Of a DNA stretch of 64,000 nt, positions 1 to 64,000 are shown in pieces. The stretch covers positions 124,001-188,000 of the forward strand of contig NZ_JAMXBE010000008.1 in the NCBI RefSeq assembly GCF_024704835.1, written 5' to 3'. Origin of the DNA: Parapedobacter tibetensis (GTDB lineage: Bacteria; Bacteroidota; Bacteroidia; Sphingobacteriales; Sphingobacteriaceae). The notes below the pieces were generated by a model that was not told the DNA's origin, did not search any database, and saw only the letters and a list, made by a program, of their open reading frames with translations. Both the position numbers and the translations under genes were made by a program. Each line of letters opens with the position of its first letter. The first letter of the stretch is position 1.

Positions 1-542
1 GGCTGGTCAACTTGCACCAGGGCCAGATCCATGCCCACAGCGAATTGGGCAAAGGCAGTGAATTTATATTCCAATGCTGGTTCGATGAGGAGGCTTCAGA
101 GATGATGCCGAAATCTGACAGGAAGCAGTATACCGATTTGCCCCTACTTAATGACGTCCGTGTCCTCCTTGCCGAAGACAATGACTTGAACAGTTTCATG
201 GTTACCCATATGCTCAATACCTGGGGAATTACGGTAGATACCGTCAAAAATGGGAGAGAAGCCCTGGAAAAGGTGGAAAACACCGCATATAACCTCATCC
301 TGATGGATGCTCATATGCCCGTCATGAGCGGATTTGATGCTATCCGCGCCATCAGGAACGATCATCGTGAATACCTCAGGCAAATTCCCATCATCTCCAT
401 TTCTGCTTCAGTATTGCAGCGTGAACAGCAAGCTGCTTATGCCGCCGGCGCAAATGCCGTGGTGGGCAAACCCTTTGATCCGGTGACACTTTATCAGATT
501 ATCAAAACACTGACCCACGGAAAGTCAAAAGCAGAAAAGTAA
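1..542 (+). CDS. Hybrid sensor histidine kinase/response regulator, C-terminal part
   Basis: The reading frame (codons from base 3) is already open at the window edge, so the 5' part is missing. The first ~25 residues (QGQIHAHSELGKGSEF) are the last strand of a HATPase_c domain, around the G2 box. A receiver domain follows (VLLAEDND acidic pocket; phospho-acceptor Asp in LILMDAHMPVMSG; Ser/Ala switch region SISAS; Lys in VVGKPFDP). A receiver C-terminal to a kinase is the hybrid-kinase arrangement, signalling either to a downstream Hpt protein or within itself. No output domain follows the receiver. The sensor part is outside the window, so the stimulus is unknown. Confidence 0.9.
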   Translation, partial: LVNLHQGQIHAHSELGKGSEFIFQCWFDEEASEMMPKSDRKQYTDLPLLNDVRVLLAEDNDLNSFMVTHMLNTWGITVDTVKNGREALEKVENTAYNLILMDAHMPVMSGFDAIRAIRNDHREYLRQIPIISISASVLQREQQAAYAAGANAVVGKPFDPVTLYQIIKTLTHGKSKAEK

Positions 543-588
543 TATTAAAATTACAATGTAATGATAAATGGACTTTTTTAACGTTGTA

Positions 589-596
589 TAATTTTG
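589..596 (+). promoter_or_regulatory. Possible -7 element upstream of the azurin gene
   Basis: TAATTTTG matches the Bacteroidota -7 consensus TAnnTTTG, about 90 bases before the azurin start. No matching -33 TTG is visible at the usual spacing, so this is weak. Confidence 0.3.
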
Positions 597-686
597 GGAA
601 ATCCCATACCTTTGGCCGCAAGCAAGCAGCGTAACCAACAATGCTATCCCATTTATGGGTGGTTTAATTAATTAGATTTAACAGAA

Positions 687-1220
687 ATGAAGCGATTATT
701 TTTAGCCCCTTTAGTTGTAAGTGCATTACTCATTGCCGCCTGCGGTGGCAACCAAAAAGAAGAATCATCGGACACAACTGAAACAACCACCTCGGAAACC
801 GAAACTCCCAAAGTGGATATCCCTGGACTGGACACCGTAGCCTTGAGCAACGACTTGGCCCTGGCGGGTAATGATTTGATGAAATATGACAAAGAACTCT
901 TTCGGGTTAAAGCGGGGGAGCCCATAAAGCTCACCTTTAAAAATATAGGGGAGATGCCCAAAGAATCCATGGGACACAACGTGGTTGTTCTCCAACCTGG
1001 GACCGATTTGCCTGCGTTCGGCGGTGAAGCCATTAAAGCCGTAGATAACGAGTATATCCCGGCTACTTTTGCTTCATCCATTTTGGCCCACACTAAGCTA
1101 TTGGGGCCAGGAGAGACCGATGTAATTGAATTTACCTTGGAAGAAAAAGGTGTATATCCTTATTTATGCAGTTTCCCTGGCCATTATGGTGTTATGAAGG
1201 GAAAAATCGTAGCAGAATAA
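687..1220 (+). CDS. Azurin-type blue copper lipoprotein
   Basis: Small periplasmic or surface electron carrier of the plastocyanin/azurin family. A lipoprotein signal peptide ends in a lipobox with Cys19 (LLIAAC), followed by a Ser/Thr/Glu-rich linker of about 25 residues. The cupredoxin domain shows the copper ligands: His in SMGHNVVV, and Cys, His and Met in LCSFPGHYGVMKG. Azurin normally shuttles electrons between cytochromes or to reductases. It stands alone here, with its own likely terminator at 1242-1270, so its redox partner is not shown by context. Length (177 aa) fits an azurin domain plus tether. Confidence 0.93.
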   Translation: MKRLFLAPLVVSALLIAACGGNQKEESSDTTETTTSETETPKVDIPGLDTVALSNDLALAGNDLMKYDKELFRVKAGEPIKLTFKNIGEMPKESMGHNVVVLQPGTDLPAFGGEAIKAVDNEYIPATFASSILAHTKLLGPGETDVIEFTLEEKGVYPYLCSFPGHYGVMKGKIVAE

Positions 1221-1241
1221 AAACCATATGAGACAATAAAG

Positions 1242-1270
1242 AAAGACAGTCAGCCGGCTGTCTTTTTTTA
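1242..1270 (+). terminator. Rho-independent terminator after azurin gene
   Basis: Stem AAAGACAG / CTGTCTTT (8 bp, loop of 8) followed by a run of T. It lies 21 bases after the azurin stop. Confidence 0.85.
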
Positions 1271-1300
1271 TTGTTCACCTTCCCTAACAATGTAATTTTG
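1271..1300 (+). promoter_or_regulatory. Bacteroidota-type promoter of the first lpd gene
   Basis: TTG at 1271-1273, 19 bases, then TAATTTTG at 1293-1300: the full -33/-7 pattern used by the Bacteroidota primary sigma factor. The start codon is 37 bases downstream. A second TACTTTTG at 1303-1310 has no matching -33. Confidence 0.6.
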
Positions 1301-1336
1301 CGTACTTTTGAATATCTAATAGATTAAATAATTCGC

Positions 1337-2743
1337 ATGCAATACGACGTCATCGTAATCGGTAGCGGACCTGGGGGCTATGTGGCTGCCATTCGCTGCG
1401 CACAGTTGGGCTTAAAAACAGCCGTCATCGAAAAATACAAAACCCTTGGAGGCACCTGCCTCAACGTGGGATGCATCCCATCCAAAGCACTGTTGGATTC
1501 ATCAGAACATTACCACAATGCTGCTAAACATTTCAGTGCACATGGCATCAACCTGAGCAACCTCCAAGTAGATATGAAGCAAATGATTGCGCGAAAGGAT
1601 GATGTAATTGGTCAAAACGTGGCTGGTATTGAATTCCTCTTCAAAAAAAACAAAATTGATAGCCTCAATGGTGTGGGTTCGTTTGTCGACAAAAACACGA
1701 TCAAAATTACGAAGGAAGGCGGTGAAACAACACAAATCACCAGTAAGAACATCATCATCGCCACGGGGTCAAAACCTACCGCCCTTCCCTTCCTCCCTGT
1801 AGATAAAAAACGGATTATTACTTCCACCGAGGCATTGACACTAACGGAAGTGCCTAACCATCTGATTATCATCGGTGGTGGTGTCATCGGACTTGAGCTC
1901 GGTTCGGTCTATGCCCGCTTGGGCAGCAAGGTTTCAGTCGTTGAGTATGAAAAATCCATAATTCCCACCATGGATGGAGCATTGGGCAAGGAATTGCAGC
2001 GAGTACTGAAAAAAACGCTTGGTATGGAATTTTACATGGGACACAAAGTAACCGGTGCTACGGCAAAAGGTAAAAAAGTAACCGTGACTGCGGAAAACCC
2101 TAAGGGAGAATCCGTGAAATGGGAAGGCGACCATTGCATTGTGGCCGTAGGCCGCACGGCGTATACTGAAGGGCTCGGTCTGGAAAACATTGGTATCACG
2201 CTGGAAGAGCGTGGCAAAAAAGTACCGGTGAACGAACACCTCGAAACCCCTATACAAGGTGTATATGCCATTGGCGATGCCATCAAAGGCGCCATGCTAG
2301 CCCATAAAGCCGAGGACGAAGGTGTTTTTGTGGCTGAGCGTATTGCGGGACAAAAGCCCCATATCGATTACAACCTTATCCCCGGCGTGGTCTATACCTG
2401 GCCAGAGGTGGCCAGCGTGGGCAAAACCGAAGAACAACTCAAGGCAGAAGGCCTCAAGTATAAGACAGGAGCCTTCCCGTTCAAGGCCAGTGGTCGGGCC
2501 AAGGCCAGCGGCGATACTGATGGGTTTGTAAAGGTACTTGCCAGTGCTGATACCGATGAAGTGCTGGGTGTCCATATGATTGGTCCTCGTGCTGCCGATA
2601 TGATTGCTGAAGCCACCATAGCCATGGAGTACCGCGCATCGGCAGAGGACATCGCTCGTATATGCCATGCCCACCCCACCTATACAGAGGCTTTCAGGGA
2701 AGCAGCTCTCGCAGCCACGGCCAACCGGGCCATCCATATGTAA
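1337..2743 (+). CDS. lpdA: Dihydrolipoyl dehydrogenase (E3), paralogue 1
   Basis: Flavoenzyme that reoxidises dihydrolipoamide of 2-oxo acid dehydrogenase or glycine-cleavage complexes, passing electrons to NAD+. Visible: FAD-binding GSGPGGY (residues 9-15), redox disulfide Cys41/Cys46 in TCLNVGC, NAD-binding GGGVIGLELGSV, second FAD motif VYAIGDAIKG, and the C-terminal His-Glu couple in HAHPTYTEAF. Full length at 468 aa. The genes for E1 and E2 are not adjacent, so the complex it serves cannot be read here. A second E3 gene lies 1.2 kb downstream and differs around the disulfide (CLNVGCIPSK here, CLNWGCIPTK there). Confidence 0.95.
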   Translation: MQYDVIVIGSGPGGYVAAIRCAQLGLKTAVIEKYKTLGGTCLNVGCIPSKALLDSSEHYHNAAKHFSAHGINLSNLQVDMKQMIARKDDVIGQNVAGIEFLFKKNKIDSLNGVGSFVDKNTIKITKEGGETTQITSKNIIIATGSKPTALPFLPVDKKRIITSTEALTLTEVPNHLIIIGGGVIGLELGSVYARLGSKVSVVEYEKSIIPTMDGALGKELQRVLKKTLGMEFYMGHKVTGATAKGKKVTVTAENPKGESVKWEGDHCIVAVGRTAYTEGLGLENIGITLEERGKKVPVNEHLETPIQGVYAIGDAIKGAMLAHKAEDEGVFVAERIAGQKPHIDYNLIPGVVYTWPEVASVGKTEEQLKAEGLKYKTGAFPFKASGRAKASGDTDGFVKVLASADTDEVLGVHMIGPRAADMIAEATIAMEYRASAEDIARICHAHPTYTEAFREAALAATANRAIHM

Positions 2744-2754
2744 AACGCATAGGG

Positions 2755-2792
2755 TGTTCTAGAAGTCTTGCTTCGTTTAGATTTCTAGAACA
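2755..2792. promoter_or_regulatory. Long inverted repeat between lpd and thioesterase genes
   Basis: TGTTCTAGAAGTCT (2755-2768) pairs with AGATTTCTAGAACA (2779-2792), 14 pairs with one G-U, around a 10-base loop. No T-run follows, so it is not a classical terminator. It could be an mRNA hairpin or an operator. Confidence 0.6.
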
Positions 2793-2837
2793 GCTATTAA
2801 CCCAATTTACAAACCGTGTTATGCAGTACAACGGGGG

Positions 2838-3263
2838 ATGAAAGATACCGGAAAAATCACTGATAATACGAACATGAACTTCCATACTCGCAAATGGGTT
2901 AAACCTGAGGACCTCAACCCCAATGGGACATTGTTTGGTGGCACGCTACTTCGTTGGATTGATGAAGAAGCCGTCATTTATGCCATTGTACAATTAGGCA
3001 ACCCTCACATCGTTACTAAATTTATTTCCGAAATCAATTTCGTGAGCTCGGCAAGACAAGGCGACATCATCGAACTGGGTATTACGGCCACGCACTTCGG
3101 CCGCACATCCATCACACTTACCTGCCAGGTACGTAACAAAATCACGCGGAAAAGTATACTCACAATAGACAAACTGGTGTTTGTGAATCTCGACAAGGAC
3201 GGCAATCCCGCACACCACGGCAAAACGGAAATTACTTACGCATACGCTGGCAACAAGCCATAA
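2838..3263 (+). CDS. Hotdog-fold acyl-CoA thioesterase (YciA/BFIT type)
   Basis: Predicted to hydrolyse acyl-CoA thioesters in the cytoplasm. The hotdog signature is plain: NPNGTLFGGTLLRWIDEEA carries the catalytic Asp/Glu helix, then FVSSARQGDIIELG and FGRTSITL. Its 141 aa is the length of a single-hotdog acyl-CoA hydrolase that works as a hexamer. The ATG at 2838 follows a G-rich stretch. The ATG at 2874 (MNFHTRK) is an alternative that begins closer to the conserved part. A strong inverted repeat lies just upstream. Substrate chain length cannot be told from sequence. Confidence 0.88.
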   Translation: MKDTGKITDNTNMNFHTRKWVKPEDLNPNGTLFGGTLLRWIDEEAVIYAIVQLGNPHIVTKFISEINFVSSARQGDIIELGITATHFGRTSITLTCQVRNKITRKSILTIDKLVFVNLDKDGNPAHHGKTEITYAYAGNKP

Positions 3264-3280
3264 CGCAACAGGGGCATATG

Positions 3281-3583
3281 CTAACGCTCGTGCCTCAATT
3301 TCCGTTCTACGAAAAAAGGCGCAAAGGGAACTAACGAAGCGACAAAAAATAACACTATCCGGCCAAATTTCCATTTATATTTATCCCAGCACATCCATAA
3401 CAGATATACGTAGGCAATGAATAAGATGCCATGCGCCCAACCCACGTATTTAACTCCCAATACAGCCCATCCAAAATCAGTGGTGCGCTTTAGTACGGAA
3501 AACGTTATCAGCACCACCATAGATATCCCTTCGATAAGGGCAATGTTGCAAAACCAGCTTAGCGTCTGTTTATTCTTGCTCAT
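3281..3583 (-). CDS. DUF3817 integral membrane protein
   Basis: About 100 residues with three hydrophobic helices: around LIEGISMVVLITFSVL, VGWAHGILFIAYVYLLW and GRIVLFFVASLVPFAPFFVE. This pattern, ending with charged residues, is that of the DUF3817 family. The ATG at 3583 is chosen because MSKNKQTLSWFCN begins just before the first helix; an upstream codon at 3613 would add ten polar residues. It converges with the thioesterase gene, 17 bases apart. Function unknown. Confidence 0.8.
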   Translation of the reverse strand: MSKNKQTLSWFCNIALIEGISMVVLITFSVLKRTTDFGWAVLGVKYVGWAHGILFIAYVYLLWMCWDKYKWKFGRIVLFFVASLVPFAPFFVERKLRHER

Positions 3584-3759
3584 GATCAACGATTTGGATC
3601 GGCAAGTTAGCAATTATCCTGCGAGTGTATAGGCGTCCAAAAGGGTTTGACTGAAATGTGACGGTCTATAGATCGGAAGTTTTAGGTTTTAGCGCCAGAT
3701 TAATTGTTAAAGGCTATTTGCTAATGCCTAATCACCTACCGCTTACAAAAAATTTTATG

Positions 3760-3767
3760 TAAGTTTG
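3760..3767 (+). promoter_or_regulatory. Possible -7 element in the 330-base gap before the second lpd gene
   Basis: The gap 3584-3913 is AT-rich and holds no gene I can support. TAAGTTTG fits the -7 consensus but no good -33 is seen. A long leader of ~140 bases would follow. Confidence 0.35.
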
Positions 3768-3913
3768 TAGCCGCCATATCGAATACGATAATTGAAAAAG
3801 TAAATCAATCCGAAGAAATAATATAAATATTTATGAAATATTCATGTGTCTTAAAAAACCATAATTATACATGAAGTATTCCATATGTCCATTAAAAATA
3901 GATCTTATACATA

Positions 3914-5299
3914 ATGAATTACGACATCATTGTTATCGGGAGCGGACCGGGTGGTTATGTAGCTGCCATTAGGGCGTCCCAACTTGGATTTAAAACAGCC
4001 ATCGTAGAGCGTGAATCCCTCGGTGGCATTTGCCTCAATTGGGGATGTATTCCCACCAAGGCCTTACTCAAGAGTGCCCAAGTATTTGAGTACCTCAACC
4101 ATGCTGAAGACTACGGTATCAAGGTCAAAGGTGGCGAGGCCAACTTCGAAGCTATCATCAAACGTAGCCGTGGAGTAGCCGATGGCATGAGCAAAGGCAT
4201 CCAATTTCTGATGAAAAAAAACAAGATTGATGTAATCATGGGTGCCGCCAAAATTAAGAAAGGTGGCAAAATAGAAGTAAATACTGACGGTTCCACTAAA
4301 GAATATACCGCCAAACATACCATTTTAGCCACCGGTGCTCGTTCGCGTGAGCTACCCAATTTGAAGCAGGACGGCAAAAAAATCATCGGCTACCGCCAGG
4401 CCATGAACCTGCAAAAACAACCCGAGTCGCTTGTTGTGGTCGGGTCGGGGGCTATCGGGGTCGAATTTGCCTATTTCTATAATGCCATCGGCACCAAAGT
4501 CACCGTCGTAGAATATCTTGATCGCATTGTCCCCGTTGAGGATGAAGAGATTTCTAAACAATTGGAACGCAGCCTCAAAAAAGCAGGCATCAGCATCCTT
4601 ACCAATGCAGAAGTGCAATCCGTGGATACCTCCGGCAAATTGAGTAAGGTGCAAATCAAAACGGCTAAGGGTACGGAAACCATTGAAGCGGAGACCGTGC
4701 TTTCTGCAGTTGGGATTACCCCAAACATTGAGAACCTCGGTTTGGAGGAAGTGGGCGTCAAAACAGATAAGGGTCGGGTATTGGTAGACGATTTTTACAA
4801 AACTAATATAGATGGCGTATATGCCATTGGAGACCTTGTCAAAGGTCAGGCTTTGGCGCATGTGGCGTCTGCCGAAGGCATCACCTGTATAGAGAAAATA
4901 AAGGGGCATGATGTATCGCCCATCGATTACAACAACATACCTGGCTGCACCTATTGCTCACCCGAAATCGCCTCCGTAGGCTATACCGAGAAAGCAGCAA
5001 AAGAAGCCGGTTTTGAAATCAAAGTGGGTAAATTTCCTTTTTCCGCATCAGGCAAAGCCAGTGCTGCGGGGGCTAAGGATGGTTTCGTGAAAGTTATTTT
5101 CGATGCCAAGTATGGTGAATTGCTCGGTGCCCATATGATTGGTGCCAATGTCACCGAGATGATTGCAGAAGTGGTGGTGGCACGTAAATTGGAAACCACC
5201 GGTCATGAAGTCATCAAGGCCGTCCATCCCCACCCTACCATGAGTGAAGCCATCATGGAAGCCGCGGCGGATGCCTACGGTGAAGTGATACACCTATAG
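3914..5299 (+). CDS. lpdA: Dihydrolipoyl dehydrogenase (E3), paralogue 2
   Basis: Second complete E3 flavoprotein (461 aa): FAD motif GSGPGGY (9-15), redox Cys40/Cys45 in CLNWGC, NAD motif VVGSGAIGVEFAYF, VYAIGDLVKGQALAH, and C-terminal HPHPTMSEA with the catalytic His/Glu. The W in the redox loop and short N-terminus resemble the E3 of pyruvate or branched-chain dehydrogenase complexes, while the upstream paralogue resembles the 2-oxoglutarate type. That assignment is an inference. It has its own upstream region and terminator, so it is probably monocistronic. Confidence 0.95.
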   Translation: MNYDIIVIGSGPGGYVAAIRASQLGFKTAIVERESLGGICLNWGCIPTKALLKSAQVFEYLNHAEDYGIKVKGGEANFEAIIKRSRGVADGMSKGIQFLMKKNKIDVIMGAAKIKKGGKIEVNTDGSTKEYTAKHTILATGARSRELPNLKQDGKKIIGYRQAMNLQKQPESLVVVGSGAIGVEFAYFYNAIGTKVTVVEYLDRIVPVEDEEISKQLERSLKKAGISILTNAEVQSVDTSGKLSKVQIKTAKGTETIEAETVLSAVGITPNIENLGLEEVGVKTDKGRVLVDDFYKTNIDGVYAIGDLVKGQALAHVASAEGITCIEKIKGHDVSPIDYNNIPGCTYCSPEIASVGYTEKAAKEAGFEIKVGKFPFSASGKASAAGAKDGFVKVIFDAKYGELLGAHMIGANVTEMIAEVVVARKLETTGHEVIKAVHPHPTMSEAIMEAAADAYGEVIHL

Positions 5300-5310
5300 T
5301 CAGCCATACA

Positions 5311-5348
5311 AACCTGACAAGTTTTTGGAACCTGTCAGGTTTTTTTTC
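5311..5348 (+). terminator. Terminator after second lpd gene
   Basis: Perfect stem AACCTGACA / TGTCAGGTT with a 13-base loop, followed by eight T residues. Confidence 0.9.
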
Positions 5349-5408
5349 TTAACACAAATGTAACAACCAAAAAACCAATGGATTATTTTCCTAAGCCAAA
5401 ACTATTAT

Positions 5409-5416
5409 TATATTTG
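5409..5416 (+). promoter_or_regulatory. Probable -7 element of the actin-like gene
   Basis: TATATTTG fits TAnnTTTG, 24 bases before the start codon. The -33 position holds TTT rather than TTG. Together with the terminator just upstream, this makes the actin-like gene an independent transcription unit. Confidence 0.5.
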
Positions 5417-5439
5417 TACATCACCACCCCAATAGACTG

Positions 5440-6516
5440 ATGAAGACAAAATATACAAGCATCCCAAGCGTCATCGAAAGGCATAACAAACCACTCGTAC
5501 AGCTTACTTCTTCCTTAGATAAACGCATTCAGCTATTTGAGGCTGGTTCAGGCTTCCTCGTAGGTGAATTAGCGTTGACCCAAGGGCATGCTCCATACCG
5601 CAACATCAATAGTTCTCCCGTTGATTTGGACTACCAATTATTGGCCAAGGCCGGTTTGTTATTAGCCACCGAAGCCAAATCTGGTGAGTTGGTGATTACT
5701 ACGGGGTTTCCATCTGCAGTATACGAATTGTTTAAGCAGCAAGCAGAAGAGTTTTTCTCCATACGCGATATCATCATTGAGTACAATGAAGACACGGTAA
5801 ATGGCGGCGGGCGTGGCCGCGTCCAGCTAACCATTTCACATCTGGAAGTGATGTCCGAAATCATGGGGTGCATCAATGCCATTCGCAAAGGTCCGCTAGC
5901 AGATGAAGGTAATTTCTTCGTCGTGAGTTTAGGTTACGGCACCTGTGAAACCGCATTAAGTACAGCGGAGGGGCCTGTAGCCAGAACCTGTGTAAGCGTT
6001 CCAGGACTTAGGCGCTCGGTAAATACCCTCTATGACGAGTTGAGTGCGAGCTATTACCTGTCTATGAAAAACGAGCACATGATTAATCAAAGTTTCCAGC
6101 GTGGTGATATCGTTATCGGCCGAAAACGAATGAATCTGTTGAATGCCAGAAGCAACCATTTGGCAAGTTATTATGACGAAGTGATATCTCCCGCCATGCG
6201 GAAGGCCTTTACGGATACAGATTTTGAGAAAGCCAACCGCTTGTATTTAGTGGGTGGGGGGGCGCTGTATCCTGAATTGGTGAGCCATTTCCAACGCGAA
6301 TTCGAAGGCGTACTTGATGTCATCGTGCCGGAAGGTGCAGATAATTATGCATCCATGGGCTATTTCTTGCGCTCGGCCCTATGGTGCGGTCCGAACCACA
6401 TCGAGCGGGCCGTAGGCCTTGATATTGGCAATGCCTATACCGTTATCTCTACCCCTTGGGCGGAAACCAAACAGAAAAAGGAAAAAATCGTCGAATCGGA
6501 ATTTCTGGAGGGATAA
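5440..6516 (+). CDS. ParM/actin-like ATPase with rearranged (apparently circularly permuted) motifs
   Basis: 358 aa, cytoplasmic. Blocks in order follow the ParM/StbA/Alp actin family but begin after its usual first strand: SIPSVIER (7-14), FLVGELALTQG (39-49), DYQLLAKAGLLLA (64-76), VITTGFP (85-91), a phosphate-2-like block FFVVSLGYGTCET (159-171), adenosine block LYLVGGGALYPEL (268-280) and VPEGADNYASMGYFL (296-310). The phosphate-1 motif that should open the protein, VGLDIGNAYT with catalytic Asp328, instead lies at 325-334 near the C-terminus. A charged 18-residue tail follows. The phosphate-2 Asp is replaced by Ser163. No ParR/centromere-like partner or plasmid genes are nearby; it is a single gene with its own promoter, convergent with a LacI regulator. 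Family assignment is from motifs; polymerisation and function are unknown. Confidence 0.7.
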   Translation: MKTKYTSIPSVIERHNKPLVQLTSSLDKRIQLFEAGSGFLVGELALTQGHAPYRNINSSPVDLDYQLLAKAGLLLATEAKSGELVITTGFPSAVYELFKQQAEEFFSIRDIIIEYNEDTVNGGGRGRVQLTISHLEVMSEIMGCINAIRKGPLADEGNFFVVSLGYGTCETALSTAEGPVARTCVSVPGLRRSVNTLYDELSASYYLSMKNEHMINQSFQRGDIVIGRKRMNLLNARSNHLASYYDEVISPAMRKAFTDTDFEKANRLYLVGGGALYPELVSHFQREFEGVLDVIVPEGADNYASMGYFLRSALWCGPNHIERAVGLDIGNAYTVISTPWAETKQKKEKIVESEFLEG

Positions 6517-6519
6517 TAC

Positions 6520-7566
6520 CTATCCTTGGTTAATCAAACGCGATTTGAAGACCACTTTCGCAGGCTTCGGGCTCTCTTCGGTATCAATTAGTTCAAAAAG
6601 CAACTCTGCCGCCTTCTTCCCTTGCTTTCCTGGGAATTGTTCAATAGAAGCCATCGGCGGGTTTTCCATATATTTCCATAATGGATAGTTAGCGTAACTG
6701 ATGAAATGGAGATCCTGGTTGAGTGCCAGACCTTTTTGGCGTACGGTTTTCATCACATCCAATGCCACATAATCGTTGAATGAAACCACGGCTGAGGGGC
6801 GGTCGTAGAGGGATAACAACTGCAGAATAGCAGCCTCATTACCATCTTGCGTAAGGTCCGTATTCACAATATATTCTTCCTTGAAGGCAATTTTCTGCCT
6901 TTTCAATCCTTTAATATAGGCTTTCTTACGTTCGACGCTGGCAGGCAATGCTGTTGGTCCGTTAATCAAGGATATAGCATTATGCCCACAAGAGACAAAG
7001 ACGTCTATGGCTTCCAGCATTCCCGTTTCCAGATCGCTCACTACCTTGTTGATATTCTCCAAATCAGGCACACAGTCAAAAAAAACGATGGGAATGCCCG
7101 CACTTTCCAACAGGTCAATGAATCCATAGTTCTGCGTATTTTTCCCAATCGACATCAGGATGCCGTCTACCCGATGTGTCTTCAGTGTTTGCAATATCCG
7201 TAGTTCGCGGTCAGCATCGTCGAGCGATTGGCCCATGATTACGGTGTAGTTCTTTGAACTCGCTACATTTTCAATTTCGCTGATGGCTGCTGAAAAAAAA
7301 GGTTCAGATAAGCTAGGCAGCACCACACCTATGGTGAATGTTTTGCGTTGCTTAAAGAAAATAGCGGTTTGATTGGGTTCATAGTTCAACTCCTTTGCAA
7401 CCTTCTTCACACGCATTGTCGTTACCAAGCCTATACTGGGATGGTCGTTCAGTGCTCTGGAAACGGTGGAAGGTGAAATCTTTAACCGTTTCGCAATTTC
7501 CTTTATTGTTGCAGGTTTGCCTTCCTTCATAAGCTGTTCAATATTAATGGCCAGATCCGGCATCAA
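6520..7566 (-). CDS. LacI-family transcriptional regulator
   Basis: DNA-binding repressor or activator responding to a sugar-like ligand. N-terminal HTH near residues 18-65 (PATIKEIAKRLKISPSTVSRAL, then the hinge KVAKELNYEPN), followed by a periplasmic-binding-protein-like sensor domain (IGVVLPSLSEPFFSAAISEIE, DGILMSIGK, PIVFFDCVP, SAVVSFNDYVALDVM). An extension of about 16 residues precedes the HTH. A start at the second Met is also possible. It converges with the actin-like gene with 3 bases between stops. No sugar genes adjoin it, so its regulon is unknown. Confidence 0.93.
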   Translation of the reverse strand: MMPDLAINIEQLMKEGKPATIKEIAKRLKISPSTVSRALNDHPSIGLVTTMRVKKVAKELNYEPNQTAIFFKQRKTFTIGVVLPSLSEPFFSAAISEIENVASSKNYTVIMGQSLDDADRELRILQTLKTHRVDGILMSIGKNTQNYGFIDLLESAGIPIVFFDCVPDLENINKVVSDLETGMLEAIDVFVSCGHNAISLINGPTALPASVERKKAYIKGLKRQKIAFKEEYIVNTDLTQDGNEAAILQLLSLYDRPSAVVSFNDYVALDVMKTVRQKGLALNQDLHFISYANYPLWKYMENPPMASIEQFPGKQGKKAAELLFELIDTEESPKPAKVVFKSRLINQG

Positions 7567-7597
7567 AGAAAGCGCAATATACCAATTTAATTAAATA

Positions 7598-9061
7598 TTA
7601 TCGGCGCATTTGCTTGGGCATACGTAGGTTTTTGCCAAAATTGTACATGCCTTTGTTTCCATGCCGATCCAAGGTCCGGTTGAGCCGAGGCGCAATCCGG
7701 CTGGTATTACCTGCGCTGGAATTGGCCTGTAGGCTAACGGCTTCGGGCGAAAAATTATTGTTCTTGGCATAATATAAGGCCTCAGCAACCATGCTTTCCT
7801 CCGCATCCCCAAAATCCTTGGTCAGGTCGTCAAACACCAACTTATCCACAGGCATTCCCGAGAAATAATCACCATATCCTACTGAATTAAACGATTGAAA
7901 AGAAACGGCATAGAGATCTACACTCGATAAATCCAAGGCGAAGAACCCAACCGGCTTTCCGTACGTTGCATGTTCGCCTATCAATTTTACATCCATATGC
8001 GGTTGCAAGTTATTAATAAGCAGCTCACTTGCTGAAGCCGTACCTTCGGTTACTAGAAAATAAATCCGGCTGAGGTCAAGGATGTTGGTCTTATTGAAAT
8101 TAACAGGTGCAAACAGCTGGGCCCAATCCTCATCATCCTGCAGGAGGTCGTTAATCCTCGAGGTGTACATCAATCCATTGCCCACCGAAGCCGGGGCTAG
8201 CATATCAGACAGGTATTCGGCTGTAATTACGGCCCCTCCCCCATTGTATCGTAGGTCTACAATCAATTCTTGCACACCTTCATTCTCAAAATATGCAATC
8301 AACTGGTCCAATTGGCTTTTCACATAAGTTGGATTATTATTCCCGCTTAATGTGGACACAAAGCTGTCAAACGCAAAATAACCTACTTTCTTGCTTCCTA
8401 TGGTATATACTTGATTTGCCAGTATGGGTTGTATTTGGTAGTTTCCTCTACTTAGGTTGAGGGATGCTTCCTCGCCATCAGGTTTCCGCAGCCGCAGGCT
8501 AATGTTGCCGGCATCCAAGGCGTTGAATAGAAATGTGAAATTATCCTGTTCCATGGATGCCAAGGACAGGTTGTTGTTGCCATTGATTTCCAGGATTTGC
8601 CATCCCCGTCTTATTCCTTGCGTGTATGCCGGCGACCCAAGGTCTACCTTCTTCACATACAAATCAGTATCATTATCATAGCGTACATCAAGCCCAAAAC
8701 TTCCTGCTAGGCCTTGTTGTATTTCGGCATTAATGGTACCTGTGCGATCCAAAAAACTAAACCGGTCGTAAGGATTTCCATCGGGATCCTTTGCATAGCC
8801 TTTCAGAGCCTCCAATACCGCATCGGCTGAATTATATCCCATGGTATATCTGCGTATATCCGAAAACCAATCAGGCAAGTCATCTTGCCATAAATAAAAC
8901 AAGTAGGTATAGACATACACGGAGTCTTTTAATAAATCCTCATCGGTATCGGTCCGAGTTGGCCGTTCGAGTTCGGGCATAACGGTTTCCCGATTGCAAC
9001 CAGTCATCGCGCCAGCCAACAGCAATAGGATGGTCAATAATTTCAAGATCGTTGCTTTCAT
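7598..9061 (-). CDS. S41-family (C-terminal processing type) peptidase, lipoprotein
   Basis: Envelope serine protease of the CtpA/tricorn-like S41 family. Lipoprotein signal peptide with lipobox Cys22 (GAMTGC). A PDZ-like segment (GLDVRYDN to ILEINGN) lies in the middle, then the S41 core: LIVDLRYNGGG, the nucleophile Ser in TEGTASASELLINNL and the Lys of the Ser-Lys dyad in ATYGKPVG. The C-terminal ~60 residues are rich in Asn, Ser and Arg and look unstructured. 487 aa is normal for Bacteroidota lipoprotein members. It is followed upstream on the same strand by the HAD-like gene with an 11-base gap. Confidence 0.9.
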   Translation of the reverse strand: MKATILKLLTILLLLAGAMTGCNRETVMPELERPTRTDTDEDLLKDSVYVYTYLFYLWQDDLPDWFSDIRRYTMGYNSADAVLEALKGYAKDPDGNPYDRFSFLDRTGTINAEIQQGLAGSFGLDVRYDNDTDLYVKKVDLGSPAYTQGIRRGWQILEINGNNNLSLASMEQDNFTFLFNALDAGNISLRLRKPDGEEASLNLSRGNYQIQPILANQVYTIGSKKVGYFAFDSFVSTLSGNNNPTYVKSQLDQLIAYFENEGVQELIVDLRYNGGGAVITAEYLSDMLAPASVGNGLMYTSRINDLLQDDEDWAQLFAPVNFNKTNILDLSRIYFLVTEGTASASELLINNLQPHMDVKLIGEHATYGKPVGFFALDLSSVDLYAVSFQSFNSVGYGDYFSGMPVDKLVFDDLTKDFGDAEESMVAEALYYAKNNNFSPEAVSLQANSSAGNTSRIAPRLNRTLDRHGNKGMYNFGKNLRMPKQMRR

Positions 9062-9072
9062 TCCTGCTATAG

Positions 9073-9759
9073 CTAGTTATTATGTGTAATAGTTGATGGT
9101 TTCCAAAATCGTTCTGCACCTATGCAGTCCACCATTGGCGTATTTATTGATACAGCTGTATCGCCGGAATGAATGTATAGAACATCTTCAGCCTGTAGTC
9201 CATTATCTTTCAACAAAAAATCCATAGGTTCAAGCTGCTTGGCCATTAGTTCCTCTTGGAAATATACTTTCAATACCTTGTCAAGCCCATTCCATTCCAT
9301 GTGTCGCATCTTGTTCAATTGCATCGTCTGGTTCCCTGCAGTCAACACCAGCAATTGCTTTCCTTGACTATCCAACGTCTGCATCAAATCCAGTATAGGT
9401 TTATATAACAGGAGCTTCAAGGGCAGCTGCGCCGCCAGGTGCAAGCGGTCTAAATGTTCCTTGTATTTGCTGTCGATCCCAAAAACCGCCGCTGCTCTTT
9501 CAAACAATCCCGCTTCACCATGGCGCTCATAAGCAGTTTTCAGAAAATCTACCAAGTCACTTGCCGGAGGTACTGTTTCCGTATATTCCAGCAAATTGGC
9601 AAACAAGTAATATACTTGTAGCAAATAGTCTTTTTTTGGAAAAAGCACATCGTCCAATTCAAAGACAATGGCTTTTTTATGCGTATCGATATCCGCGTAG
9701 GTCAACATATATCTGTTTGAATCAAAAACAAAAGCATGGTTTAATGATATCGTGTTCAT
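9073..9759 (-). CDS. Degenerate HAD-superfamily protein
   Basis: HAD-like Rossmann protein (228 aa). Motif I reads AIVFELDDVLF: the usual nucleophile Asp (FDLDDTL) is a Glu, while the second Asp is kept. Motif II is VLTAGN, a Lys follows in the motif III region, and motif IV is a weak YIHSGDTAV lacking the second acid. A helical cap sits between motifs I and II (residues ~45-125). With Glu at the nucleophile position it may lack phosphatase activity or act by binding. The first Met gives 17 residues of leader before MLTYADI, which is an alternative start at 9708. It lies 32 bases after the pre-ATP-grasp-like gene. Confidence 0.65.
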   Translation of the reverse strand: MNTISLNHAFVFDSNRYMLTYADIDTHKKAIVFELDDVLFPKKDYLLQVYYLFANLLEYTETVPPASDLVDFLKTAYERHGEAGLFERAAAVFGIDSKYKEHLDRLHLAAQLPLKLLLYKPILDLMQTLDSQGKQLLVLTAGNQTMQLNKMRHMEWNGLDKVLKVYFQEELMAKQLEPMDFLLKDNGLQAEDVLYIHSGDTAVSINTPMVDCIGAERFWKPSTITHNN

Positions 9760-9791
9760 TTTAGCGGAATCATTGAGATCGTTTCACTAAG

Positions 9792-10283
9792 TTAATCGGC
9801 GATGCAACATAATGCCATTTCATCGCCTGAATCTGATGGAATGAAAACACCAGATAAAGTGCCGTGCCGCTTCCCAGCCTCTGGGCCAGTTACCACCACC
9901 CCATCACTCACCACCAACAATGGCAGCTTTCTTGGCGGACTTTCGATGATAACCAACCCCGCCAGGTCCGCCACATCAGGCACCCATACCTCAACGCCAT
10001 ATTCGGCAAAAAGTGGGCGGGCTTTGGCCAATGGATACAGCTCATTTTTTCCCATTGGAATCAGGATGTCTACCTCGCTATCCAAACAAATCTTAAGCAA
10101 TTCATGCACGAAAACCGGCATCGACGGATGTGGGATACGCAAGTAATTCCCTGTACGCAGCAATACATCAGGCACTTCATCAGCCGAACCGAAAAGCACT
10201 TGCTGTTTTGGGGAGGATAACTCCCGGGCCACCCGTTGTGCAAATGGCCGTGTACCTTGTGTAATTAGCACCTTGCTGGACAT
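9792..10283 (-). CDS. Stand-alone pre-ATP-grasp-like Rossmann protein
   Basis: 163 aa starting MSSKVLITQGTRPFAQRVARELS, which resembles the nucleotide-free N-terminal (pre-ATP-grasp) domain of carbamoyl-phosphate-synthase or PylC-like ligases, including EVDILIPMGKNELYPLAKARPLF. No ATP-grasp domain follows; the C-terminal half (PLLVVSDGVVVTGPEAG) is not recognised. It is read between the LolD-type ATPase gene upstream and the HAD-like gene downstream, with short gaps, so the three may be co-transcribed. Function unknown. Confidence 0.55.
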   Translation of the reverse strand: MSSKVLITQGTRPFAQRVARELSSPKQQVLFGSADEVPDVLLRTGNYLRIPHPSMPVFVHELLKICLDSEVDILIPMGKNELYPLAKARPLFAEYGVEVWVPDVADLAGLVIIESPPRKLPLLVVSDGVVVTGPEAGKRHGTLSGVFIPSDSGDEMALCCIAD

Positions 10284-10296
10284 ACCGCTGCCTTAC

Positions 10297-10947
10297 TTAC
10301 TCAATTACTCCATCCTTCATGTGTATGACACGGTCAGCAATATTGGCTAGTTCTTCATTGTGCGTCACCACCACGAACGTCTGGTTCAATCGGTCGCGTA
10401 ACTCTATGAACAGCTGGTGCAATGCTGCTGCATTTTCGGAATCCAAATTACCTGAAGGTTCATCGGCGAGAATGATGGAAGGATTATTGATCAGCGCTCT
10501 GGCCACGGCTACCCGTTGTTGCTCTCCACCCGATAATTCATCTGGTTTATGATCCTTTCGATGGGACACGCCAAGGAGTTCCAATAGTTTCAATGCCTTG
10601 TTCTCCGCATCCTTCTTGTTCACTTTATTGATAAATGCTGGGATACAGGTGTTTTCCAGTGCCGTAAATTCAGGCAATAAGTGGTGAAATTGGAATACAA
10701 AACCAATGTGTGTATTGCGAAAGGCGCTTAATTGTTTGGTGGTCAGTGTACCCACATCCGTACCATTGATGCTTACTGTGCCGCGGTCGGGCTTATCTAA
10801 TGAGCCTACGATATGGAGCAACGTACTTTTACCCGCTCCGGAAGCGCCCATGATGCTGACCAGCTCTCCCTTGGCAACATGCAAGTCGACCCCTTTGAGG
10901 ATGGACAATGTGCCGTATGATTTATATATCCCCTTTGCATGTAGCAT
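10297..10947 (-). CDS. ABC transporter ATP-binding protein, LolD/MacB type
   Basis: 216-aa ATPase with Walker [11 protein letters not shown]-loop [12 protein letters not shown], signature [15 protein letters not shown], Walker [15 protein letters not shown] and the H-loop VVVTHNEE. The [15 protein letters not shown] stretch and EPSGNLDS are typical of LolD (lipoprotein release, LolCDE) and FtsE/MacB relatives. The permease gene is not adjacent, which is usual for Bacteroidota lolD. The start at 10947 ([12 protein letters not shown]) is preferred; a start at 11004 would add a non-homologous leader. Confidence 0.88.
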
Positions 10948-11099
10948 GTTGCGAAGGTAGGGATTTTTTGGTTGTTTCACGTAGATACATATATGCAAAA
11001 GCAAAACTTAGCGCCTTGGCGACCTTGCGTGAAAAATACCACCCAAATGGCTTGACCATTCCCGATTAAAACGCTACTTTTACGCCAAATTTTTCGCAA

Positions 11100-12290
11100 A
11101 TGAACATTCACGAATATCAAGGTAAACAAATACTGAAAAGTTTTGGCGTACGGGTGCAGGAAGGCATCGTAGCCGAAACACCTGAGCAAGCTGTGGAAGC
11201 GGCCAAAAAGCTGAAGGAAGATTACAACTCAGACTGGGTAGTGGTGAAAGCCCAAATCCATGCCGGTGGACGCGGCAAAGGAGGCGGGGTGAAGCTCGCC
11301 AAGAACCTCGATGAAGTGAAACAACGGGCATCCGACATCATCGGCATGCAATTGGTGACGCCACAGACCGGACCCGAAGGAAAAAAGGTAAATAAGATAT
11401 TGGTGGCCCAAGATGTTTATTATCCCGGAGAAAGTGAAACCAAGGAATTTTATATGAGCGTGCTGCTCGACCGTGGCCGTGGCCGCAACATCATCATGTA
11501 TTCTACCGAAGGAGGCATGGATATCGAAGAAGTGGCTGAAAAAACGCCGCATCTGATTTTTAAGGAGGAAGTGGATCCCAAGGTAGGGTTGCAGGGTTTC
11601 CAGGCACGCAAAGTTGCTTTCAACCTCGGGTTGAACGGTGCGGCGTTCAAGGATATGACCAAGTTTGTGGCCGCTTTATACAAGGCGTATGATGCCACGG
11701 ATTCCTCTCTTTTCGAAATCAACCCCGTTCTGAAAACTTCAGACGACAAGATAATGGCGGTAGATGCAAAGGTAAACCTTGATGAAAATGGTTTGTTCCG
11801 TCATCCCGACTATGCCGCTATGCGCGACATTGCAGAGGAAGATCCTACCGAGGTCGAAGCTGGTGAGTCAAACCTCAATTATGTGAAGCTTGACGGCAAT
11901 GTGGGCTGTATGGTTAATGGTGCCGGGTTGGCCATGGCTACCATGGATATTATCAAGTTGGCAGGCGGAGAACCCGCCAATTTCCTTGATGTGGGTGGCA
12001 CAGCCAATGCTGCAACTGTAAAAGCCGGATTCAACATTATCCTGAAGGATCCGAACGTGAAAGCCATCCTTATCAATATTTTCGGTGGTATCGTCCGTTG
12101 CGACCGGGTAGCACAAGGTGTAATCGATGCCTACAAAGAAATCGGCAATATTCCGGTACCCATCATCGTGAGGCTGCAGGGAACTAACGCCGAAGAGGCC
12201 AAACTGCTCATCGATGAATCCGGTCTGGAGGTGTATTCGGCCATCCTGCTCAAAGAAGCTGCGGAACTGGTGACGAAGGTGCTTAGTTAG
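11100..12290 (+). CDS. sucC: Succinyl-CoA ligase (ADP-forming) subunit beta
   Basis: TCA-cycle enzyme converting succinyl-CoA to succinate with NTP formation. Begins MNIHEYQGKQILKSFGV, followed by the ATP-grasp domain (VVKAQIHAGGRGKGGGVKLA; LFEINPV) and the C-terminal CoA-ligase domain (GNVGCMVNGAGLAMATMDIIKL, FLDVGGTA, ILINIFGGIVRCD). Full length at 396 aa. sucD is not next to it, so the alpha subunit is encoded elsewhere. A hairpin at 12315-12344 follows the stop, suggesting a single-gene unit. Confidence 0.97.
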   Translation: MNIHEYQGKQILKSFGVRVQEGIVAETPEQAVEAAKKLKEDYNSDWVVVKAQIHAGGRGKGGGVKLAKNLDEVKQRASDIIGMQLVTPQTGPEGKKVNKILVAQDVYYPGESETKEFYMSVLLDRGRGRNIIMYSTEGGMDIEEVAEKTPHLIFKEEVDPKVGLQGFQARKVAFNLGLNGAAFKDMTKFVAALYKAYDATDSSLFEINPVLKTSDDKIMAVDAKVNLDENGLFRHPDYAAMRDIAEEDPTEVEAGESNLNYVKLDGNVGCMVNGAGLAMATMDIIKLAGGEPANFLDVGGTANAATVKAGFNIILKDPNVKAILINIFGGIVRCDRVAQGVIDAYKEIGNIPVPIIVRLQGTNAEEAKLLIDESGLEVYSAILLKEAAELVTKVLS

Positions 12291-12314
12291 ACTTTAGATT
12301 GAACATATTTAAAC

Positions 12315-12344
12315 AAAGAACCTCCTCCCTACTGGAGGTTCTTT
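12315..12344 (+). terminator. Hairpin after sucC
   Basis: Perfect 11-bp stem AAAGAACCTCC / GGAGGTTCTTT with an 8-base loop. The T-run is part of the stem (CTTT) and continues only as ACGTTT, so termination may be partial and lgt may receive some read-through. Confidence 0.65.
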
Positions 12345-12361
12345 ACGTTTAACCCGCTAGT

Positions 12362-13201
12362 ATGACTGCTTTCATTATACATTGGAGTGTCGAACCCGAA
12401 CTCATAAAATTATTCGGTGTACTTCCTATCCGGTATTACGGGCTGTTTTTTACAGTGGGTATCGGATTGGCTTATTATGTGATTTCGCGCATATATAAGA
12501 AGGAAAATATTCCCGACGAACAGTTCGAGCGGTTGGCAATATACGTGATCCTCGGCACATTTATCGGAGCCAGACTCGGACATTTTCTTTTTTACCAACC
12601 GATGTACTTTTGGGAAGCGCCGCTGGAGGTGTTCCTACCCATTGCAAAAGTCGATGGCGGCTACCAATTTGTCGGATATATGGGGTTGGCGAGCCATGGT
12701 GGTGCCATCGGCATACTTCTTGCTATTATACTATATTGCCAAAAAACCAAACTTGGTTTCCTATGGGTGCTTGACAGGCTGGCGGTGGTCGTTCCATTGA
12801 CCGGAGCATTCATCCGGATGGGCAATTTCATGAATTCAGAAATGATCGGCAAACCCACCGGCGCCGATTATGGTGTGGTATTTACCCTGATGGATGATCT
12901 GCCAAGACATCCCGGTCAGCTTTATGAAGCGGGCGCATACCTCATCATATTCGCGATAATGGTTGCGCTATACCGCAACCGCACGAAACAGGATGGATTT
13001 ATTTTCGGAATATTCTTGATCTTGTTATTTTCGGCTCGGTTTTGTGTCGAGTACGTTAAAATAGAACAGGTGTCATTCGAAAAAGGGATGGCACTCAATA
13101 TGGGGCAATGGCTGAGCATTCCTTTCATTCTATGCGGAATTTTCCTGGCTTTGTACAAAAACACCCCACCATTGACGACCATCCTAAATAACAAAAACTG
13201 A
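12362..13201 (+). CDS. lgt: Prolipoprotein diacylglyceryl transferase
   Basis: Inner-membrane enzyme that transfers diacylglycerol from phosphatidylglycerol to the lipobox Cys of prolipoproteins; several such lipoproteins are encoded in this window. About seven hydrophobic segments. Conserved family stretches: PIRYYGLFF, GARLGHFLFY, GLASHGGAIG, IRMGNFMNSEMIGKPT (the Lgt signature) and RHPGQLYEA. 279 aa is the usual length. Confidence 0.96.
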   Translation: MTAFIIHWSVEPELIKLFGVLPIRYYGLFFTVGIGLAYYVISRIYKKENIPDEQFERLAIYVILGTFIGARLGHFLFYQPMYFWEAPLEVFLPIAKVDGGYQFVGYMGLASHGGAIGILLAIILYCQKTKLGFLWVLDRLAVVVPLTGAFIRMGNFMNSEMIGKPTGADYGVVFTLMDDLPRHPGQLYEAGAYLIIFAIMVALYRNRTKQDGFIFGIFLILLFSARFCVEYVKIEQVSFEKGMALNMGQWLSIPFILCGIFLALYKNTPPLTTILNNKN

Positions 13202-13255
13202 ATTTAGCACGATGCTGCCGGCTGATGGCTGACAGCTAATAACTGATAGCTGAAC

Positions 13256-14701
13256 ATGAAACATACACGTATAAAGGATTTATTAAACACAACGGAATAC
13301 GGGCACCGGGTGACCGTAAAGGGATGGGTAAAGACGTTTCGCAACAACCAGTTCATTGCCATCAACGATGGCTCTACCTTGGGTAATCTCCAAGCCGTCA
13401 TTGACTTTGACCAGACGGACGAGATGTTGCTCAAACGCCTTACCACCGGAGCGGCTATCGCCGTGACGGGCCCCTTGGTCGAATCGCTGGGCAAAGGGCA
13501 GCGCGTGGAAATAAAAGTGGAATCGCTGGAAATACTTGGCGACAGTGACCCAGAGCGATTCCCGCTTCAACCCAAAAAACATAGCCTGGAATTTCTACGT
13601 GAAATCGCACACCTACGCTTCCGTACCAATACGTTCAATGCCGTATTCAAGGTGCGTAATGCATTGTCGTTTGCCGTTCACCAATTTTTCTATGAACGCG
13701 GCTTTGTATACATGCACACCCCTATCATCACCGGTTCGGATGCTGAGGGGGCAGGTGAAATGTTCAAAGTGACCACGCTGGATTTCGATAATACGCCAAG
13801 AAAAGAAGATGGTTCGGTGAACTACAAGGAAGATTTCTTCGGCAAACCCACTAACCTCACCGTATCCGGACAATTGGAAGGTGAGTTGGCCGCCATGGCA
13901 TTGGGAAATATCTATACCTTCGGCCCGACATTCCGTGCAGAAAATTCAAACACTACGCGGCACCTCGCTGAATTTTGGATGATTGAGCCCGAAATGGCTT
14001 TCTATGACCTTGAAGACAATATGGATTTGGCCGAGGAGCTACTTAAATACATCATTAGATTTGCGCTCGACCATTGCCCAGATGAAATTGAATTTCTCAA
14101 AAACCGGTTGCTTGAAGAAGAAAAAAGTAAACCCCAGAACGAACGCTCGGAAATGGATTTGGTGGCCAAGCTCCATTTCTGTCTCGACCATGAATTTGAA
14201 CGGCTTACTTATTCGGAGGCCATCGAAATACTGCGGCGTAGCAAGCCCAATCAAAAGAAACAATTTAAATACCCCATTGAAGATTGGGGTGCCGACCTAC
14301 AATCCGAACACGAGCGGTACCTTGTTGAGAAGCATTTCAAAAAGCCCGTAGTCCTTACCGATTATCCAGCAGCTATCAAGGCATTCTATATGCGACAAAA
14401 TGAGCCTGATGAGCAAGGGCGTCGTACCGTACGCGCCATGGACATCCTCTTTCCGGGCATCGGCGAGATGGTAGGTGGTTCACAGCGTGAGGAACGCCTT
14501 TCCCGTCTACAGCAACGCATGGAAGAGATGGATATCCCAGCGAAAGAGCTGGATTGGTACTTGGATACCCGGCGCTTCGGTACCGCACCGCACGCCGGAT
14601 TCGGCTTAGGGTTTGAACGCCTCGTACAGTTTGTCACGGGCATGGGCAATATCCGGGATGTCATTCCATTCCCCCGCACGCCAAACAATGCGGAATTCTG
14701 A
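13256..14701 (+). CDS. asnS: Asparaginyl-tRNA synthetase
   Basis: Class II aminoacyl-tRNA synthetase charging tRNA-Asn. N-terminal OB-fold anticodon-binding domain ([20 protein letters not shown]), then the catalytic core with motif 2 ([25 protein letters not shown]) and motif 3 ([15 protein letters not shown]). The insertion [20 protein letters not shown] is typical of bacterial AsnRS. 481 aa, full length. The 54 bases before it contain short tandem CTGATGGCTGACAGCTAATA-like repeats and the gene probably belongs to the lgt unit. Confidence 0.96.
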
Positions 14702-14755
14702 TTGTTTATTGCGTAAATCTATCCAATCCACGTCATCCGCGTTCAAAAAAAGAAT

Positions 14756-15376
14756 ATGCTGCTCAAGATATATGAAGAAAATCCAAATCCAAACGCTATC
14801 CGACAGGTAGCAGAAGTGCTGCGCAGGGGTGGACTTATCATTTACCCTACGGATACAGTTTATGGTTTGGGTTGCGATATCAAAAACCACAAGGCCATTG
14901 AGCGGGTCTGTGAACTGCGTGGGCTGAAACCCGAGAAAGCCAATCTATCATTCGTCTGTTATGACCTTACAGACATCTCCCAGTATACCAAACCGTTTGA
15001 TACAGCCACTTTCAGGATGTTGAAAAAATCACTACCCGGCCCCTTCACTTTTATCTTCAATGCCAGCAGCCAAGTACCTAAGCTCTTGAGCTCGAAGAAG
15101 AAAACCGTGGGTATCCGTGTACCCGACAATAACATTGCCCGAGAAATCGTACGCGAGTTGGGGAACCCCATCGTATCGACCTCCATCCATGACGAGGATG
15201 AAATCGTGGAATATGCTACCGATCCGGAGTTAATTTATGAAAAATACGGTGACTTGGTGGATCTTGTCATTGATGGAGGATATGGTGGAAATGTAGCTTC
15301 AACCGTGGTAGACGCCACTTCCGGAGAATTTGAAATTATTCGTGAAGGTAAAGGGGATTTAAGTCTCTTTTTGTAA
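14756..15376 (+). CDS. YrdC/Sua5/YciO-family threonylcarbamoyl-AMP synthase-like protein
   Basis: 206-aa dsRNA-binding-fold protein. Core motifs GGLIIYPTDTVYGLGCD, SLPGPFTFIF, TVGIRVPDN and NPIVSTSIH match the YrdC domain. TsaC/Sua5 makes threonylcarbamoyl-AMP for the t6A37 modification of ANN-decoding tRNAs. The LKPEKANLSFVC stretch is closer to E. coli YciO than to TsaC, so the actual role could be the less-defined YciO one. It starts 54 bases after asnS. Confidence 0.85.
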   Translation: MLLKIYEENPNPNAIRQVAEVLRRGGLIIYPTDTVYGLGCDIKNHKAIERVCELRGLKPEKANLSFVCYDLTDISQYTKPFDTATFRMLKKSLPGPFTFIFNASSQVPKLLSSKKKTVGIRVPDNNIAREIVRELGNPIVSTSIHDEDEIVEYATDPELIYEKYGDLVDLVIDGGYGGNVASTVVDATSGEFEIIREGKGDLSLFL

Positions 15377-15451
15377 TTTAGCAGCCAAAATTCGTTTAAC
15401 TCATTCTATTGACACAGTAAATCGTATTCATATACCCTATTTTCTTTTCAG

Positions 15452-16633
15452 ATGCGCAAACAAATAAAGCAATTTTTTGAAGCAGACTCCGCGAGTGGCA
15501 TTACCCTACTTGTTTTTTTGGTCATTTCTCTGATTATCGCCAATTCTCCTTTAGGAGAAGGGTTTGAACAGCTCTTGGTACAGAAAATCGGCTTTGAAAC
15601 CAATCAGATTCACCTCAACTACAGTGTATTGCATTGGGTAAATGATGGCTTGATGGCCATCTTTTTCTTGATGGTGGGTATTGAGATCAAGCAAGAGTTG
15701 GCCCATGGGCAACTTTCATCGGCGAAAAAAGCTTCCCTGCCCTTTTTTGCAGCATTGGGTGGCATGGCGGTGCCAGCTGGCATTTACGTTCTATTTAACG
15801 CAGGCACCGAGACCAACCATGGCTGGGGTATTCCCATGGCCACGGATATTGCTTTTGCCATAGGTATATTATCTATCCTGGGCAAGCGAGTACCCGTTGC
15901 ATTAAAGGTATTTCTAACGGCATTGGCAATCGTAGATGACCTAGGAGCCATCCTTGTCATCGCCATATTCTACACCGCAGACCTTGAAGCCAGCTACTTG
16001 TTATATGGAATGGGGATATTTGCACTCATGATGTTTATCAACCGTATGGGTGTTAAATCCTTATGGTTTTATCTTATACCCGGTATGGTCATGTGGTATT
16101 TCATACACCATTCGGGTGTGCATGCCACCATTGCCGGCGTACTCACCGCATTTGCTATCCCCATCAAAGGAAACAACCAGAAATCCTCGCCTATCCAGTC
16201 GGTGGAGCATGCCATTAGCACACCGGTCAATTTTATCATCATGCCTTTATTTGCTTTGGCTAACACCAACATTCGCTTCGAGAGTGGCATGGTAGAAGGA
16301 CTTGCCAGTCCACTCGGCCTCGGGATCATTGCTGGGTTGTTTATTGGTAAACCATTGGGCATTACCTTGCTTTCATGGCTCTCTGTAAAATTAGGGCTCA
16401 GTGAATTACCCAAAGGCACCAAATGGATGCAAGTATTGGGCATAGGACTGATGGCGGGTATTGGGTTTACGATGTCGATCTTCATCGCACTATTGTCGTT
16501 CAGTGACTTATACCACCAAACGGAAGCTAAGTTTGCCATTTTGGTAGCCTCGGGGTTATCCGGAATCATTGGATACATTGCCCTTAGCAATTTAGGGAAA
16601 AGATACCTTGAAAAGCCAAATACAGAACCTTGA
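15452..16633 (+). CDS. nhaA: Na+/H+ antiporter NhaA
   Basis: Inner-membrane antiporter exporting Na+ in exchange for H+. 393 aa with about 12 transmembrane helices. Family hallmarks: WVNDGLMAIFFLMVGIEIKQE, MATDIAFAIGILSILGKRVP, the ion-binding pair in AIVDDLGAILVIA, and GIGFTMSIFIALLSF. Role: sodium and pH homeostasis. It converges with the GH92 fusion gene, with an 80-base gap that shows no clear terminator. Confidence 0.97.
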   Translation: MRKQIKQFFEADSASGITLLVFLVISLIIANSPLGEGFEQLLVQKIGFETNQIHLNYSVLHWVNDGLMAIFFLMVGIEIKQELAHGQLSSAKKASLPFFAALGGMAVPAGIYVLFNAGTETNHGWGIPMATDIAFAIGILSILGKRVPVALKVFLTALAIVDDLGAILVIAIFYTADLEASYLLYGMGIFALMMFINRMGVKSLWFYLIPGMVMWYFIHHSGVHATIAGVLTAFAIPIKGNNQKSSPIQSVEHAISTPVNFIIMPLFALANTNIRFESGMVEGLASPLGLGIIAGLFIGKPLGITLLSWLSVKLGLSELPKGTKWMQVLGIGLMAGIGFTMSIFIALLSFSDLYHQTEAKFAILVASGLSGIIGYIALSNLGKRYLEKPNTEP

Positions 16634-16712
16634 TAAGCCCGCCATCAAATAAAGCACTCATTCATTTGGGTTGCGCAATTGGCTTGCACTCATTTTCGGT
16701 GACCAAAATCGC

Positions 16713-19652
16713 TTATCGTTTACGATTGGGTTTATCACCCATATGAAACTGAAGGTTACCTCCTTCAACGATATCGTGATGATTAATGATAAATCCATCA
16801 AGCGGCTTTCCGTTGAGCAACACCTGCTGCACATATACATGTTTATCACTTTGGTTCAGCGCTTCCACGGTAAAGGTCTTGCCGTTTTCAAGATTGATTA
16901 CTGCTGACTGTACCAAGGGGCTTCCGAGCCAATATTCATCGGAACCCGGCGATACCGGATAAAAACCTAGGCTGCTGAATAGGTACCAAGCGCTCATCTG
17001 CCCACAATCGTCATTCCCCCCTAAACCATCGGGCCCGTTATGGTATTGGTTTTCTAGGATCATCCGCACCTTTTCCTGGGTTTTCCATGCTTCCCCCGTA
17101 ATATTGTACAAATAGGCTACATGGTGCGAAGGTTCATTGCCATGCACGTAGTTACCGATAATGCCCTCACGTGTGATATCCTCGGTATGCGCAAAATACG
17201 CATCTGGCAGGTACATGGTAAATAGCGAATCCAGGTAGCGGGAAAACCGCTTTCTACCTCCCATTGTCTCCATCAAGCCCACAGGGCTGTGTGGCACATA
17301 CAAGCTGTAGTTCCAGCTGTTGCCTTCAATGAAGCCCTGCCCATGGGTTTCGAGCACATCAAATGCCTCCCTAAATGTACCGTCGGCACGTCTTGGACGC
17401 ATAAAACCAATGGAAGCATCATACACGTTACGCCAATTTTCAGCCCGTTTGATAAAAGTATCGTATATCTCTTGCTTGCCCAAGTATTGGGCAAGCTGAG
17501 CGATGCACCAATCATCGTAAGCATATTCCAACGTGTTTGATACAGAAGTACCGTTGGTTTCATCGGGAATATATCCATTATCTATATATTCACCGATACC
17601 CTCATATCGTCTGTGGTTGGCCGTAGCCACACAGGCATCCAGCGCCGCTTGGGCATCTCCGGTATATACGCCCTTGATGATGGCATCGGCCACAACTGAT
17701 ACACTGTGGTAGCCACTCATGCACCAGTTGTCATTGGCATAGTGCGACCAAATGGGCAACATCTGCAATACGCTTTGGTCGTAGTGCGCCATCATGGAGG
17801 CCACCATATCCGCATTGCGCGATGGATTGACGATATTGAGGTAAGGGTGGAACGCCCGAAACGTGTCCCATATGGAAAAAGACGTATAATTCACAAAGCC
17901 ATCGGCTTGGTGAATTTCATAATCCAATCCCTTGTATTGCCCATCGATATCCATATATACAGTGGGCATCAATGCAGCATGGTACATCGCTGTGTAGAAA
18001 TTCACATAGTCTGCTTCTGTTGGCAAAACTGCCTCAATACGCCGCAGCTCCTCTTCCCACTGTGCACGTCCTTCCCTTTTAATGCGGTCGAAATCCCAAT
18101 GGGGTATTTCCGCACCCATATTTGCCAAGGCATTGGCCATGCCTACGGGTGACAACGCAAACTTTACCTGCACCTGTTCCCCCGCCTCCACATCGAAATC
18201 GAAATGCATGCGTAGCTTCTTTCCGGCAATATCTGGGAAATTGTCACGTTGGTCAAATTTACGCCAAAAGCCTTTATATACGGACGCCACATCGAAGTCC
18301 TTGCTTCCATATGCCTTAAACGGTTTGGAAAACGACATGGCAAAATACACCGTACGCGTACGTGCCCAGCCGTTGGTCTGCCGATAGCCCAGCACTGTGC
18401 TGTCATTAAGCACACGTGCCACCGTCCATACGGTCTTGTCATCATAATCATAGATACCATGCATCAGGTCGAGGACGATGTGTGCCTCATCCTTTTCGGC
18501 GAAGGTATAGCGATGAAAGCCGGTGCGGGTGCTTGTGGTCAACTCGGCGAGGATGCCATGGTCATCCAGTTTCACCCGGTAATAATTGGCCTCGGCCACT
18601 TCGTTATCATGTTGATAGGCCGAACGAAAACCGCTCTGAGGAATGTCGGCTGTGCCGGGATTAAGCTGCAACGCTCCTGTTGTAGGCATAATGAGGAAAT
18701 CGCCCAAGTCTGAATGCCCGGTGCCACTGAAATGCGTATGGCTGAAGCCAACAATGGTAGGGTCGTCATATTGATACCCTGAGCAATATTTGTATACATC
18801 CGGATTGTATTTGCCATCCACGGCATATGGGATGGTGTCCGTATCGGGACTAAGCTGCACTGCCCCGAAAGGCACTGTTGCCCCCGGAAACGTGTGGCCC
18901 ATCTTGGCCGTGCCAATGAGGGGTTGCACATAACGCACCAAGCCGTTCCCAACATAAATCGCCCACAATTCATCCAGTCCAATCCCCATTTCGGCTTCCC
19001 AGATTCCCTCCGTATAGGTTCCGGAGCGCATGGATTCATCGAGTATTTTTATGATACCACTTTTCCGCTTGCTTTCCAACCAGTCGAGGAAACGTGCGGT
19101 AATCCGGTAGCTGTTGGTATAATGGTGGTCGTCCTGTACATCCGGAAGTGACCATCCAGCTCCTACATTGTCTACACCGTACCGATGCCGTACATAATCG
19201 GCTATCCCTTCCACCAACCACCCTGGGCCGCTTCTAGGGGGATAGGCCTGTACGATGTGCATCACCTCGTGAGTCACCACATCCACATCACCGGGCATTT
19301 TTTCCAACCAAGCTTGGCTGATGACCACCTGGCCATCATGGGCATAAGCTACCCCATCATAGGCGGTGTCTACGGTAAGGGTCACTTTCCGCACCGCATT
19401 GGGATTGAACGCCTCCACAAGCATAGGGTACACTTGGAAAAACGTTTCCTTCAGCCGCTCCGCCACCTGCGCATCAAAACTCGTGTCTTGTCTGACAAAA
19501 ATAAACTGAAATCCATTTTGAGCAAAGGAATCGATGTACGCTTTTTCGATAATTGGTGCTATGGTATGTGGGTTATCGGCATCATAAGCCATCAAACAAT
19601 ATTGAAATACAGTAAGCAATAACAGGGAGGAAAATAAAAATCGGATCATCAT
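16713..19652 (-). CDS. Secreted fusion of BSP-type metallopeptidase and GH92 alpha-mannosidase
   Basis: 979 aa. The ATG at 19652 (MMIRFLFSSLLLLT) gives a clean signal peptide; an upstream start at 19709 would put a polar leader before it. Residues ~30-235 match the basic secretory protein peptidase family: zinc motif HEVMH (128-132), then PGWLVEGIADYVRHRYG and YRITARFLDWLE. Residues ~239-979 are a complete GH92 domain (PLIGTAKMGHTFPGATVPFGAVQLS, GFSHTHFSGTGHSDLGDFLIMPT, GLGGNDDCGQMSAWY). GH92 enzymes are Ca2+-dependent exo-alpha-mannosidases acting on N-glycans or mannans. No PUL genes adjoin it. The fusion could clip both protein and glycan of mannosylated glycoproteins, an inference. Confidence 0.9.
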   Translation of the reverse strand: MMIRFLFSSLLLLTVFQYCLMAYDADNPHTIAPIIEKAYIDSFAQNGFQFIFVRQDTSFDAQVAERLKETFFQVYPMLVEAFNPNAVRKVTLTVDTAYDGVAYAHDGQVVISQAWLEKMPGDVDVVTHEVMHIVQAYPPRSGPGWLVEGIADYVRHRYGVDNVGAGWSLPDVQDDHHYTNSYRITARFLDWLESKRKSGIIKILDESMRSGTYTEGIWEAEMGIGLDELWAIYVGNGLVRYVQPLIGTAKMGHTFPGATVPFGAVQLSPDTDTIPYAVDGKYNPDVYKYCSGYQYDDPTIVGFSHTHFSGTGHSDLGDFLIMPTTGALQLNPGTADIPQSGFRSAYQHDNEVAEANYYRVKLDDHGILAELTTSTRTGFHRYTFAEKDEAHIVLDLMHGIYDYDDKTVWTVARVLNDSTVLGYRQTNGWARTRTVYFAMSFSKPFKAYGSKDFDVASVYKGFWRKFDQRDNFPDIAGKKLRMHFDFDVEAGEQVQVKFALSPVGMANALANMGAEIPHWDFDRIKREGRAQWEEELRRIEAVLPTEADYVNFYTAMYHAALMPTVYMDIDGQYKGLDYEIHQADGFVNYTSFSIWDTFRAFHPYLNIVNPSRNADMVASMMAHYDQSVLQMLPIWSHYANDNWCMSGYHSVSVVADAIIKGVYTGDAQAALDACVATANHRRYEGIGEYIDNGYIPDETNGTSVSNTLEYAYDDWCIAQLAQYLGKQEIYDTFIKRAENWRNVYDASIGFMRPRRADGTFREAFDVLETHGQGFIEGNSWNYSLYVPHSPVGLMETMGGRKRFSRYLDSLFTMYLPDAYFAHTEDITREGIIGNYVHGNEPSHHVAYLYNITGEAWKTQEKVRMILENQYHNGPDGLGGNDDCGQMSAWYLFSSLGFYPVSPGSDEYWLGSPLVQSAVINLENGKTFTVEALNQSDKHVYVQQVLLNGKPLDGFIINHHDIVEGGNLQFHMGDKPNRKR

Positions 19653-19946
19653 TTTTTTCTCGCTAAAAATCAGAATGGGCAATCTCCGTTGTTCACAAAA
19701 ATTGCCCATTCAGCATTGGATGTATAAAATTTGCTTTAATAGGGTACGATTGTATTAGTAATCAGCATAAATCCATATCTTCGATTTATGCTAAACCAAA
19801 AGTAAGGCATACCATTGAAGGAGTATGTTAATGAATACCCAACGAAATGTTAATGAAAACCAAATGGCCTGGTATCAGCCATCTTATTTGTTGGTTTCCT
19901 TGCTATATTCGCCTGTACCGTGGGCAACATCCAAAACGATATCCCG

Positions 19947-21377
19947 ATGAAATATTCATTGCGCATCCATAAGGGCATTTCGCTGTTGGGTTTCATCTTG
20001 CTAATATCCGTATTGTTTTACCTCACCTACAACACGTTCAAACTTAAAGACGAACAATACCAAACGGCGGAAGAAGCACTCATTAGCCAACGGTATACAC
20101 AAAGCATCCGCAATGATAAGATATTTCCCGGAGGGGTTGCCATCATCGACCGTTACCTGATGGAAAACATCCATGCGTTGGAGGCTGCCTACGTGCAGGA
20201 TAAAGATTCATTCGAAAACTATAAAAACAGGCTACTCGATAGCATGTTCAATGCCTTACGCCTTGCCAATACCATGGATAGCCTGTTTGCTCAAATAAAG
20301 GCCGAACATGAATTACGCGACAACCTTCAATATCTGCTCACCGTCAACACCATCCAGCTTGTTTTCAAAGACCTACATGTGGTAAGCATCTTCCAGGCCA
20401 ATCAATCCGGTGAGTTTCTCCCCGACAGGCTAACCACTCCTTATGGCGCTTATATCGGCGGCACGCTGGAAAAACCATTGCCCCAAAACCAAATTACCAA
20501 TCTTACGGTAAGCACCCAGGCCGACTACAATTACTGGATTGGGTTTTCACTCTATGCCGACTATGATAATCGCACCTGGAATATCTTCAAGCTGATGATG
20601 CCGTCCTTTCTACTGGCACTCTTTGCCATCGGCTGCGTGGTATCCATCTATTACATTACCTATCGGAATTGGCTCCGGCAGAAAAAACTCGCCGAAATGA
20701 AATCAGACTTCGTCAACAGCATCACGCATGAGTTCAATACGCCGCTTTCCACCATCATTGTGGCCAACAAAAACATGCAGAACGACAAGATCTTGGCCGA
20801 TGCCAACAATATCAAACCGCTCACCAAAATTATCGAGCGCCAATCGCTACGCCTGCAGAAACTCTTCGACCAAGTGATTGATATCACCACAATGGACAAT
20901 TCCTCATTACAGAAAGAATCCGGTGATATCCACCTTCTACTACGGGAAATCATCACAGACTATAATCTAAAAATATCCGGACAACACATTGACATCCAAT
21001 TGAATGCACAGAATCAGCCATTTATCATCGAGCTGAACAAATTTTTCTTCACAACGATGATTTTTAATTTGTTTGACAATGCCATCAAATACAACGACCA
21101 TGTGCAGAAACGCATTGTTGTGGATATCGAAACGACCGATGCGGCCATCAACTTGCGGATAACTGACAATGGGGTAGGCATGCCCAATAAGGAAATTGAA
21201 CATGTCTTTGAAAAATTCTACCGCATACAGAAGCAGGGCAACCAACATATCTCCGGATTGGGATTGGGACTTTACTATACCTACCAATGCATCAAAAGCC
21301 ACGGGTGGACGCTATCGGTAACGAGCGAAGAAATGGTAGGGAGCCAATTTACCATCTACATCCCTTATAAAACCTAA
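19947..21377 (+). CDS. Sensor histidine kinase
   Basis: 476 aa. The ATG at 19947 (MKYSLRIHKGIS) precedes TM1 (LLGFILLISVLFYLTY). A periplasmic sensor region of ~200 residues follows, then TM2 (PSFLLALFAIGCVVSIYYITY). The kinase core has an H box (VNSITHEFNTPLSTII), N box (FNLFDNAIKYND), G1 (ITDNGVGMP) and G2 (SGLGLGLYYTY). It autophosphorylates and should phosphorylate the OmpR-type regulator encoded next. The periplasmic domain is not a recognised type. 295 bases separate it from GH92, mostly AT-rich promoter DNA for both. Confidence 0.93.
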   Translation: MKYSLRIHKGISLLGFILLISVLFYLTYNTFKLKDEQYQTAEEALISQRYTQSIRNDKIFPGGVAIIDRYLMENIHALEAAYVQDKDSFENYKNRLLDSMFNALRLANTMDSLFAQIKAEHELRDNLQYLLTVNTIQLVFKDLHVVSIFQANQSGEFLPDRLTTPYGAYIGGTLEKPLPQNQITNLTVSTQADYNYWIGFSLYADYDNRTWNIFKLMMPSFLLALFAIGCVVSIYYITYRNWLRQKKLAEMKSDFVNSITHEFNTPLSTIIVANKNMQNDKILADANNIKPLTKIIERQSLRLQKLFDQVIDITTMDNSSLQKESGDIHLLLREIITDYNLKISGQHIDIQLNAQNQPFIIELNKFFFTTMIFNLFDNAIKYNDHVQKRIVVDIETTDAAINLRITDNGVGMPNKEIEHVFEKFYRIQKQGNQHISGLGLGLYYTYQCIKSHGWTLSVTSEEMVGSQFTIYIPYKT

Positions 21378-21491
21378 TTGAGCCCTGGAGCCTATCGGGT
21401 ATTTAACCTGCATATTTCGCCCGAAAACACCCACCAATTATGTATATTCGAACCAGTTTTACGTCACCTGTTAACGGGTTAATGAAGCGAA

Positions 21492-22193
21492 ATGAAGCCG
21501 AAATTACTATATGTGGAGGACGAAACCGATTTGGGCAATGTGACCAAGCAATACCTCGAAGCCATGAACTTCGAAGTGGTATGGTGCACCACGGGGAAAG
21601 GCGCCTACCAAGAATACCTCCAACAACCCGATGCGTTCAGCCTGACCATTATCGATATCCAACTACCGGATACCAATGGGTTTGATTTGGCTCGGAAAAT
21701 CGTGGAACACAATAAAAATGCTTACTTCCTATTCCTCACTGCGCGCAAGGAGAAAAAAGACCGATTGCATGGCCTAGACCTCGGTGCTGTGGACTACATC
21801 ACCAAACCTTTTGATATCGATGAATTGGTGCTACGTATCCGCAACATCACGAGGCGGTTATTGCATTCAACGGCAGCACAGGACCATGCCAACACCATCC
21901 AGATAGGCGATATTACATTGAATAAGGAATCATTGAGTCTCGCTGTTGGAGGCCATACCCGAACAACCCTTACCCAGCGCGAAGCCGAACTGTTGGAATA
22001 CCTCTATGCCCATCGAAATTCGATTGTGAAGCGGGAAGATATACTCATCCGGTTTTGGGGCGAAAATGACTATTTCATGGGTCGTAGCTTGGATGTGTTT
22101 ATTTCCCGGCTACGTAAATTGTTACGGCATTCTGTCTCGGGAACGAAGATTGAGAATATCTATGGGGTGGGGTTTATTTTATCAGTGCCTTAA
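21492..22193 (+). CDS. OmpR-family response regulator
   Basis: Receiver domain (YVEDETDLGN acidic pocket, phospho-acceptor Asp in TIIDIQLPDTNG, Thr in FLTARKEKKDR, Lys in YITKPFD) and a C-terminal winged helix (TLTQREAELLEYLYAHRNSIVKREDI to SLDVFISRLRKLL, IYGVGFIL). 233 aa, full length. Cognate of the kinase encoded 114 bases upstream. Ends 2 bases from the convergent DciA-like gene. Confidence 0.95.
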   Translation: MKPKLLYVEDETDLGNVTKQYLEAMNFEVVWCTTGKGAYQEYLQQPDAFSLTIIDIQLPDTNGFDLARKIVEHNKNAYFLFLTARKEKKDRLHGLDLGAVDYITKPFDIDELVLRIRNITRRLLHSTAAQDHANTIQIGDITLNKESLSLAVGGHTRTTLTQREAELLEYLYAHRNSIVKREDILIRFWGENDYFMGRSLDVFISRLRKLLRHSVSGTKIENIYGVGFILSVP

Positions 22194-22195
22194 CC

Positions 22196-22486
22196 TCAAA
22201 GCACGACCAGGTCTTCAATCACCACCTGTCCAACGTATTCGTTCATCCGGCCGATGATTTGCGAGCGCATGAGCAGCAGCTCATTTTTGATTACTGATGA
22301 TTCCACCTTTACAAACAGTTTCTTGTCACGGATATAGAGCTGCTTGGTACGGTTAGCGATGGCCTTCCCCATCAGCTGGGGCCATGCGGCCACCAATGAT
22401 GTTTCATCAAATTTACGCCGCAACTTGTACACATCGAGCATTTTATCGATGGCCTCCTTGATGGTCATGTCGTTGCCTCTGCTCAT
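22196..22486 (-). CDS. DUF721/DciA-like protein
   Basis: 96 aa with the DUF721 pattern (MTIKEAIDKMLDVYKLRRKFDE, VAAWPQLMGKAIANRTKQLYIRDKKLFVKVESSVIKNELLLM). Members related to DciA help load the replicative helicase DnaB. The ATG overlaps the recF stop by 4 bases (22483-22486), which indicates translational coupling with recF and fits a DNA-replication role. Confidence 0.88.
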   Translation of the reverse strand: MSRGNDMTIKEAIDKMLDVYKLRRKFDETSLVAAWPQLMGKAIANRTKQLYIRDKKLFVKVESSVIKNELLLMRSQIIGRMNEYVGQVVIEDLVVL

Positions 22487-23601
22487 GCCATTTCCAGCTG
22501 CTGGTTTACGGTGCCTTTACTGATTTCAAATATGCACACTTTGCGGTTTATTTCTTCAAAGATACGGTTTATCCGCATGGTATCGGTATCGGTAAGGAAT
22601 ATTTGGCCGAAATCATCTGTTGATACCATCTGCATCAACTTGCGCGTACGTCTGTCATCAAGCTTATCAAAGATATCATCCAGCAACAACAGCGGCTTGA
22701 ATCCTTTTTGTCGATGCAGGAAGCTATATTGGGCTAATTTCAACGCGATAAGGAACGACTTCTGTTGCCCCTGTGAGCCAAACTTTTTCAGCGGCATACC
22801 TTCATGTATGGAAAACAGCAAATCGTCTTTATGAATACCTACGGTGGTACGTTCCAGCACACAGTCGCGCTCAAGGCTTCGCTCCAACAGGTCAAGGAAA
22901 GCACCTTCCATCAGCGGTGATTCATACACCAACGATACCCGTTCAGCCGTTTCGGTAAGGAATTGGTAATGCCTATCAAACTCGGGGATGAATTCAGTCA
23001 TGAAAGCCTTACGCTTTTCAAAAATCCTGTTACCTGCTTCCACCAGTTGTGCATTTAGGACATCCAGTAAGCTCTTATCCAACATTCTACCTTTGGCGGC
23101 CTGTTTCAGCAGGCTATTGCGCTGTATGAGGTAGCGGTTGTAAGCAATCAACCCATCGAGATACTGATGGTCGGTCTGTGAAATCACGTTATCCACAAAA
23201 CGGCGGCGTTCCTCGCTGCCATCGGTTACGATGGCAGAGTCGTTTGGTGAAACCATCACTAAGGGGAACTGGCCAATGTGGTCGGCCAGTCGAGTATATT
23301 CCTTCTTGTTCTTCTTGAATTGCTTTTTCTGGTTGCGTTTCAGGCTACACGCCACCACATCAGGTTGGGCATCCTTATCGAATTCGCCCTGCACCATAAA
23401 CCAATCTTCGCCCTGTTTAATTTGTTGGGAATCCACCGGATTGAAATAGCTCTTGCAAAGCGAAAGATAATGTATAGCATCCAATAGATTGGTCTTGCCT
23501 GCACCATTATCACCCGTGAAGGCATTCGCTTCTAGCGCGAAGTTAAGCGTGGCTTCGGTATAATTCTTGAAATTAAGTATGGACAATTGTTTCAGCCACA
23601 T
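22483..23601 (-). CDS. recF: DNA replication and repair protein RecF
   Basis: SMC-like ATPase that helps load RecA at ssDNA gaps with RecO and RecR. 372 aa from the ATG at 23601 (MWLKQLSILNFKNY); a GTG two codons earlier is possible. Walker A GDNGAGKTNLLDAIHYL near residue 30, signature region FGSQGQQKSFLIALKLAQ, Walker B PLLLLDDIFDKLDDRR, D-loop then IFLTDTD. Starts downstream of the DUF4834 gene and overlaps the DciA-like gene. Confidence 0.96.
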   Translation of the reverse strand: MWLKQLSILNFKNYTEATLNFALEANAFTGDNGAGKTNLLDAIHYLSLCKSYFNPVDSQQIKQGEDWFMVQGEFDKDAQPDVVACSLKRNQKKQFKKNKKEYTRLADHIGQFPLVMVSPNDSAIVTDGSEERRRFVDNVISQTDHQYLDGLIAYNRYLIQRNSLLKQAAKGRMLDKSLLDVLNAQLVEAGNRIFEKRKAFMTEFIPEFDRHYQFLTETAERVSLVYESPLMEGAFLDLLERSLERDCVLERTTVGIHKDDLLFSIHEGMPLKKFGSQGQQKSFLIALKLAQYSFLHRQKGFKPLLLLDDIFDKLDDRRTRKLMQMVSTDDFGQIFLTDTDTMRINRIFEEINRKVCIFEISKGTVNQQLEMA

Positions 23602-23627
23602 ACCCACAAAGATAAGGTTTTTGTCGG

Positions 23628-23915
23628 CTATTTGGCAGATGATTTTATCTCTTCAAATTCCACAAATTCACCTGCCTTTTTCGCTCCATTTTTCGGTTTG
23701 CTTTGGGGCGGCATGTAATCTATGCGCACTTTGCCGTCCGGCTTGGTTTGCTGGGTACGGTTGTTATGCTGATGCTGATATTGCTGTTGGGCATTGCCCA
23801 TAACTTTCTCTGCCATCTTACGCATTGCCCATGGGAAGATGAGCCGTGCTACCACGCGCACCAACCACAAAATGGCAACTGCAATAAGCAAAAATTTTAA
23901 TAATCCCATATTCAT
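23628..23915 (-). CDS. DUF4834 small membrane-anchored protein
   Basis: About 95 aa: one N-terminal transmembrane helix (LLKFLLIAVAILWLVRVVARLIF) then a Gln/His/Asn-rich stretch and a conserved tail (KVRIDYMPP, GEFVEFEEIK). This layout is the Bacteroidota-only DUF4834 family, often found next to recF. The start could be 23915 or 23909. Function unknown. Confidence 0.8.
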   Translation of the reverse strand: MNMGLLKFLLIAVAILWLVRVVARLIFPWAMRKMAEKVMGNAQQQYQHQHNNRTQQTKPDGKVRIDYMPPQSKPKNGAKKAGEFVEFEEIKSSAK

Positions 23916-24015
23916 TCGGATGTTAATCACACAAATTTAAGTAAAAAAGGGAAAACTCACCCTACCTTAAACCTATTTTTAACTAACTTTAACGAACAAT
24001 TGACAATCTATGCCC

Positions 24016-24498
24016 CTATTTTCCTTTTGCCTTGAGGATAGCCTGTTGAAGTTCTACCTGACGTTGCGTGCCGATAATGTACGCCAAGCCATCGCGGTCT
24101 GTTAACCATATCGCATCTTTACCCCCCGCATAGAACTTGATTCTGCCTTTTTGATGGAGGTTGTATACCGGATTGTTGATGAAGAAATTGCTATAAGGTT
24201 TACGCTCTACTTTCACAATACTATTGAGGTCTATTTTCACCAATCGTGTAGTCCAGAGCCCACTTAGCTTCAAGCTATTATCTTCCACAGTAATGCGGTA
24301 TTGAAGCATATACATCATCACGATGGATACAAAAATAATGGCGCTCCCTACCAATAGGAATAGCTGGCTTTCGCTCTCACGCTCGATATTGATGTAATAA
24401 GCGATAAAGCAAAACAGCGCCAGCACTAAGCGCACACTCACCCAACCTCGGTCGCGGCCCAAGTATTGGTTTTCCACGTATATCGGTTTCTCCTCCAT
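24016..24498 (-). CDS. Membrane protein with PH-like C-terminal domain
   Basis: 160 aa with two transmembrane helices (RLVLALFCFIAYYIN and LFLLVGSAIIFVSIVMMYML) and a cytoplasmic C-terminal half (YRITVEDNSLKLSGLWTTRLVKIDLNSIVKVE, NPVYNLHQKGRIKFYAGGKDAIWLT) that looks like a bacterial PH-domain protein. Lies 4 bases after tilS on the same strand. No known function. Confidence 0.65.
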   Translation of the reverse strand: MEEKPIYVENQYLGRDRGWVSVRLVLALFCFIAYYINIERESESQLFLLVGSAIIFVSIVMMYMLQYRITVEDNSLKLSGLWTTRLVKIDLNSIVKVERKPYSNFFINNPVYNLHQKGRIKFYAGGKDAIWLTDRDGLAYIIGTQRQVELQQAILKAKGK

Positions 24499-24502
24499 TG
24501 GT

Positions 24503-25831
24503 TTAAAAACATGCTAATGTAAACACTTTTTTTGTTTTGCCGGTAATTTTATAACGATCGTCCATCCTATGGGGGGCCACCCAAATGATATCACCGTTGC
24601 CATTGACAACCACAGGTACCGATCGCTTCTGGTAGACCGGAATTTTGAGCGACACAAAAAGGTCGCTCAACTTCTTCTTGCCACTCATTCCCAATGGGTA
24701 AAACACGTCGGCCTCCTGCCAGGCTCTTATCTGGATAGGGAATGTGATCTTATCGGCATCGAATTGTGCGATATGGGATTCCCCCATGACAGCCCTATCA
24801 GTAGACAAGCTCGATTCAAAGCGATATTCGTCCCATTGTGCTCCATTCCCAGGTCTTTCAATGGTCGCCACCATATCTTCTTCGGTCTCCATGGGTTTCA
24901 GCACCAACTCGCCTCGATTGAGGTAAAGCACATGCGAGGGGGAGCGAAATTGTTTGCCCGGCACATTACGTATTGCCCCTTCTAAATCGCTCAATACCGG
25001 TTCTGTAAACCCAAATGGCTTGAATAGTTCATAAAGCAAGAATCGCCGTGGTTGCAAGTCCATCAACTTCGCAACGGAGATATGCCATTCCTTATCCGAA
25101 AACTCCGTAAACAAGCCATTACGTAGCTCCTCTACATACGCTTGCAGCACCGTGTAGGCATCCGTAAAGCGCACCATATTTTCGGCAAAGGTATATTCCA
25201 ATACGGGGTTGAGTTCCTTCAGCTTGGGGACAACCTCCAGCCGGATCTTGTTTCGGGCATATTTAGTGGAGTAATTGGATGCATCGTCGCGGTATTCCAG
25301 TCCCTCGGCATGCACGTATGCCTGCACCTCTTCACTACTCAAGAAAAGTAACGGCCGGATGATGCGGTTGCGCTTAGGCTGTATGCCTCGCAAGCCCGCG
25401 AGCCCGGTACCTCGTACCAAGTTGAGTAGTAGGGTTTCCATGTTGTCATTCTGGTGCTGCGCCACCGCGATATAATCGTACCCTTGGGTAACGCGGATTG
25501 CTTCAAACCATTCGTAACGCAACTTACGCGCAGCCATCTGAATGGAAACTCCAGTCTGCTGTGCATGGGCTTCGGTCTCAAATGCTGTCGCATAAAATGG
25601 CACACGCAGTGTTTTAGCAAGTAGGTACACCAGCGCTTCATCGGCATCAGCAGCCTCCCCACGCAGGCGGAAATTGCAATGGGCTATACCGATTGCATAT
25701 CCGGCTCTTGCAAAAAGGTGCGCCATCAGCACCGAATCCTTGCCCCCGCTCACCGCCAACAGGATGCGCTCATGTGGTTGGCACAATGCCTGCTCCTGAA
25801 GGTATTGAATGAATCGCTCTTGTACGTTCAT
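24503..25831 (-). CDS. tilS: tRNA(Ile)-lysidine synthase
   Basis: Essential enzyme that converts C34 of the CAU-anticodon tRNA-Ile to lysidine, using ATP and lysine. N-type ATP-pyrophosphatase with PP-loop LLAVSGGKDSVLMAHLF near residue 25, IAHCNFRLRGEAADADE, and VAQHQNDNMETLLLNLVRGTGLAGL; C-terminal TilS domain with FYPLGMSGKKKLSDLFVSLKIP. ATG at 25831 (MNVQERFIQYL) is chosen over a start at 25882 that adds an unrelated leader. 442 aa. Divergent from the OstA-like gene. Confidence 0.95.
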   Translation of the reverse strand: MNVQERFIQYLQEQALCQPHERILLAVSGGKDSVLMAHLFARAGYAIGIAHCNFRLRGEAADADEALVYLLAKTLRVPFYATAFETEAHAQQTGVSIQMAARKLRYEWFEAIRVTQGYDYIAVAQHQNDNMETLLLNLVRGTGLAGLRGIQPKRNRIIRPLLFLSSEEVQAYVHAEGLEYRDDASNYSTKYARNKIRLEVVPKLKELNPVLEYTFAENMVRFTDAYTVLQAYVEELRNGLFTEFSDKEWHISVAKLMDLQPRRFLLYELFKPFGFTEPVLSDLEGAIRNVPGKQFRSPSHVLYLNRGELVLKPMETEEDMVATIERPGNGAQWDEYRFESSLSTDRAVMGESHIAQFDADKITFPIQIRAWQEADVFYPLGMSGKKKLSDLFVSLKIPVYQKRSVPVVVNGNGDIIWVAPHRMDDRYKITGKTKKVFTLACF

Positions 25832-25905
25832 ATGCCCAAAGGTACATGATATTTGTGTATCCGTGTTAGTTAAAAAAACCATACTTTTTAGCTAAGTTTG
25901 CTCCC

Positions 25906-28503
25906 GTGAAGAAATGCTTGTTGCTCATCATACTCGCCGCATTGATTTCCTCATCCCTGTATGCACAACAGGATGAGCTGAGGTTGATATCGTCTTCGCA
26001 CAGCCGACTTAACGCCGTCACGGGCAATGTGATGAATTATAGGCCGGTGTATGAACATAAAGGTTCCACCCTATCGGCCGATAGTGGGTATATCTATAAT
26101 GATGATGAAGGTAAGCAATACTTCGATGCTTTCGGACGGGTCATCATCACTCAACCTAATGGCACCGTCATCTATGCTGACAAACTGCATTATATAGCCG
26201 AAACGCAGCTGGCCACCCTCACCAACAATGTACGCATGGTAGATGGCGATGCTGTACTGACTACCAATTACCTGACCTACAATATGAAAAACAGCGTGGG
26301 TACATACACAGGTGGAGGCAGGATTGTGAATAGCACAGATACCATTACCAGTAAGAATGCCTATTATTTTGACAATACCAAAGATGCTTATTTTAGATAC
26401 GATGTCATTGTACGCACACCGGATGTAAAAATCTATACCGATACGATGCGCTACAATTCGGTCTCCAAGATGACCTATTTTTTCGGCCCCACCAACATCA
26501 AGGGTAATGAAGGCGAAAACCTCTATACCGAACGGGGCGAGTACAACACCGATACCGAGCAGGCTTGGTTTGACAAAAACAACCTGTATACCGAAGGAAG
26601 CCGGTTCCTCCGAGGCGATAGCCTCTATTACGATGGCACATCGGGCAATGGCCGGGCTGTAGACAATGTGGTGTTTATTGATACAGCTGACCAGTTTTTT
26701 GCTTTCGGAGGTGTAGGGCTCTACCATCGGGTCGACGAATCCATCACCATGACCAAAGATCCGCTCGTAGTTACCGTTACTCGCAATGACCGTGAGGAAC
26801 CAGATAGCACAGCCATCTCGCAGGATAGCCTGAACGTAGATACACTACCCAATCGCGATAGCCTGGATGCTGATTCGTTGATAGGCATGCCCCAAAAGGA
26901 AAAACCGGCGGTAGACTCCATCTACATGACGGCCGACACATTGTTCTCACGGGTCATCCCGCTAAAAGACTACATAGCGCTCGAATTCAATCTCAATCGC
27001 GAAGGTGGCGAAGTGGAAGAATTCGATGATGAAGACTACGGGCCCGATTTTGATGCGGCGGATGATGTGGGCTTCCCCGATGGTTTTAACGACCCTCCCT
27101 TGGATAAGGATTCCTTGCAGGCAACCCCTGATTCCATCCCGAAGCTCCCCGTAGATAGCCTACAACGCCAAGGGATAGATAGCTTGCAGCAGCAAGCCAT
27201 AGATTCATTGACAACCCCTTCTGATACCCTAGATGTCGTACTCGATAGCACCGCCGCGACTAAGGCTGATTCAATCCCCACCCCAAAGTCCAAAACGGAT
27301 GCAGCCCTCCTCAAAACCCACCTTAAACGGGTAGAGGCCGTGCCGCTATCGGCCGGACGCGATATCTTGGAACGGAACCTCGCCGCGGACAGCGTACTAC
27401 GCTCGCGGGCTGTGATCCCTACGGGCCTTGAGCCAGATAGCCTCATGGCCGGGGCTGTGGCGGCCGTTTCCCGTCCCTCGACGGATACGGTACCGAAGGA
27501 TTCATTGACCAATGATACGGCCAAGACTCGCATTATCAAAGCGTATTACAACGTCCGGTTGTTCAAGTCGGATCTACAAGCTGTGGCCGATTCGGTTTAC
27601 TATGGCTATCCCGACTCCTTGATGCGGTTCTTTGGCCGGCCCATGATTTGGGCACAAGGTTCGCAAATGACCTCAGATACCATCTATATGCAAATCCGTA
27701 ATGAAAAGCTGGATAACATGCTGATGGTGAGCAATGCCTTTTTGGTAAATACCCAACTTGATTCGGTCAAATACAATCAAATCAAAGGTCGACGGATTAC
27801 CGGATTCTTTACCAATAACGAGCTGGAACGCCTATTTATCGACGGTAATGCCGAAAGCATCTATTATGTCGTTGATGAAAAACGAAAGGCTTACTCTGAT
27901 ATGTACCATAGTCGTAGTAGCCGCATCAAGATCCTATTGGATAGCAATCAAATTACTCATTTCATCCCAATCAGGCGCGTGGATGGGAAGGTATATCCCT
28001 TCCACCTCGTCCCTCAGGATGCCGAGATACTGGGAGGTTTTGTATGGAAGCCGGGCGATCGCCCCACCTCCAAGGAAGACATTCTTGCGCGCAGACGGGC
28101 GTCGGAGGGTGCCGATTTGCTGATTCCCGCTGATTCCGCTGCCCAAGGGCAGCCTGCGAGCGATAACCGCCCCAATAACGATTCCACCCGGGCGGAGCTT
28201 CCTCCAGATAGCACAGCCTTGGATTCTATTGCAGCGGATAGCTTACGTAAGAATCAGATTCCACCTGATAGCCTTTCCGTAAAAGACACGGTCCGGATGG
28301 ATAGCCTGCGTGCGGATTCTACACTGAAAAGGGATCCCATTCAGCAAACGGATTCTATATCCGTGATCGTTGACGATCGGTCGCCCATCTCGATTGGTCG
28401 CCCGCACCTTTGGAAGCAGCGGACCAAACTTGGAAATTCATCTCCTAAAAATTCGGCAATTTTACCGTCAGAAATAGGTTACCCAAAATCCATAACAACA
28501 TGA
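25906..28503 (+). CDS. OstA-like (LptA/LptD N-domain type) envelope protein with Asp-Ser-rich insertions
   Basis: 865 aa with a signal peptide (MKKCLLLIILAALISSSLYAQ) from a GTG start. Residues ~25-290 form an OstA-like beta-jellyroll (LSADSGYIYNDDEGKQYFDAFGRVIITQ, YADKLHYIAETQLATLTNNVRMVDGD), the fold that carries lipopolysaccharide across the periplasm in LptA/LptD. A second OstA-like stretch is at ~545-730. Between and after these (about 310-540 and 750-840) run low-complexity segments repeating DSL, DST and DTL, e.g. LPVDSLQRQGIDSLQQQAID. A -7-like TAAGTTTG lies at 25893-25900. The stop overlaps the next start by 4 bases (ATGA). Role in LPS/LOS export is inferred from the domain. Confidence 0.8.
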   Translation: MKKCLLLIILAALISSSLYAQQDELRLISSSHSRLNAVTGNVMNYRPVYEHKGSTLSADSGYIYNDDEGKQYFDAFGRVIITQPNGTVIYADKLHYIAETQLATLTNNVRMVDGDAVLTTNYLTYNMKNSVGTYTGGGRIVNSTDTITSKNAYYFDNTKDAYFRYDVIVRTPDVKIYTDTMRYNSVSKMTYFFGPTNIKGNEGENLYTERGEYNTDTEQAWFDKNNLYTEGSRFLRGDSLYYDGTSGNGRAVDNVVFIDTADQFFAFGGVGLYHRVDESITMTKDPLVVTVTRNDREEPDSTAISQDSLNVDTLPNRDSLDADSLIGMPQKEKPAVDSIYMTADTLFSRVIPLKDYIALEFNLNREGGEVEEFDDEDYGPDFDAADDVGFPDGFNDPPLDKDSLQATPDSIPKLPVDSLQRQGIDSLQQQAIDSLTTPSDTLDVVLDSTAATKADSIPTPKSKTDAALLKTHLKRVEAVPLSAGRDILERNLAADSVLRSRAVIPTGLEPDSLMAGAVAAVSRPSTDTVPKDSLTNDTAKTRIIKAYYNVRLFKSDLQAVADSVYYGYPDSLMRFFGRPMIWAQGSQMTSDTIYMQIRNEKLDNMLMVSNAFLVNTQLDSVKYNQIKGRRITGFFTNNELERLFIDGNAESIYYVVDEKRKAYSDMYHSRSSRIKILLDSNQITHFIPIRRVDGKVYPFHLVPQDAEILGGFVWKPGDRPTSKEDILARRRASEGADLLIPADSAAQGQPASDNRPNNDSTRAELPPDSTALDSIAADSLRKNQIPPDSLSVKDTVRMDSLRADSTLKRDPIQQTDSISVIVDDRSPISIGRPHLWKQRTKLGNSSPKNSAILPSEIGYPKSITT

Positions 28504-30359
28504 AGAGCGTTTATTTTTTGGTTGTCTTTGCCCTGTACATCAGCTTGGGCTTTGCGCAGAACGACCACGTAAAAACACATTATGACAAAACCGAAACCTA
28601 CATCACCATGCGCGATGGGGTGCGGCTCTATACCGTCATTTACTCACCCAAAGATAAAAGCCAGATCTATCCCATACTCATGCAGCGCACCTGCTATTCG
28701 GCTGGCCCTTATGGCGACGGGATGAAAACTACCCTCGGCCCCAATACCTTGCTCATGCAAGACGGCTATATCTTCGTATACCAGGATGTGCGGGGCCGCT
28801 ACATGAGCGAAGGGGAATACACCAACATGCGACCCCAGCTTGCCGGGACTGAAAAACAGGATAAAACGGCCATAGACGAAAGCACTGACACTTACGATAC
28901 CATCGATTGGCTGGTAAACAATCTCCAAGGCCACAATGGGCGCGTAGGACTCTATGGAGGCTCCTATCCCGGCTTCTATGCAGCTGCTGGTGCACTGAGC
29001 AACCACCCTGCGCTGAAAGCCGCCTCTCCACAGGCGCCCATCGGCGACTTCTTCTTTGATGATTTCCATCACAACGGCAGCATGCTGGCCAGCTATTTCT
29101 TTGCCGTGCCCGTATTCGGCTTCCAGAAAGACGGGGCCCAGCAAAAGGCGTGGTATCCATATAATCGTCCGCAGACCCAAGATTCATATGATTTCTTCCT
29201 ACGCCTCGGTGCCATCGAAAATGGCACACCCTACCAAGGCGAGGATAACTTTTTCTGGCGCGAACTGCTGGACCATCCTAATTACGATGAATTCTGGCAA
29301 AAAAGAGGGCTTATCCAACATCTCAAGGACGTGAAACCCGCCATCATGGTAGTGGGTGGCTGGTTTGATGCGGAAGATCTATATGGCCCACTCCATATCT
29401 ACGGTGGCATTGAGGCAAACAGCAACAACTACAATACCATTGTGATGGGCCCATGGAGCCATGGCGACTGGATCTTCGAACGCGGCAAACAGCAAATCGG
29501 CGACATTTATTTCGGCGACAGCCTTTCCACAGCCTACCAACGGGATATCGAATTTAGGTTCTTCGACCATTTTCTCAAAGGAAGTGGCGACCCAGCAAGC
29601 GGCCTTCCTGAAGCGCACATGTTTGATACGGGCAAGAAACAATGGCGTAATTTTGAGCAATGGCCTCCAGCCGCGGCCACCGATGCCACGCTTTACTTAC
29701 AGCCCAATGGCAAACTCGCATTCAGCCCACCTACAATCGGGGATCAAGCTTCTGGCTTTACCAGTGATCCGATGAAGCCAGTGCCTTACGCGCAGTCGCA
29801 GGAAGTGGTGTTCACGCCGCGTAGTTACATGACCAGCGACCAGCGTGAAAATGCACGTAGGCCCGATGTGCTCGTATTTGAAACCGATACCCTCACCGAA
29901 GATATCACGCTGAGTGGCCATTTACTGGCTAAACTCTGGGTATCCACCTCCAGCACCGATGCCGACTGGGTGGTCAAACTCATCGATGTGCTACCTGGTT
30001 ATACACAAAACCTCCCCGAAACACCGACAGGCACCACACTGAGCAATTACCACATGCTGGTACGGGGCGACATCATGCCCGGACGCTTCCGCAACAGCTT
30101 TGAAACACCCGAGGCTTTCACACCCAACACCATTACGGAAGTGCCCGTGAAGTTGCAGGATATCTACCATACGTTCAAGAAAGGCCACCGCATTCAGGTG
30201 CAAATCCAGAGTACATGGTTCCCATTGTTCGACCGTAATCCGCAGAAATTTGTGGAAAACCCCTATAAGGCAAAACCGGAGGATTATACCAAGGCCGAAC
30301 ATCAGGTCTACCATGATGTCGAACGGCCCAGTCACATTACTGTGCAGGTGTTGAAGTAA
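28500..30359 (+). CDS. CocE/NonD (S15-type) secreted alpha/beta hydrolase
   Basis: 619 aa with signal peptide (KSVYFLVVFALYISLGFAQ). Alpha/beta hydrolase of the X-Pro dipeptidyl-peptidase/CocE family: YQDVRGRYMSEGEY, nucleophile elbow GLYGGSYPGFYAA, WFDAEDLYGP with the acid, catalytic His in MGPWSHGDW. The C-terminal jelly roll (LSGHLLAKLWVSTSSTDADWVVKLIDV; GHRIQVQIQSTWFPLFDRNPQ) is the XPD C domain. Acts outside the inner membrane on an ester or amide, possibly acyl-amino acids or peptides. Translationally coupled to the OstA-like gene by a 4-base overlap. Confidence 0.9.
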   Translation: MKSVYFLVVFALYISLGFAQNDHVKTHYDKTETYITMRDGVRLYTVIYSPKDKSQIYPILMQRTCYSAGPYGDGMKTTLGPNTLLMQDGYIFVYQDVRGRYMSEGEYTNMRPQLAGTEKQDKTAIDESTDTYDTIDWLVNNLQGHNGRVGLYGGSYPGFYAAAGALSNHPALKAASPQAPIGDFFFDDFHHNGSMLASYFFAVPVFGFQKDGAQQKAWYPYNRPQTQDSYDFFLRLGAIENGTPYQGEDNFFWRELLDHPNYDEFWQKRGLIQHLKDVKPAIMVVGGWFDAEDLYGPLHIYGGIEANSNNYNTIVMGPWSHGDWIFERGKQQIGDIYFGDSLSTAYQRDIEFRFFDHFLKGSGDPASGLPEAHMFDTGKKQWRNFEQWPPAAATDATLYLQPNGKLAFSPPTIGDQASGFTSDPMKPVPYAQSQEVVFTPRSYMTSDQRENARRPDVLVFETDTLTEDITLSGHLLAKLWVSTSSTDADWVVKLIDVLPGYTQNLPETPTGTTLSNYHMLVRGDIMPGRFRNSFETPEAFTPNTITEVPVKLQDIYHTFKKGHRIQVQIQSTWFPLFDRNPQKFVENPYKAKPEDYTKAEHQVYHDVERPSHITVQVLK

Positions 30360-30402
30360 ACACTGGTCAAAAGGAAGGGGCAAAAGGTAAAGAATGTAGC
30401 AA

Positions 30403-30439
30403 AAACAAAGCGGGTGCCTGAAAAATTCAAGCACCCGCT
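30403..30439 (-). terminator. Terminator of the YceI gene
   Basis: Stem AGCGGGTGC / GCACCCGCT with inner TGAA/TTCA pairing, followed on the minus strand by TTTGTTTTTG. It lies between convergent genes and may also slow plus-strand transcription, though no T-run follows in that direction. Confidence 0.75.
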
Positions 30440-30471
30440 CTCCGGTATGGTTACCGAAATAATGAATGAGG

Positions 30472-31152
30472 TTATTTAGCCGCTATAACTGCTACACCTA
30501 CTTCAAAGTCTTTGCTGATCATCCATTCTGCGGGGTCGGCTTCCGATGTACCGAATTTGATACCCCAAGCCGCGCGATCCACAGTAAAGTTAGCCGTTAC
30601 AGAAGCCTTTCCATCTACAATAGCGATTTTTGCAGGGAACGATACGTTCACCGTACTGTCTAAGAGGGTAAGGTTGCCACTCACCATTTTGTTGGCGCCT
30701 TCCACGGCTCCGCTATCGGTGTCCGCGTCTAAGTCGGCAATCTGAGTGATCTTAAACACAGCTGTCGGATGCTTTGCCGTGTCGAAAAAGTCTTCATTTT
30801 TCAAATGTCCAGCCAAGTCTTCCGGTTTTTTATCGCCGTCAGTAACTGATAACGGGTCTACCAACAATGAATTCATGTCGATAACAAAGTTCCCTGACGT
30901 GATTTCGTCGTCAGCCACCGTTAGCTCACCGGATTGGATGCCCAGCGTGCCCCAACGGGGTGCAAAGCCACCTTTGTGAAAAGCTTTCCAGCTCACGTTG
31001 GTCGTGTCTAAATCCAGGATATAAACCTCCCCTTGTTGTTCGGCCACCTGTTGCTCCGCTGCCACCGAAGCCTTATCCGAGCTGCTGTTGTTACCACAAG
31101 CCGCGACGAACAATGCGACACCTGCAAAAATTGATACGGTTAATTTATTCAT
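30472..31152 (-). CDS. YceI-family lipoprotein
   Basis: 226 aa from the ATG at 31152 (MNKLTVSIFAGVALFVAAC); lipobox Cys at residue 19. After a ~25-residue Ser/Glu/Gln linker comes a YceI lipocalin-like domain: VSWKAFHKGGFAPRWGTLGIQSGEL, FVIDMNSLLVD, LKNEDFFDTAKHPTAVFKIT, SGNLTLLDSTVNVSFPAKI. YceI proteins bind isoprenoid-type lipids in the periplasm; the exact ligand is unknown. A leader from 31206 is rejected because it is polar and precedes the signal peptide. Confidence 0.92.
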   Translation of the reverse strand: MNKLTVSIFAGVALFVAACGNNSSSDKASVAAEQQVAEQQGEVYILDLDTTNVSWKAFHKGGFAPRWGTLGIQSGELTVADDEITSGNFVIDMNSLLVDPLSVTDGDKKPEDLAGHLKNEDFFDTAKHPTAVFKITQIADLDADTDSGAVEGANKMVSGNLTLLDSTVNVSFPAKIAIVDGKASVTANFTVDRAAWGIKFGTSEADPAEWMISKDFEVGVAVIAAK

Positions 31153-31282
31153 AGTTTCATTATTTTTTTTGCAAAGGAGCAGAAATTTATTTATATGTTC
31201 CAACATGAAAAACTAAAATTGACACAGCGCAGACACAGGTCGGCATCAACATGCGACCGTTGCGTGACGCACAAATAAGCTC

Positions 31283-31912
31283 TTAACCCCGCTCTTCCAA
31301 GAATCCATGCACTTCGAGGACATCAGGAGGCACACCTTCCCATACTCCTGGGCGGTTGCCCACATAACCAATATCCTTCACACCCATCTCACTCGTAAAA
31401 AAGCCGGAAGCGGTTAGGTTGCGCATCAACGTAAAGAAAGCAACTCCTTGTTGCATTTCTGGCCGAGCTTTACTGGGATAGGCAATATCATCGATTAGCT
31501 GCCTCTGCTGTTTATCATCGCAACCTATGAATACGTGGCCATATCGTCTTTGGCTCTGTACATCCAGCCATTTCAACCCTCCCCGCATCGGGATTTGATA
31601 ATCAGGAACGTCTTTCGCCATGAATTCAATAAATTCTGGAACCCCAGCTTCCGTTGCGCTCCCCGAAACGTCATCCGCAGGAATGATGATATCGGCAAGC
31701 ACCGAAATAGTGGCCATTTCATGGGAAGTGAAAAATTGGTCACCATATAGGCGTTGATTTCGTTGATGTTCAAAATCCTGCACACCAGGGAGCTTATCTT
31801 CCGAAGTGGATACAGCTTGTTCTTCTGTCTTTTCCGACCCGCATGAGCCGAGTAGTAATCCACTACCCGCCGCTGCAAGCCCCAATGCTTTGATGGAATC
31901 TCTTCTATTCAT
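31283..31912 (-). CDS. Gluconate 2-dehydrogenase subunit 3-like protein, Tat signal
   Basis: 209 aa. N-terminus MNRRDSIKALGLAAAGSGLLLGSC has the twin-arginine motif (RRDSIK) and a lipobox Cys24. The body (LADIIIPADDVSGSATEAGVPEFIEFMA, GGLKWLDVQS, FFTLMRNLTASGFFTSEMGVKDIGY) is the small subunit of membrane-associated gluconate 2-dehydrogenase-type enzymes. It partners the GMC oxidoreductase encoded 22 bases upstream, carrying it through the Tat system or tethering it. No cytochrome c subunit gene is adjacent. Confidence 0.9.
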   Translation of the reverse strand: MNRRDSIKALGLAAAGSGLLLGSCGSEKTEEQAVSTSEDKLPGVQDFEHQRNQRLYGDQFFTSHEMATISVLADIIIPADDVSGSATEAGVPEFIEFMAKDVPDYQIPMRGGLKWLDVQSQRRYGHVFIGCDDKQQRQLIDDIAYPSKARPEMQQGVAFFTLMRNLTASGFFTSEMGVKDIGYVGNRPGVWEGVPPDVLEVHGFLEERG

Positions 31913-31934
31913 ATCGTTAAGGATGTGTTTATAG

Positions 31935-33671
31935 CTAGATGTTCAGTTTAGTCCGTTGCTCCAAAATATAATCTGCCGTCCGCATAGAAAGGGCCAAAAT
32001 AGTCCATGTGAGGTTTTTGTCACCTTGCTGTACAAAGGGCCCCGCATCCACTACAAACAGGTTATGGCAATCGTGCGATTGGCTCCATTTGTTCAGTACG
32101 GATGTTTTAGGATCGTTGCCCATACGTGTAGTGCCACCTTCATGGATAATTTTTCCCGGCACCTCCAATCCGTATGATGTTTCCGGTCCTGGAATGGGAG
32201 AAGTAATCACCGCTCCCATCTCATGCATGATCGACTGGAAAGTTTCCTGCATATGCTTCGCTTGAGCCACCTCTTCATTGGCCCATTTATAATGGAAGCG
32301 CAATACCGGAATCCCATACTTATCCACCTTATCGGGGTCTATCTCACAATAGTTATTTTTGTGGGCCAAAGCCGTACCCCTGCCAGCCATCCCTACATTT
32401 GCCCCATAGAAGCGGCGGTAATCTTCTTTCAAGGAGATTCCATATCCACCCTGTTCCTTTTGCTGCCCATCCTTGTCCGGCACCGTGTGGTTTATGTTGC
32501 CTACCCAATCAAGAAAGCCATAGGATGGCATACGCATACCTCCTCCATACTCAATATGGTAGCCACGGGGAAAACCAAGTTTTTTATTATCCAGCCACCA
32601 AGGCGAGTAGATGTGTATGGCCCCTACCCCATCTTCATTATACCGTTTCCGATCAAGCAACTGTGGGAGGTACCCACCCAAGCTGGCACCGGTGGAGTCG
32701 TGTAAATAACGCCCCACCAAGCCGCTACTATTGCTCAATCCACCGGGATGCGCGGCCGATTTGGAGTTGAGCAGGAGACGTGCACTCTCACAGGCACTTG
32801 CCCCCAAGATTACAATCTTGCCTTTTACGGTATGCTCCTGCAGGTCCTGGGTATTCACATAGGAAACACCGGTGGCTTGTCCCTCATCACTGGTAAGTAC
32901 TTCACGGACCATCGCATTGTCGATGACCGTAAGGTTGCCGGTTGCCATGGCAGGCATCACCAAGCAAGACGATGAAGAAAAATCGCCATATACCTTACAA
33001 CCTCTGCTACATTGCCCACAATAGAAGCATACCCCTCGTCCCTCTGCACCAGGCAGGGCCTCCGTGAGTACAGATCCTCGGCCAGGGATGACCGGCACAC
33101 CGGCTTTCTCCGCACCACGTTTAATGTACAACTCGTTGAGCCGGGGTTTGGGTGGTTTCAGGAATATGCCATCCGGCTCGTTATGTATACCCTCCTTGGT
33201 ACCATAGATTCCCACCAATCGGTCTACCCGATCATAATAAGGTTTCACTTCATCATAGGTAATGGGCCATTCGGCGGTTACCCCATCAGTCGGTTTGAAA
33301 TCATCGGGACCCATCCGTAGGGAAATACGCCCCCAGTGGTTGGTCCTCCCCCCAAGCATCCTGGCTCTGAACCATTCGAATTCGGTACCAGATGCCCGGG
33401 TATAGGGCTCGCCTTCCAGCTCCCATCCGCCATATGCGGCATCGAAATCGCCAAAGGGACGTACAGTGGAGGCCCCGCGACGGGGCGATTCCCACGGCCA
33501 CCGGAGTTGAAGGGTATCCTTGGCGGGGTCAAAAAACGGTCCTGCCTCAAGCATAAGCACTTTCAGGCCGGCGTTGGCCAATATATAACCGGCCATGCCT
33601 CCCCCAGCACCCGACCCGACTACGACGGCATCGTATAGCGTCTGGTTTTTTTTGATCTGATAAGAAATCAT
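31935..33671 (-). CDS. GMC-family FAD oxidoreductase (gluconate 2-dehydrogenase large-subunit type)
   Basis: 578-aa flavoprotein dehydrogenase. FAD motif VVGSGAGGGMAGYIL (residues 17-31), MLEAGPFF, LGGRTNHWGRISLRMGP, a Cys cluster GVCFYCGQCSRGCKVYG typical of the bacterial sugar or alcohol dehydrogenase group, and C-terminal EGGTTRMGNDPKTSVLNKW with NLFVVDAGPFVQ. It has no signal peptide and would be co-exported with the Tat subunit encoded next. Substrate likely a sugar, sugar acid or alcohol. Confidence 0.92.
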   Translation of the reverse strand: MISYQIKKNQTLYDAVVVGSGAGGGMAGYILANAGLKVLMLEAGPFFDPAKDTLQLRWPWESPRRGASTVRPFGDFDAAYGGWELEGEPYTRASGTEFEWFRARMLGGRTNHWGRISLRMGPDDFKPTDGVTAEWPITYDEVKPYYDRVDRLVGIYGTKEGIHNEPDGIFLKPPKPRLNELYIKRGAEKAGVPVIPGRGSVLTEALPGAEGRGVCFYCGQCSRGCKVYGDFSSSSCLVMPAMATGNLTVIDNAMVREVLTSDEGQATGVSYVNTQDLQEHTVKGKIVILGASACESARLLLNSKSAAHPGGLSNSSGLVGRYLHDSTGASLGGYLPQLLDRKRYNEDGVGAIHIYSPWWLDNKKLGFPRGYHIEYGGGMRMPSYGFLDWVGNINHTVPDKDGQQKEQGGYGISLKEDYRRFYGANVGMAGRGTALAHKNNYCEIDPDKVDKYGIPVLRFHYKWANEEVAQAKHMQETFQSIMHEMGAVITSPIPGPETSYGLEVPGKIIHEGGTTRMGNDPKTSVLNKWSQSHDCHNLFVVDAGPFVQQGDKNLTWTILALSMRTADYILEQRTKLNI

Positions 33672-33752
33672 TCGTATGGTTTATCTGTAAATTGTTTAGT
33701 TCAACAGCAAATGACTTCATCATCAGCCAAATGCCGCCTGTCAAATATAAAA

Positions 33753-33776
33753 TTTATTCGCAATAATGCGAATAAA
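33753..33776. promoter_or_regulatory. Perfect palindrome upstream of the GMC gene
   Basis: TTTATTCGCA (33753-33762) and TGCGAATAAA (33767-33776) are exact 10-bp inverted arms around ATAA. It lies 82 bases upstream of the GMC start in the 286-base gap to ada. The short symmetric form suits a dimeric repressor site. The rest of this gap shows no gene. Confidence 0.55.
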
Positions 33777-33957
33777 AAAGCTAAAACGGTTGTGCGTTGT
33801 TTACCTTGGGCATGGGCATGCCATCAATGTAATGGCAAAGGCTCATAATCTATATAGCGTCGTTATACCAACGTATACCGGAAAATTAATTTGAGCAAGT
33901 TTCGGATTTTATGGCAACGAAATACTTGCGACTTTTGTTTTGTAAATTCGGAACGAC

Positions 33958-34806
33958 ATGAGCGAACAAGACAACATTAATTATAATCGCATTGCAGAAG
34001 CGATCGATTATATCAAACAACATTTCAAGGAGCAGCCCTCCCTTGATGAAGTGGCGGAACAAGTGCATCTAAGCCCGTTTCACTTCCAACGGCTTTTTAC
34101 TGAATGGGCGGGTACAAGCCCCAAAAAATTTCTTCAATACACCAGCGTGGAACACGCCAAGAGCTTACTATCGGAAAAGCAGGCCACCTTATTTGAAACC
34201 GCCTTCGAAACAGGACTCTCAGGGACAAGCCGCCTGCATGATTTGTTCATCACCATTGAAGGGATGACCCCGGCCGAATATAAGAACGGTGGAAAAAACC
34301 TGGCTATCAATTACAGTTTTGCGGAAAGCCCTTTTGGAAACCTCATCGTGGCCTCAACAAGTAAGGGAATTTGCTACATGGCATTTTACGACCATGAACC
34401 GCTGGCCTTGGAGGCATTGAGGAATAAGTTCCCAAATGCTACGTTCAACCGTAAACTGGATTTAATCCAGCAGCATGCTTTATTTATTTTCCAGAACGAC
34501 TGGAACAAACTTCCTGAAATCAAACTACACTTGAAAGGCACGGATTTCCAATTGAAAATATGGGAAACCTTATTGAAGATCCCCATGGGACAGCTCGCTA
34601 CGTATGGGACTATCGCCAAAAAAATAGGCAACCCCAGTGCCTCGCGGGCAGTGGGAGCAGCTATCGGCAGCAATCCTGTCGCCTTTCTGATTCCCTGTCA
34701 CCGGATTATTCAATCTACAGGAACCATTGGTGGCTATATGTGGGGGAATACGCGAAAAACAGCCATAATTGGCTGGGAAAGTGCAAAAACCTTGCCTTCC
34801 GGATAG
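33958..34806 (+). CDS. AraC-type HTH/O6-methylguanine-DNA methyltransferase (Ada-like, no N-terminal Zn domain)
   Basis: 282 aa. Residues ~10-105 are an AraC helix-turn-helix pair (AIDYIKQHFKEQPSLDEVAEQVHLSPFHFQRLF), residues ~115-280 a methyltransferase domain with active-site Cys in AFLIPCHRIIQSTGTIGGY and the conserved GQLATYGTIAKKIG, SRAVGAAIGSNP. It repairs O6-methylguanine and probably activates the alkylation-response genes downstream. E. coli Ada carries an N-terminal Zn methyl-phosphotriester domain, missing here; a small protein of that domain type is encoded 133 bases further on. Confidence 0.92.
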   Translation: MSEQDNINYNRIAEAIDYIKQHFKEQPSLDEVAEQVHLSPFHFQRLFTEWAGTSPKKFLQYTSVEHAKSLLSEKQATLFETAFETGLSGTSRLHDLFITIEGMTPAEYKNGGKNLAINYSFAESPFGNLIVASTSKGICYMAFYDHEPLALEALRNKFPNATFNRKLDLIQQHALFIFQNDWNKLPEIKLHLKGTDFQLKIWETLLKIPMGQLATYGTIAKKIGNPSASRAVGAAIGSNPVAFLIPCHRIIQSTGTIGGYMWGNTRKTAIIGWESAKTLPSG

Positions 34807-34839
34807 CCAATCAGATTCATTAAATTAACCCCAAAAGCA

Positions 34840-34929
34840 ATGCGGCACATCCATTCAAAATTAGCTTCCGTCGATTGGCCGGAGATTACCGAAACCATGC
34901 ACGAAAAAGGGTATGCCCTGATGCATTAA
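34840..34929 (+). pseudogene. Remnant of a 2OG-Fe(II) oxygenase gene (29 codons)
   Basis: A short frame MRHIHSKLASVDWPEITETM..., then GYALMH and a stop. It resembles the first ~28 residues of 2-oxoglutarate/Fe(II) oxygenases that often follow ada in Bacteroidota, cut before the conserved HxD core. The remaining ~170 codons are absent. It could instead be a real small peptide; I favour a deletion remnant. Confidence 0.4.
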
Positions 34930-34938
34930 GTTAATGGG

Positions 34939-35187
34939 ATGATCAGGCATTTAGCAATCGATGATGAGCAGTTAAGAAAATACATCAGGCAAAACCGCAT
35001 CTGCCTGGGTGGCAATAGAAAATTGAAAATATTTGGTTTACTTCGCTGCTCATCAGGCAAACGAATGAAAAAGGAAAACAGGGTTTTCTTCCAGTCAATG
35101 GAAGAAGCCATACGTGAAGGCTACCGGCCATGCGGCCATTGTATGAAAATGGAATACCAAAAGTGGAAAAATGGATTTATTCAGTAG
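34939..35187 (+). CDS. Small protein with Ada-type zinc-binding domain
   Basis: 82 aa. The stretch GLLRCSSGKRMKKENRVFF then EEAIREGYRPCGHCM aligns with the Ada metal-binding domain (Cys-x3-Cys ... RPCxxC). Only three of the four Zn Cys are seen; the position of the methyl-accepting Cys38 of E. coli Ada is not Cys. It may bind DNA or zinc without methyl transfer, an inference. It overlaps the AlkB-like start by 17 bases, so it belongs to the ada-alkB unit. Confidence 0.75.
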   Translation: MIRHLAIDDEQLRKYIRQNRICLGGNRKLKIFGLLRCSSGKRMKKENRVFFQSMEEAIREGYRPCGHCMKMEYQKWKNGFIQ

Positions 35188-35779
35188 TGAACTAGACGAA
35201 ACCAAAAACCTATTGCCAATCGATGGCACGGTAAATTACTACGGCAAATTGCTACCTCCCCGAGAGGCAGATCGCTATTTCGAATGTTTGCTCACCACGA
35301 TTATGTGGAAACACGATGAAGCTGTAATCTTTGGCAAACACATGACCACCAAAAGAAAGGTGGCTTGGTATGGCGATGAAAATTATGAGTATATGTATTC
35401 CAATGTCACTAAACATGCCTTGGCATGGACAACCGAATTGCTTGAGTTGAAAACCCTGGTGGAGGAAAAAACGGAGGAACATTTCAATTCCTGCCTATTG
35501 AACCTATACCACTCCGGGGAGGAGGGAATGGCGTGGCATAGCGATGGTGAAAAAGATTTAAAGAAAAATGGAGCCATCGCCTCGCTGAGCTTCGGGGCGG
35601 AGCGAAAATTTTCATTCAAACATAAGCAGACGAAGGAAAAGATCGCATTAACACTGGAGCATGGTAGTCTGCTGGTGATGAAAGGCACTACACAGACGCA
35701 TTGGTTGCATCGTTTACCCCCAACCAAGCGGGTAACGCAACCCAGGATAAACCTGACTTTCCGGACGATTGTAGGATAG
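35171..35779 (+). CDS. AlkB-family 2-oxoglutarate-dependent DNA repair dioxygenase
   Basis: 202 aa. Oxidatively demethylates N1-methyladenine or N3-methylcytosine. Fe(II) ligands: His and Asp in MAWHSDGE, distal His in THWLHRLP; 2OG-binding Arg in QPRINLTFRTI. NSCLLNLYHSGEEG is the usual AlkB strand before the HxD. Part of the alkylation-repair cluster headed by the Ada-like regulator at 33958. It ends 6 bases before a convergent small gene. Confidence 0.93.
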   Translation: MDLFSSELDETKNLLPIDGTVNYYGKLLPPREADRYFECLLTTIMWKHDEAVIFGKHMTTKRKVAWYGDENYEYMYSNVTKHALAWTTELLELKTLVEEKTEEHFNSCLLNLYHSGEEGMAWHSDGEKDLKKNGAIASLSFGAERKFSFKHKQTKEKIALTLEHGSLLVMKGTTQTHWLHRLPPTKRVTQPRINLTFRTIVG

Positions 35780-35785
35780 CAAATG

Positions 35786-35998
35786 TTACCTCTTTTTAGC
35801 GGTGACCAGCAATACGACGCCAGCAACCAATATAACACCACCTACATAGGGTGGCCAATTGACATGTTCTTCTTTGTCTGCCGAGACTTCAAGTGCGCCG
35901 ATATCTATCACTTTTTCCTTCCGGGTAAACGAAAAGCCGGTCCACACCAGCATCACTACGCCGATGACCACTAAAATGATTCCTAATGTCTTTGCCAT
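35786..35998 (-). CDS. Small two-helix membrane protein
   Basis: 70 aa with two transmembrane helices (LGIILVVIGVVMLVWTGF and YVGGVILVAGVVLLV) separated by a charged loop (TRKEKVIDIGALEVSADKEEHVNW). Similar small membrane proteins are common in Bacteroidota; no function is known to me. It converges with the alkB-like gene. Confidence 0.6.
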   Translation of the reverse strand: MAKTLGIILVVIGVVMLVWTGFSFTRKEKVIDIGALEVSADKEEHVNWPPYVGGVILVAGVVLLVTAKKR

Positions 35999-36054
35999 AA
36001 GAAGGGGTTTAGTGTTATCAACAAAAAGCCACAGGAAATGTTTGCGGCAAGCCG

Positions 36055-36636
36055 TTATCCGAACCTCTCGCGAAGGAAACCTGCCAGCTTAGCCACCGCA
36101 ATAGCCCGGTGGCTGATGGCATTTTTCTCCGCAGCGGTCATCTGGGCAAAGGTTTTATGATAGCCATGAGGTGTAAACAGCGGGTCATAGCCAAATCCGC
36201 CATCCCCTTGACGCTCGAATCCGATTTCACCTTCCACCATCCCGTCAAAAAAAAACGCTTCCTTCCCTATCCGTAAGGATATGACGGTGCGGAAGCGGGC
36301 CTGCCGGTTCATGTTGTCACCCAGCCGCTGCAAGAGCAAGTCGATGTTTTGCTCCATATCGCGGGTTCCGGAATAACGGGCGGAATACACTCCCGGTTCA
36401 TTGCCCAGCGCTTTCACCTCTAAACCAGAATCATCGGCAAAGCAATTGTATCCGTATTTCGTATGTAGATAGGTGCTCTTCTGCGAAGCGTTCGCTTCAA
36501 AGGTCTCACCCGTTTCCGGGATATCGTCGGTGCAGCCGACATCGGCAAGTGTAAGGATATGGAACGTATCGCCCACTACAGCCTGTACTTCGGCCAGCTT
36601 ATGGGCGTTATTGGTGGCGAATACCAGTTCAATCAT
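36055..36636 (-). CDS. rdgB: Non-canonical purine NTP pyrophosphatase (RdgB/HAM1)
   Basis: House-cleaning enzyme hydrolysing dITP, ITP and XTP to monophosphates. 193 aa from ATG 36636: ELVFATNNAHKLAEVQAV, FEANASQKSTYLHTKYGYNCFADDSGLEVKALGNEPGVYSARYSG (nucleotide-binding core), GGFGYDPLF and NAISHRAIA. Its ATG overlaps the upstream stop by 4 bases (36633-36636), so it is coupled to the preceding gene. Confidence 0.95.
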   Translation of the reverse strand: MIELVFATNNAHKLAEVQAVVGDTFHILTLADVGCTDDIPETGETFEANASQKSTYLHTKYGYNCFADDSGLEVKALGNEPGVYSARYSGTRDMEQNIDLLLQRLGDNMNRQARFRTVISLRIGKEAFFFDGMVEGEIGFERQGDGGFGYDPLFTPHGYHKTFAQMTAAEKNAISHRAIAVAKLAGFLRERFG

Positions 36637-37154
36637 GCCAGTAATGTCTTTATGGTTGTCCAAAAAATCCGTTTCTTTTCTCCATCGGCCAGCATTTCAT
36701 CAAAGGTATCGGTGTGGAATATCCTGATACCGCCATGCTCCACCACGGTTTTAGCCGATATGTCATCCAATCCTACCGATTGGGAGGAAGTTCCGAGGAA
36801 AACCATGGTTTTCGGATTAAAAAAGGAAATGATTTCTTCTTTTTTCGGGGCGGAGGGTAATGCGCCCAAATTCAAGACAGCAACGTCATCCAATGTCAAC
36901 TTCAGTGCTTGCAAGGTTTTGGTAAATGCATCCAAGGCCATTTCTGACATGAATTCATGATGCGCTTCAAACGTCAAGAACAGGTGATTGCGTTTGTTTT
37001 TGCCATAAAAAACGAAATCCAATACCTGTTCACGTTCCTCCTGTGTTGGGGCTTTCAATAGGTTATCCCCTACTTCTCCTTCATCGATATCAAAAATCGT
37101 TTCGGACATCAGGTAGCGGAGCGCTGTTGGGTTATCGGTATGCAATCCTTCCAA
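36633..37154 (-). CDS. Unrecognised 173-aa protein coupled to rdgB
   Basis: I do not recognise the family. It is acidic and soluble with no signal peptide, and has an alternating hydrophobic pattern in its second half (LTLDDVAVLNLGALPSAP, NPKTMVFLGTSSQSVGLDDI, FHTDTFDEMLADGEKKRIFWTTIKTLL) suggesting a small alpha/beta fold. A start at 37109 (MSETIFDID) is possible. It sits 18 bases after the deoxyhypusine-synthase-like gene and overlaps rdgB by 4 bases, so all three may be one operon. Confidence 0.65.
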   Translation of the reverse strand: MEGLHTDNPTALRYLMSETIFDIDEGEVGDNLLKAPTQEEREQVLDFVFYGKNKRNHLFLTFEAHHEFMSEMALDAFTKTLQALKLTLDDVAVLNLGALPSAPKKEEIISFFNPKTMVFLGTSSQSVGLDDISAKTVVEHGGIRIFHTDTFDEMLADGEKKRIFWTTIKTLLA

Positions 37155-37172
37155 AATCTAAAATCAATAATC

Positions 37173-38153
37173 CTACTGCTCTAATACCCAAGCAAATATC
37201 AAGGGCGCCACGATCGTTGCGTCAGATTCAATGATATATTTTGGTGTATCGATATCCAGTTTTCCCCAAGTGATTTTTTCATTTGGCACGGCACCTGAAT
37301 ATGAACCATAGGAGGTGGTAGAATCCGAAATCTGGCAGAAATAGCTCCAGAAAGGAATATTTTCCATTTCCAAATCTTGGTAAAGCATGGGTACCACACA
37401 TATTGGGAAATCCCCTGCAATGCCTCCACCGATTTGGAAAAAACCAATGCCTTTGCCCCCAGAATTGCCGATGTACCAATCGGAAAGGTAAGCCATGTAT
37501 TCGATACCGCTTTTCACGGTGGATGCTTTCAGTTCACCTTTGATGACATAAGAGGCGAAGATATTTCCCATCGTGCTGTCTTCCCATCCCGGCACCACGA
37601 TGGGGAGGTTTTTTTCGGCTGCCGCCAGCATCCAGGAGTTTTTGGGATCTATTTCATAATACTGTTGCAACACACCGCTGTTCAGCATCTTGTACATGTA
37701 TTCATGCGGAAAATACCGCTCCCCGGCCGCTTCCGCTTCCTTCCAGATCCTATGAATATGCTGTTGGAGACGGCGGAAAGCTTCCTCCTCGGGAATACAG
37801 GTGTCGGTGACTCGGTTATAGTGGTTTTCCAGCAGATCCCATTCATCCTGTGGGCTGAGCTCCCGGTAATTCGGCACCCGCTTATAATGGGAGTGGGCTA
37901 CCAAATTCATGATGTCTTCTTCGAGGTTGGCTCCTGTACAACTGATGATGGCCACTTTATCTTGGCGGATCATTTCGGCAAGGGATATACCCAATTCCGC
38001 GGTACTCATGGCACCTGCCAACGTAACCATCATTTTGCCCCCGGCATCCAAATGCGCTTCATAACCTTTGGCCGCATCCACCAATGCCGCTGCATTGAAA
38101 TGCAAGTAATTTTTTTCGATAAACTGGGATATGGGCCCTTTTTGCGTACTCAT
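37173..38153 (-). CDS. Deoxyhypusine synthase-family protein
   Basis: 326 aa from ATG 38153 (MSTQKGPISQFIEKNY). NAD-dependent fold with MMVTLAGAMSTAELGISLAEMIRQDKVAIISCTGANLEEDI, VVPGWEDSTMGNIFAS, GKGIGFFQIGGGIAGDFPI and SGAVPNEKITWGKLD, the last holding the Lys that in eukaryotic and archaeal enzymes takes the aminobutyl group. Eukaryotic/archaeal DHS modifies eIF5A; bacteria lack that target, and bacterial relatives are thought to act in polyamine metabolism (homospermidine-synthase-like). Actual substrate unknown. An upstream start at 38282 would run into the repeat region and is rejected. Confidence 0.88.
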   Translation of the reverse strand: MSTQKGPISQFIEKNYLHFNAAALVDAAKGYEAHLDAGGKMMVTLAGAMSTAELGISLAEMIRQDKVAIISCTGANLEEDIMNLVAHSHYKRVPNYRELSPQDEWDLLENHYNRVTDTCIPEEEAFRRLQQHIHRIWKEAEAAGERYFPHEYMYKMLNSGVLQQYYEIDPKNSWMLAAAEKNLPIVVPGWEDSTMGNIFASYVIKGELKASTVKSGIEYMAYLSDWYIGNSGGKGIGFFQIGGGIAGDFPICVVPMLYQDLEMENIPFWSYFCQISDSTTSYGSYSGAVPNEKITWGKLDIDTPKYIIESDATIVAPLIFAWVLEQ

Positions 38154-38166
38154 TTTTATGTTGTGC

Positions 38167-38751
38167 TTATTCTGAAAGACAAAGGTAGGGATAAGATATG
38201 ACATGTGGAAAGTCAGGTTTTCTCGTTTTCTCGTCACCTGACAGCATAATATCGTGGCTATCGGTGGCGGTACAACGTTCACTGAAGACGGTATCGTGTC
38301 TGTTGGTCATGATACCGGGTTGATTGGGGAGGATAACATCTCTGTTGGAAATGATATCGTCTCTTGTCAAGACGACACGGTCTTTAATCAAAACGACATC
38401 GTGGCTAGCCGAGCCGGTATCGTGGCTGTTAGCGGCGGCTTCGTTTCTGTTCAACACGATACGGCCGCTACGCAAAACTTTACCCTGTTCACTCATCACG
38501 ATACAATGATGCGTGAACCGGGTGATGTACCGAGCCGGCCCGGTATCATTTGGAGCCACCCAAAAAGCGTGACCGGCGGAGACGACCCCCATACTATCGG
38601 GAACAGTGCCGTTTAGAACGGCCATGGCATCGTGAGCGCTGAAAACAAGGCCGTGACCACGATGCACGATACCGTCCCGGTAAATGACGGTATCGTAGTG
38701 GCAAGAAACGGAATGGTGTTTAGGCCCCCTACAACCAACGGCGGAAAACAA
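38167..38751 (-). CDS. Heptapeptide-repeat open frame (possible last gene of the cassette)
   Basis: 194 codons in the direction of the cassette genes, starting inside the end of the lipoprotein gene (23-base overlap). From about residue 18 the translation falls into seven-residue units: HDTVIYR, DGIVHRG, HGLVFSA, HDAMAVL ... HDVVLIK, DRVVLTR, DDIISNR, HDTVFSE, HDIMLSG. No signal peptide; no known family recognised. The opposite strand is also partly open (38254-38616) because a 21-base repeat keeps several frames stop-free, so coding status is uncertain. If made, the regular D/G then V/I pattern suggests a beta-solenoid or fibre. Confidence 0.35.
   Translation of the reverse strand: MFSAVGCRGPKHHSVSCHYDTVIYRDGIVHRGHGLVFSAHDAMAVLNGTVPDSMGVVSAGHAFWVAPNDTGPARYITRFTHHCIVMSEQGKVLRSGRIVLNRNEAAANSHDTGSASHDVVLIKDRVVLTRDDIISNRDVILPNQPGIMTNRHDTVFSERCTATDSHDIMLSGDEKTRKPDFPHVISYPYLCLSE
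38245..38715. repeat. Degenerate 21-bp tandem repeat tract
   Basis: About 22 diverged units of 21 bp. Recurrent cores are GGTATCGTG and its complement CACGATACC (also GATATCGTC, AACGACATCGTGG). Units are too diverged and spacers absent, so this is not a CRISPR array. Confidence 0.7.
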
Positions 38752-39214
38752 ACCGGAATAGCAAGGCGATCAGGATAACCCCGCCAATGGCCAACCACCA
38801 AGGGACACGGAACGCATGCCGGGCGTCACGGCTTTCGCTAACATGGGCGGTCTTTTCGTGGTGGATTGCTGCCTCTCCGGCGCTCACCTGTGTAGTTTCG
38901 CTGCCCTGCGAGCGACGCAGCGTGTCGGTTCGCTTAGTCTGCTTACGGTAGACGAAGATTTCAGACGCATTGCCGGAAAATCCGGAATCAGGATGGTAAG
39001 TGAACGCCCCTATGGGGGTAATGGCCAGTACTTGGTGACCAACCTCCAGTTGCCCTGCAAAAATCTCCGTCAGGGTGTCCTGCCGGTTGCGCCATTCATG
39101 GTGAACGAAAGTCTTCTGGGCCGAAGCTGTACGGCTGCTTTGGCTGTGCCGCTGCCGCGAAATGGAACAGGCCTGCACCAGCAGGCCTGTCCAAACGATC
39201 CAAATGATCCTCAT
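38729..39214 (-). CDS. Lipoprotein with C-terminal transmembrane anchor
   Basis: 161 aa. Signal peptide with lipobox Cys16 (GLLVQAC), a polar middle (TLTEIFAGQLEVGHQVLAITPIG; many Ser, Thr, His) and one C-terminal helix (WWLAIGGVILIALLFRFVF) followed by RRWL. A lipoprotein with a membrane helix near a predicted lysin and membrane protein recalls phage spanins, but this is only an analogy. Starts 7 bases after the FN3-like gene. Confidence 0.6.
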   Translation of the reverse strand: MRIIWIVWTGLLVQACSISRQRHSQSSRTASAQKTFVHHEWRNRQDTLTEIFAGQLEVGHQVLAITPIGAFTYHPDSGFSGNASEIFVYRKQTKRTDTLRRSQGSETTQVSAGEAAIHHEKTAHVSESRDARHAFRVPWWLAIGGVILIALLFRFVFRRWL

Positions 39215-39221
39215 CGTTGCA

Positions 39222-39863
39222 TCACCGTTTTACCCGTGCCCGGAGCGAATCCACCGGGCTCCATTCACTTACGCCTTTCTTGTTACGCGAACGCACGCGG
39301 AAGTGGTAGGTGACACCATCGACGACCGGGGAATAGAAGTTGCCCACCGCGCGCGGTGCCGGCTCCAGGTCCTGCCAGACGGGTTGGCCGCTTTCGTCCA
39401 GTTCGAAGGCGAGCTGCATCTCGTACTGGTAGGCTTCACGGATGGCCTCAAACTGCAGGAGGATTTCCCCGGGTCGGTTGGAATCGGCAAGGCGCGCCCA
39501 TGCCGAGGTACGCGGCACCTGTGAGCTCCTCGGCTCGCTGACCGGCAGGAAGCCGGAACCCAGCTGTATGGAACTCACATCGGTGCCATTGTTGATGTAG
39601 CTCGCCACCCTCCGCATCATTTTGAGCAGCGCCTCGCGCGCTTCATCCTTCTCTTTTTTCTGCTGGCCGCTGGCCCGTCCGTTTACCGTGATGGCCTGCT
39701 TGGCCACATAGTCCAGCGCATACGGTTCGTATTCCGCAAATGGGGGATCCAGATCCGGAAAATCCATGCTCGTGCGCAGGGCATCCGCCGTGCGCGTAGC
39801 CATATTCGCGAGCTCCGGGTCGCTCATATAGCCGTAATGTGTGATTAATTTGGGTGTTCTCAT
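39222..39863 (-). CDS. Fibronectin type III-like protein of a Bacteroidota-specific family
   Basis: 213 aa starting MRTPKLITHYGYMSDPELANMATRTADAL. N-terminal helical part (FPDLDPPFAEYEPYALDYVAKQAITVNG, EALLKMMRRVASYINNGTD), then LGSGFLPVSEPRS and a C-terminal FN3-like strand pattern (ILLQFEAIREAYQYEMQLAF, VTYHFRVRSRNKKGVSEWSP). I recall similar proteins scattered in Bacteroidota genomes without a known role. No signal peptide. Belongs to the cassette 38.2-41.4 kb. Confidence 0.6.
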   Translation of the reverse strand: MRTPKLITHYGYMSDPELANMATRTADALRTSMDFPDLDPPFAEYEPYALDYVAKQAITVNGRASGQQKKEKDEAREALLKMMRRVASYINNGTDVSSIQLGSGFLPVSEPRSSQVPRTSAWARLADSNRPGEILLQFEAIREAYQYEMQLAFELDESGQPVWQDLEPAPRAVGNFYSPVVDGVTYHFRVRSRNKKGVSEWSPVDSLRARVKR

Positions 39864-39900
39864 TTGTTTTATTGTTTTTGTGTTTTTCTATTGTTAATTG

Positions 39901-39980
39901 ACCGCGGATTACACGGATTAAGCAGATCATCACCGCTAGCCCACCTGTGATAATCCGTTACATCCGCGTCATCGGTGTTC
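39901..39980 (-). repeat. Dispersed palindromic repeat, copy 1
   Basis: Opens with CGCGGATTACACGGATTAA and closes with ATCCGCGTCATCGGTGTTC. It shares GGATTAAGCAGATCATCAC with the reverse complement of copy 2 (40438-40529). It overlaps the 3' end of the CHAP gene and supplies that protein's last residues (GTPMTRM). Confidence 0.7.
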
Positions 39981-40614
39981 CATGATCCGTCCACCGCGAA
40001 ACGGCATAGATGGTCTTTACCAGCCTTCGCTTACGCACCACGGCGTTTTCGGCATTTCCTTCCACCGTAATGCACCACGTGCCGTCCCAGTCGTCTACAA
40101 AACCGCAATGGGCAATTCGCTTTTTGGTGGTACTGTAGATGCCGAAGATATCACCGGCGCTAACGTCATTGCGATCCCGATTCATCGGGAGAAGCAATCT
40201 TTTGACGTTTGGGATACGCCACACGATCCTTTTCTCCGGGAATAGTGCCGCCGCCCAAGCATTCCGGGGCCCGGGATAACCGGCCTGCCCATGGCACCAG
40301 CTCACGAAGGCGGCGCACCATTCATACCCTTCGCCCAATCCGCAGTAGCGCAGGTATTCCGCTATGCGAGGCCCGTCATTGTTGCCCGTGGTTTCGCGTA
40401 CACCGATTTCGGCGATGTAGGTTTCCCGCAATGGACGGAACGCGGATGACGCGGATGGAACGGATAACTGCTGATTATTCTTGGATACTAAATCCGTGAT
40501 GATCTGCTTAATCCGCGTCATCCGTGTTCTATCTATATCAAGCTCACCACCACCCATATCATTGCCCAGAAATAGGACAGATACAAGCAGCCATAGCATA
40601 GTGTGCGTTGCCAT
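39958..40614 (-). CDS. CHAP-domain peptidoglycan hydrolase (endolysin-like)
   Basis: 218 aa. Hydrophobic N-terminus (TMLWLLVSVLFLG), a repeat-derived linker (DIDRTRMTRIKQIITDLVSKNN), then a cysteine amidase/peptidase core: EIGVRETTGNNDGPRIAEYLRYCGLGEGYEWCAAFVSWC with the catalytic Cys in EWCAAFV, and His in KRIAHCGFVDDW. This is the CHAP type seen in phage endolysins and TIGR02594-like proteins. It overlaps the upstream membrane-protein gene by 82 bases, so the true start may lie further in (M at 40599 or later). Confidence 0.75.
   Translation of the reverse strand: MATHTMLWLLVSVLFLGNDMGGGELDIDRTRMTRIKQIITDLVSKNNQQLSVPSASSAFRPLRETYIAEIGVRETTGNNDGPRIAEYLRYCGLGEGYEWCAAFVSWCHGQAGYPGPRNAWAAALFPEKRIVWRIPNVKRLLLPMNRDRNDVSAGDIFGIYSTTKKRIAHCGFVDDWDGTWCITVEGNAENAVVRKRRLVKTIYAVSRWTDHGTPMTRM
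40438..40529. repeat. Dispersed palindromic repeat, copy 2, with terminal inverted arms
   Basis: GAACGCGGATGACGCGGAT (40438-40456) and ATCCGCGTCATCCGTGTTC (40511-40529) are inverted with one mismatch in 19. The 92-bp element lies inside the 5' coding part of the CHAP gene and encodes its linker. MITE-like or REP-like; no transposase nearby. Confidence 0.75.
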
Positions 40615-40913
40615 AACGTCAATTGATTTAAAGATTCAACCATGTGATTGTAAACTCCTGCGGCGGACAGCCGTGCGAGCGCCACCACGAGCATGGCCAG
40701 CGGCAGCATGCTGAGGACACCGATGTCGAGTACGCCGGCCGTGGGATCCCACAGGTGCAACAGCGGACCGCTCCATAAAAACAAGCCCAACGCCAAAAGT
40801 GCCTGCATGACCCGCGTGCTCCACCAGCTCCGCAACCAGACGCGGAATTTGGAGTGGATACGCCGCACCTGTACTTGGTCTTCCAACCATATTTCATTAC
40901 GTTCTACCTCCAT
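40533..40913 (-). CDS. Small membrane protein (holin-like position)
   Basis: 126 aa: a basic amphipathic N-terminus (EDQVQVRRIHSKFRVWLRSWW) and three hydrophobic segments (ALLALGLFLWSGPLLHLW, GVLSMLPLAMLVVALARLS, LCYGCLYLSYFWAMIWVVVSL). Family not recognised. Placed directly before a CHAP lysin gene, it could be a holin-like or lysin-partner protein; that is inference from position only. Confidence 0.55.
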   Translation of the reverse strand: MEVERNEIWLEDQVQVRRIHSKFRVWLRSWWSTRVMQALLALGLFLWSGPLLHLWDPTAGVLDIGVLSMLPLAMLVVALARLSAAGVYNHMVESLNQLTLWQRTLCYGCLYLSYFWAMIWVVVSLI

Positions 40914-40957
40914 CTTATTTTCTCCTTTCTTGTTTATTTAAAACCCTTGTTTACTCC

Positions 40958-41368
40958 TTAATAGCTAATCGTGAAACGAAGGTAATCCCCCTCTTCTCCC
41001 GCCTCCTGTTCGTCAACCGCCAATATCGCTGAGGCGACGCGGCTTTCCGACTCGATAAACTTGGTGCCATCTCTGAGGGCTGTTGCCGCGCGCTGCTCGG
41101 GCTTGACGAGTGTGATCGGGATTTCCATGCGGATGGCAAAGGCGATCTGTGTCGCCCACACGTTCAAAAGCGCCGGATCCAGGCTGTCCAACTGGGCCAC
41201 TTGCTCCGCATCCAGGTGAAAACGTTTAGGCAGGTAAACCTGCAAGCCCTGTTCCACCAAAGTCGCTTCTTTGTCCAATTGCACGGGCGTCATGCCGTCC
41301 AACCACAGTTGCCACTGCAACACCCCGTTGCTGCTAAACGCATACATTACATGCTTCTTTTTCATCAT
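40958..41368 (-). CDS. Unrecognised 136-aa soluble protein, first gene of the cassette
   Basis: Starts MMKKKHVMYAFSSNGVLQWQLWLDGM from ATG 41368 or 41365; upstream codons to 41488 are not convincing. No signal peptide or membrane helix. Contains LDAEQVAQLDSLDPALLNVWATQIAFAIRMEIPITLVKPE and an acidic tail (AVDEQEAGEEGDYLRFTISY). No family recognised. Leads the co-oriented set running to 38.2 kb. The 125 bases upstream, to 41493, show nothing else. Confidence 0.5.
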   Translation of the reverse strand: MMKKKHVMYAFSSNGVLQWQLWLDGMTPVQLDKEATLVEQGLQVYLPKRFHLDAEQVAQLDSLDPALLNVWATQIAFAIRMEIPITLVKPEQRAATALRDGTKFIESESRVASAILAVDEQEAGEEGDYLRFTISY

Positions 41369-41493
41369 GATTTTATTTTTGAACCACCAGACCCCATGTC
41401 TGGCGACGGCACAAAAGTAGAAGGGTATAGGCCCAAACAGGGGTCGGTCAACAGGCAAGAAATGGATAGGCGTAAGCGTTGGTGACAAGTGAA

Positions 41494-41884
41494 ATGTGTA
41501 TATTTACCACTGTGGAAGAAATCGAAAATCCGTTAACACAGCAAGTTCGGAGCTATATGCATTAGAGATCATCCAGAAGACGCGGTGCGTGCGATTGAAA
41601 TTGTATTATTGGAGATTGGGAGTCGAAACATAGGCAGTAAAAAACCATATGATGGAATCGGAGGTTGTTTGATTGCGTTCGCTTGCAGAGCATCATTTCA
41701 ACATGGTTATGAAGGCTGTGTTTACTTAATACCCAAAACAACATTGGTATCACATTATTCATCAAAATACGGGTTCTATCATTTGCCCCTGAAGACCCCA
41801 ACACGTCCGGAAGGATTGATGATTTTATACGATGTAGAAGCGCTTAGGCTAATAAAAAAATACACGCATGAAGAAGACCGATAA
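41494..41884 (+). pseudogene. Frameshifted or 5'-truncated GNAT-like gene
   Basis: A frame open from 41537 lacks an ATG but reads ICIRDHPEDAVRAIEIVLLEIGS, then IGGCLIAFACRASFQHGYEGCVYLIPKT and HYSSKYGF, like an acetyltransferase-fold (GNAT-like) small protein. A 23-codon frame starting ATG 41494 (MCIFTTVEEIENPLTQQ) stops at 41565 within it and could be the original N-terminus shifted by a frameshift near 41540-41560. An alternative GTG start at 41585 would give 99 aa. It overlaps the next small gene by 17 bases, like a two-gene toxin-antitoxin pair. Confidence 0.5.
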
Positions 41885-42065
41885 AACGGAAAAGATATAC
41901 CAAGATCTAATGGCTACACATTCGGCCAAAGAGGTCGCAGAAAGTTTCGTATTCCCTTCAGAAATATCAAAGAAGGATGAAAAAGCAATTGCTTTGGCTA
42001 TACTCGGGGCGTGGTCTGTGGAAATGGTATCCCTCGTGCTTCGCAAAAAATCCTTCATCGTATAG
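41868..42065 (+). CDS. Truncated small partner gene, 3' end replaced
   Basis: Reads MKKTDKTEKIYQDLMATHSA, then KEVAESFVFPSEISKKDEKAIALAIL, a small acidic protein typical of the second gene in such pairs. From base 42004 its frame runs into foreign DNA (a copy of part of the LytTR gene at 44310 onward) and ends after 20 unrelated codons (GAWSVEMVSLVLRKKSFIV). The native C-terminus is lost. Confidence 0.5.
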   Translation: MKKTDKTEKIYQDLMATHSAKEVAESFVFPSEISKKDEKAIALAILGAWSVEMVSLVLRKKSFIV

Positions 42066-42190
42066 GGTTCCTTGTCCGTCTTCCCATCCAGGCACGTGCA
42101 AAAGCAGGTATTGTTTTCCTTACTGTAGGGCTCCAGCAGTGCGATCGCGGCTACGGAACTTGTCCATGATCTCCAGCGTACGCAGGCCGA
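42004..42190 (-). pseudogene. Duplicated fragment of the LytTR gene
   Basis: Bases 42004-42155 match 44310-44462 (inside the LytTR gene) at roughly 95% with one base lost (CGCAAAAAATCC versus CGCGAAAAAATCC), which shifts the frame. After GCGGCTACGG the match jumps about 90 bases, resuming with CATGATCTC near 42166 (like 44570). Same orientation as the intact gene 2.3 kb away. The gap to 42275 shows nothing else. Confidence 0.8.
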
Positions 42191-42275
42191 AGGTCAGTTG
42201 TTGGATTACCCAGATTGGCGGGCCTCGCCGCCAATTGATCGCCCGTTTGGCTTAGGGCTGCGGGAAGGCTCGTTT

Positions 42276-43202
42276 TTAAATCAGTCCCAGTTTCTTACCG
42301 AGTTCACTGAGTTGAACCTCGTGCTTCTTAGGATTGGTTGCCACCAGCTTCCGGATATTGGCCAGCTTCCACTTGATGGAGGGAAATGCTTCCAAAGACC
42401 CAATGGGGAACAACGACCAATTCGGATCGCCGGCCTTAAAACTCATCAGGAATTTGCGGTCATCAGGCGTAAGCATGGCATCTACCTGTTGCACGAGCTT
42501 AATCCGTACTTCCTCGTAGTCGTCATAGCTGAATGGTACATCCACCATGCCGGCAAATTGGGTATCAAAAGCCGATCGCTGGTCAAGGTAGTTCGGGAAC
42601 ATCACTTCGCTTATCGGTCTCGCATGGCTCAGCAGGAAATACAGGAACCCGATTCGAATGTCTTCATTAAAATCTTTGTCGTCTAATAGCAGCCTTACAT
42701 CAAACAAGTCCCTCGGATGCTGCCTATCCAATGCGGCACATATCTTCCCACCATAAAGTTCACCTGACGAAACCACATTGATGGCTGCAAACTTACCGAA
42801 CGACTCCTGCACAGTGTCTGTAACCTGCATCAGTCGGGTTGGAAAGATATGCCCACGCGTTGTGGCATTTACTTCTATTTTGACATGGACATTCCTCAGC
42901 TGGCAATTCAGTTTCACTTCGTGACCCGCTACCTGTGGAGATGCGGTCACGCTGATCCCACGTATGCTGTTTTTTATCCGATCACGTATATTCCCTAATG
43001 ACTGCTGGATTTGCTTGAGGGCTGATTCGCGTTCATCAAGAGGCAGGTAAACAAGGTCCAGATCAACCGATAGCCGTGGCATTTCACGGCAGAACAGGTT
43101 GATGGCTGTGCCACCTTTCAGCGCAAAAGTCGTTTCCTTCGCCACGTGGGGCAATACTTGCAACAAGAGATCAACTTGGGAGCGGTAAACATTCGATATC
43201 AT
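42276..43202 (-). CDS. AbiEii-type nucleotidyltransferase toxin
   Basis: 308 aa from ATG 43202 (MISNVYRSQVDLLLQVLPHVA). Nucleotidyltransferase motif FALKGGTAINLFCREMPRLSVDLDLVYL (GG then DLD), then VASGEL-like VSSGELYGGKICAALDRQHPRDLFDVRLLL. AbiEii/MenT-type toxins transfer nucleotides to tRNA or other targets and cause growth arrest or abortive phage infection. Start overlaps the AbiEi stop by 4 bases (43199-43202). Family length ~300 aa, apparently intact. Confidence 0.93.
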   Translation of the reverse strand: MISNVYRSQVDLLLQVLPHVAKETTFALKGGTAINLFCREMPRLSVDLDLVYLPLDERESALKQIQQSLGNIRDRIKNSIRGISVTASPQVAGHEVKLNCQLRNVHVKIEVNATTRGHIFPTRLMQVTDTVQESFGKFAAINVVSSGELYGGKICAALDRQHPRDLFDVRLLLDDKDFNEDIRIGFLYFLLSHARPISEVMFPNYLDQRSAFDTQFAGMVDVPFSYDDYEEVRIKLVQQVDAMLTPDDRKFLMSFKAGDPNWSLFPIGSLEAFPSIKWKLANIRKLVATNPKKHEVQLSELGKKLGLI

Positions 43203-43966
43203 AACTCGGTCAATGTTTTGGGGACGCTTAAACCATATTTCCGGATATAGGCACCACCTGCCCCGATCTTGCGGTCTCCGCTGCCAAGTGCTATCCGGGA
43301 AGTGTCGACAAACGACATCCACGCATGTCCGGCTTTATCCGCCATGTACAGGAACAGGCGCTTCACCTTAATAGAGCTGCATTTTTCCAGCAACGTTTGC
43401 ACAAGCTTCGGCCGCAGATTGGTCAGCCCTTCCATGATTTGGTAACACTCCAATAGATCCACATCATCGGGTGCCAGGTAGAGGCATTCCATGATAGCCC
43501 GTTCCGCGCCGGATATCGTTATCCCAAAAGTACGCTCATCATTCATCTCCAGCCCAATTCCATCGGGCAACATGGATGTACGTATGTATTCCATCGGCTG
43601 GCCCCAGTCAGTCTTCAACAGCCAAGCAGGTACATTTGCCCTCGCACTTGTAAACAGGAATACCCGTTCACGGCCGCCTCGCAGGTAATGGGTCTGCCCC
43701 AACTTGGCCAATGCGGTCAATGCGCCCGCATGGACTGGCAGTGCAACTTGGCTTTGCAAAGCAAATACCGCACCTTCCCATGGCACATCCTCATTTGGTC
43801 TGGCGTACGCTCCGCGGGCCACAGGCGCCAGCCAACCGCTTTTTAGATAAAACGCCTGCAAATCCCGCGAAATCCCCAGCGCTTCCAACCATGGCGCCAA
43901 TAGCAGCGTACCTTGAACATGGTTATCCAATAAAACCTTTAATTTATTTCCTGAATCTGTAGTCAC
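43199..43966 (-). CDS. AbiEi-type antitoxin
   Basis: 255 aa, type IV antitoxin of the AbiE system. N-terminal winged-helix (LLAPWLEALGISRDLQAFYLKSGWLAPVARGAYAR) and a C-terminal AbiEi domain (LPVHAGALTALAKLGQTHYLRGG, VFLFTSARANVPAWL, GAERAIMECLYLAPD). It neutralises the AbiEii toxin and represses its own promoter through the winged helix. Encoded first in the operon, as usual. The 190 bases upstream show no gene. Confidence 0.92.
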   Translation of the reverse strand: MTTDSGNKLKVLLDNHVQGTLLLAPWLEALGISRDLQAFYLKSGWLAPVARGAYARPNEDVPWEGAVFALQSQVALPVHAGALTALAKLGQTHYLRGGRERVFLFTSARANVPAWLLKTDWGQPMEYIRTSMLPDGIGLEMNDERTFGITISGAERAIMECLYLAPDDVDLLECYQIMEGLTNLRPKLVQTLLEKCSSIKVKRLFLYMADKAGHAWMSFVDTSRIALGSGDRKIGAGGAYIRKYGLSVPKTLTEL

Positions 43967-44155
43967 ACTACAAATATAAGGATTATTTTAAAGAAATTCG
44001 TTTTTATACTTTTCCCAAAACCTATTTTCAAAGAACGGTCCGTATTTCCTTCGTGCCAACGGGTAGACGCACTAACATGTTGCTATCAACCAATCACCAC
44101 GCGCTTCCTACTTCCTTCCCCCCTCGCAAAAACTATATTTACCCACTCTCGCAGA

Positions 44156-45091
44156 TTAATCCGCTCCCTCCTCCCACCACGCCAAAAACTCATTTCTCTT
44201 CCGCACACTTACCGTAATCTCCTCCCCCGGCCTGCCTTGATCCAGTATGATGACCACATCCTTGCCCAACTTGTACACCTCCCGGATGGCCGCACGGTTC
44301 AGGATGATTTCGGGGCGTGGTCTGTGGAAATGGTATCCCTCGTGCTTCGCGAAAAAATCCTTCATCGTATAGGGTTCCTTGTCCGTCTTCCCATCCAGGT
44401 ACGTGCAAAAGCAGGTATTGTTTTCCTTGCTGTAGGGTTCCAGCAGTGCGATCGCGGCTACGGCCTTGTCCAGCCCAGGCACCACGTCCATGCTGCCCTC
44501 CTGCCACCGCCGTTCCATCTCCTTGTCGCTCTTGCCGTGATCGCGGCCCCATTTGCGGAATTTATGCATGATCTCTACCGTGCGCAAGCGGTAGTACACC
44601 CAGGCAAGTACATTGAAGCCGAGGAACATCAGCAGCACAAACGGAAAATCCTCCAGCGCATAGCGGATGATGCGGTCGGCATGGCCCCGTACCAGGAAGT
44701 AAATGGCAAATACCCCGAAGATAAAAAAGCCGGGCATGACGATGCCGAAACCCAATTGCAACAGCATCCGGTTCAACGGGCCGCGGTACCAGCGTATGGC
44801 CCAGGGGTGGGTGTCATCCAACACATACGTCACCTGCACGATGCTCCACATCACCACCCAGGCGGATAACACGCTGGGGATGGCCGCTTTGTAAAATGCA
44901 AGCATGAAGATCGCCTCGCCAAAACTGCGGTGGTGGGCATAGAGCACAATGAAGATGCCCACGAATACCGCCAGCGGCGGCAGCAGCCACTTTTCGTGGT
45001 AGTTCACCTTGTAGGGCTCCAAGCGCCGGAGCGGTTTCTTGTTGAATGGACGGATAATGGATTTCAGGGTTTTAAGTAGTTTGTTCATCAT
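44156..45091 (-). CDS. Membrane protein with C-terminal LytTR DNA-binding domain
   Basis: 311 aa. Four hydrophobic segments between residues ~35 and ~175 (WLLPPLAVFVGIFIVLYA, IPSVLSAWVVMWSIVQVTYV, MLLQLGFGIVMPGFFIFGVFAIYFLV, FVLLMFLGFNVLAWVYY), then a soluble part with a LytTR-like end (YTMKDFFAKHEGYHFHRPRPEIILNRAAIREVYKLGKDVVIIL). Such membrane-bound LytTR regulators sense membrane-linked signals and bind promoters directly. Targets unknown. Part of this gene is duplicated at 42004-42190. Confidence 0.8.
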   Translation of the reverse strand: MMNKLLKTLKSIIRPFNKKPLRRLEPYKVNYHEKWLLPPLAVFVGIFIVLYAHHRSFGEAIFMLAFYKAAIPSVLSAWVVMWSIVQVTYVLDDTHPWAIRWYRGPLNRMLLQLGFGIVMPGFFIFGVFAIYFLVRGHADRIIRYALEDFPFVLLMFLGFNVLAWVYYRLRTVEIMHKFRKWGRDHGKSDKEMERRWQEGSMDVVPGLDKAVAAIALLEPYSKENNTCFCTYLDGKTDKEPYTMKDFFAKHEGYHFHRPRPEIILNRAAIREVYKLGKDVVIILDQGRPGEEITVSVRKRNEFLAWWEEGAD

Positions 45092-45196
45092 GGATTGGCA
45101 AATGTTTCGGCTGCGATTTGGTCAAAGGCGTGGCCATGGCCGCCAGTCGCTGGCGGCCCAATAACAGCCCAGTTAAAAAATTAGTTTATTGTCTAG

Positions 45197-45598
45197 TTAA
45201 TTGTTGTCCAGTAAACGTTGTAGGTAGACGTTCTTTTCCTTTTCGGCTTCGAGCAGGCGTTCGTACAATTCCTCATTCTTACCTGCCAACTCGACCACCT
45301 TTTCAATGGGGTTGAAATTATTTGTATTAAACGGGCCGAAAGCCTGCGCTTGGTCATGCACATGGTATACCGTAGATCCAAATGCGCCCTCATCCATTTC
45401 CTTGAATCGTTCAATGGTAATACCCAGCGGGCCGAGCAACCGCATCAACACCTCATCCGCCAATTCGGGCTTGCCTTCAAAATCAGAAACCTCCTGTTGT
45501 TTAAAGCCTGATTGTTCGCCCAATTGCCCTTGCGTCATCCGGTAAAGGCCGCGCAAAAACGCTATCCGGCGGCCAAAGTGGGGTGCTGTCGTATTCAT
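45197..45598 (-). CDS. XRE-type HTH protein with C-terminal coiled coil
   Basis: 133 aa from ATG 45598 (MNTTAPHFGRRIAFLRGLYRMTQGQLGEQSGFKQQEVSDFEG). HTH_XRE in the first ~70 residues, a Phe/Asn-rich linker (FGPFNTNNFNPIEKV) and a C-terminal coiled coil (ELAGKNEELYERLLEAEKEKN). Probably a dimeric regulator. No partner gene with clear identity is adjacent. Confidence 0.8.
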   Translation of the reverse strand: MNTTAPHFGRRIAFLRGLYRMTQGQLGEQSGFKQQEVSDFEGKPELADEVLMRLLGPLGITIERFKEMDEGAFGSTVYHVHDQAQAFGPFNTNNFNPIEKVVELAGKNEELYERLLEAEKEKNVYLQRLLDNN

Positions 45599-45765
45599 TT
45601 TCTGTAGTTTTTGAACTCGTGTTCTCATTGCAAATATATGTTTATGTTTATAAATAAGTGATGATTTTTCTTTCTTGGGCCGTATACGTACCGTAAATAC
45701 GGCAATACGGTTCTAAAAAAACCAGCGTTACTGCCGGTTGAAACTAGCTCTTTGGAGAAGGGAGG

Positions 45766-46023
45766 CTATGACCACTTGGCCATAAACGTGCCGAACTTTT
45801 TTGGGTGGACGATATTCAGTGTTGGAAAAGGCAAATTCTTGAACACGCTGAAGTGCTTGTCAAAAGTCACCATTGCATCGGCTGTGGCCGAAAGGGCCAA
45901 ATCGGCGAACTTGTTATCATCGGGATCTTCCTCGATAATCCCCCACCGAAAATACGGCTCCGCAAAAATGACATTGGTATTGGTATCGATGACCAGCTTC
46001 GGTTTAGGCAGGTGCATGCTCAA
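45766..46023 (-). pseudogene. PIN-domain toxin with internal deletion
   Basis: 85 residues. The N-terminal strand (PKLVIDTNTNVIFAEPYFRWGII) with the first acidic residue joins directly to the C-terminal half of a PIN domain (EEDPDDNKFADLALSATADAMVTFDKHFSVFKNL, then VHPKKFGTFM). Intact relatives, such as the one at 54907-55326, are ~139 aa; about 50 residues of the middle, including the second conserved acid, are missing. The frame stays open, so a shortened product may be made but should be inactive as an RNase. Confidence 0.65.
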
Positions 46024-46233
46024 TTAGCCACGGAGTTTATCATAGTCTTTGTCCGTGATTCTTTTCTTGGCAACTACTCGATCCACCTCCGCTGCCAGCT
46101 TTTGCGAATGATGCTGCGTGAGCAAATCTCGTATTTCCACGGATTCCTCCACACTCATCCTCCGGTTGAACATCCGGAGCAAGCTCAATTGGACATCATT
46201 CAATCCCTTTACGTGTTTATCAATTGTAGCCAT
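46024..46233 (-). CDS. Putative antitoxin of the damaged PIN module
   Basis: 69 aa, reading MATIDKHVKGLNDVQLSLLR, then MFNRRMSVEESVEIRDLLTQHH. Short helical protein ending right before the PIN frame, in the place and size of a VapB-like antitoxin. It appears intact though its toxin is not. Confidence 0.6.
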   Translation of the reverse strand: MATIDKHVKGLNDVQLSLLRMFNRRMSVEESVEIRDLLTQHHSQKLAAEVDRVVAKKRITDKDYDKLRG

Positions 46234-46344
46234 CTGCTTGTACTTTATTGCCTGTCATACAAAATTAACCAATCGAATCCACTTCTCAAAATCATTGTCT
46301 CAAAGAACATCCCCTGTTTCCGTCCGAGGCCGACATTTTTATCC

Positions 46345-46365
46345 GTGCAACCGTAAGGGTTGCAC
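46345..46365. repeat. Hairpin in the 360-base gap 46234-46592
   Basis: GTGCAACC and GGTTGCAC pair exactly around GTAAG. It lies in a gene-free gap that also holds AT-rich direct-repeat-like DNA (CATTATCCATTG, CATTATTCTCAATG). Without a T-run it looks like a dispersed intergenic hairpin rather than a terminator. Confidence 0.5.
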
Positions 46366-46592
46366 CTACATTATCCATTGAAAATAACCATATACCATTA
46401 TTCTCAATGATATTTATGAGCCTTTCCCAAGACTCTGCTCAGGAAAGGTGCTTCGTCAGGTTTAACTAATGACAATTAACCATTAACAATTTTAAAAAAC
46501 GCCCTCACCCACCTAAGCGGGCAAGGAACGTTTTGCAAACACATGAAGCCGTTATGCGGATTCGCTCTGCTCATCGGTGACCATTAAAAATC

Positions 46593-48173
46593 TTATTTTT
46601 CGATCAAATCTTCAATTTCCTGAATCAGCTCTTCGGTAGTCAGCGAACCCAGTCCGCTTGACCGGAAGAGCCTCCCCTCCTGATCTACGAGCATCAAATA
46701 AGGATAACTACGAACATCAAAGGTATCCAGCAGTTCATGATTATTGCCCGTGGTGGTCAGGTTTACCGAGGAGGGTGAAGTGTATTCACCCTCCTCCACA
46801 CTCTTTAACCATTTTGCTCGGTCTTTATCGACAGATATGGCGATCTTGACAAACCTATCGTTGTCCTTGAAATGCTGGGTCAGGTCTTTTAGCGTGTGTT
46901 GGTATAGCCATTTGCAGGGCATGCATCCGGTAAACCAAAAGTCGACGAGCGCAACTTTCCCTTTAAAATCACTCATTTTAACAAGACGATCTTCCGTATC
47001 GGGCAATTCGAAAGTTACCGCTTTGCCGGCACTACTATTTTCTAGGATGCCTTGAAGCTCTTCTCGTATCCAGGGTGTCTCCACCTGCCCCAGTGCCTTT
47101 TCGACAAGGCCTGCGCCGTCAGGTGAAACTTTGTACCGCTGGAAAACATACCGGGCTATGACCTTGTCCCTAATTACACCCGACAACTGTTTGCGCACAG
47201 CTTCCGTCATGGATTTGCCTTCCTTGATTGCGATGACCATCATGCGTTCCATCAAGTAATTTATATAAGGCTCGGAATATTGCAGCTCGTCACCGCCATC
47301 AAGATCCAAAGGACTATCCGCTAGTAATTGCTTATATACGGAGTCTACCCACACATTCTCAATCCTAAGATAGTTTTTGAGAAATCTCATTCGTCGACTG
47401 AAAAACTCACCTACCACGTTCGCCTGGAGAAGGTTATAAAATTGTTCAGGTATTTCACTCTTATTACGCTCCAATGCGCGCCATTGCGCGGTTTCCCTTA
47501 TATCTTCCCGCAGGTACTGCTCTATATAGTCTACCTCTTCGTTGCTAGGATTGCCCGTACTCAAATATTGCAATACCCGGCCATAACCCTCCTTTGCTTT
47601 TGCCTGTGCCACTTTGTGGGCCGATTGATGAGTGCTATTGGAGAAGAATTTTGTTTGTGTTACTCCTCCAAACATAACCGGTGTCGTTCCAAGTTCGTCT
47701 GTAACTGCTGCCTCAGCCAGCTCATGCTGTATGCGGAATTTTTCCGCGGCATTGCCGACGAAACCCATACTCATTTGTGAATTTACCGTGTTGATTCGCA
47801 ACAAAACGCTGTCACCAGGCTCAATCAAAAATTGCTTTAGTATACCATAAGCCTTAGTCCGCAAACTTACCTGTGCCGGACCAGAAAAAAGTGGCAACTT
47901 GATTTCAAACGTACGTTCCTTTATATTGCCTTGAAAAGCATTTCCGGGAACAGTTGCGACTTGGAAACTGAAAGCTTCAGGATAGTTTGACGTAACGAAT
48001 CTTTCAAAGAAAATCACCTCCACCGTATCAACATCTCCATAATGGCTAATTTCGCCATAGATTACTGCAGGAGCTTGTTTTACCACTTCATTTTCAGGGA
48101 GCTGGGCATACATCTGCTGAGCCAGCCCAATAATAAGCCCAATTAGAGCCACTCGCCATAAAATACTTGACAT
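46593..48173 (-). CDS. TlpA-like thioredoxin-domain protein
   Basis: 526 aa with signal peptide (WRVALIGLIIGLAQQMYAQ). The N-terminal ~370 residues are the DUF4369-like and helical region common in Bacteroidota TlpA relatives; the C-terminal domain has the redox motif CMPC (417-420) in VDFWFTGCMPCKWLYQ and the cis-Pro in VRSYPYLMLVD. Predicted periplasmic disulfide reductase. It is the last gene of the SusC-SusD locus (22 bases after SusD), so probably works on imported substrate or on proteins of that system. Confidence 0.88.
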   Translation of the reverse strand: MSSILWRVALIGLIIGLAQQMYAQLPENEVVKQAPAVIYGEISHYGDVDTVEVIFFERFVTSNYPEAFSFQVATVPGNAFQGNIKERTFEIKLPLFSGPAQVSLRTKAYGILKQFLIEPGDSVLLRINTVNSQMSMGFVGNAAEKFRIQHELAEAAVTDELGTTPVMFGGVTQTKFFSNSTHQSAHKVAQAKAKEGYGRVLQYLSTGNPSNEEVDYIEQYLREDIRETAQWRALERNKSEIPEQFYNLLQANVVGEFFSRRMRFLKNYLRIENVWVDSVYKQLLADSPLDLDGGDELQYSEPYINYLMERMMVIAIKEGKSMTEAVRKQLSGVIRDKVIARYVFQRYKVSPDGAGLVEKALGQVETPWIREELQGILENSSAGKAVTFELPDTEDRLVKMSDFKGKVALVDFWFTGCMPCKWLYQHTLKDLTQHFKDNDRFVKIAISVDKDRAKWLKSVEEGEYTSPSSVNLTTTGNNHELLDTFDVRSYPYLMLVDQEGRLFRSSGLGSLTTEELIQEIEDLIEK

Positions 48174-48194
48174 AAAATGGTGTTTGATTAATAG

Positions 48195-49520
48195 TTAATG
48201 TCGTCGTTCAAGCTCAATTTCGTACGGCGGAACCTCCATGTAAAACTGCTCTTCGGCTGACAAAGTGTAAATGATGCCGTTAATTTCCCTTTCCGCTTTA
48301 TAATCTGAATTTAACCCCTTAAATCGCTTCATATCCATCCAACGGGTTCCCCTAAACACCTGTTCCTTTCTTCGCTCAAGCAATACTTCCTCCAAAGCTT
48401 CTTCCACTGTCAGGCTTTCCCATTTCACAAAATCCACATACCTGTTTTCACCCAATTGATTTAGATAAGCTATTCCATCTTCCACATTACCTGCTCTTAT
48501 GGAAGATTCGGCAGCTGTCAGATACATTTCCGGTAGGCTTATGCCCGTAAAAAGGTCCAAACTTCCTGTCAGCGAACCTTTATACAATGGATTTTCATCA
48601 CTATCCAGCTTAAAAAACAAGTTCTTTCGTACATCATTTTCTCCATATGCTTTATAAAGCTCCGGATTGATAAATGATTCGGGACTTGCCGTCACTGAAT
48701 AGCTACTCGTTATACTGTAGAAAACTGTCTCCTTATTGAATAGCGCAAATGGATAAGCCAACGAGGCATCCAACTCTTTATAGTCCAACAACCCATCAAC
48801 GTGCTCCATCACATAGGCTGCTGCGTTATATGCCTCTTCCCAATTTTCTTCGTACAAATAAACCCTGGCGAGATAGGCTTTTACGGCGGCTTTGTCAGGC
48901 CTTGATTTGTAGAGTTGTTTCTCGGGAAGAAGCGTAAATGCCATTTCCAAATCTTGCTTTACCATGTCAAGTACTTCGGAAATCCCCAACATTGCCAACG
49001 GTGCATTGATGTCCGATTTCAAATTTACGGGTACCTTGACCTGATTAATCAAGTTACTTTTAGGTCCCGGCAAGAACAATTCTGCCAACTCAAACAGCGC
49101 TCTTCCCCTTAATGCCATGGCTTCTCCTTTAAAATAGGAGAATTCTTGACTGGAACGATCTTCAAGATTTTCTAATACATCCATACTGATATGGGAATAG
49201 AATATCTTTAGATGGATTCCATTATAATCTCCGGATCGCTGCGTAGGTTCATATATATCTTTCTGCCATAAGTAAGCGTTTTGTTCCCAGGGGTTCATGG
49301 CAGTCCATTTTTGGGAAGTTATTTCCCAATCATCCGAGATCAGGAAAGTAGCCAGAGAATTAGTATTTAATCCCGGATAGTAATCCAATAAAGTACGAAC
49401 GTCTTCCAACGTTGAGGGCACCAGGATATCTTTCACAGGCTTCACTTCGAGATAATCCTGACAGGAGACCGAGCTAAAGAGGAATATTCCATAAAGAGAT
49501 CTTGTTATGTATTTTTTCAT
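48195..49520 (-). CDS. RagB/SusD-family outer-membrane lipoprotein
   Basis: 441 aa lipoprotein (signal with Cys20, SSVSC) that caps the SusC pore and binds the substrate on the cell surface. N-terminal YLEVKPVKDILVPSTLEDVRTLLDYY, TPR-like middle (AVKAYLARVYLYEENWEEAYNAAAYVME) and C-terminal SusD part (EMYLTAAESSIRAGNVEDGIAYLNQLGENRY, LLERRKEQVFRGTRWMDMKRF). The ligand cannot be read; lack of glycosidases and presence of a TlpA-like protein suggest a non-glycan substrate. Confidence 0.92.
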   Translation of the reverse strand: MKKYITRSLYGIFLFSSVSCQDYLEVKPVKDILVPSTLEDVRTLLDYYPGLNTNSLATFLISDDWEITSQKWTAMNPWEQNAYLWQKDIYEPTQRSGDYNGIHLKIFYSHISMDVLENLEDRSSQEFSYFKGEAMALRGRALFELAELFLPGPKSNLINQVKVPVNLKSDINAPLAMLGISEVLDMVKQDLEMAFTLLPEKQLYKSRPDKAAVKAYLARVYLYEENWEEAYNAAAYVMEHVDGLLDYKELDASLAYPFALFNKETVFYSITSSYSVTASPESFINPELYKAYGENDVRKNLFFKLDSDENPLYKGSLTGSLDLFTGISLPEMYLTAAESSIRAGNVEDGIAYLNQLGENRYVDFVKWESLTVEEALEEVLLERRKEQVFRGTRWMDMKRFKGLNSDYKAEREINGIIYTLSAEEQFYMEVPPYEIELERRH

Positions 49521-49631
49521 TTTGTGTAGAATTTTGAAAGTGATTGAAAAATGGGGTGGCGGGTATTGACCTGCCGGGTGACAGACGTTGACCTTATGAA
49601 GAATGTCTGTCTCCTTTTCCCCTTTTAGTTT

Positions 49632-52600
49632 CTAGAAATTCAACCGTACCCCCATGGCAATGGATCTTAGCGGTCTGGAAGTTCTATAGTCAGGATCAAA
49701 GTCATCCTTGGAGGCTTTCCAGATAATTCCCAAATTATTGGCATAGGCATATACCTCCGCAGACTTGAATGGCATGGCCGAAAACTTTGCCTGGCTTATG
49801 CTGTAGGAAAAGCGTACATCATTAAGCCGGATATGGTCACCTTTTTCCACCAAGGCCCCCGAATTAATATAGAAGTTGTTCCTTCGCGAATCCGCCGTTT
49901 CCGGCAAAGAAGGAATCTGGGTCCATGTCTCATCCCCCGGTTGCTGCCATCTCCTATCGAAATCACCATGCCCCATCGTTCCCCGCAATAGTGTATAATA
50001 ATTGATCGATCCCCTCTTATAATAATACCCAAAGCGATACGAAACATTGATTGATAAGGAGAACCCTCTGTATGAAAAATCATTTCTTAAAGCCCCAAAA
50101 CTTGTTGGCCTTACCGGACCATGATACTGTAGATTGTCTATGGTAGCTTCCCGGGTAATCGCCAGGTAATCGCTGCTCGGCTCTCCGTCCACAAAGCCCC
50201 TGGGATCGCCGGTATCAGGATCCAAACCGGCCCACTCGTAGGTGTATATTCCATACAATGGCCGGCCGACTTTAGGATAAGGCATCCCTGTATTGGCAAT
50301 GTTCAGCAGATTACTGACAGTCGGCAACTTCTCAAAATCAGTCACCTTTTCTTTCAATCCACTGTAGATGAGATTAGAAGTCCAGGAAAAATCCCTTCTG
50401 AACCATCTGGCCGATAAAGTAAGGTCTGCTCCGCGCACCTGGCTTCCGGCAAAATTCCCTGTATAGCTTCTCAATCCGGTAGCAGAAGTAACTGAATACT
50501 CCCCTAATAGGTCCTTAGAGTCCTTAAAATAATACTCAAATGAAGCTGCCAAAAATCCGTTTTGAGTTTCTATATCCAACGCCAGATTGGTTGTCCTAAT
50601 TCTTTCCCAACTCAGTTCTGGATTGGGCGGGTTTCCGATTGAAGCAATGGTTAGCTGCGGTAAAACACTTCCTGGAACAAGGCGCACGTAAGAGGCTGTG
50701 ACTTCAGAAGAGAGACTTTTATCCACATTTCCACTGAACCCATAGGTGGCCCGAAGTTTTATAAAAGGCATATTGGGAAGCTGGGCAAACTTCTCATCGG
50801 AGAGAACCCATCCTGCGCCTACAGACCAAAGCGGCACTCCACGCATGTTAGCATCTACACCGAAGATATTTGCCTGATCCTTTCTTGCGCTCAATGTAAG
50901 AAAATACCGGTGTTTCAGATCATAGCCCAGGTTGGCATAATAAGACACAAACCGGTCCACTTTCCCTCCATGGGAATCCCCTGAAGTAATATTCCCCTGT
51001 ACCCCGGGGTTAAAGTAATACGGATACCTGTTCACCATATCCACCGGGACACTCATTCCCATATCATCGCGGTATCCGTAGTAACGATTGGACCAATCCA
51101 GCCCTTGAAGATCTCTCACCTCCAGTCCCGCAATGCCGTTTAGAAAGTGTTTCCCCTGCCATTCTTTGGCATAAGTGAGCTGGGGGCGGAACGTATGGGA
51201 ATAGGTATCCGATTCAGACACATCCAGAATGTCACCAATAGGGACAGGATATCTAAAATTGCCATCTTCATCTACCTGAACAACTTTGTTGATGCGGTCA
51301 CGGGTTACAAACAGATCCAATGGATCCCGGTTTCTGGAATTCCTTACGTTTTTCCAGTATTGATAGAAGATGCCCACCTTCAGGTCAGGGGTGATGGAAT
51401 ATTGGAGCGAAGGGCTCACTCTCAAATCATAGGCCTGGGTACGATGGTCGAGTTTTCCGATTTCGTTTAGCGGCACATAACTCCAGTCCAATAGCCCACT
51501 ATCTTCTACTGAAGTAATGTGTCTCGTGCTGTATGACCTGGCTATGGCGAGAAGGCTTCCGTTTCCATCCACAAGCCGGTCGTAGGCGTAGCCGACCGGA
51601 AGTTCGGTGCCTGTCTGGATATTTTGATTGGCAAGATTGACCGAAAGCCCAATCTCCAATCGGTCTCCCGCTATTTTCCAGCGATCACCCATGGCGAGCG
51701 TCCAGCGGTTGCTGCTATTATCTATCACATCCGGTCGGATTTTGTCGTAGCCCAGCGATAACTGATAGGCATGCCTTGCGCTTCCTCCGGCTATGGAAAG
51801 AGCATATTGCTGGTTGATCCCGGGCTGCAGATAGTGATCGTGGATATCATTGCGGACATCTGATTGTCTGTAAAGAGCCATGCTCGCATACGCTTCCTCT
51901 TGCGTAATCCCTCCATCCCTGAGCGCGATCAAAGTCTCCACCGCCGGAGAAAGGTGGGATTTGTTTGCATTATTTTCCTGAGTCCTGTAGAAGTTTCTGG
52001 AAAATAACTCCTCTTCAATTCCGATAAAATCAGAAATATTCATCCTGGGGGCATAGAACAAATCCCTGTGCTCAGTAAGTGTCACGTTGGAATTGAGACT
52101 GACCCTCATGGGCTGATCGTTTTGGCCTTTTACAGTAGTGATCACAATCACCCCATTGCCCGCCCTGGCTCCCCAGATGGATGCCGCTGCTGCATCTTTG
52201 AGTACGGTGATAGAAGCGATGCCGTTAGGGTTGATGTTTTCCAATGGACCGTCATACGGAAAATTGTCGACAATGATAAGTGGTGAGGTGTCCGAATTGA
52301 TGGTACTCCGACCCCGGATAGTGATCGGTTCGTTGGTGGCGTGGATACCCCGATTAAAGATCAGACCGGGAGTGACATCTTCAAGCCTTTCCAGGATATT
52401 GGCACTTACTTTTCTATCTATCAGATCTTCATCAAGAAACACGAAGCTGCCTGTAGCCCGTTCTTTTGGTATCTGTTGGTAGCCGGTGCTAAACATTACC
52501 TCCACTTCTTCTAATTCACTGGAGGTAACCAGCAGTATGATGACACCCATATTTGCCGATGTTGGCACGGTCCGGGTGATATAACCTACATACGACACCT

Positions 52601-53228
52601 CTATCATAGACTCCTCCGGCACATCCCGTAGCACAAACTCCCCATTGCGATCGGTTCGGGTTTGCAGCGAGGTACGCTGGCCCTCGGCGTTCAGCACGCG
52701 AACCGATGCACCGGCTAATGGACTCCCTAGACTATCCACCACACGGCCGTGGACTTCGGGGTGGGCGAGGATTAATTCACGAAGCGACCCGTTCGACTCC
52801 GCTGCGCTCCGCTCAGGGTGACGCAGAGGTGTGGATGACGAGGGGGTGGATTTGGGAAGCAGCGTGACGATGCCGCTTTGGATGCGGTAGTCGATGGGTT
52901 TGCCTTGGAGACACGCCCGGAGCGCTTCTTCGAGCGTAGCTTTCTCGAGTTGTACGCTGACCGTACCGGCCTTGCGCATCAGTTGCCTATCGGCCACGAA
53001 ATCATAGCCGGTTTGCTGGCGCAACTGCTGGATAACCGTGGCTAAGGGTGTGTCTTTAGCGGTGAGGGTAACCTGCTGCCCGTAGGTATTTGCGCTTACG
53101 TGCAATAAGCCGAGGCAGAAGAAGAGGAAGATTAGCTTCATATAAAGCCAGATTTTTTGCGGCGGATGCCGCACGTATGTATAAAAATGCATACTTTTGT
53201 TTGGTTTGGTAATGGTTAAAACATCCAT
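49632..53228 (-). CDS. SusC/RagA-family TonB-dependent outer-membrane transporter with STN domain
   Basis: 1198 aa from ATG 53228; a TTG at 53243 is less likely. Signal peptide ([20 protein letters not shown]), then an STN domain ([25 protein letters not shown]) that relays signal to the FecR anti-sigma factor, a carboxypeptidase-like beta domain ([22 protein letters not shown]), TonB-box region, plug ([78 protein letters not shown]) and beta barrel. The STN domain marks it as regulated through the ECF sigma/FecR pair upstream. A repeat-derived peptide sits between STN and the beta domain. Confidence 0.95.
   Translation of the reverse strand: [1198 protein letters not shown]
52786..52826 (-). 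repeat. Dispersed short repeat inside the SusC gene
   Basis: The stretch encodes [11 protein letters not shown] on the minus strand, the translation of a CACCCTGAGCGGAG...TCGAACGG palindromic-type repeat that is widespread in intergenic DNA of Bacteroidota and other bacteria. Here it lies in frame in a linker. Confidence 0.55.
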
Positions 53229-53344
53229 ATTGTTTAGTCGCAAGTGGGTAACGGGCCTACCAAGCTTCGCCGGATTCCGATGGCCGTCGGGATTCGGTTT
53301 TTTGTTGGCAGCCTTAGGCTGTGGTTATGTTTTCATGCTCTTCA

Positions 53345-54517
53345 TTATTTAGGGTTTACGATTAGTGTATTGCCATCCATGCGGAACTGCACCGTGCCAG
53401 TGGCTTCCATGGCTTCTAGCACCGCAGACAACTTGCGCTGCCGCGATACGGTGCCGAAAAACTCAACCGATCCGGGATCTTTTTCTATGCGTACTTCGAT
53501 GTCATACCAGCGTGCGATCTGCCGCATGAGCGTGGGTAAGGGTACGCCCGTGAGGACGATGTCGCCGGATTTCCATGAAACGTATTGCTGTACGTCCACT
53601 TCGTTTATTTTGATGTTTCCTTTATGGACGATACTTTGTTCTCCGGGCGAAAGTCGATTTAAGATTTTAGATTTTAAATTTACGATTTCTACAACCCCTT
53701 CTACTAGCGTCGTTTTGGTCTCGGGCTCATCACCGTATGCCGATATATTAAACTCCGTACCCAATACTTCGACCGTTTGGCCTGCACTTTTTATCCGGAA
53801 GGGTTTTCGTTCGTCTTTCTCTACGGAGAAATAGCCCTCTCCTATTAGTTCGACTACTCGTTCGTTTTCGGAAAATCGGGATGGATATTTCAGGCTGGAG
53901 CAGGCATTGAGCCAGATGTTGGAGCCATCGGGAAGGGTAAGTTGGTAGGTGCCGCCTTTTGGAGTATTTAGTACATAGTAGTTAGTAGTTAGCTCTCCTT
54001 TCTCCGTGCCGGACGGGCTATCTTGCCCCCGCTCCAATACCTCACTGCCGTCATTATATACCACTTCGTCCCCTACGATAATCCCCGTTTGTGCCTCGCT
54101 CAGATCTATGGTGCGACCGTCGGCCAGGGTGAGCGTGGCCCGGTTGCCGCCGGGTGCGATGTCATCCACATTTACGATTGTCGATTTACGATTTACGATT
54201 TGGTCGCCAAAGAAAATCCATGTAGCGGCTGTCGCCGCTATAAGCACGGCTGCGGCATAGGGTAGCCAATGGGTGAGACGACGGGCAGGTTTATCCAATG
54301 GTAGCTTGGCTGCTACACGGTCTTTGATGGCTTTCACCTGCTCATGATCGATGGCGTCTGACGCAGGTTTTGCCAATGCTTGCTCAATCAACGAGGTGAG
54401 CTGATCGGATGCTTCCTCCATGTCAAAATACTGAAGCAACGTATCCAACTCCTTGCTGGTGTATGTTCCGTCGAGGTACTTTCGAAACAGGATGGTGATA
54501 TATTCGTCGGGTGTCAA
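53345..54517 (-). CDS. FecR-family anti-sigma factor
   Basis: 390 aa. Cytoplasmic N-terminus that holds the sigma factor (ILFRKYLDGTYTSKELDTLLQYF), one transmembrane helix (LPYAAAVLIAATAATWIFFG), a periplasmic FecR domain (VLNTPKGGTYQLTLPDGSNIWLNACSSLKYPSRFSENERVVELIGEGYFSVEKDERKPFRI) and a DUF4974 C-terminal domain (TLMRQIARWYDIEVRIEKD). It contacts the SusC STN domain and releases the ECF sigma on substrate binding. Two linker parts (IVNRKSTIVN and VNLKSKILNRL) coincide with short ATTTACGATTT-type repeats. Confidence 0.93.
   Translation of the reverse strand: MTPDEYITILFRKYLDGTYTSKELDTLLQYFDMEEASDQLTSLIEQALAKPASDAIDHEQVKAIKDRVAAKLPLDKPARRLTHWLPYAAAVLIAATAATWIFFGDQIVNRKSTIVNVDDIAPGGNRATLTLADGRTIDLSEAQTGIIVGDEVVYNDGSEVLERGQDSPSGTEKGELTTNYYVLNTPKGGTYQLTLPDGSNIWLNACSSLKYPSRFSENERVVELIGEGYFSVEKDERKPFRIKSAGQTVEVLGTEFNISAYGDEPETKTTLVEGVVEIVNLKSKILNRLSPGEQSIVHKGNIKINEVDVQQYVSWKSGDIVLTGVPLPTLMRQIARWYDIEVRIEKDPGSVEFFGTVSRQRKLSAVLEAMEATGTVQFRMDGNTLIVNPK
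53653..53690. repeat. Short AT repeat inside fecR, copy A
   Basis: TCGATTTAAGATTTTAGATT followed by TTAAATTTACGATTT; same family as copy B at 54170-54201 and as intergenic AATCTAAAATC-type strings in this window (37160). Confidence 0.45.
54170..54201. repeat. Short AT repeat inside fecR, copy B
   Basis: Three tandem CGATTTACGATTT-like units in the linker after the transmembrane helix. Confidence 0.45.
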
Positions 54518-54522
54518 TGCCT

Positions 54523-54586
54523 TGGGTTTTCCTTAAATACAATCTTCCGGAAAAATCCAATACACCTAAATTGGATAATTTTTGTA
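54523..54586. repeat. 64-bp direct repeat, copy next to fecR
   Basis: Matches 55356-55419 at 63 of 64 bases (one T/C difference in TTAAATAC versus TTAAACAC). This copy is the fecR leader. The two copies flank the PIN toxin-antitoxin module. Confidence 0.85.
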
Positions 54587-54664
54587 ATTCACTGGTTTAT
54601 AGAAAGAAAAAATTTGAATCGCACTCTAGATGACCCATGTACTTTTACAATGGGATATATTTAT

Positions 54665-54672
54665 TATCTTTG
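54665..54672 (+). promoter_or_regulatory. -7 element of the PIN module
   Basis: TATCTTTG fits TAnnTTTG and lies 24 bases before the antitoxin ATG. No clear -33 TTG. Confidence 0.5.
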
Positions 54673-54695
54673 TAGTAACTAATGGCAATACAATC

Positions 54696-54926
54696 ATGAA
54701 GACACTAAATATATCCATATCTGATTACGAATATGATAAACTGGGATTAAAAGGCAATATGCTTTCGTTTAGTGACTTTGTAGACTTGTTAAGCAGACAA
54801 ATTTCCAGGCAGCAATTGCGGGCCAGTGTACAGCTCGCTGAAAAATATGGGCTTTCAAAAATGACCATGGATGACATCAATAAAGAGGTAAAGACCGTCC
54901 GTAAGAATGCAAAAAATAGTCATTGA
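54696..54926 (+). CDS. VapB-like antitoxin
   Basis: 76 aa starting MKTLNISISDYEYDKLGLKG, with a beta strand then helices as in ribbon-helix-helix or Phd-like antitoxins; the basic tail (NKEVKTVRKNAKNSH) would contact the toxin or DNA. An upstream start at 54630 is rejected because it lies before the -7 element. The last 20 bases overlap the toxin start, the usual toxin-antitoxin coupling. Confidence 0.75.
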   Translation: MKTLNISISDYEYDKLGLKGNMLSFSDFVDLLSRQISRQQLRASVQLAEKYGLSKMTMDDINKEVKTVRKNAKNSH

Positions 54927-55326
54927 TACCAATGTCATTGTTTCCGCATTAATCCAGCGCGGTTATCCCTTTTTGATTGTCGATGCTATTTTTGACAATA
55001 TAAACATTCAGGTATGTATATCCGAAGAACTCTTTCAGGAATATTACGATGTGCTAAACCGAAAGAAGTTTGCCAAATTCCCGGATTTCCTTATGCGGGC
55101 ACAAACGTTATTGGCCGATATTGAACTCCGGGCAGTTAAATTTACCCCGACTGCTGAAGTTATGATCATAAAAGACGATGATGACAATATGTTGCTGGAG
55201 TTGGCAGAAGTCAGCGATGCAGCGTATTTGATCACCGGGAACAGCAATGACTTCACGATAACAGCATATAAAAACACAAAAATTGTCTCTCCTAAAGAAT
55301 TTTGGGAAATCTATACACTTTCGTAG
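54907..55326 (+). CDS. PIN-domain toxin (VapC-like, PIN_3)
   Basis: 139 aa ribonuclease-type toxin: first acid in IVIDTNVIVSAL, Glu in CISEELFQEYYDVLNRKKF, Asp pair in IKDDDDNMLLELAEVSDAAYLITGNSNDF, then IVSPKEFWE. All expected acids are present, so it looks active. It is oriented opposite to the surrounding sigma-fecR-susC operon and separates sigma from fecR. Confidence 0.88.
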   Translation: MQKIVIDTNVIVSALIQRGYPFLIVDAIFDNINIQVCISEELFQEYYDVLNRKKFAKFPDFLMRAQTLLADIELRAVKFTPTAEVMIIKDDDDNMLLELAEVSDAAYLITGNSNDFTITAYKNTKIVSPKEFWEIYTLS

Positions 55327-55355
55327 GAATGAAGAAAGGCGGCCTTATCGCAAAG

Positions 55356-55419
55356 TGGGTTTTCCTTAAACACAATCTTCCGGAAAAATCCAATACACCT
55401 AAATTGGATAATTTTTGTA
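55356..55419. repeat. 64-bp direct repeat, second copy
   Basis: Near-identical to 54523-54586. Here it follows (in minus-strand sense) a fecR remnant rather than preceding an intact fecR. Confidence 0.85.
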
Positions 55420-55470
55420 TACTGGTAGCTGACTATAGCTACTATGGAACAGCAATTGATCGGCAGAAAA

Positions 55471-55520
55471 GCGGACTTTTTGTTGGTGTACGTTCCGTGG
55501 AGGTACTTCCGAAATAGCCC
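55471..55520 (-). pseudogene. fecR N-terminal remnant
   Basis: The minus strand reads LFRKYLHGTYTNKKS, matching LFRKYLDGTYTSKE near the start of the intact fecR. There is no ATG and the frame soon runs into unrelated DNA. Confidence 0.7.
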
Positions 55521-55591
55521 GCTATTCCAGCGTCGCTTTCAGTTGAACCTGACTATTTCAAAGCGTTCTGAGCAGCAAAGAATAACCGAAC

Positions 55592-56182
55592 TCAGGTTAT
55601 TAAAACAGCAAACAGCAATAGCATAAACTGAGGGTAATTGACCAATTGCTCCTTTAGAAACGCATTGGCCCGTTGGATGTGTGCGTTCACGGCGCTTTCG
55701 GAAATGCCCAAGCATTCGGCCACCTCGCGATAACTCAGCCCTTCCAGCTTGCACAAGGTGTACACTTCACGCTGTTTGGCGGGCAGTTTGCTGAGCAGCC
55801 CGTGCAGGAGTTTCTCGTTCTCCTTTTGGAACAGTTGTGTCTCGATCTGCTCATACCCACCGGCAATAACCGGCTGGAAATATGCCCGCATTTTCTCGTC
55901 ATGCACCGCCCGCTTGAACAGGTTCTTAGCCTTATTGGCCGAAATACGGAATAGGTAGCCTGCCACCGGCTTATCCGGATCTATCTCCCCCCGCTTCTCC
56001 CATAAGGCCATGAAGGTCTCCTGCAAAACCTCCTCCACGAGCACATCGTTTTTGAGCAGTTTGATCAGGTTGGCAATGAGCGCCGGGCTATATTGATGGT
56101 AGAGGTGGCTGAAGGCGTGATGATCCCCATCCCGCAGTCTGAGCAGCAAGTCCCTTTCATCGGTAGCGGAGGTAGGTTTCAT
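55592..56182 (-). CDS. ECF RNA polymerase sigma factor (FecI-like, Bacteroidota type)
   Basis: 196 aa. Region 2 (FSHLYHQYSPALIANLIKLLKNDVLVEEVLQETFMALWEKRGEI, then YLFRISANKAKNLFKRAVHDEKM) and region 4 (LPAKQREVYTLCKLEGLSYREVAECLGISESAVNAHIQRANAFLKEQL). The hydrophobic tail (FMLLLFAVLIT) is common in this Bacteroidota group. It should transcribe the susC-susD-tlpA genes when released by FecR. A toxin module now lies between it and fecR, so co-transcription of the pair is probably interrupted. Confidence 0.93.
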   Translation of the reverse strand: MKPTSATDERDLLLRLRDGDHHAFSHLYHQYSPALIANLIKLLKNDVLVEEVLQETFMALWEKRGEIDPDKPVAGYLFRISANKAKNLFKRAVHDEKMRAYFQPVIAGGYEQIETQLFQKENEKLLHGLLSKLPAKQREVYTLCKLEGLSYREVAECLGISESAVNAHIQRANAFLKEQLVNYPQFMLLLFAVLIT

Positions 56183-56210
56183 TGTGTTGATGTCGTTTGT
56201 TAACTCAAAG

Positions 56211-56549
56211 TTAAGGATTTCGATTGGGAGTTACAAACGGATGAGGCTGGATTTTTTGCATTAGCCGATCTTCCGCGGATGGTTGCCGAATATCCCGATG
56301 GGAAAATCGAGTTGATTTAACATTGGCCATCACCTTCATCTTGTTCCTCCCGAAAGCATTCACGAAATGTGTGACCTCAAAGAACGAGTTAACGACAGCT
56401 AAGCCCGACCGTACGTCTGGTGCAGGCTCCTCGTCTTTTATGCAGCCAGCGAAAAAGATTATCCCTAGAAACAAGGCTAAAGGCGCTTTTCCTTTTAAAC
56501 TTACAAAACTAACGCTTGCCACCTGTTTATGACGCAAATCACCTTTCAT
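56211..56549 (-). pseudogene. Fragment of a lipoprotein gene (DUF4397-like start)
   Basis: 112 codons. The first half looks like a lipoprotein N-terminus (APLALFLGIIFFAGCIKDEEPAPDVRSGLAVVNSFFE), matching the opening of DUF4397-type proteins; the rest (NKMKVMANVKSTRFSHRDIRQPSAEDRLMQ) does not continue that domain. Normal family members exceed 200 aa. A basic leader precedes the hydrophobic helix. Probably decayed. Confidence 0.4.
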
Positions 56550-56565
56550 AACTGGTTGCGCGTCC

Positions 56566-57663
56566 CTATACTACCCACCGCTCACATTCCTCCAAAAACG
56601 CTTCATCGGCATCGGCGCCGATACCGGGCAAATCAGGCAATGAAACGCGAAAACCATCAAACGCCACGCCACGCACAACGGGGTCTTCCAAATGCCCAAT
56701 CATACAAGTATCCAAGTCAAAAAACTGCACATTGGGCGCCGCGTATGCAAAATGGACTTTGGCCGATAAGGCTACGCGGCTTTCCAGCATACCTCCGATC
56801 ATACAGGGGATCTTGTATTCCGCAGCAGTCTGCTGGATGCGCAATGCCTCAGTAATACCGCCAGATTTGGAGAATTTGATGTTGATGTAATCGCAGGCTT
56901 CTTGTGCAGCGAGCCGCTGGGCATCGCGATGGTCATAGCAGCTTTCGTCGGCCATGATGGGGATGGTGGTTTCCTTACGCAATTGTGGCAAAAGGTGATC
57001 ATCGTAGCTGCGCATGGGCTGTTCGCAGAATTGGATATTCAATGCTTCCAACCCCCGCAGGGCTTTAGTAGCCTGGGTAAAATCCCAGCCTTGGTTGGCG
57101 TCTATCCGTATGGGGATCTCCTGCCCAATCGCATCCCGGATGGCCCCTATCCGGGCAATGTCTGCCTCGGGCTCCTTGCCTAATTTGACCTTGAGTACTT
57201 CAGCCCCTTGGTTTTTGAAGGCCAGCGCTTTATTGGCCATCTCCATCGGGCTGCTGATGCCTACCGTGATGTCCGTAATGATATCACGGATGGTGCCCCC
57301 GAGGTATTTGTATAAAGGTATACCCGCATACTTGGCAGCCAAATCATGAAGGGCAATATCAAAGGCACTTTTGATGGTGGTATTTCTGGCTATAAATGCA
57401 TCGAGCTCAGCTAACCGTGCGTGAATATCCAATGGATCCCTTCTTTTCCACAGCCGTGCAAAATCACGGGCAAGAACCAGACAGGTATCCTGGGTTTCCC
57501 CTACAATCATTGGGAAGGCTGAACATTCGCCTACACCGTACATCCCATTATCTGCATATACCCTAATTAAGGTGTTTTGTGCGTAATCCATCGTGCCCGT
57601 GGCTATGACAAAGGGTTCCATGGGGATACTGAAGCGATAAATCTCAGTATGGGTTATCTTCAT
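56566..57663 (-). CDS. Dipeptide epimerase (enolase superfamily, L-Ala-D/L-Glu epimerase type)
   Basis: 365 aa. Enolase-superfamily TIM barrel with catalytic Lys in LKVKLGK, metal ligands in RIDANQGW, FCEQP and MADESC, and the second Lys in INIKFSKSGGI. The DxD-type end (FFDLDTCMIGHLEDPVVRG) is typical of dipeptide epimerases, which recycle murein peptides or act on other dipeptides. It stands alone; the specific dipeptide is not shown. Confidence 0.9.
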   Translation of the reverse strand: MKITHTEIYRFSIPMEPFVIATGTMDYAQNTLIRVYADNGMYGVGECSAFPMIVGETQDTCLVLARDFARLWKRRDPLDIHARLAELDAFIARNTTIKSAFDIALHDLAAKYAGIPLYKYLGGTIRDIITDITVGISSPMEMANKALAFKNQGAEVLKVKLGKEPEADIARIGAIRDAIGQEIPIRIDANQGWDFTQATKALRGLEALNIQFCEQPMRSYDDHLLPQLRKETTIPIMADESCYDHRDAQRLAAQEACDYINIKFSKSGGITEALRIQQTAAEYKIPCMIGGMLESRVALSAKVHFAYAAPNVQFFDLDTCMIGHLEDPVVRGVAFDGFRVSLPDLPGIGADADEAFLEECERWVV

Positions 57664-57847
57664 TTTTTCTTATATTTATCAGTGGTTATAAATGCGCCCG
57701 AAATTAGCGTTTTAATTACCGGCAACCAAAAGACGGATGCACTGACAAATCATCATTATGAAATCGTCAAACAAGGGTGCCTGTTTTTGTTATTTTATCA
57801 AAAATCATTATAAATAATAGGTAATTAACAATAAAATGAATAATAAT

Positions 57848-57869
57848 TTGAAAATAATTTAATTTTCAA
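57848..57869. promoter_or_regulatory. Inverted repeat upstream of gltB
   Basis: TTGAAAAT (57848-57855) and ATTTTCAA (57862-57869) around AATTTA, 47 bases before the gltB start, in the 253-base AT-rich gap. Suits a dimeric regulator site near the promoter; the surrounding AT bias makes chance possible. Confidence 0.45.
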
Positions 57870-57916
57870 CAAAATAATTACTATTTTAGCAAATTGAATA
57901 CAGCTAACTAAATAGA

Positions 57917-60900
57917 ATGACTAATATATTGAGACAACAGGAGGGGCTTTATCATCCTGATTTTGAGCGTGATTCGTGTGGCGTAGGTTTTATTGCAAAC
58001 CTCAAGGGTAACAAAACACACACGCAAGTAAGGGATGCGTTGACCATGCTGGAAAACATGGAGCATCGCGGTGCTTGCGGTTGTGATCCAGAAAGTGGCG
58101 ACGGTGCCGGCATCATGATTCAATTGCCCCATGAATTTCTTTGGGAAGAATGCATATCACTTGGTATCCAGCTAAATGAACCTGGCTACTATGGTACCGG
58201 AATGGCATTTTTGCCAAAAAACGCAGAAGCGAACCGCATCTGCCGCAAGCTTATCCAAAGCGCAACCGAAGATAGGGGGATGGAATTCCTTGGTTTCCGG
58301 CGTGTGCCTGTAAATGCCGAAGGTATTGGCAGTACGGCGCTGAGCGTGGAACCGGAAATCGTCCAATTTTTCGTTTCGCGGCCAACCGAAATTACTACAA
58401 CAGAAGATTTTGAACGTAAGCTCTTTGTGCTGAGGCGGCTCATCGCTAAAAAAGTGCGGGAGACCGCTGCGCTCGCTGAAGAACTGTACATCGCATCCTT
58501 ATCATGCAAAGTGGTGATATACAAAGGGCAGTTGACCACTTACCAAGTTGGCACGTATTTCCCCGACCTTTCGGATGAAAGGGTGGTGTCTGCCTTTGGC
58601 TTGGTACACTCCCGCTTTTCTACCAATACATTCCCATCGTGGCAATTGGCCCAACCTTTCCGGATGTTGGCACACAATGGCGAAATCAACACCTTGACGG
58701 GGAACCTCAATTGGTTTTATGCGGGTTTACGCTCATTGTCTTCGCCATACTTTACCGAAGAGGAGTTGGAACTGCTGCTTCCTGTGGTGGACGGTCACCA
58801 ATCGGACTCGGCATGTTTGGATAACGTGGCCGAGCTGCTACTGCACAGTGGACGCAGCATCGCGCATGTGATGCTCATGATGGTGCCCGAAGCATGGGAT
58901 GGAAACAACCAGATGGAGCCACTCAAAAAGGCTTTCTATGAATATCATGCCACATTGATGGAGCCTTGGGATGGTCCAGCGGCACTCTGCTTCACCGATG
59001 GCAAGACCATCGGCGCGATGCTGGATAGAAACGGCCTCAGGCCATTGCGGTTTGCAGTCACTTCAGACAACCGCGTCATTGTGGCATCAGAAGCCGGAGC
59101 CCTGCCCGTAGACGAAAACCTCATCATCAAAAAAGGACGCCAACAGCCTGGAAAAATCTTGCTTATCGACATGGAGAAAGGCGAAATCCTTTCGGATGAG
59201 CAAGTAAAAGGTGAGCTTTCCAGCAGGCAGCCGTACAATGACTGGCTGCACCAATACAAAATCCGTATGGAGGAGCTAGCCGAACCTCGGGTTACGTTTA
59301 CTTATCTTTCCAAAGAATCGGTATTCAAATACCAACAAATATTTGGCTACTCAAGGGAAGATGTGGAAGGCATCCTCACCCCAATGGCGCTCGATGGCAA
59401 GGAACCTATAGGCTCCATGGGGACAGATGTTCCGCTGGCTGTACTCTCCAACCATCCGCAGCACCTATCAAGCTATTTCAAGCAATTTTTCGCGCAAGTT
59501 ACAAATCCACCCATCGACCCCATCCGGGAACGTTTGGTGATGAGCCTTGCCACCTTTATCGGCAACGCGGGAAATATCCTCGATGAAGATAAAATGCACT
59601 GCCATTGCGTGGCCCTTGAACATCCCATATTGACCAGCAGGGAACTTGAAAAACTCCGTAGCATAGATACTGGAGTGTTTCAGGCCAAGACGTTGCAATG
59701 CTATTTCAACGCCAACGGCAAACCTGGATCGCTCGAAGAAGGGCTGACCCGACTGTGCCGTTATGCCGAGGACGCCGTGAAGGATGGGTTTGAGGTAATC
59801 ATCCTTTCCGACCGTGCCATCGATTCGCAACATGCAGCCATACCATCGTTACTGGCCGTATCGGCCGTACACCACCACCTCATCAAAACTGGGCACCGTG
59901 GTGCCGTGGGTCTCGTGGTAGAGGGTGGCGATGTATGGGAAGTGCATCATTTTGCTTGCCTGCTTGCCTTTGGTGCTACAGCCATCAACCCGTATATGGC
60001 GCTGGCTACCATCCGCACGCTCAAGGAGCAGAAGGTACTTGAAACCGATTTGAACTGGCCTCAATTGGCCAAAAACTACGTAAAGGCCGTATGCGGGGGT
60101 TTGCTTAAGATTTTCTCGAAAATGGGCATTTCCACCTTGCAGTCGTACCACGGCGCTCAGATATTTGAGGTGCTGGGCATCAATAAAGACGTGGTAGATC
60201 TATATTTCTGTGGTGCGGTATCCCGCATCGGCGGCTTGGGCCTCGACGATATCGCCCGGGAAGTGCTGAGCAAGCATAACCGTGGTTTTACCAGCTCGCG
60301 TAATGCCAAGGATCTATTGCCTGAAGGGGGAATATACCAATGGAAAAGAAGGGGCGAAGCACACCTGTTCAACCCGCAGACGGTGCATCTCCTGCAGCAG
60401 GCATGCCGCACGGGTGACTATGAGACCTACAAGAAATATGCGGCGCTCATCAATAATCAAAAAGAGCGCATGTATACGCTACGCGGGTTACTTGATTTCG
60501 CGAGGCACCGTACTCCCCTACCCCTTGAGGAGGTGGAGCCAGCCGAAAACATCATGAAGCGTTTCGCCACGGGTGCCATGTCATTCGGATCCATATCCCA
60601 TGAAGCGCACAGCACCCTGGCCATTGCCATGAACCGCATCGGCGGTAAAAGCAATACCGGCGAGGGTGGCGAAGATGAAATCCGCTTTAAGCCATTAGCC
60701 AATGGCGATTCAATGCGTTCGGCCATCAAGCAAATCGCTTCAGGCCGATTTGGCGTGACATCAAACTACCTCACGCAGGCTGATGAATTGCAAATCAAGA
60801 TGGCCCAGGGTGCAAAGCCCGGTGAGGGCGGCCAATTGCCGGGCCATAAGGTAGACGATTGGATTGCCAAGGTGCGGCATTCTACCCCGGGTGTGGGGCT

Positions 60901-62431
60901 GATATCTCCGCCACCACACCATGATATTTATTCCATCGAAGATTTGTCGCAACTTATTTTCGACCTGAAAAACGCTAACCGCGAGGCCCGGATAAACGTG
61001 AAACTGGTATCAAAGGCCGGCGTGGGTACCATTGCCGCTGGAGTGGCTAAGGCACATGCTGATGTCATCCTTATTGCCGGGTATGATGGTGGTACCGGAG
61101 CTTCACCTGTCAGCTCCATCAAACATGCGGGGTTGCCTTGGGAATTGGGCTTGGCGGAATCGCATCAAACCTTGGTCAAAAACAAGCTCCGCAGCCGTGT
61201 GGTGTTGCAAACTGACGGGCAGCTCAAAACAGGCCGGGATATCGCTATCGCCACGTTATTGGGCGCTGAGGAGTGGGGCGTAGCTACCGCGGCTTTGGTG
61301 GCAGGAGGATGCATCATGATGCGTAAATGCCATTTGAACACCTGCCCTGTAGGTGTGGCTACGCAAGATCCTGAACTCCGTAAATTGTTTACCGGTAAGC
61401 CGGAAGATATTGTCAACTTGTTTAAGTTCCTTGCTGAGGAATTGCGCGAAATCATGGCTGAGCTGGGTTTCCGCACCATCAATGAAATGGTAGGACGGGC
61501 CCAGTTTCTCAAAAAACGGGAAGATATAAACCATTGGAAAGTCGACAAACTTGACCTTTCGGGCATTCTCTATGTGGCACACAGCGATAGCGGTGAAACG
61601 CTGTACCAAACCGAGCAGCAGGACCATGGCATGGACATGATCTTGGACTGGGGCTTGCTGAAGCAGGCCCGCAAGGCACTGGACAGCAAAACTCCTGTAT
61701 TCGGCGCGTTCAATGTGAAAAACACGGACCGTACCATCGGTACCTTGCTATCCAATGAGATATCCAAAATATATGGTGGCGAGGGTCTTCCAGACAATAC
61801 CATTAACTACAAATTCACCGGTTCGGCCGGGCAGAGTTTTGGTGCATTTGCGGCCAAAGGACTATCTTTTGAGTTGCAAGGAGAGGCCAACGACTATGTA
61901 GGAAAGGGTCTCTCCGGTGCGCAATTGGCGATATATCCCGCTGAAGACAGTCCATTGGTGCCACATGAAAACATCATCATCGGAAACGTGGCCTTATATG
62001 GAGCTACATCTGGCCATCTCTTTGTATGTGGCCAGGCAGGCGAACGATTTGCCGTGCGTAACTCCGGAGCGACCGCTGTGGTGGAGGGTGTGGGCGACCA
62101 CGGCTGCGAGTACATGACTGGTGGACGGGCGTTGATACTTGGTGCGACGGGCCGCAATTTTGCTGCAGGCATGAGCGGGGGCATCGCATGGGTATATGAC
62201 ATGGAAGGCACATTCAGGAGCAACTGCAACACCGAAATGGTAGACCTTGATCCATTGGAAACCGAAGATGAAACCGCCATCATTGCCTTGCTCAAACGGC
62301 ATATCCACCTCACAGGAAGCAAGCGTGCCACCCATATCCTTAAACACTGGAAAACGGAGAAGGCTTGTTTCATCAAGGTATTCCCGAGGGAATATAAAAA
62401 TGTGTTGCAGTCAAAATTAGTAGAAGCATAA
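57917..62431 (+). CDS. gltB: Glutamate synthase large subunit
   Basis: 1504 aa. Makes glutamate from glutamine and 2-oxoglutarate. Class II amidotransferase domain with nucleophile Cys21 in [14 protein letters not shown] after a short propeptide, [16 protein letters not shown], a central domain, FMN-binding synthase domain ([66 protein letters not shown]), 3Fe-4S cluster [20 protein letters not shown], and the C-terminal GXGXG beta helix. Operon with gltD 22 bases downstream. Ammonia assimilation with glutamine synthetase, encoded elsewhere. Confidence 0.97.
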   Translation: [1504 protein letters not shown]

Positions 62432-62453
62432 ACAATTATATAGCGAGATAAAG

Positions 62454-63920
62454 ATGGGAAAACCAACTGGCTTTAAGGAATTTGAAAGGGTCCTCCCAAA
62501 GAAGGATACCGTGGCTAACCGGAAAAAAACATACGATGAGTTTGTGCAACCTTACAGTGATGAGGAACTGAACAAGCAAGCGGCCCGGTGTATGGACTGC
62601 GGTATACCGTTTTGCCACTCAGGTTGCCCGCTTGGCAACGTGATTCCTGAATTCAATGATGCCATATATGATGGGAAATGGGAAGAGGCTTATCGGATAC
62701 TGGTATCTACCAATAATTTCCCCGAATTTACGGGGAGGATATGCCCCGCGCCATGCGAAGCAGCCTGCGTACTAGGCATCAACCGCCCACCCGTGGCCAT
62801 TGAGGAGATTGAAAAACACATCATCGAAATTGCGTTTAAACGGGAGTTTGTAAAAGCACGGCCTACACACCTGAAAACCGGAAAACGCATTGCGGTGGTA
62901 GGAAGTGGCCCTGCTGGCCTAGCCGCAGCGGCCCAATTAATCAAGGTGGGCCATGAAGTAACCGTATATGAACGGGACGACAAGCCCGGAGGCCTGCTTC
63001 GCTATGGAATTCCGGATTTCAAACTGGAGAAGTGGGTCATAGACCGCCGGATAACATTGATGGAAGAAGAAGGCGTAGTATTCCGATGCAACGCCGAAGT
63101 AGGGAAAAACGTGCCGACTAGTGAGCTCCAAGCCTATGATGCCGTGGTGCTAGCGGGGGGGTCTACTATCCCCCGTAACCTTAACATCCCGGGAAGGGAA
63201 CTGAAAGGGGTACATTTTGCGATGGAATTCCTGAAACAACAAAACAAACGTGTGGGTAACTTGCCTTTTGACGAGGAAGATATCCTAGCCAATGGTAAAA
63301 ACGTATTGGTCATCGGTGGTGGTGATACCGGATCAGACTGCGTGGGCACATCAAACCGACATGGCGCCAAATCGGTTACTCAGTTTGAGCTGATGCCTCA
63401 GCCTCCCAAGGACCGTACCCAAGCCATGCCCTGGCCTACCTATCCGATGTTGCTCAAGACAACCACCTCGCATGAGGAAGGCTGCCAACGATATTGGAGT
63501 ATCAGCACCAAGGAATTTATTGGCGATGGTAAGGGGAACCTTAAAGGCGCCCGTGTGGTCGACCTGGAATGGGAGCTTGACCAATTGGGCCGTCCGGTGA
63601 AATTCAAGGAGGTGGAGGGCTCTGAACGTGAACTCCCTTGTGAACTGGTGCTACTGGCCATGGGTTTCTTACACCCGCAACGTGATGGACTTCTACAGCA
63701 ACTGGGCGTAGAACTAGACGAACGAGGCAACGTGCGCGCCAACGAAGGAGACTACCAATCTTCTTCAGCACGGATTTTCGCAGCCGGTGACATGCGCCGT
63801 GGGCAGTCGCTCGTCGTATGGGCGATCTCCGAAGGCCGTGAATGTGCACGCAAAGTGGATGAGTATCTGATGGGTTATTCCGAATTGGAAAGCAAGGATG
63901 CTATCTATGATTATGCGTGA
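62454..63920 (+). CDS. gltD: Glutamate synthase small subunit
   Basis: 488 aa NAD(P)H-oxidising flavoprotein partner of GltB. N-terminal Fe-S Cys set (RCMDCGIPFCHSGCPLGNVIPEFND, CPAPCEAACVLGIN), FAD motif VVGSGPAGLAAAAQLI, NAD(P)H motif VIGGGDTGSDCVGT, and the C-terminal FAD contact FAAGDMRRGQSLVVWAISEGRECA. Passes electrons through its 4Fe-4S clusters to GltB. Confidence 0.97.
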   Translation: MGKPTGFKEFERVLPKKDTVANRKKTYDEFVQPYSDEELNKQAARCMDCGIPFCHSGCPLGNVIPEFNDAIYDGKWEEAYRILVSTNNFPEFTGRICPAPCEAACVLGINRPPVAIEEIEKHIIEIAFKREFVKARPTHLKTGKRIAVVGSGPAGLAAAAQLIKVGHEVTVYERDDKPGGLLRYGIPDFKLEKWVIDRRITLMEEEGVVFRCNAEVGKNVPTSELQAYDAVVLAGGSTIPRNLNIPGRELKGVHFAMEFLKQQNKRVGNLPFDEEDILANGKNVLVIGGGDTGSDCVGTSNRHGAKSVTQFELMPQPPKDRTQAMPWPTYPMLLKTTTSHEEGCQRYWSISTKEFIGDGKGNLKGARVVDLEWELDQLGRPVKFKEVEGSERELPCELVLLAMGFLHPQRDGLLQQLGVELDERGNVRANEGDYQSSSARIFAAGDMRRGQSLVVWAISEGRECARKVDEYLMGYSELESKDAIYDYA

Positions 63921-63931
63921 TTTACCAAACC

Positions 63932-64000
63932 TCATCGGTTTTGCCGCATGGCTTCGCACACTTGTGTCGCCTCGGGCGGTAAATCTATGAAACGTACATT
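63932..64000 (-). CDS. C-terminal end of a minus-strand gene cut by the window edge
   Basis: The last 22 codons read NVRFIDLPPEATQVCEAMRQ then NR and stop, in a frame open to the window end and convergent with gltD. Composition looks coding, but too little is seen to name it. Confidence 0.35.
   Translation of the reverse strand, partial: NVRFIDLPPEATQVCEAMRQNR

Follow-up and report, generated by a model that had tools for sequence, protein, structure and literature searches.

The window analysed here, a 64,000-nucleotide stretch of the genome of Parapedobacter tibetensis, holds a gene for an actin-like protein in which the motif that usually opens the chain is found close to its end. The locus thus raises the question whether the gene is a damaged or misread copy or whether it encodes a circularly permuted member of the actin superfamily, and what such a protein might do in the cell.

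An actin-like protein with its first hairpin at the C-terminus

The open reading frame runs from ATG to TAA on the forward strand (5440-6516) and encodes 358 amino acids. The initial annotation had noted that the sequence VGLDIGNAYT, the phosphate-1 hairpin, is out of its usual N-terminal place, and both the translation and the Pfam match bear this out: it occupies residues 325-334 (nt 6412-6441) and is absent from the N-terminus of the protein as well as from the in-frame upstream sequence. The features recognized in the protein are the following (evidence between brackets):

5440..6516, forward: permuted actin-like protein of 358 aa (ORF, Pfam, structure model)
5452..5859, forward: stretch matching ALP_N (profile 18-145), residues 5-140; the new N-terminus starts at strand S3 (Pfam; strand 3-9 of the model)
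5857..5859, forward: invariant Glu140, 57/57 (alignment columns)
5926..5949, forward: phosphate-2 motif SLGYGTCE, residues 163-170 (aligned to HSP70 DLGGGTFD)
6241..6270, forward: adenosine motif LYLVGGGALY, residues 268-277, with Gly272-Gly273 invariant (alignment)
6409..6456, forward: displaced phosphate-1 beta hairpin S1-S2, residues 324-339 (strands, homologues, rotation, shifted matches)
6466..6513, forward: disordered C-terminal tail, residues 343-358, which differs among homologues (pLDDT < 50)

The Pfam domain ALP_N matched residues 5-140 with 31.2 bits (cut-off 26.3), and the N-terminal side of the protein has no counterpart of the first strands of this model. That the match starts at profile position 18 agrees with the earlier remark that the protein begins where a normal family member would continue. 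The domain MreB-like_C scored 16.2 bits, which is below its cut-off of 27.8, and no Pfam match to MreB_Mbl was obtained. The break had initially been placed inside the first beta hairpin, and this had to be corrected: the strands predicted in the structure model (residues 3-9 and the hairpin 324-329/333-339) put it in the loop between S2 and S3, which implies that the entire S1-S2 hairpin was relocated.

The displaced hairpin is conserved and its return restores the normal profile match

A search for homologues yielded 57 distinct full-length proteins, found within Parapedobacter, other Sphingobacteriaceae and other families of the Bacteroidota, and the order of elements was the same throughout. 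The phosphate-1 motif starts at residues 319-326 in 57/57, with G326, D328, G330 and N331 invariant at this C-terminal site; none of the 57 carries such a motif, additional or otherwise, near the N-terminus. Since ordinary members of the Actin/ParM (ALP) family have the phosphate-1 DxG on their first N-terminal hairpin and the motif is here invariant and C-terminal, we classify the protein as a permuted variant and not as an ordinary ALP member.

The relation to the canonical order was evaluated by moving the hairpin in silico to the N-terminus of four proteins and rescoring them with ALP_N. The match was extended to profile position 1 in all four (from 18-145 to 1-145 for the window protein) and the score of the window protein rose from 31.2 to 40.0 bits. 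Of the other three, one had no match before the move and 45.1 bits after it, and the remaining two improved from 40.7 to 52.3 bits and from 50.6 to 58.8 bits, a gain of 8-12 bits wherever ALP_N had already matched. The reverse comparison, of canonical proteins with the native profile of the permuted family, gave a circularly shifted order: residues 4-30, 173-258 and 323-380 of SSB1/HSP70 correspond to profile positions 313-339, 131-214 and 251-307, matches that are each weak singly and informative in their shifted order. A ParM encoded on a Thermoanaerobacterium plasmid aligned its VGLDCGNS (residues 4-11) to the profile from position 322 onward and its residues 60-341 to positions 35-305, and reached a stronger overall score, of 60.8 bits with the native and 66.0 bits with the rotated profile.

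An N-terminal truncation, misassembly or frameshift combined with a fortuitous C-terminal motif could be invoked, and the missing N-terminal phosphate-1 motif is its sole support. We regard this as practically ruled out: 57 intact homologues share the order, the upstream frames are free of the motif and rotation restores the match. The conservation in 57/57 and the recovery of the full ALP_N match likewise exclude a chance origin of the C-terminal motif. The circular permutation proposed in the initial annotation is therefore supported by the conserved order, the rotation, the shifted HSP70 and ParM matches and two actin-fold models (see below). The window protein belongs, with near certainty, to the actin-like (ParM/ALP) superfamily as a natural circular permutant, of a kind conserved in Bacteroidota. 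The computations show that a short linker connects the former N- and C-termini and that new termini were opened between S2 and S3.

Predicted structures and the nucleotide-binding site

The modelling that had been proposed as a check, with AlphaFold and Foldseek, gave an actin fold of the ParM/Ta0583 type (Z 26-28) for two family members. The model of the window protein (9 sequences; pLDDT 76, pTM 0.78) had its best Foldseek match with Ta0583 (E 3e-13) and aligned with Dh-cParM1 with a Z-score of 26.4 (model 2-322 to chain 23-364); it also matched pCBH ParM and CorM. The model of a homologue from the GTDB family denoted f50 (38 sequences) had a block pLDDT of mostly 95-98 over residues 1-330 and a Z-score of 27.9 with Dh-cParM1. 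In both cases residue 1 or 2 of the model aligns to about residue 18-23 of the ParM and Ta0583 chains, which is just past their first hairpin (residue 60-61 in the chain of CorM), and the protein's own hairpin comes after the last aligned helix. Strand assignment, alignment and sequence together indicate that residues 324-339 probably occupy the phosphate-1 position.

The location of the hairpin at the extreme C-terminus, after a short linker, would also be compatible with its insertion into the next subunit, resulting in filaments that resemble donor-strand polymers, and the sequence cannot separate a cis from a trans arrangement. We consider such strand exchange unlikely, as the monomer model is confident for linker and hairpin in cis (block pLDDT about 96, 95 and 88) and the linker comprises just about 4-8 residues.

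The residues expected around a bound nucleotide are largely retained. Glu140, Gly165, Gly167, Glu170, Gly272 and Gly273 are invariant in 57/57 sequences of the alignment and residue 168 is Thr or Ser throughout. The protein thus has the adenosine GG (G272, G273) and the catalytic-position Glu (E140) of the ALP family; the position of Glu140 is that of the catalytic Glu in ATPases of the ParM/DnaK type. The Asp that characterizes the ALP phosphate-2 motif is lacking: its position is taken by Ser in 54/57 homologues, with the glycines of the motif kept. This replacement makes ATPase activity uncertain and hydrolysis may be weak or absent; judged from these residues, nucleotide binding is probably kept and hydrolysis perhaps altered.

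Genomic setting and distribution

The features surrounding the gene are:

3914..5299, forward: dihydrolipoamide-dehydrogenase-like gene (lpd), an upstream neighbour and not a partner (ORF, Pfam)
5310..5342, forward: 14-nt inverted repeat followed by a T run (repeat search; not listed by the terminator scan)
5409..5416, forward: TATATTTG, a Bacteroidota-type -7 element, suggestive only (also upstream in two relatives)
6520..7566, reverse: LacI-family regulator, downstream and convergent; a neighbour conserved only within the genus (ORF, Pfam, neighbourhoods)

The repeat at 5310-5342 is likely the terminator of lpd, so that the permuted gene looks like a transcription unit of its own; the frequency of TATATTTG in the window is no greater than expected by chance. 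With lpd and the LacI-type gene as its flanks the gene has no ParR-like neighbour, and no parC-type repeat array was detected within 5000-7000.

Homologues were present in 32/399 genomes of the taxonomic family of the window genome. The family profile recovered them in 24/395 genomes of a phylum-wide sample and in 6/395 of a class-level sample (counting the window's own and one discarded match). The two samples overlap in part, and in neither did this search find close relatives with the normal strand order. A weak match in genome G740 was discarded, the frame being permease-like by eye. Within the genus the gene is patchy (5/9 genomes, the window's included), which suggests an accessory role. 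In a maximum-likelihood tree the window protein falls, with full support, in a clade of ten members. Two Parapedobacter genomes hold both this type and the bactofilin-linked type described below. The window copy appears to be an unlinked paralogue that represents a paralogous subtype.

Outside the Bacteroidota, plasmids, phages and viral contigs were searched. The window protein had no match among the plasmids and phages and the family profile none among the viral contigs; a phage or plasmid origin of the window protein was rejected on this basis. For two homologues only distant matches were obtained, to ParM/StbA and PRTRC protein D, and the phage partition family phrog_691 is another named sequence relative. 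These relatives could point to a permuted ParM-type motor for DNA partition. We hold that to be very improbable, given that the window lacks both a ParR-like neighbour and a centromere-like repeat array, that the window protein itself has no plasmid or phage match, that the matches of its relatives are distant and that in relatives the gene adjoins a bactofilin gene.

Apparent partner genes with aromatic C-termini

The gene had been described as standing alone without a partner, which holds for the subclade of the window protein and a few others; most relatives adjoin a gene for an aromatic-tailed bactofilin or receiver protein. A bactofilin gene lies directly downstream of 27/57 distinct permuted actins, distributed over seven GTDB families (f1, f15, f83, f88, f90, f101 and f102), and in the f102 genomes both actin paralogues are linked in this way. 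All 27 linked bactofilins have an aromatic motif at their very C-terminus (W/WW/WY in 24 and LLF/LIF/LFF in 3, taking L099 for one bactofilin with an open end), usually after a long tail of low-complexity appearance, as compared to 0/32 among the other bactofilins of the genomes searched.

Seven actins (subgroup C) are encoded 23-37 nt downstream of a gene whose product ends in RWW, and a receiver domain was recognized in each of the three such products examined in full (Pfam on one). At the loci L085, L086 and L087 the receiver protein reads VITEMHM, with Glu in place of the phosphorylated Asp, and the partner in subgroup C may therefore be a pseudo-receiver. On the 3' side of the actin these three loci share four conserved genes, which by eye encode a membrane protein and glycosyltransferase-like, TPR-like and epimerase-like proteins; the run suggests a link with envelope polysaccharide. 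Three f50 actins (L046, L047, L048) have a low-complexity tail of about 100 residues of their own, which ends in KFLKTGMW or KFLISGTW and thus in a final W.

An adjacent aromatic-tailed partner was therefore found for 34/57 members and a further 3 bear the tail on the actin itself. Seventeen actins are without an aromatic-tailed neighbour: the ten of the window clade, three of f85 and four of f90. Three f83 members are followed by a TPR-like gene and, two genes away, an untailed bactofilin, and preceded by an M23-like peptidase gene. The window copy has no adjacent gene for an aromatic-tailed partner; the single bactofilin of its genome (L114, G000:C11:24415-24702) directly follows an ORF that by eye encodes an M23-type peptidase, and its end is not aromatic. 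A canonical MreB is encoded separately in 9/9 genomes tested, in the window genome at G000:C45.

Genome context thus shows that in most lineages the actin family travels with an adaptor bearing a conserved aromatic C-terminus, and the recurrence of such tagged partners suggests a cytoskeletal system for which no description was found.

A possible tethered cytoskeletal element

We propose that the permuted actin, encoded on the chromosome, binds nucleotide and acts as a cytoskeletal switch or filament that is held on bactofilin scaffolds through its binding to the C-terminal aromatic peptide. The gene neighbourhoods show the adaptor to be mostly a bactofilin and in some cases a receiver-domain protein, whereas one lineage has the tail fused to the actin itself; the role would lie in cell shape or the positioning of envelope components and not in plasmid partition. 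That the family works as a cytoskeletal switch or filament tethered to a bactofilin or other adaptor is moderately likely, judging from gene neighbourhoods and protein ends. The explanation as a whole, from permuted actin and aromatic-tailed adaptor to tethered element, seems to us somewhat better than an even bet. It may be extended to the whole phylum, as a cytoskeleton of two components with a permuted actin-fold NTPase that would use the aromatic peptide to dock on polymers of bactofilin or on receiver adaptors, and with partners that are exchanged while the tag stays. This wider reading could equally well turn out right or wrong. Against the proposal speak the Ser at the phosphate-2 Asp position and the members that have no aromatic-tailed neighbour, and against tethering in particular that the W-ending tail of the f50 homologue is not docked in its model (tail pLDDT about 40).

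The protein could also be a nucleotide-binding switch that forms no polymers, in which case the actin fold would serve as an adaptor recognizing the aromatic tails of bactofilins or receiver proteins. The loss of the phosphate-2 Asp in 54/57 and the conserved aromatic C-termini encoded next door fit this alternative, and actin folds that bind peptides exist. PilM is an actin-fold protein that binds a peptide of its partner PilN, and ParM was found with the C-terminal peptide of ParR among the Foldseek matches (4a62). The closest folds include the filament formers pCBH ParM and CorM, however, and we rate this alternative as possible and rather less than probable.

Relation to known systems

A permuted actin-like protein was unknown to the initial annotation, and we too found no published description of one in the open-access literature other than preprints. 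Ta0583, for which we know of no bactofilin association, resembles the window protein in fold and size and gave the best Foldseek E-value for its model. It is archaeal (2FSJ) and has the normal strand order. The ParM/ALP proteins (Dh-cParM1, 8X1I; pCBH ParM, 6IXW/6IZR; ALP_N) share the fold, the phosphate-1 sequence, the adenosine motif and an ALP_N score above the cut-off, whereas the window protein is permuted, has Ser for the phosphate-2 Asp and lacks a ParR neighbour.

Two cyanobacterial systems likewise consist of a chromosomal ParM-derived actin and an adjacent partner gene: FcmB-FcmC, of which FcmB acts in cell shape in filamentous cyanobacteria (PMC12645912), and CorM-CorR (PDB 9RMI), of which CorM is a close fold match. 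Both differ in having the normal order and a partner annotated as ParR-like, not as a bactofilin. On the bactofilin side, the C-terminal extension of BacP is reported to recruit PadC in Myxococcus (PMC5703909), a case in which a long bactofilin tail recruits a nucleotide-dependent system, although the NTPase is there ParA, via PadC, and not an actin. Pairs of a bactofilin and an adjoining M23 peptidase are known as well, such as BacA-LmdC (PMC10945521). A terminal aromatic motif is not reported in the accessible portions of these two papers.

If the actin fold is permuted in nature, the chain position of its first hairpin would not be essential to actin-like proteins, and the permuted actin makes a test case for the constraints that the termini place on nucleotide cycling and on the assembly of filaments. 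The association with aromatic tails would join two cytoskeletal systems, the actin-like proteins and the bactofilins, in one gene module.
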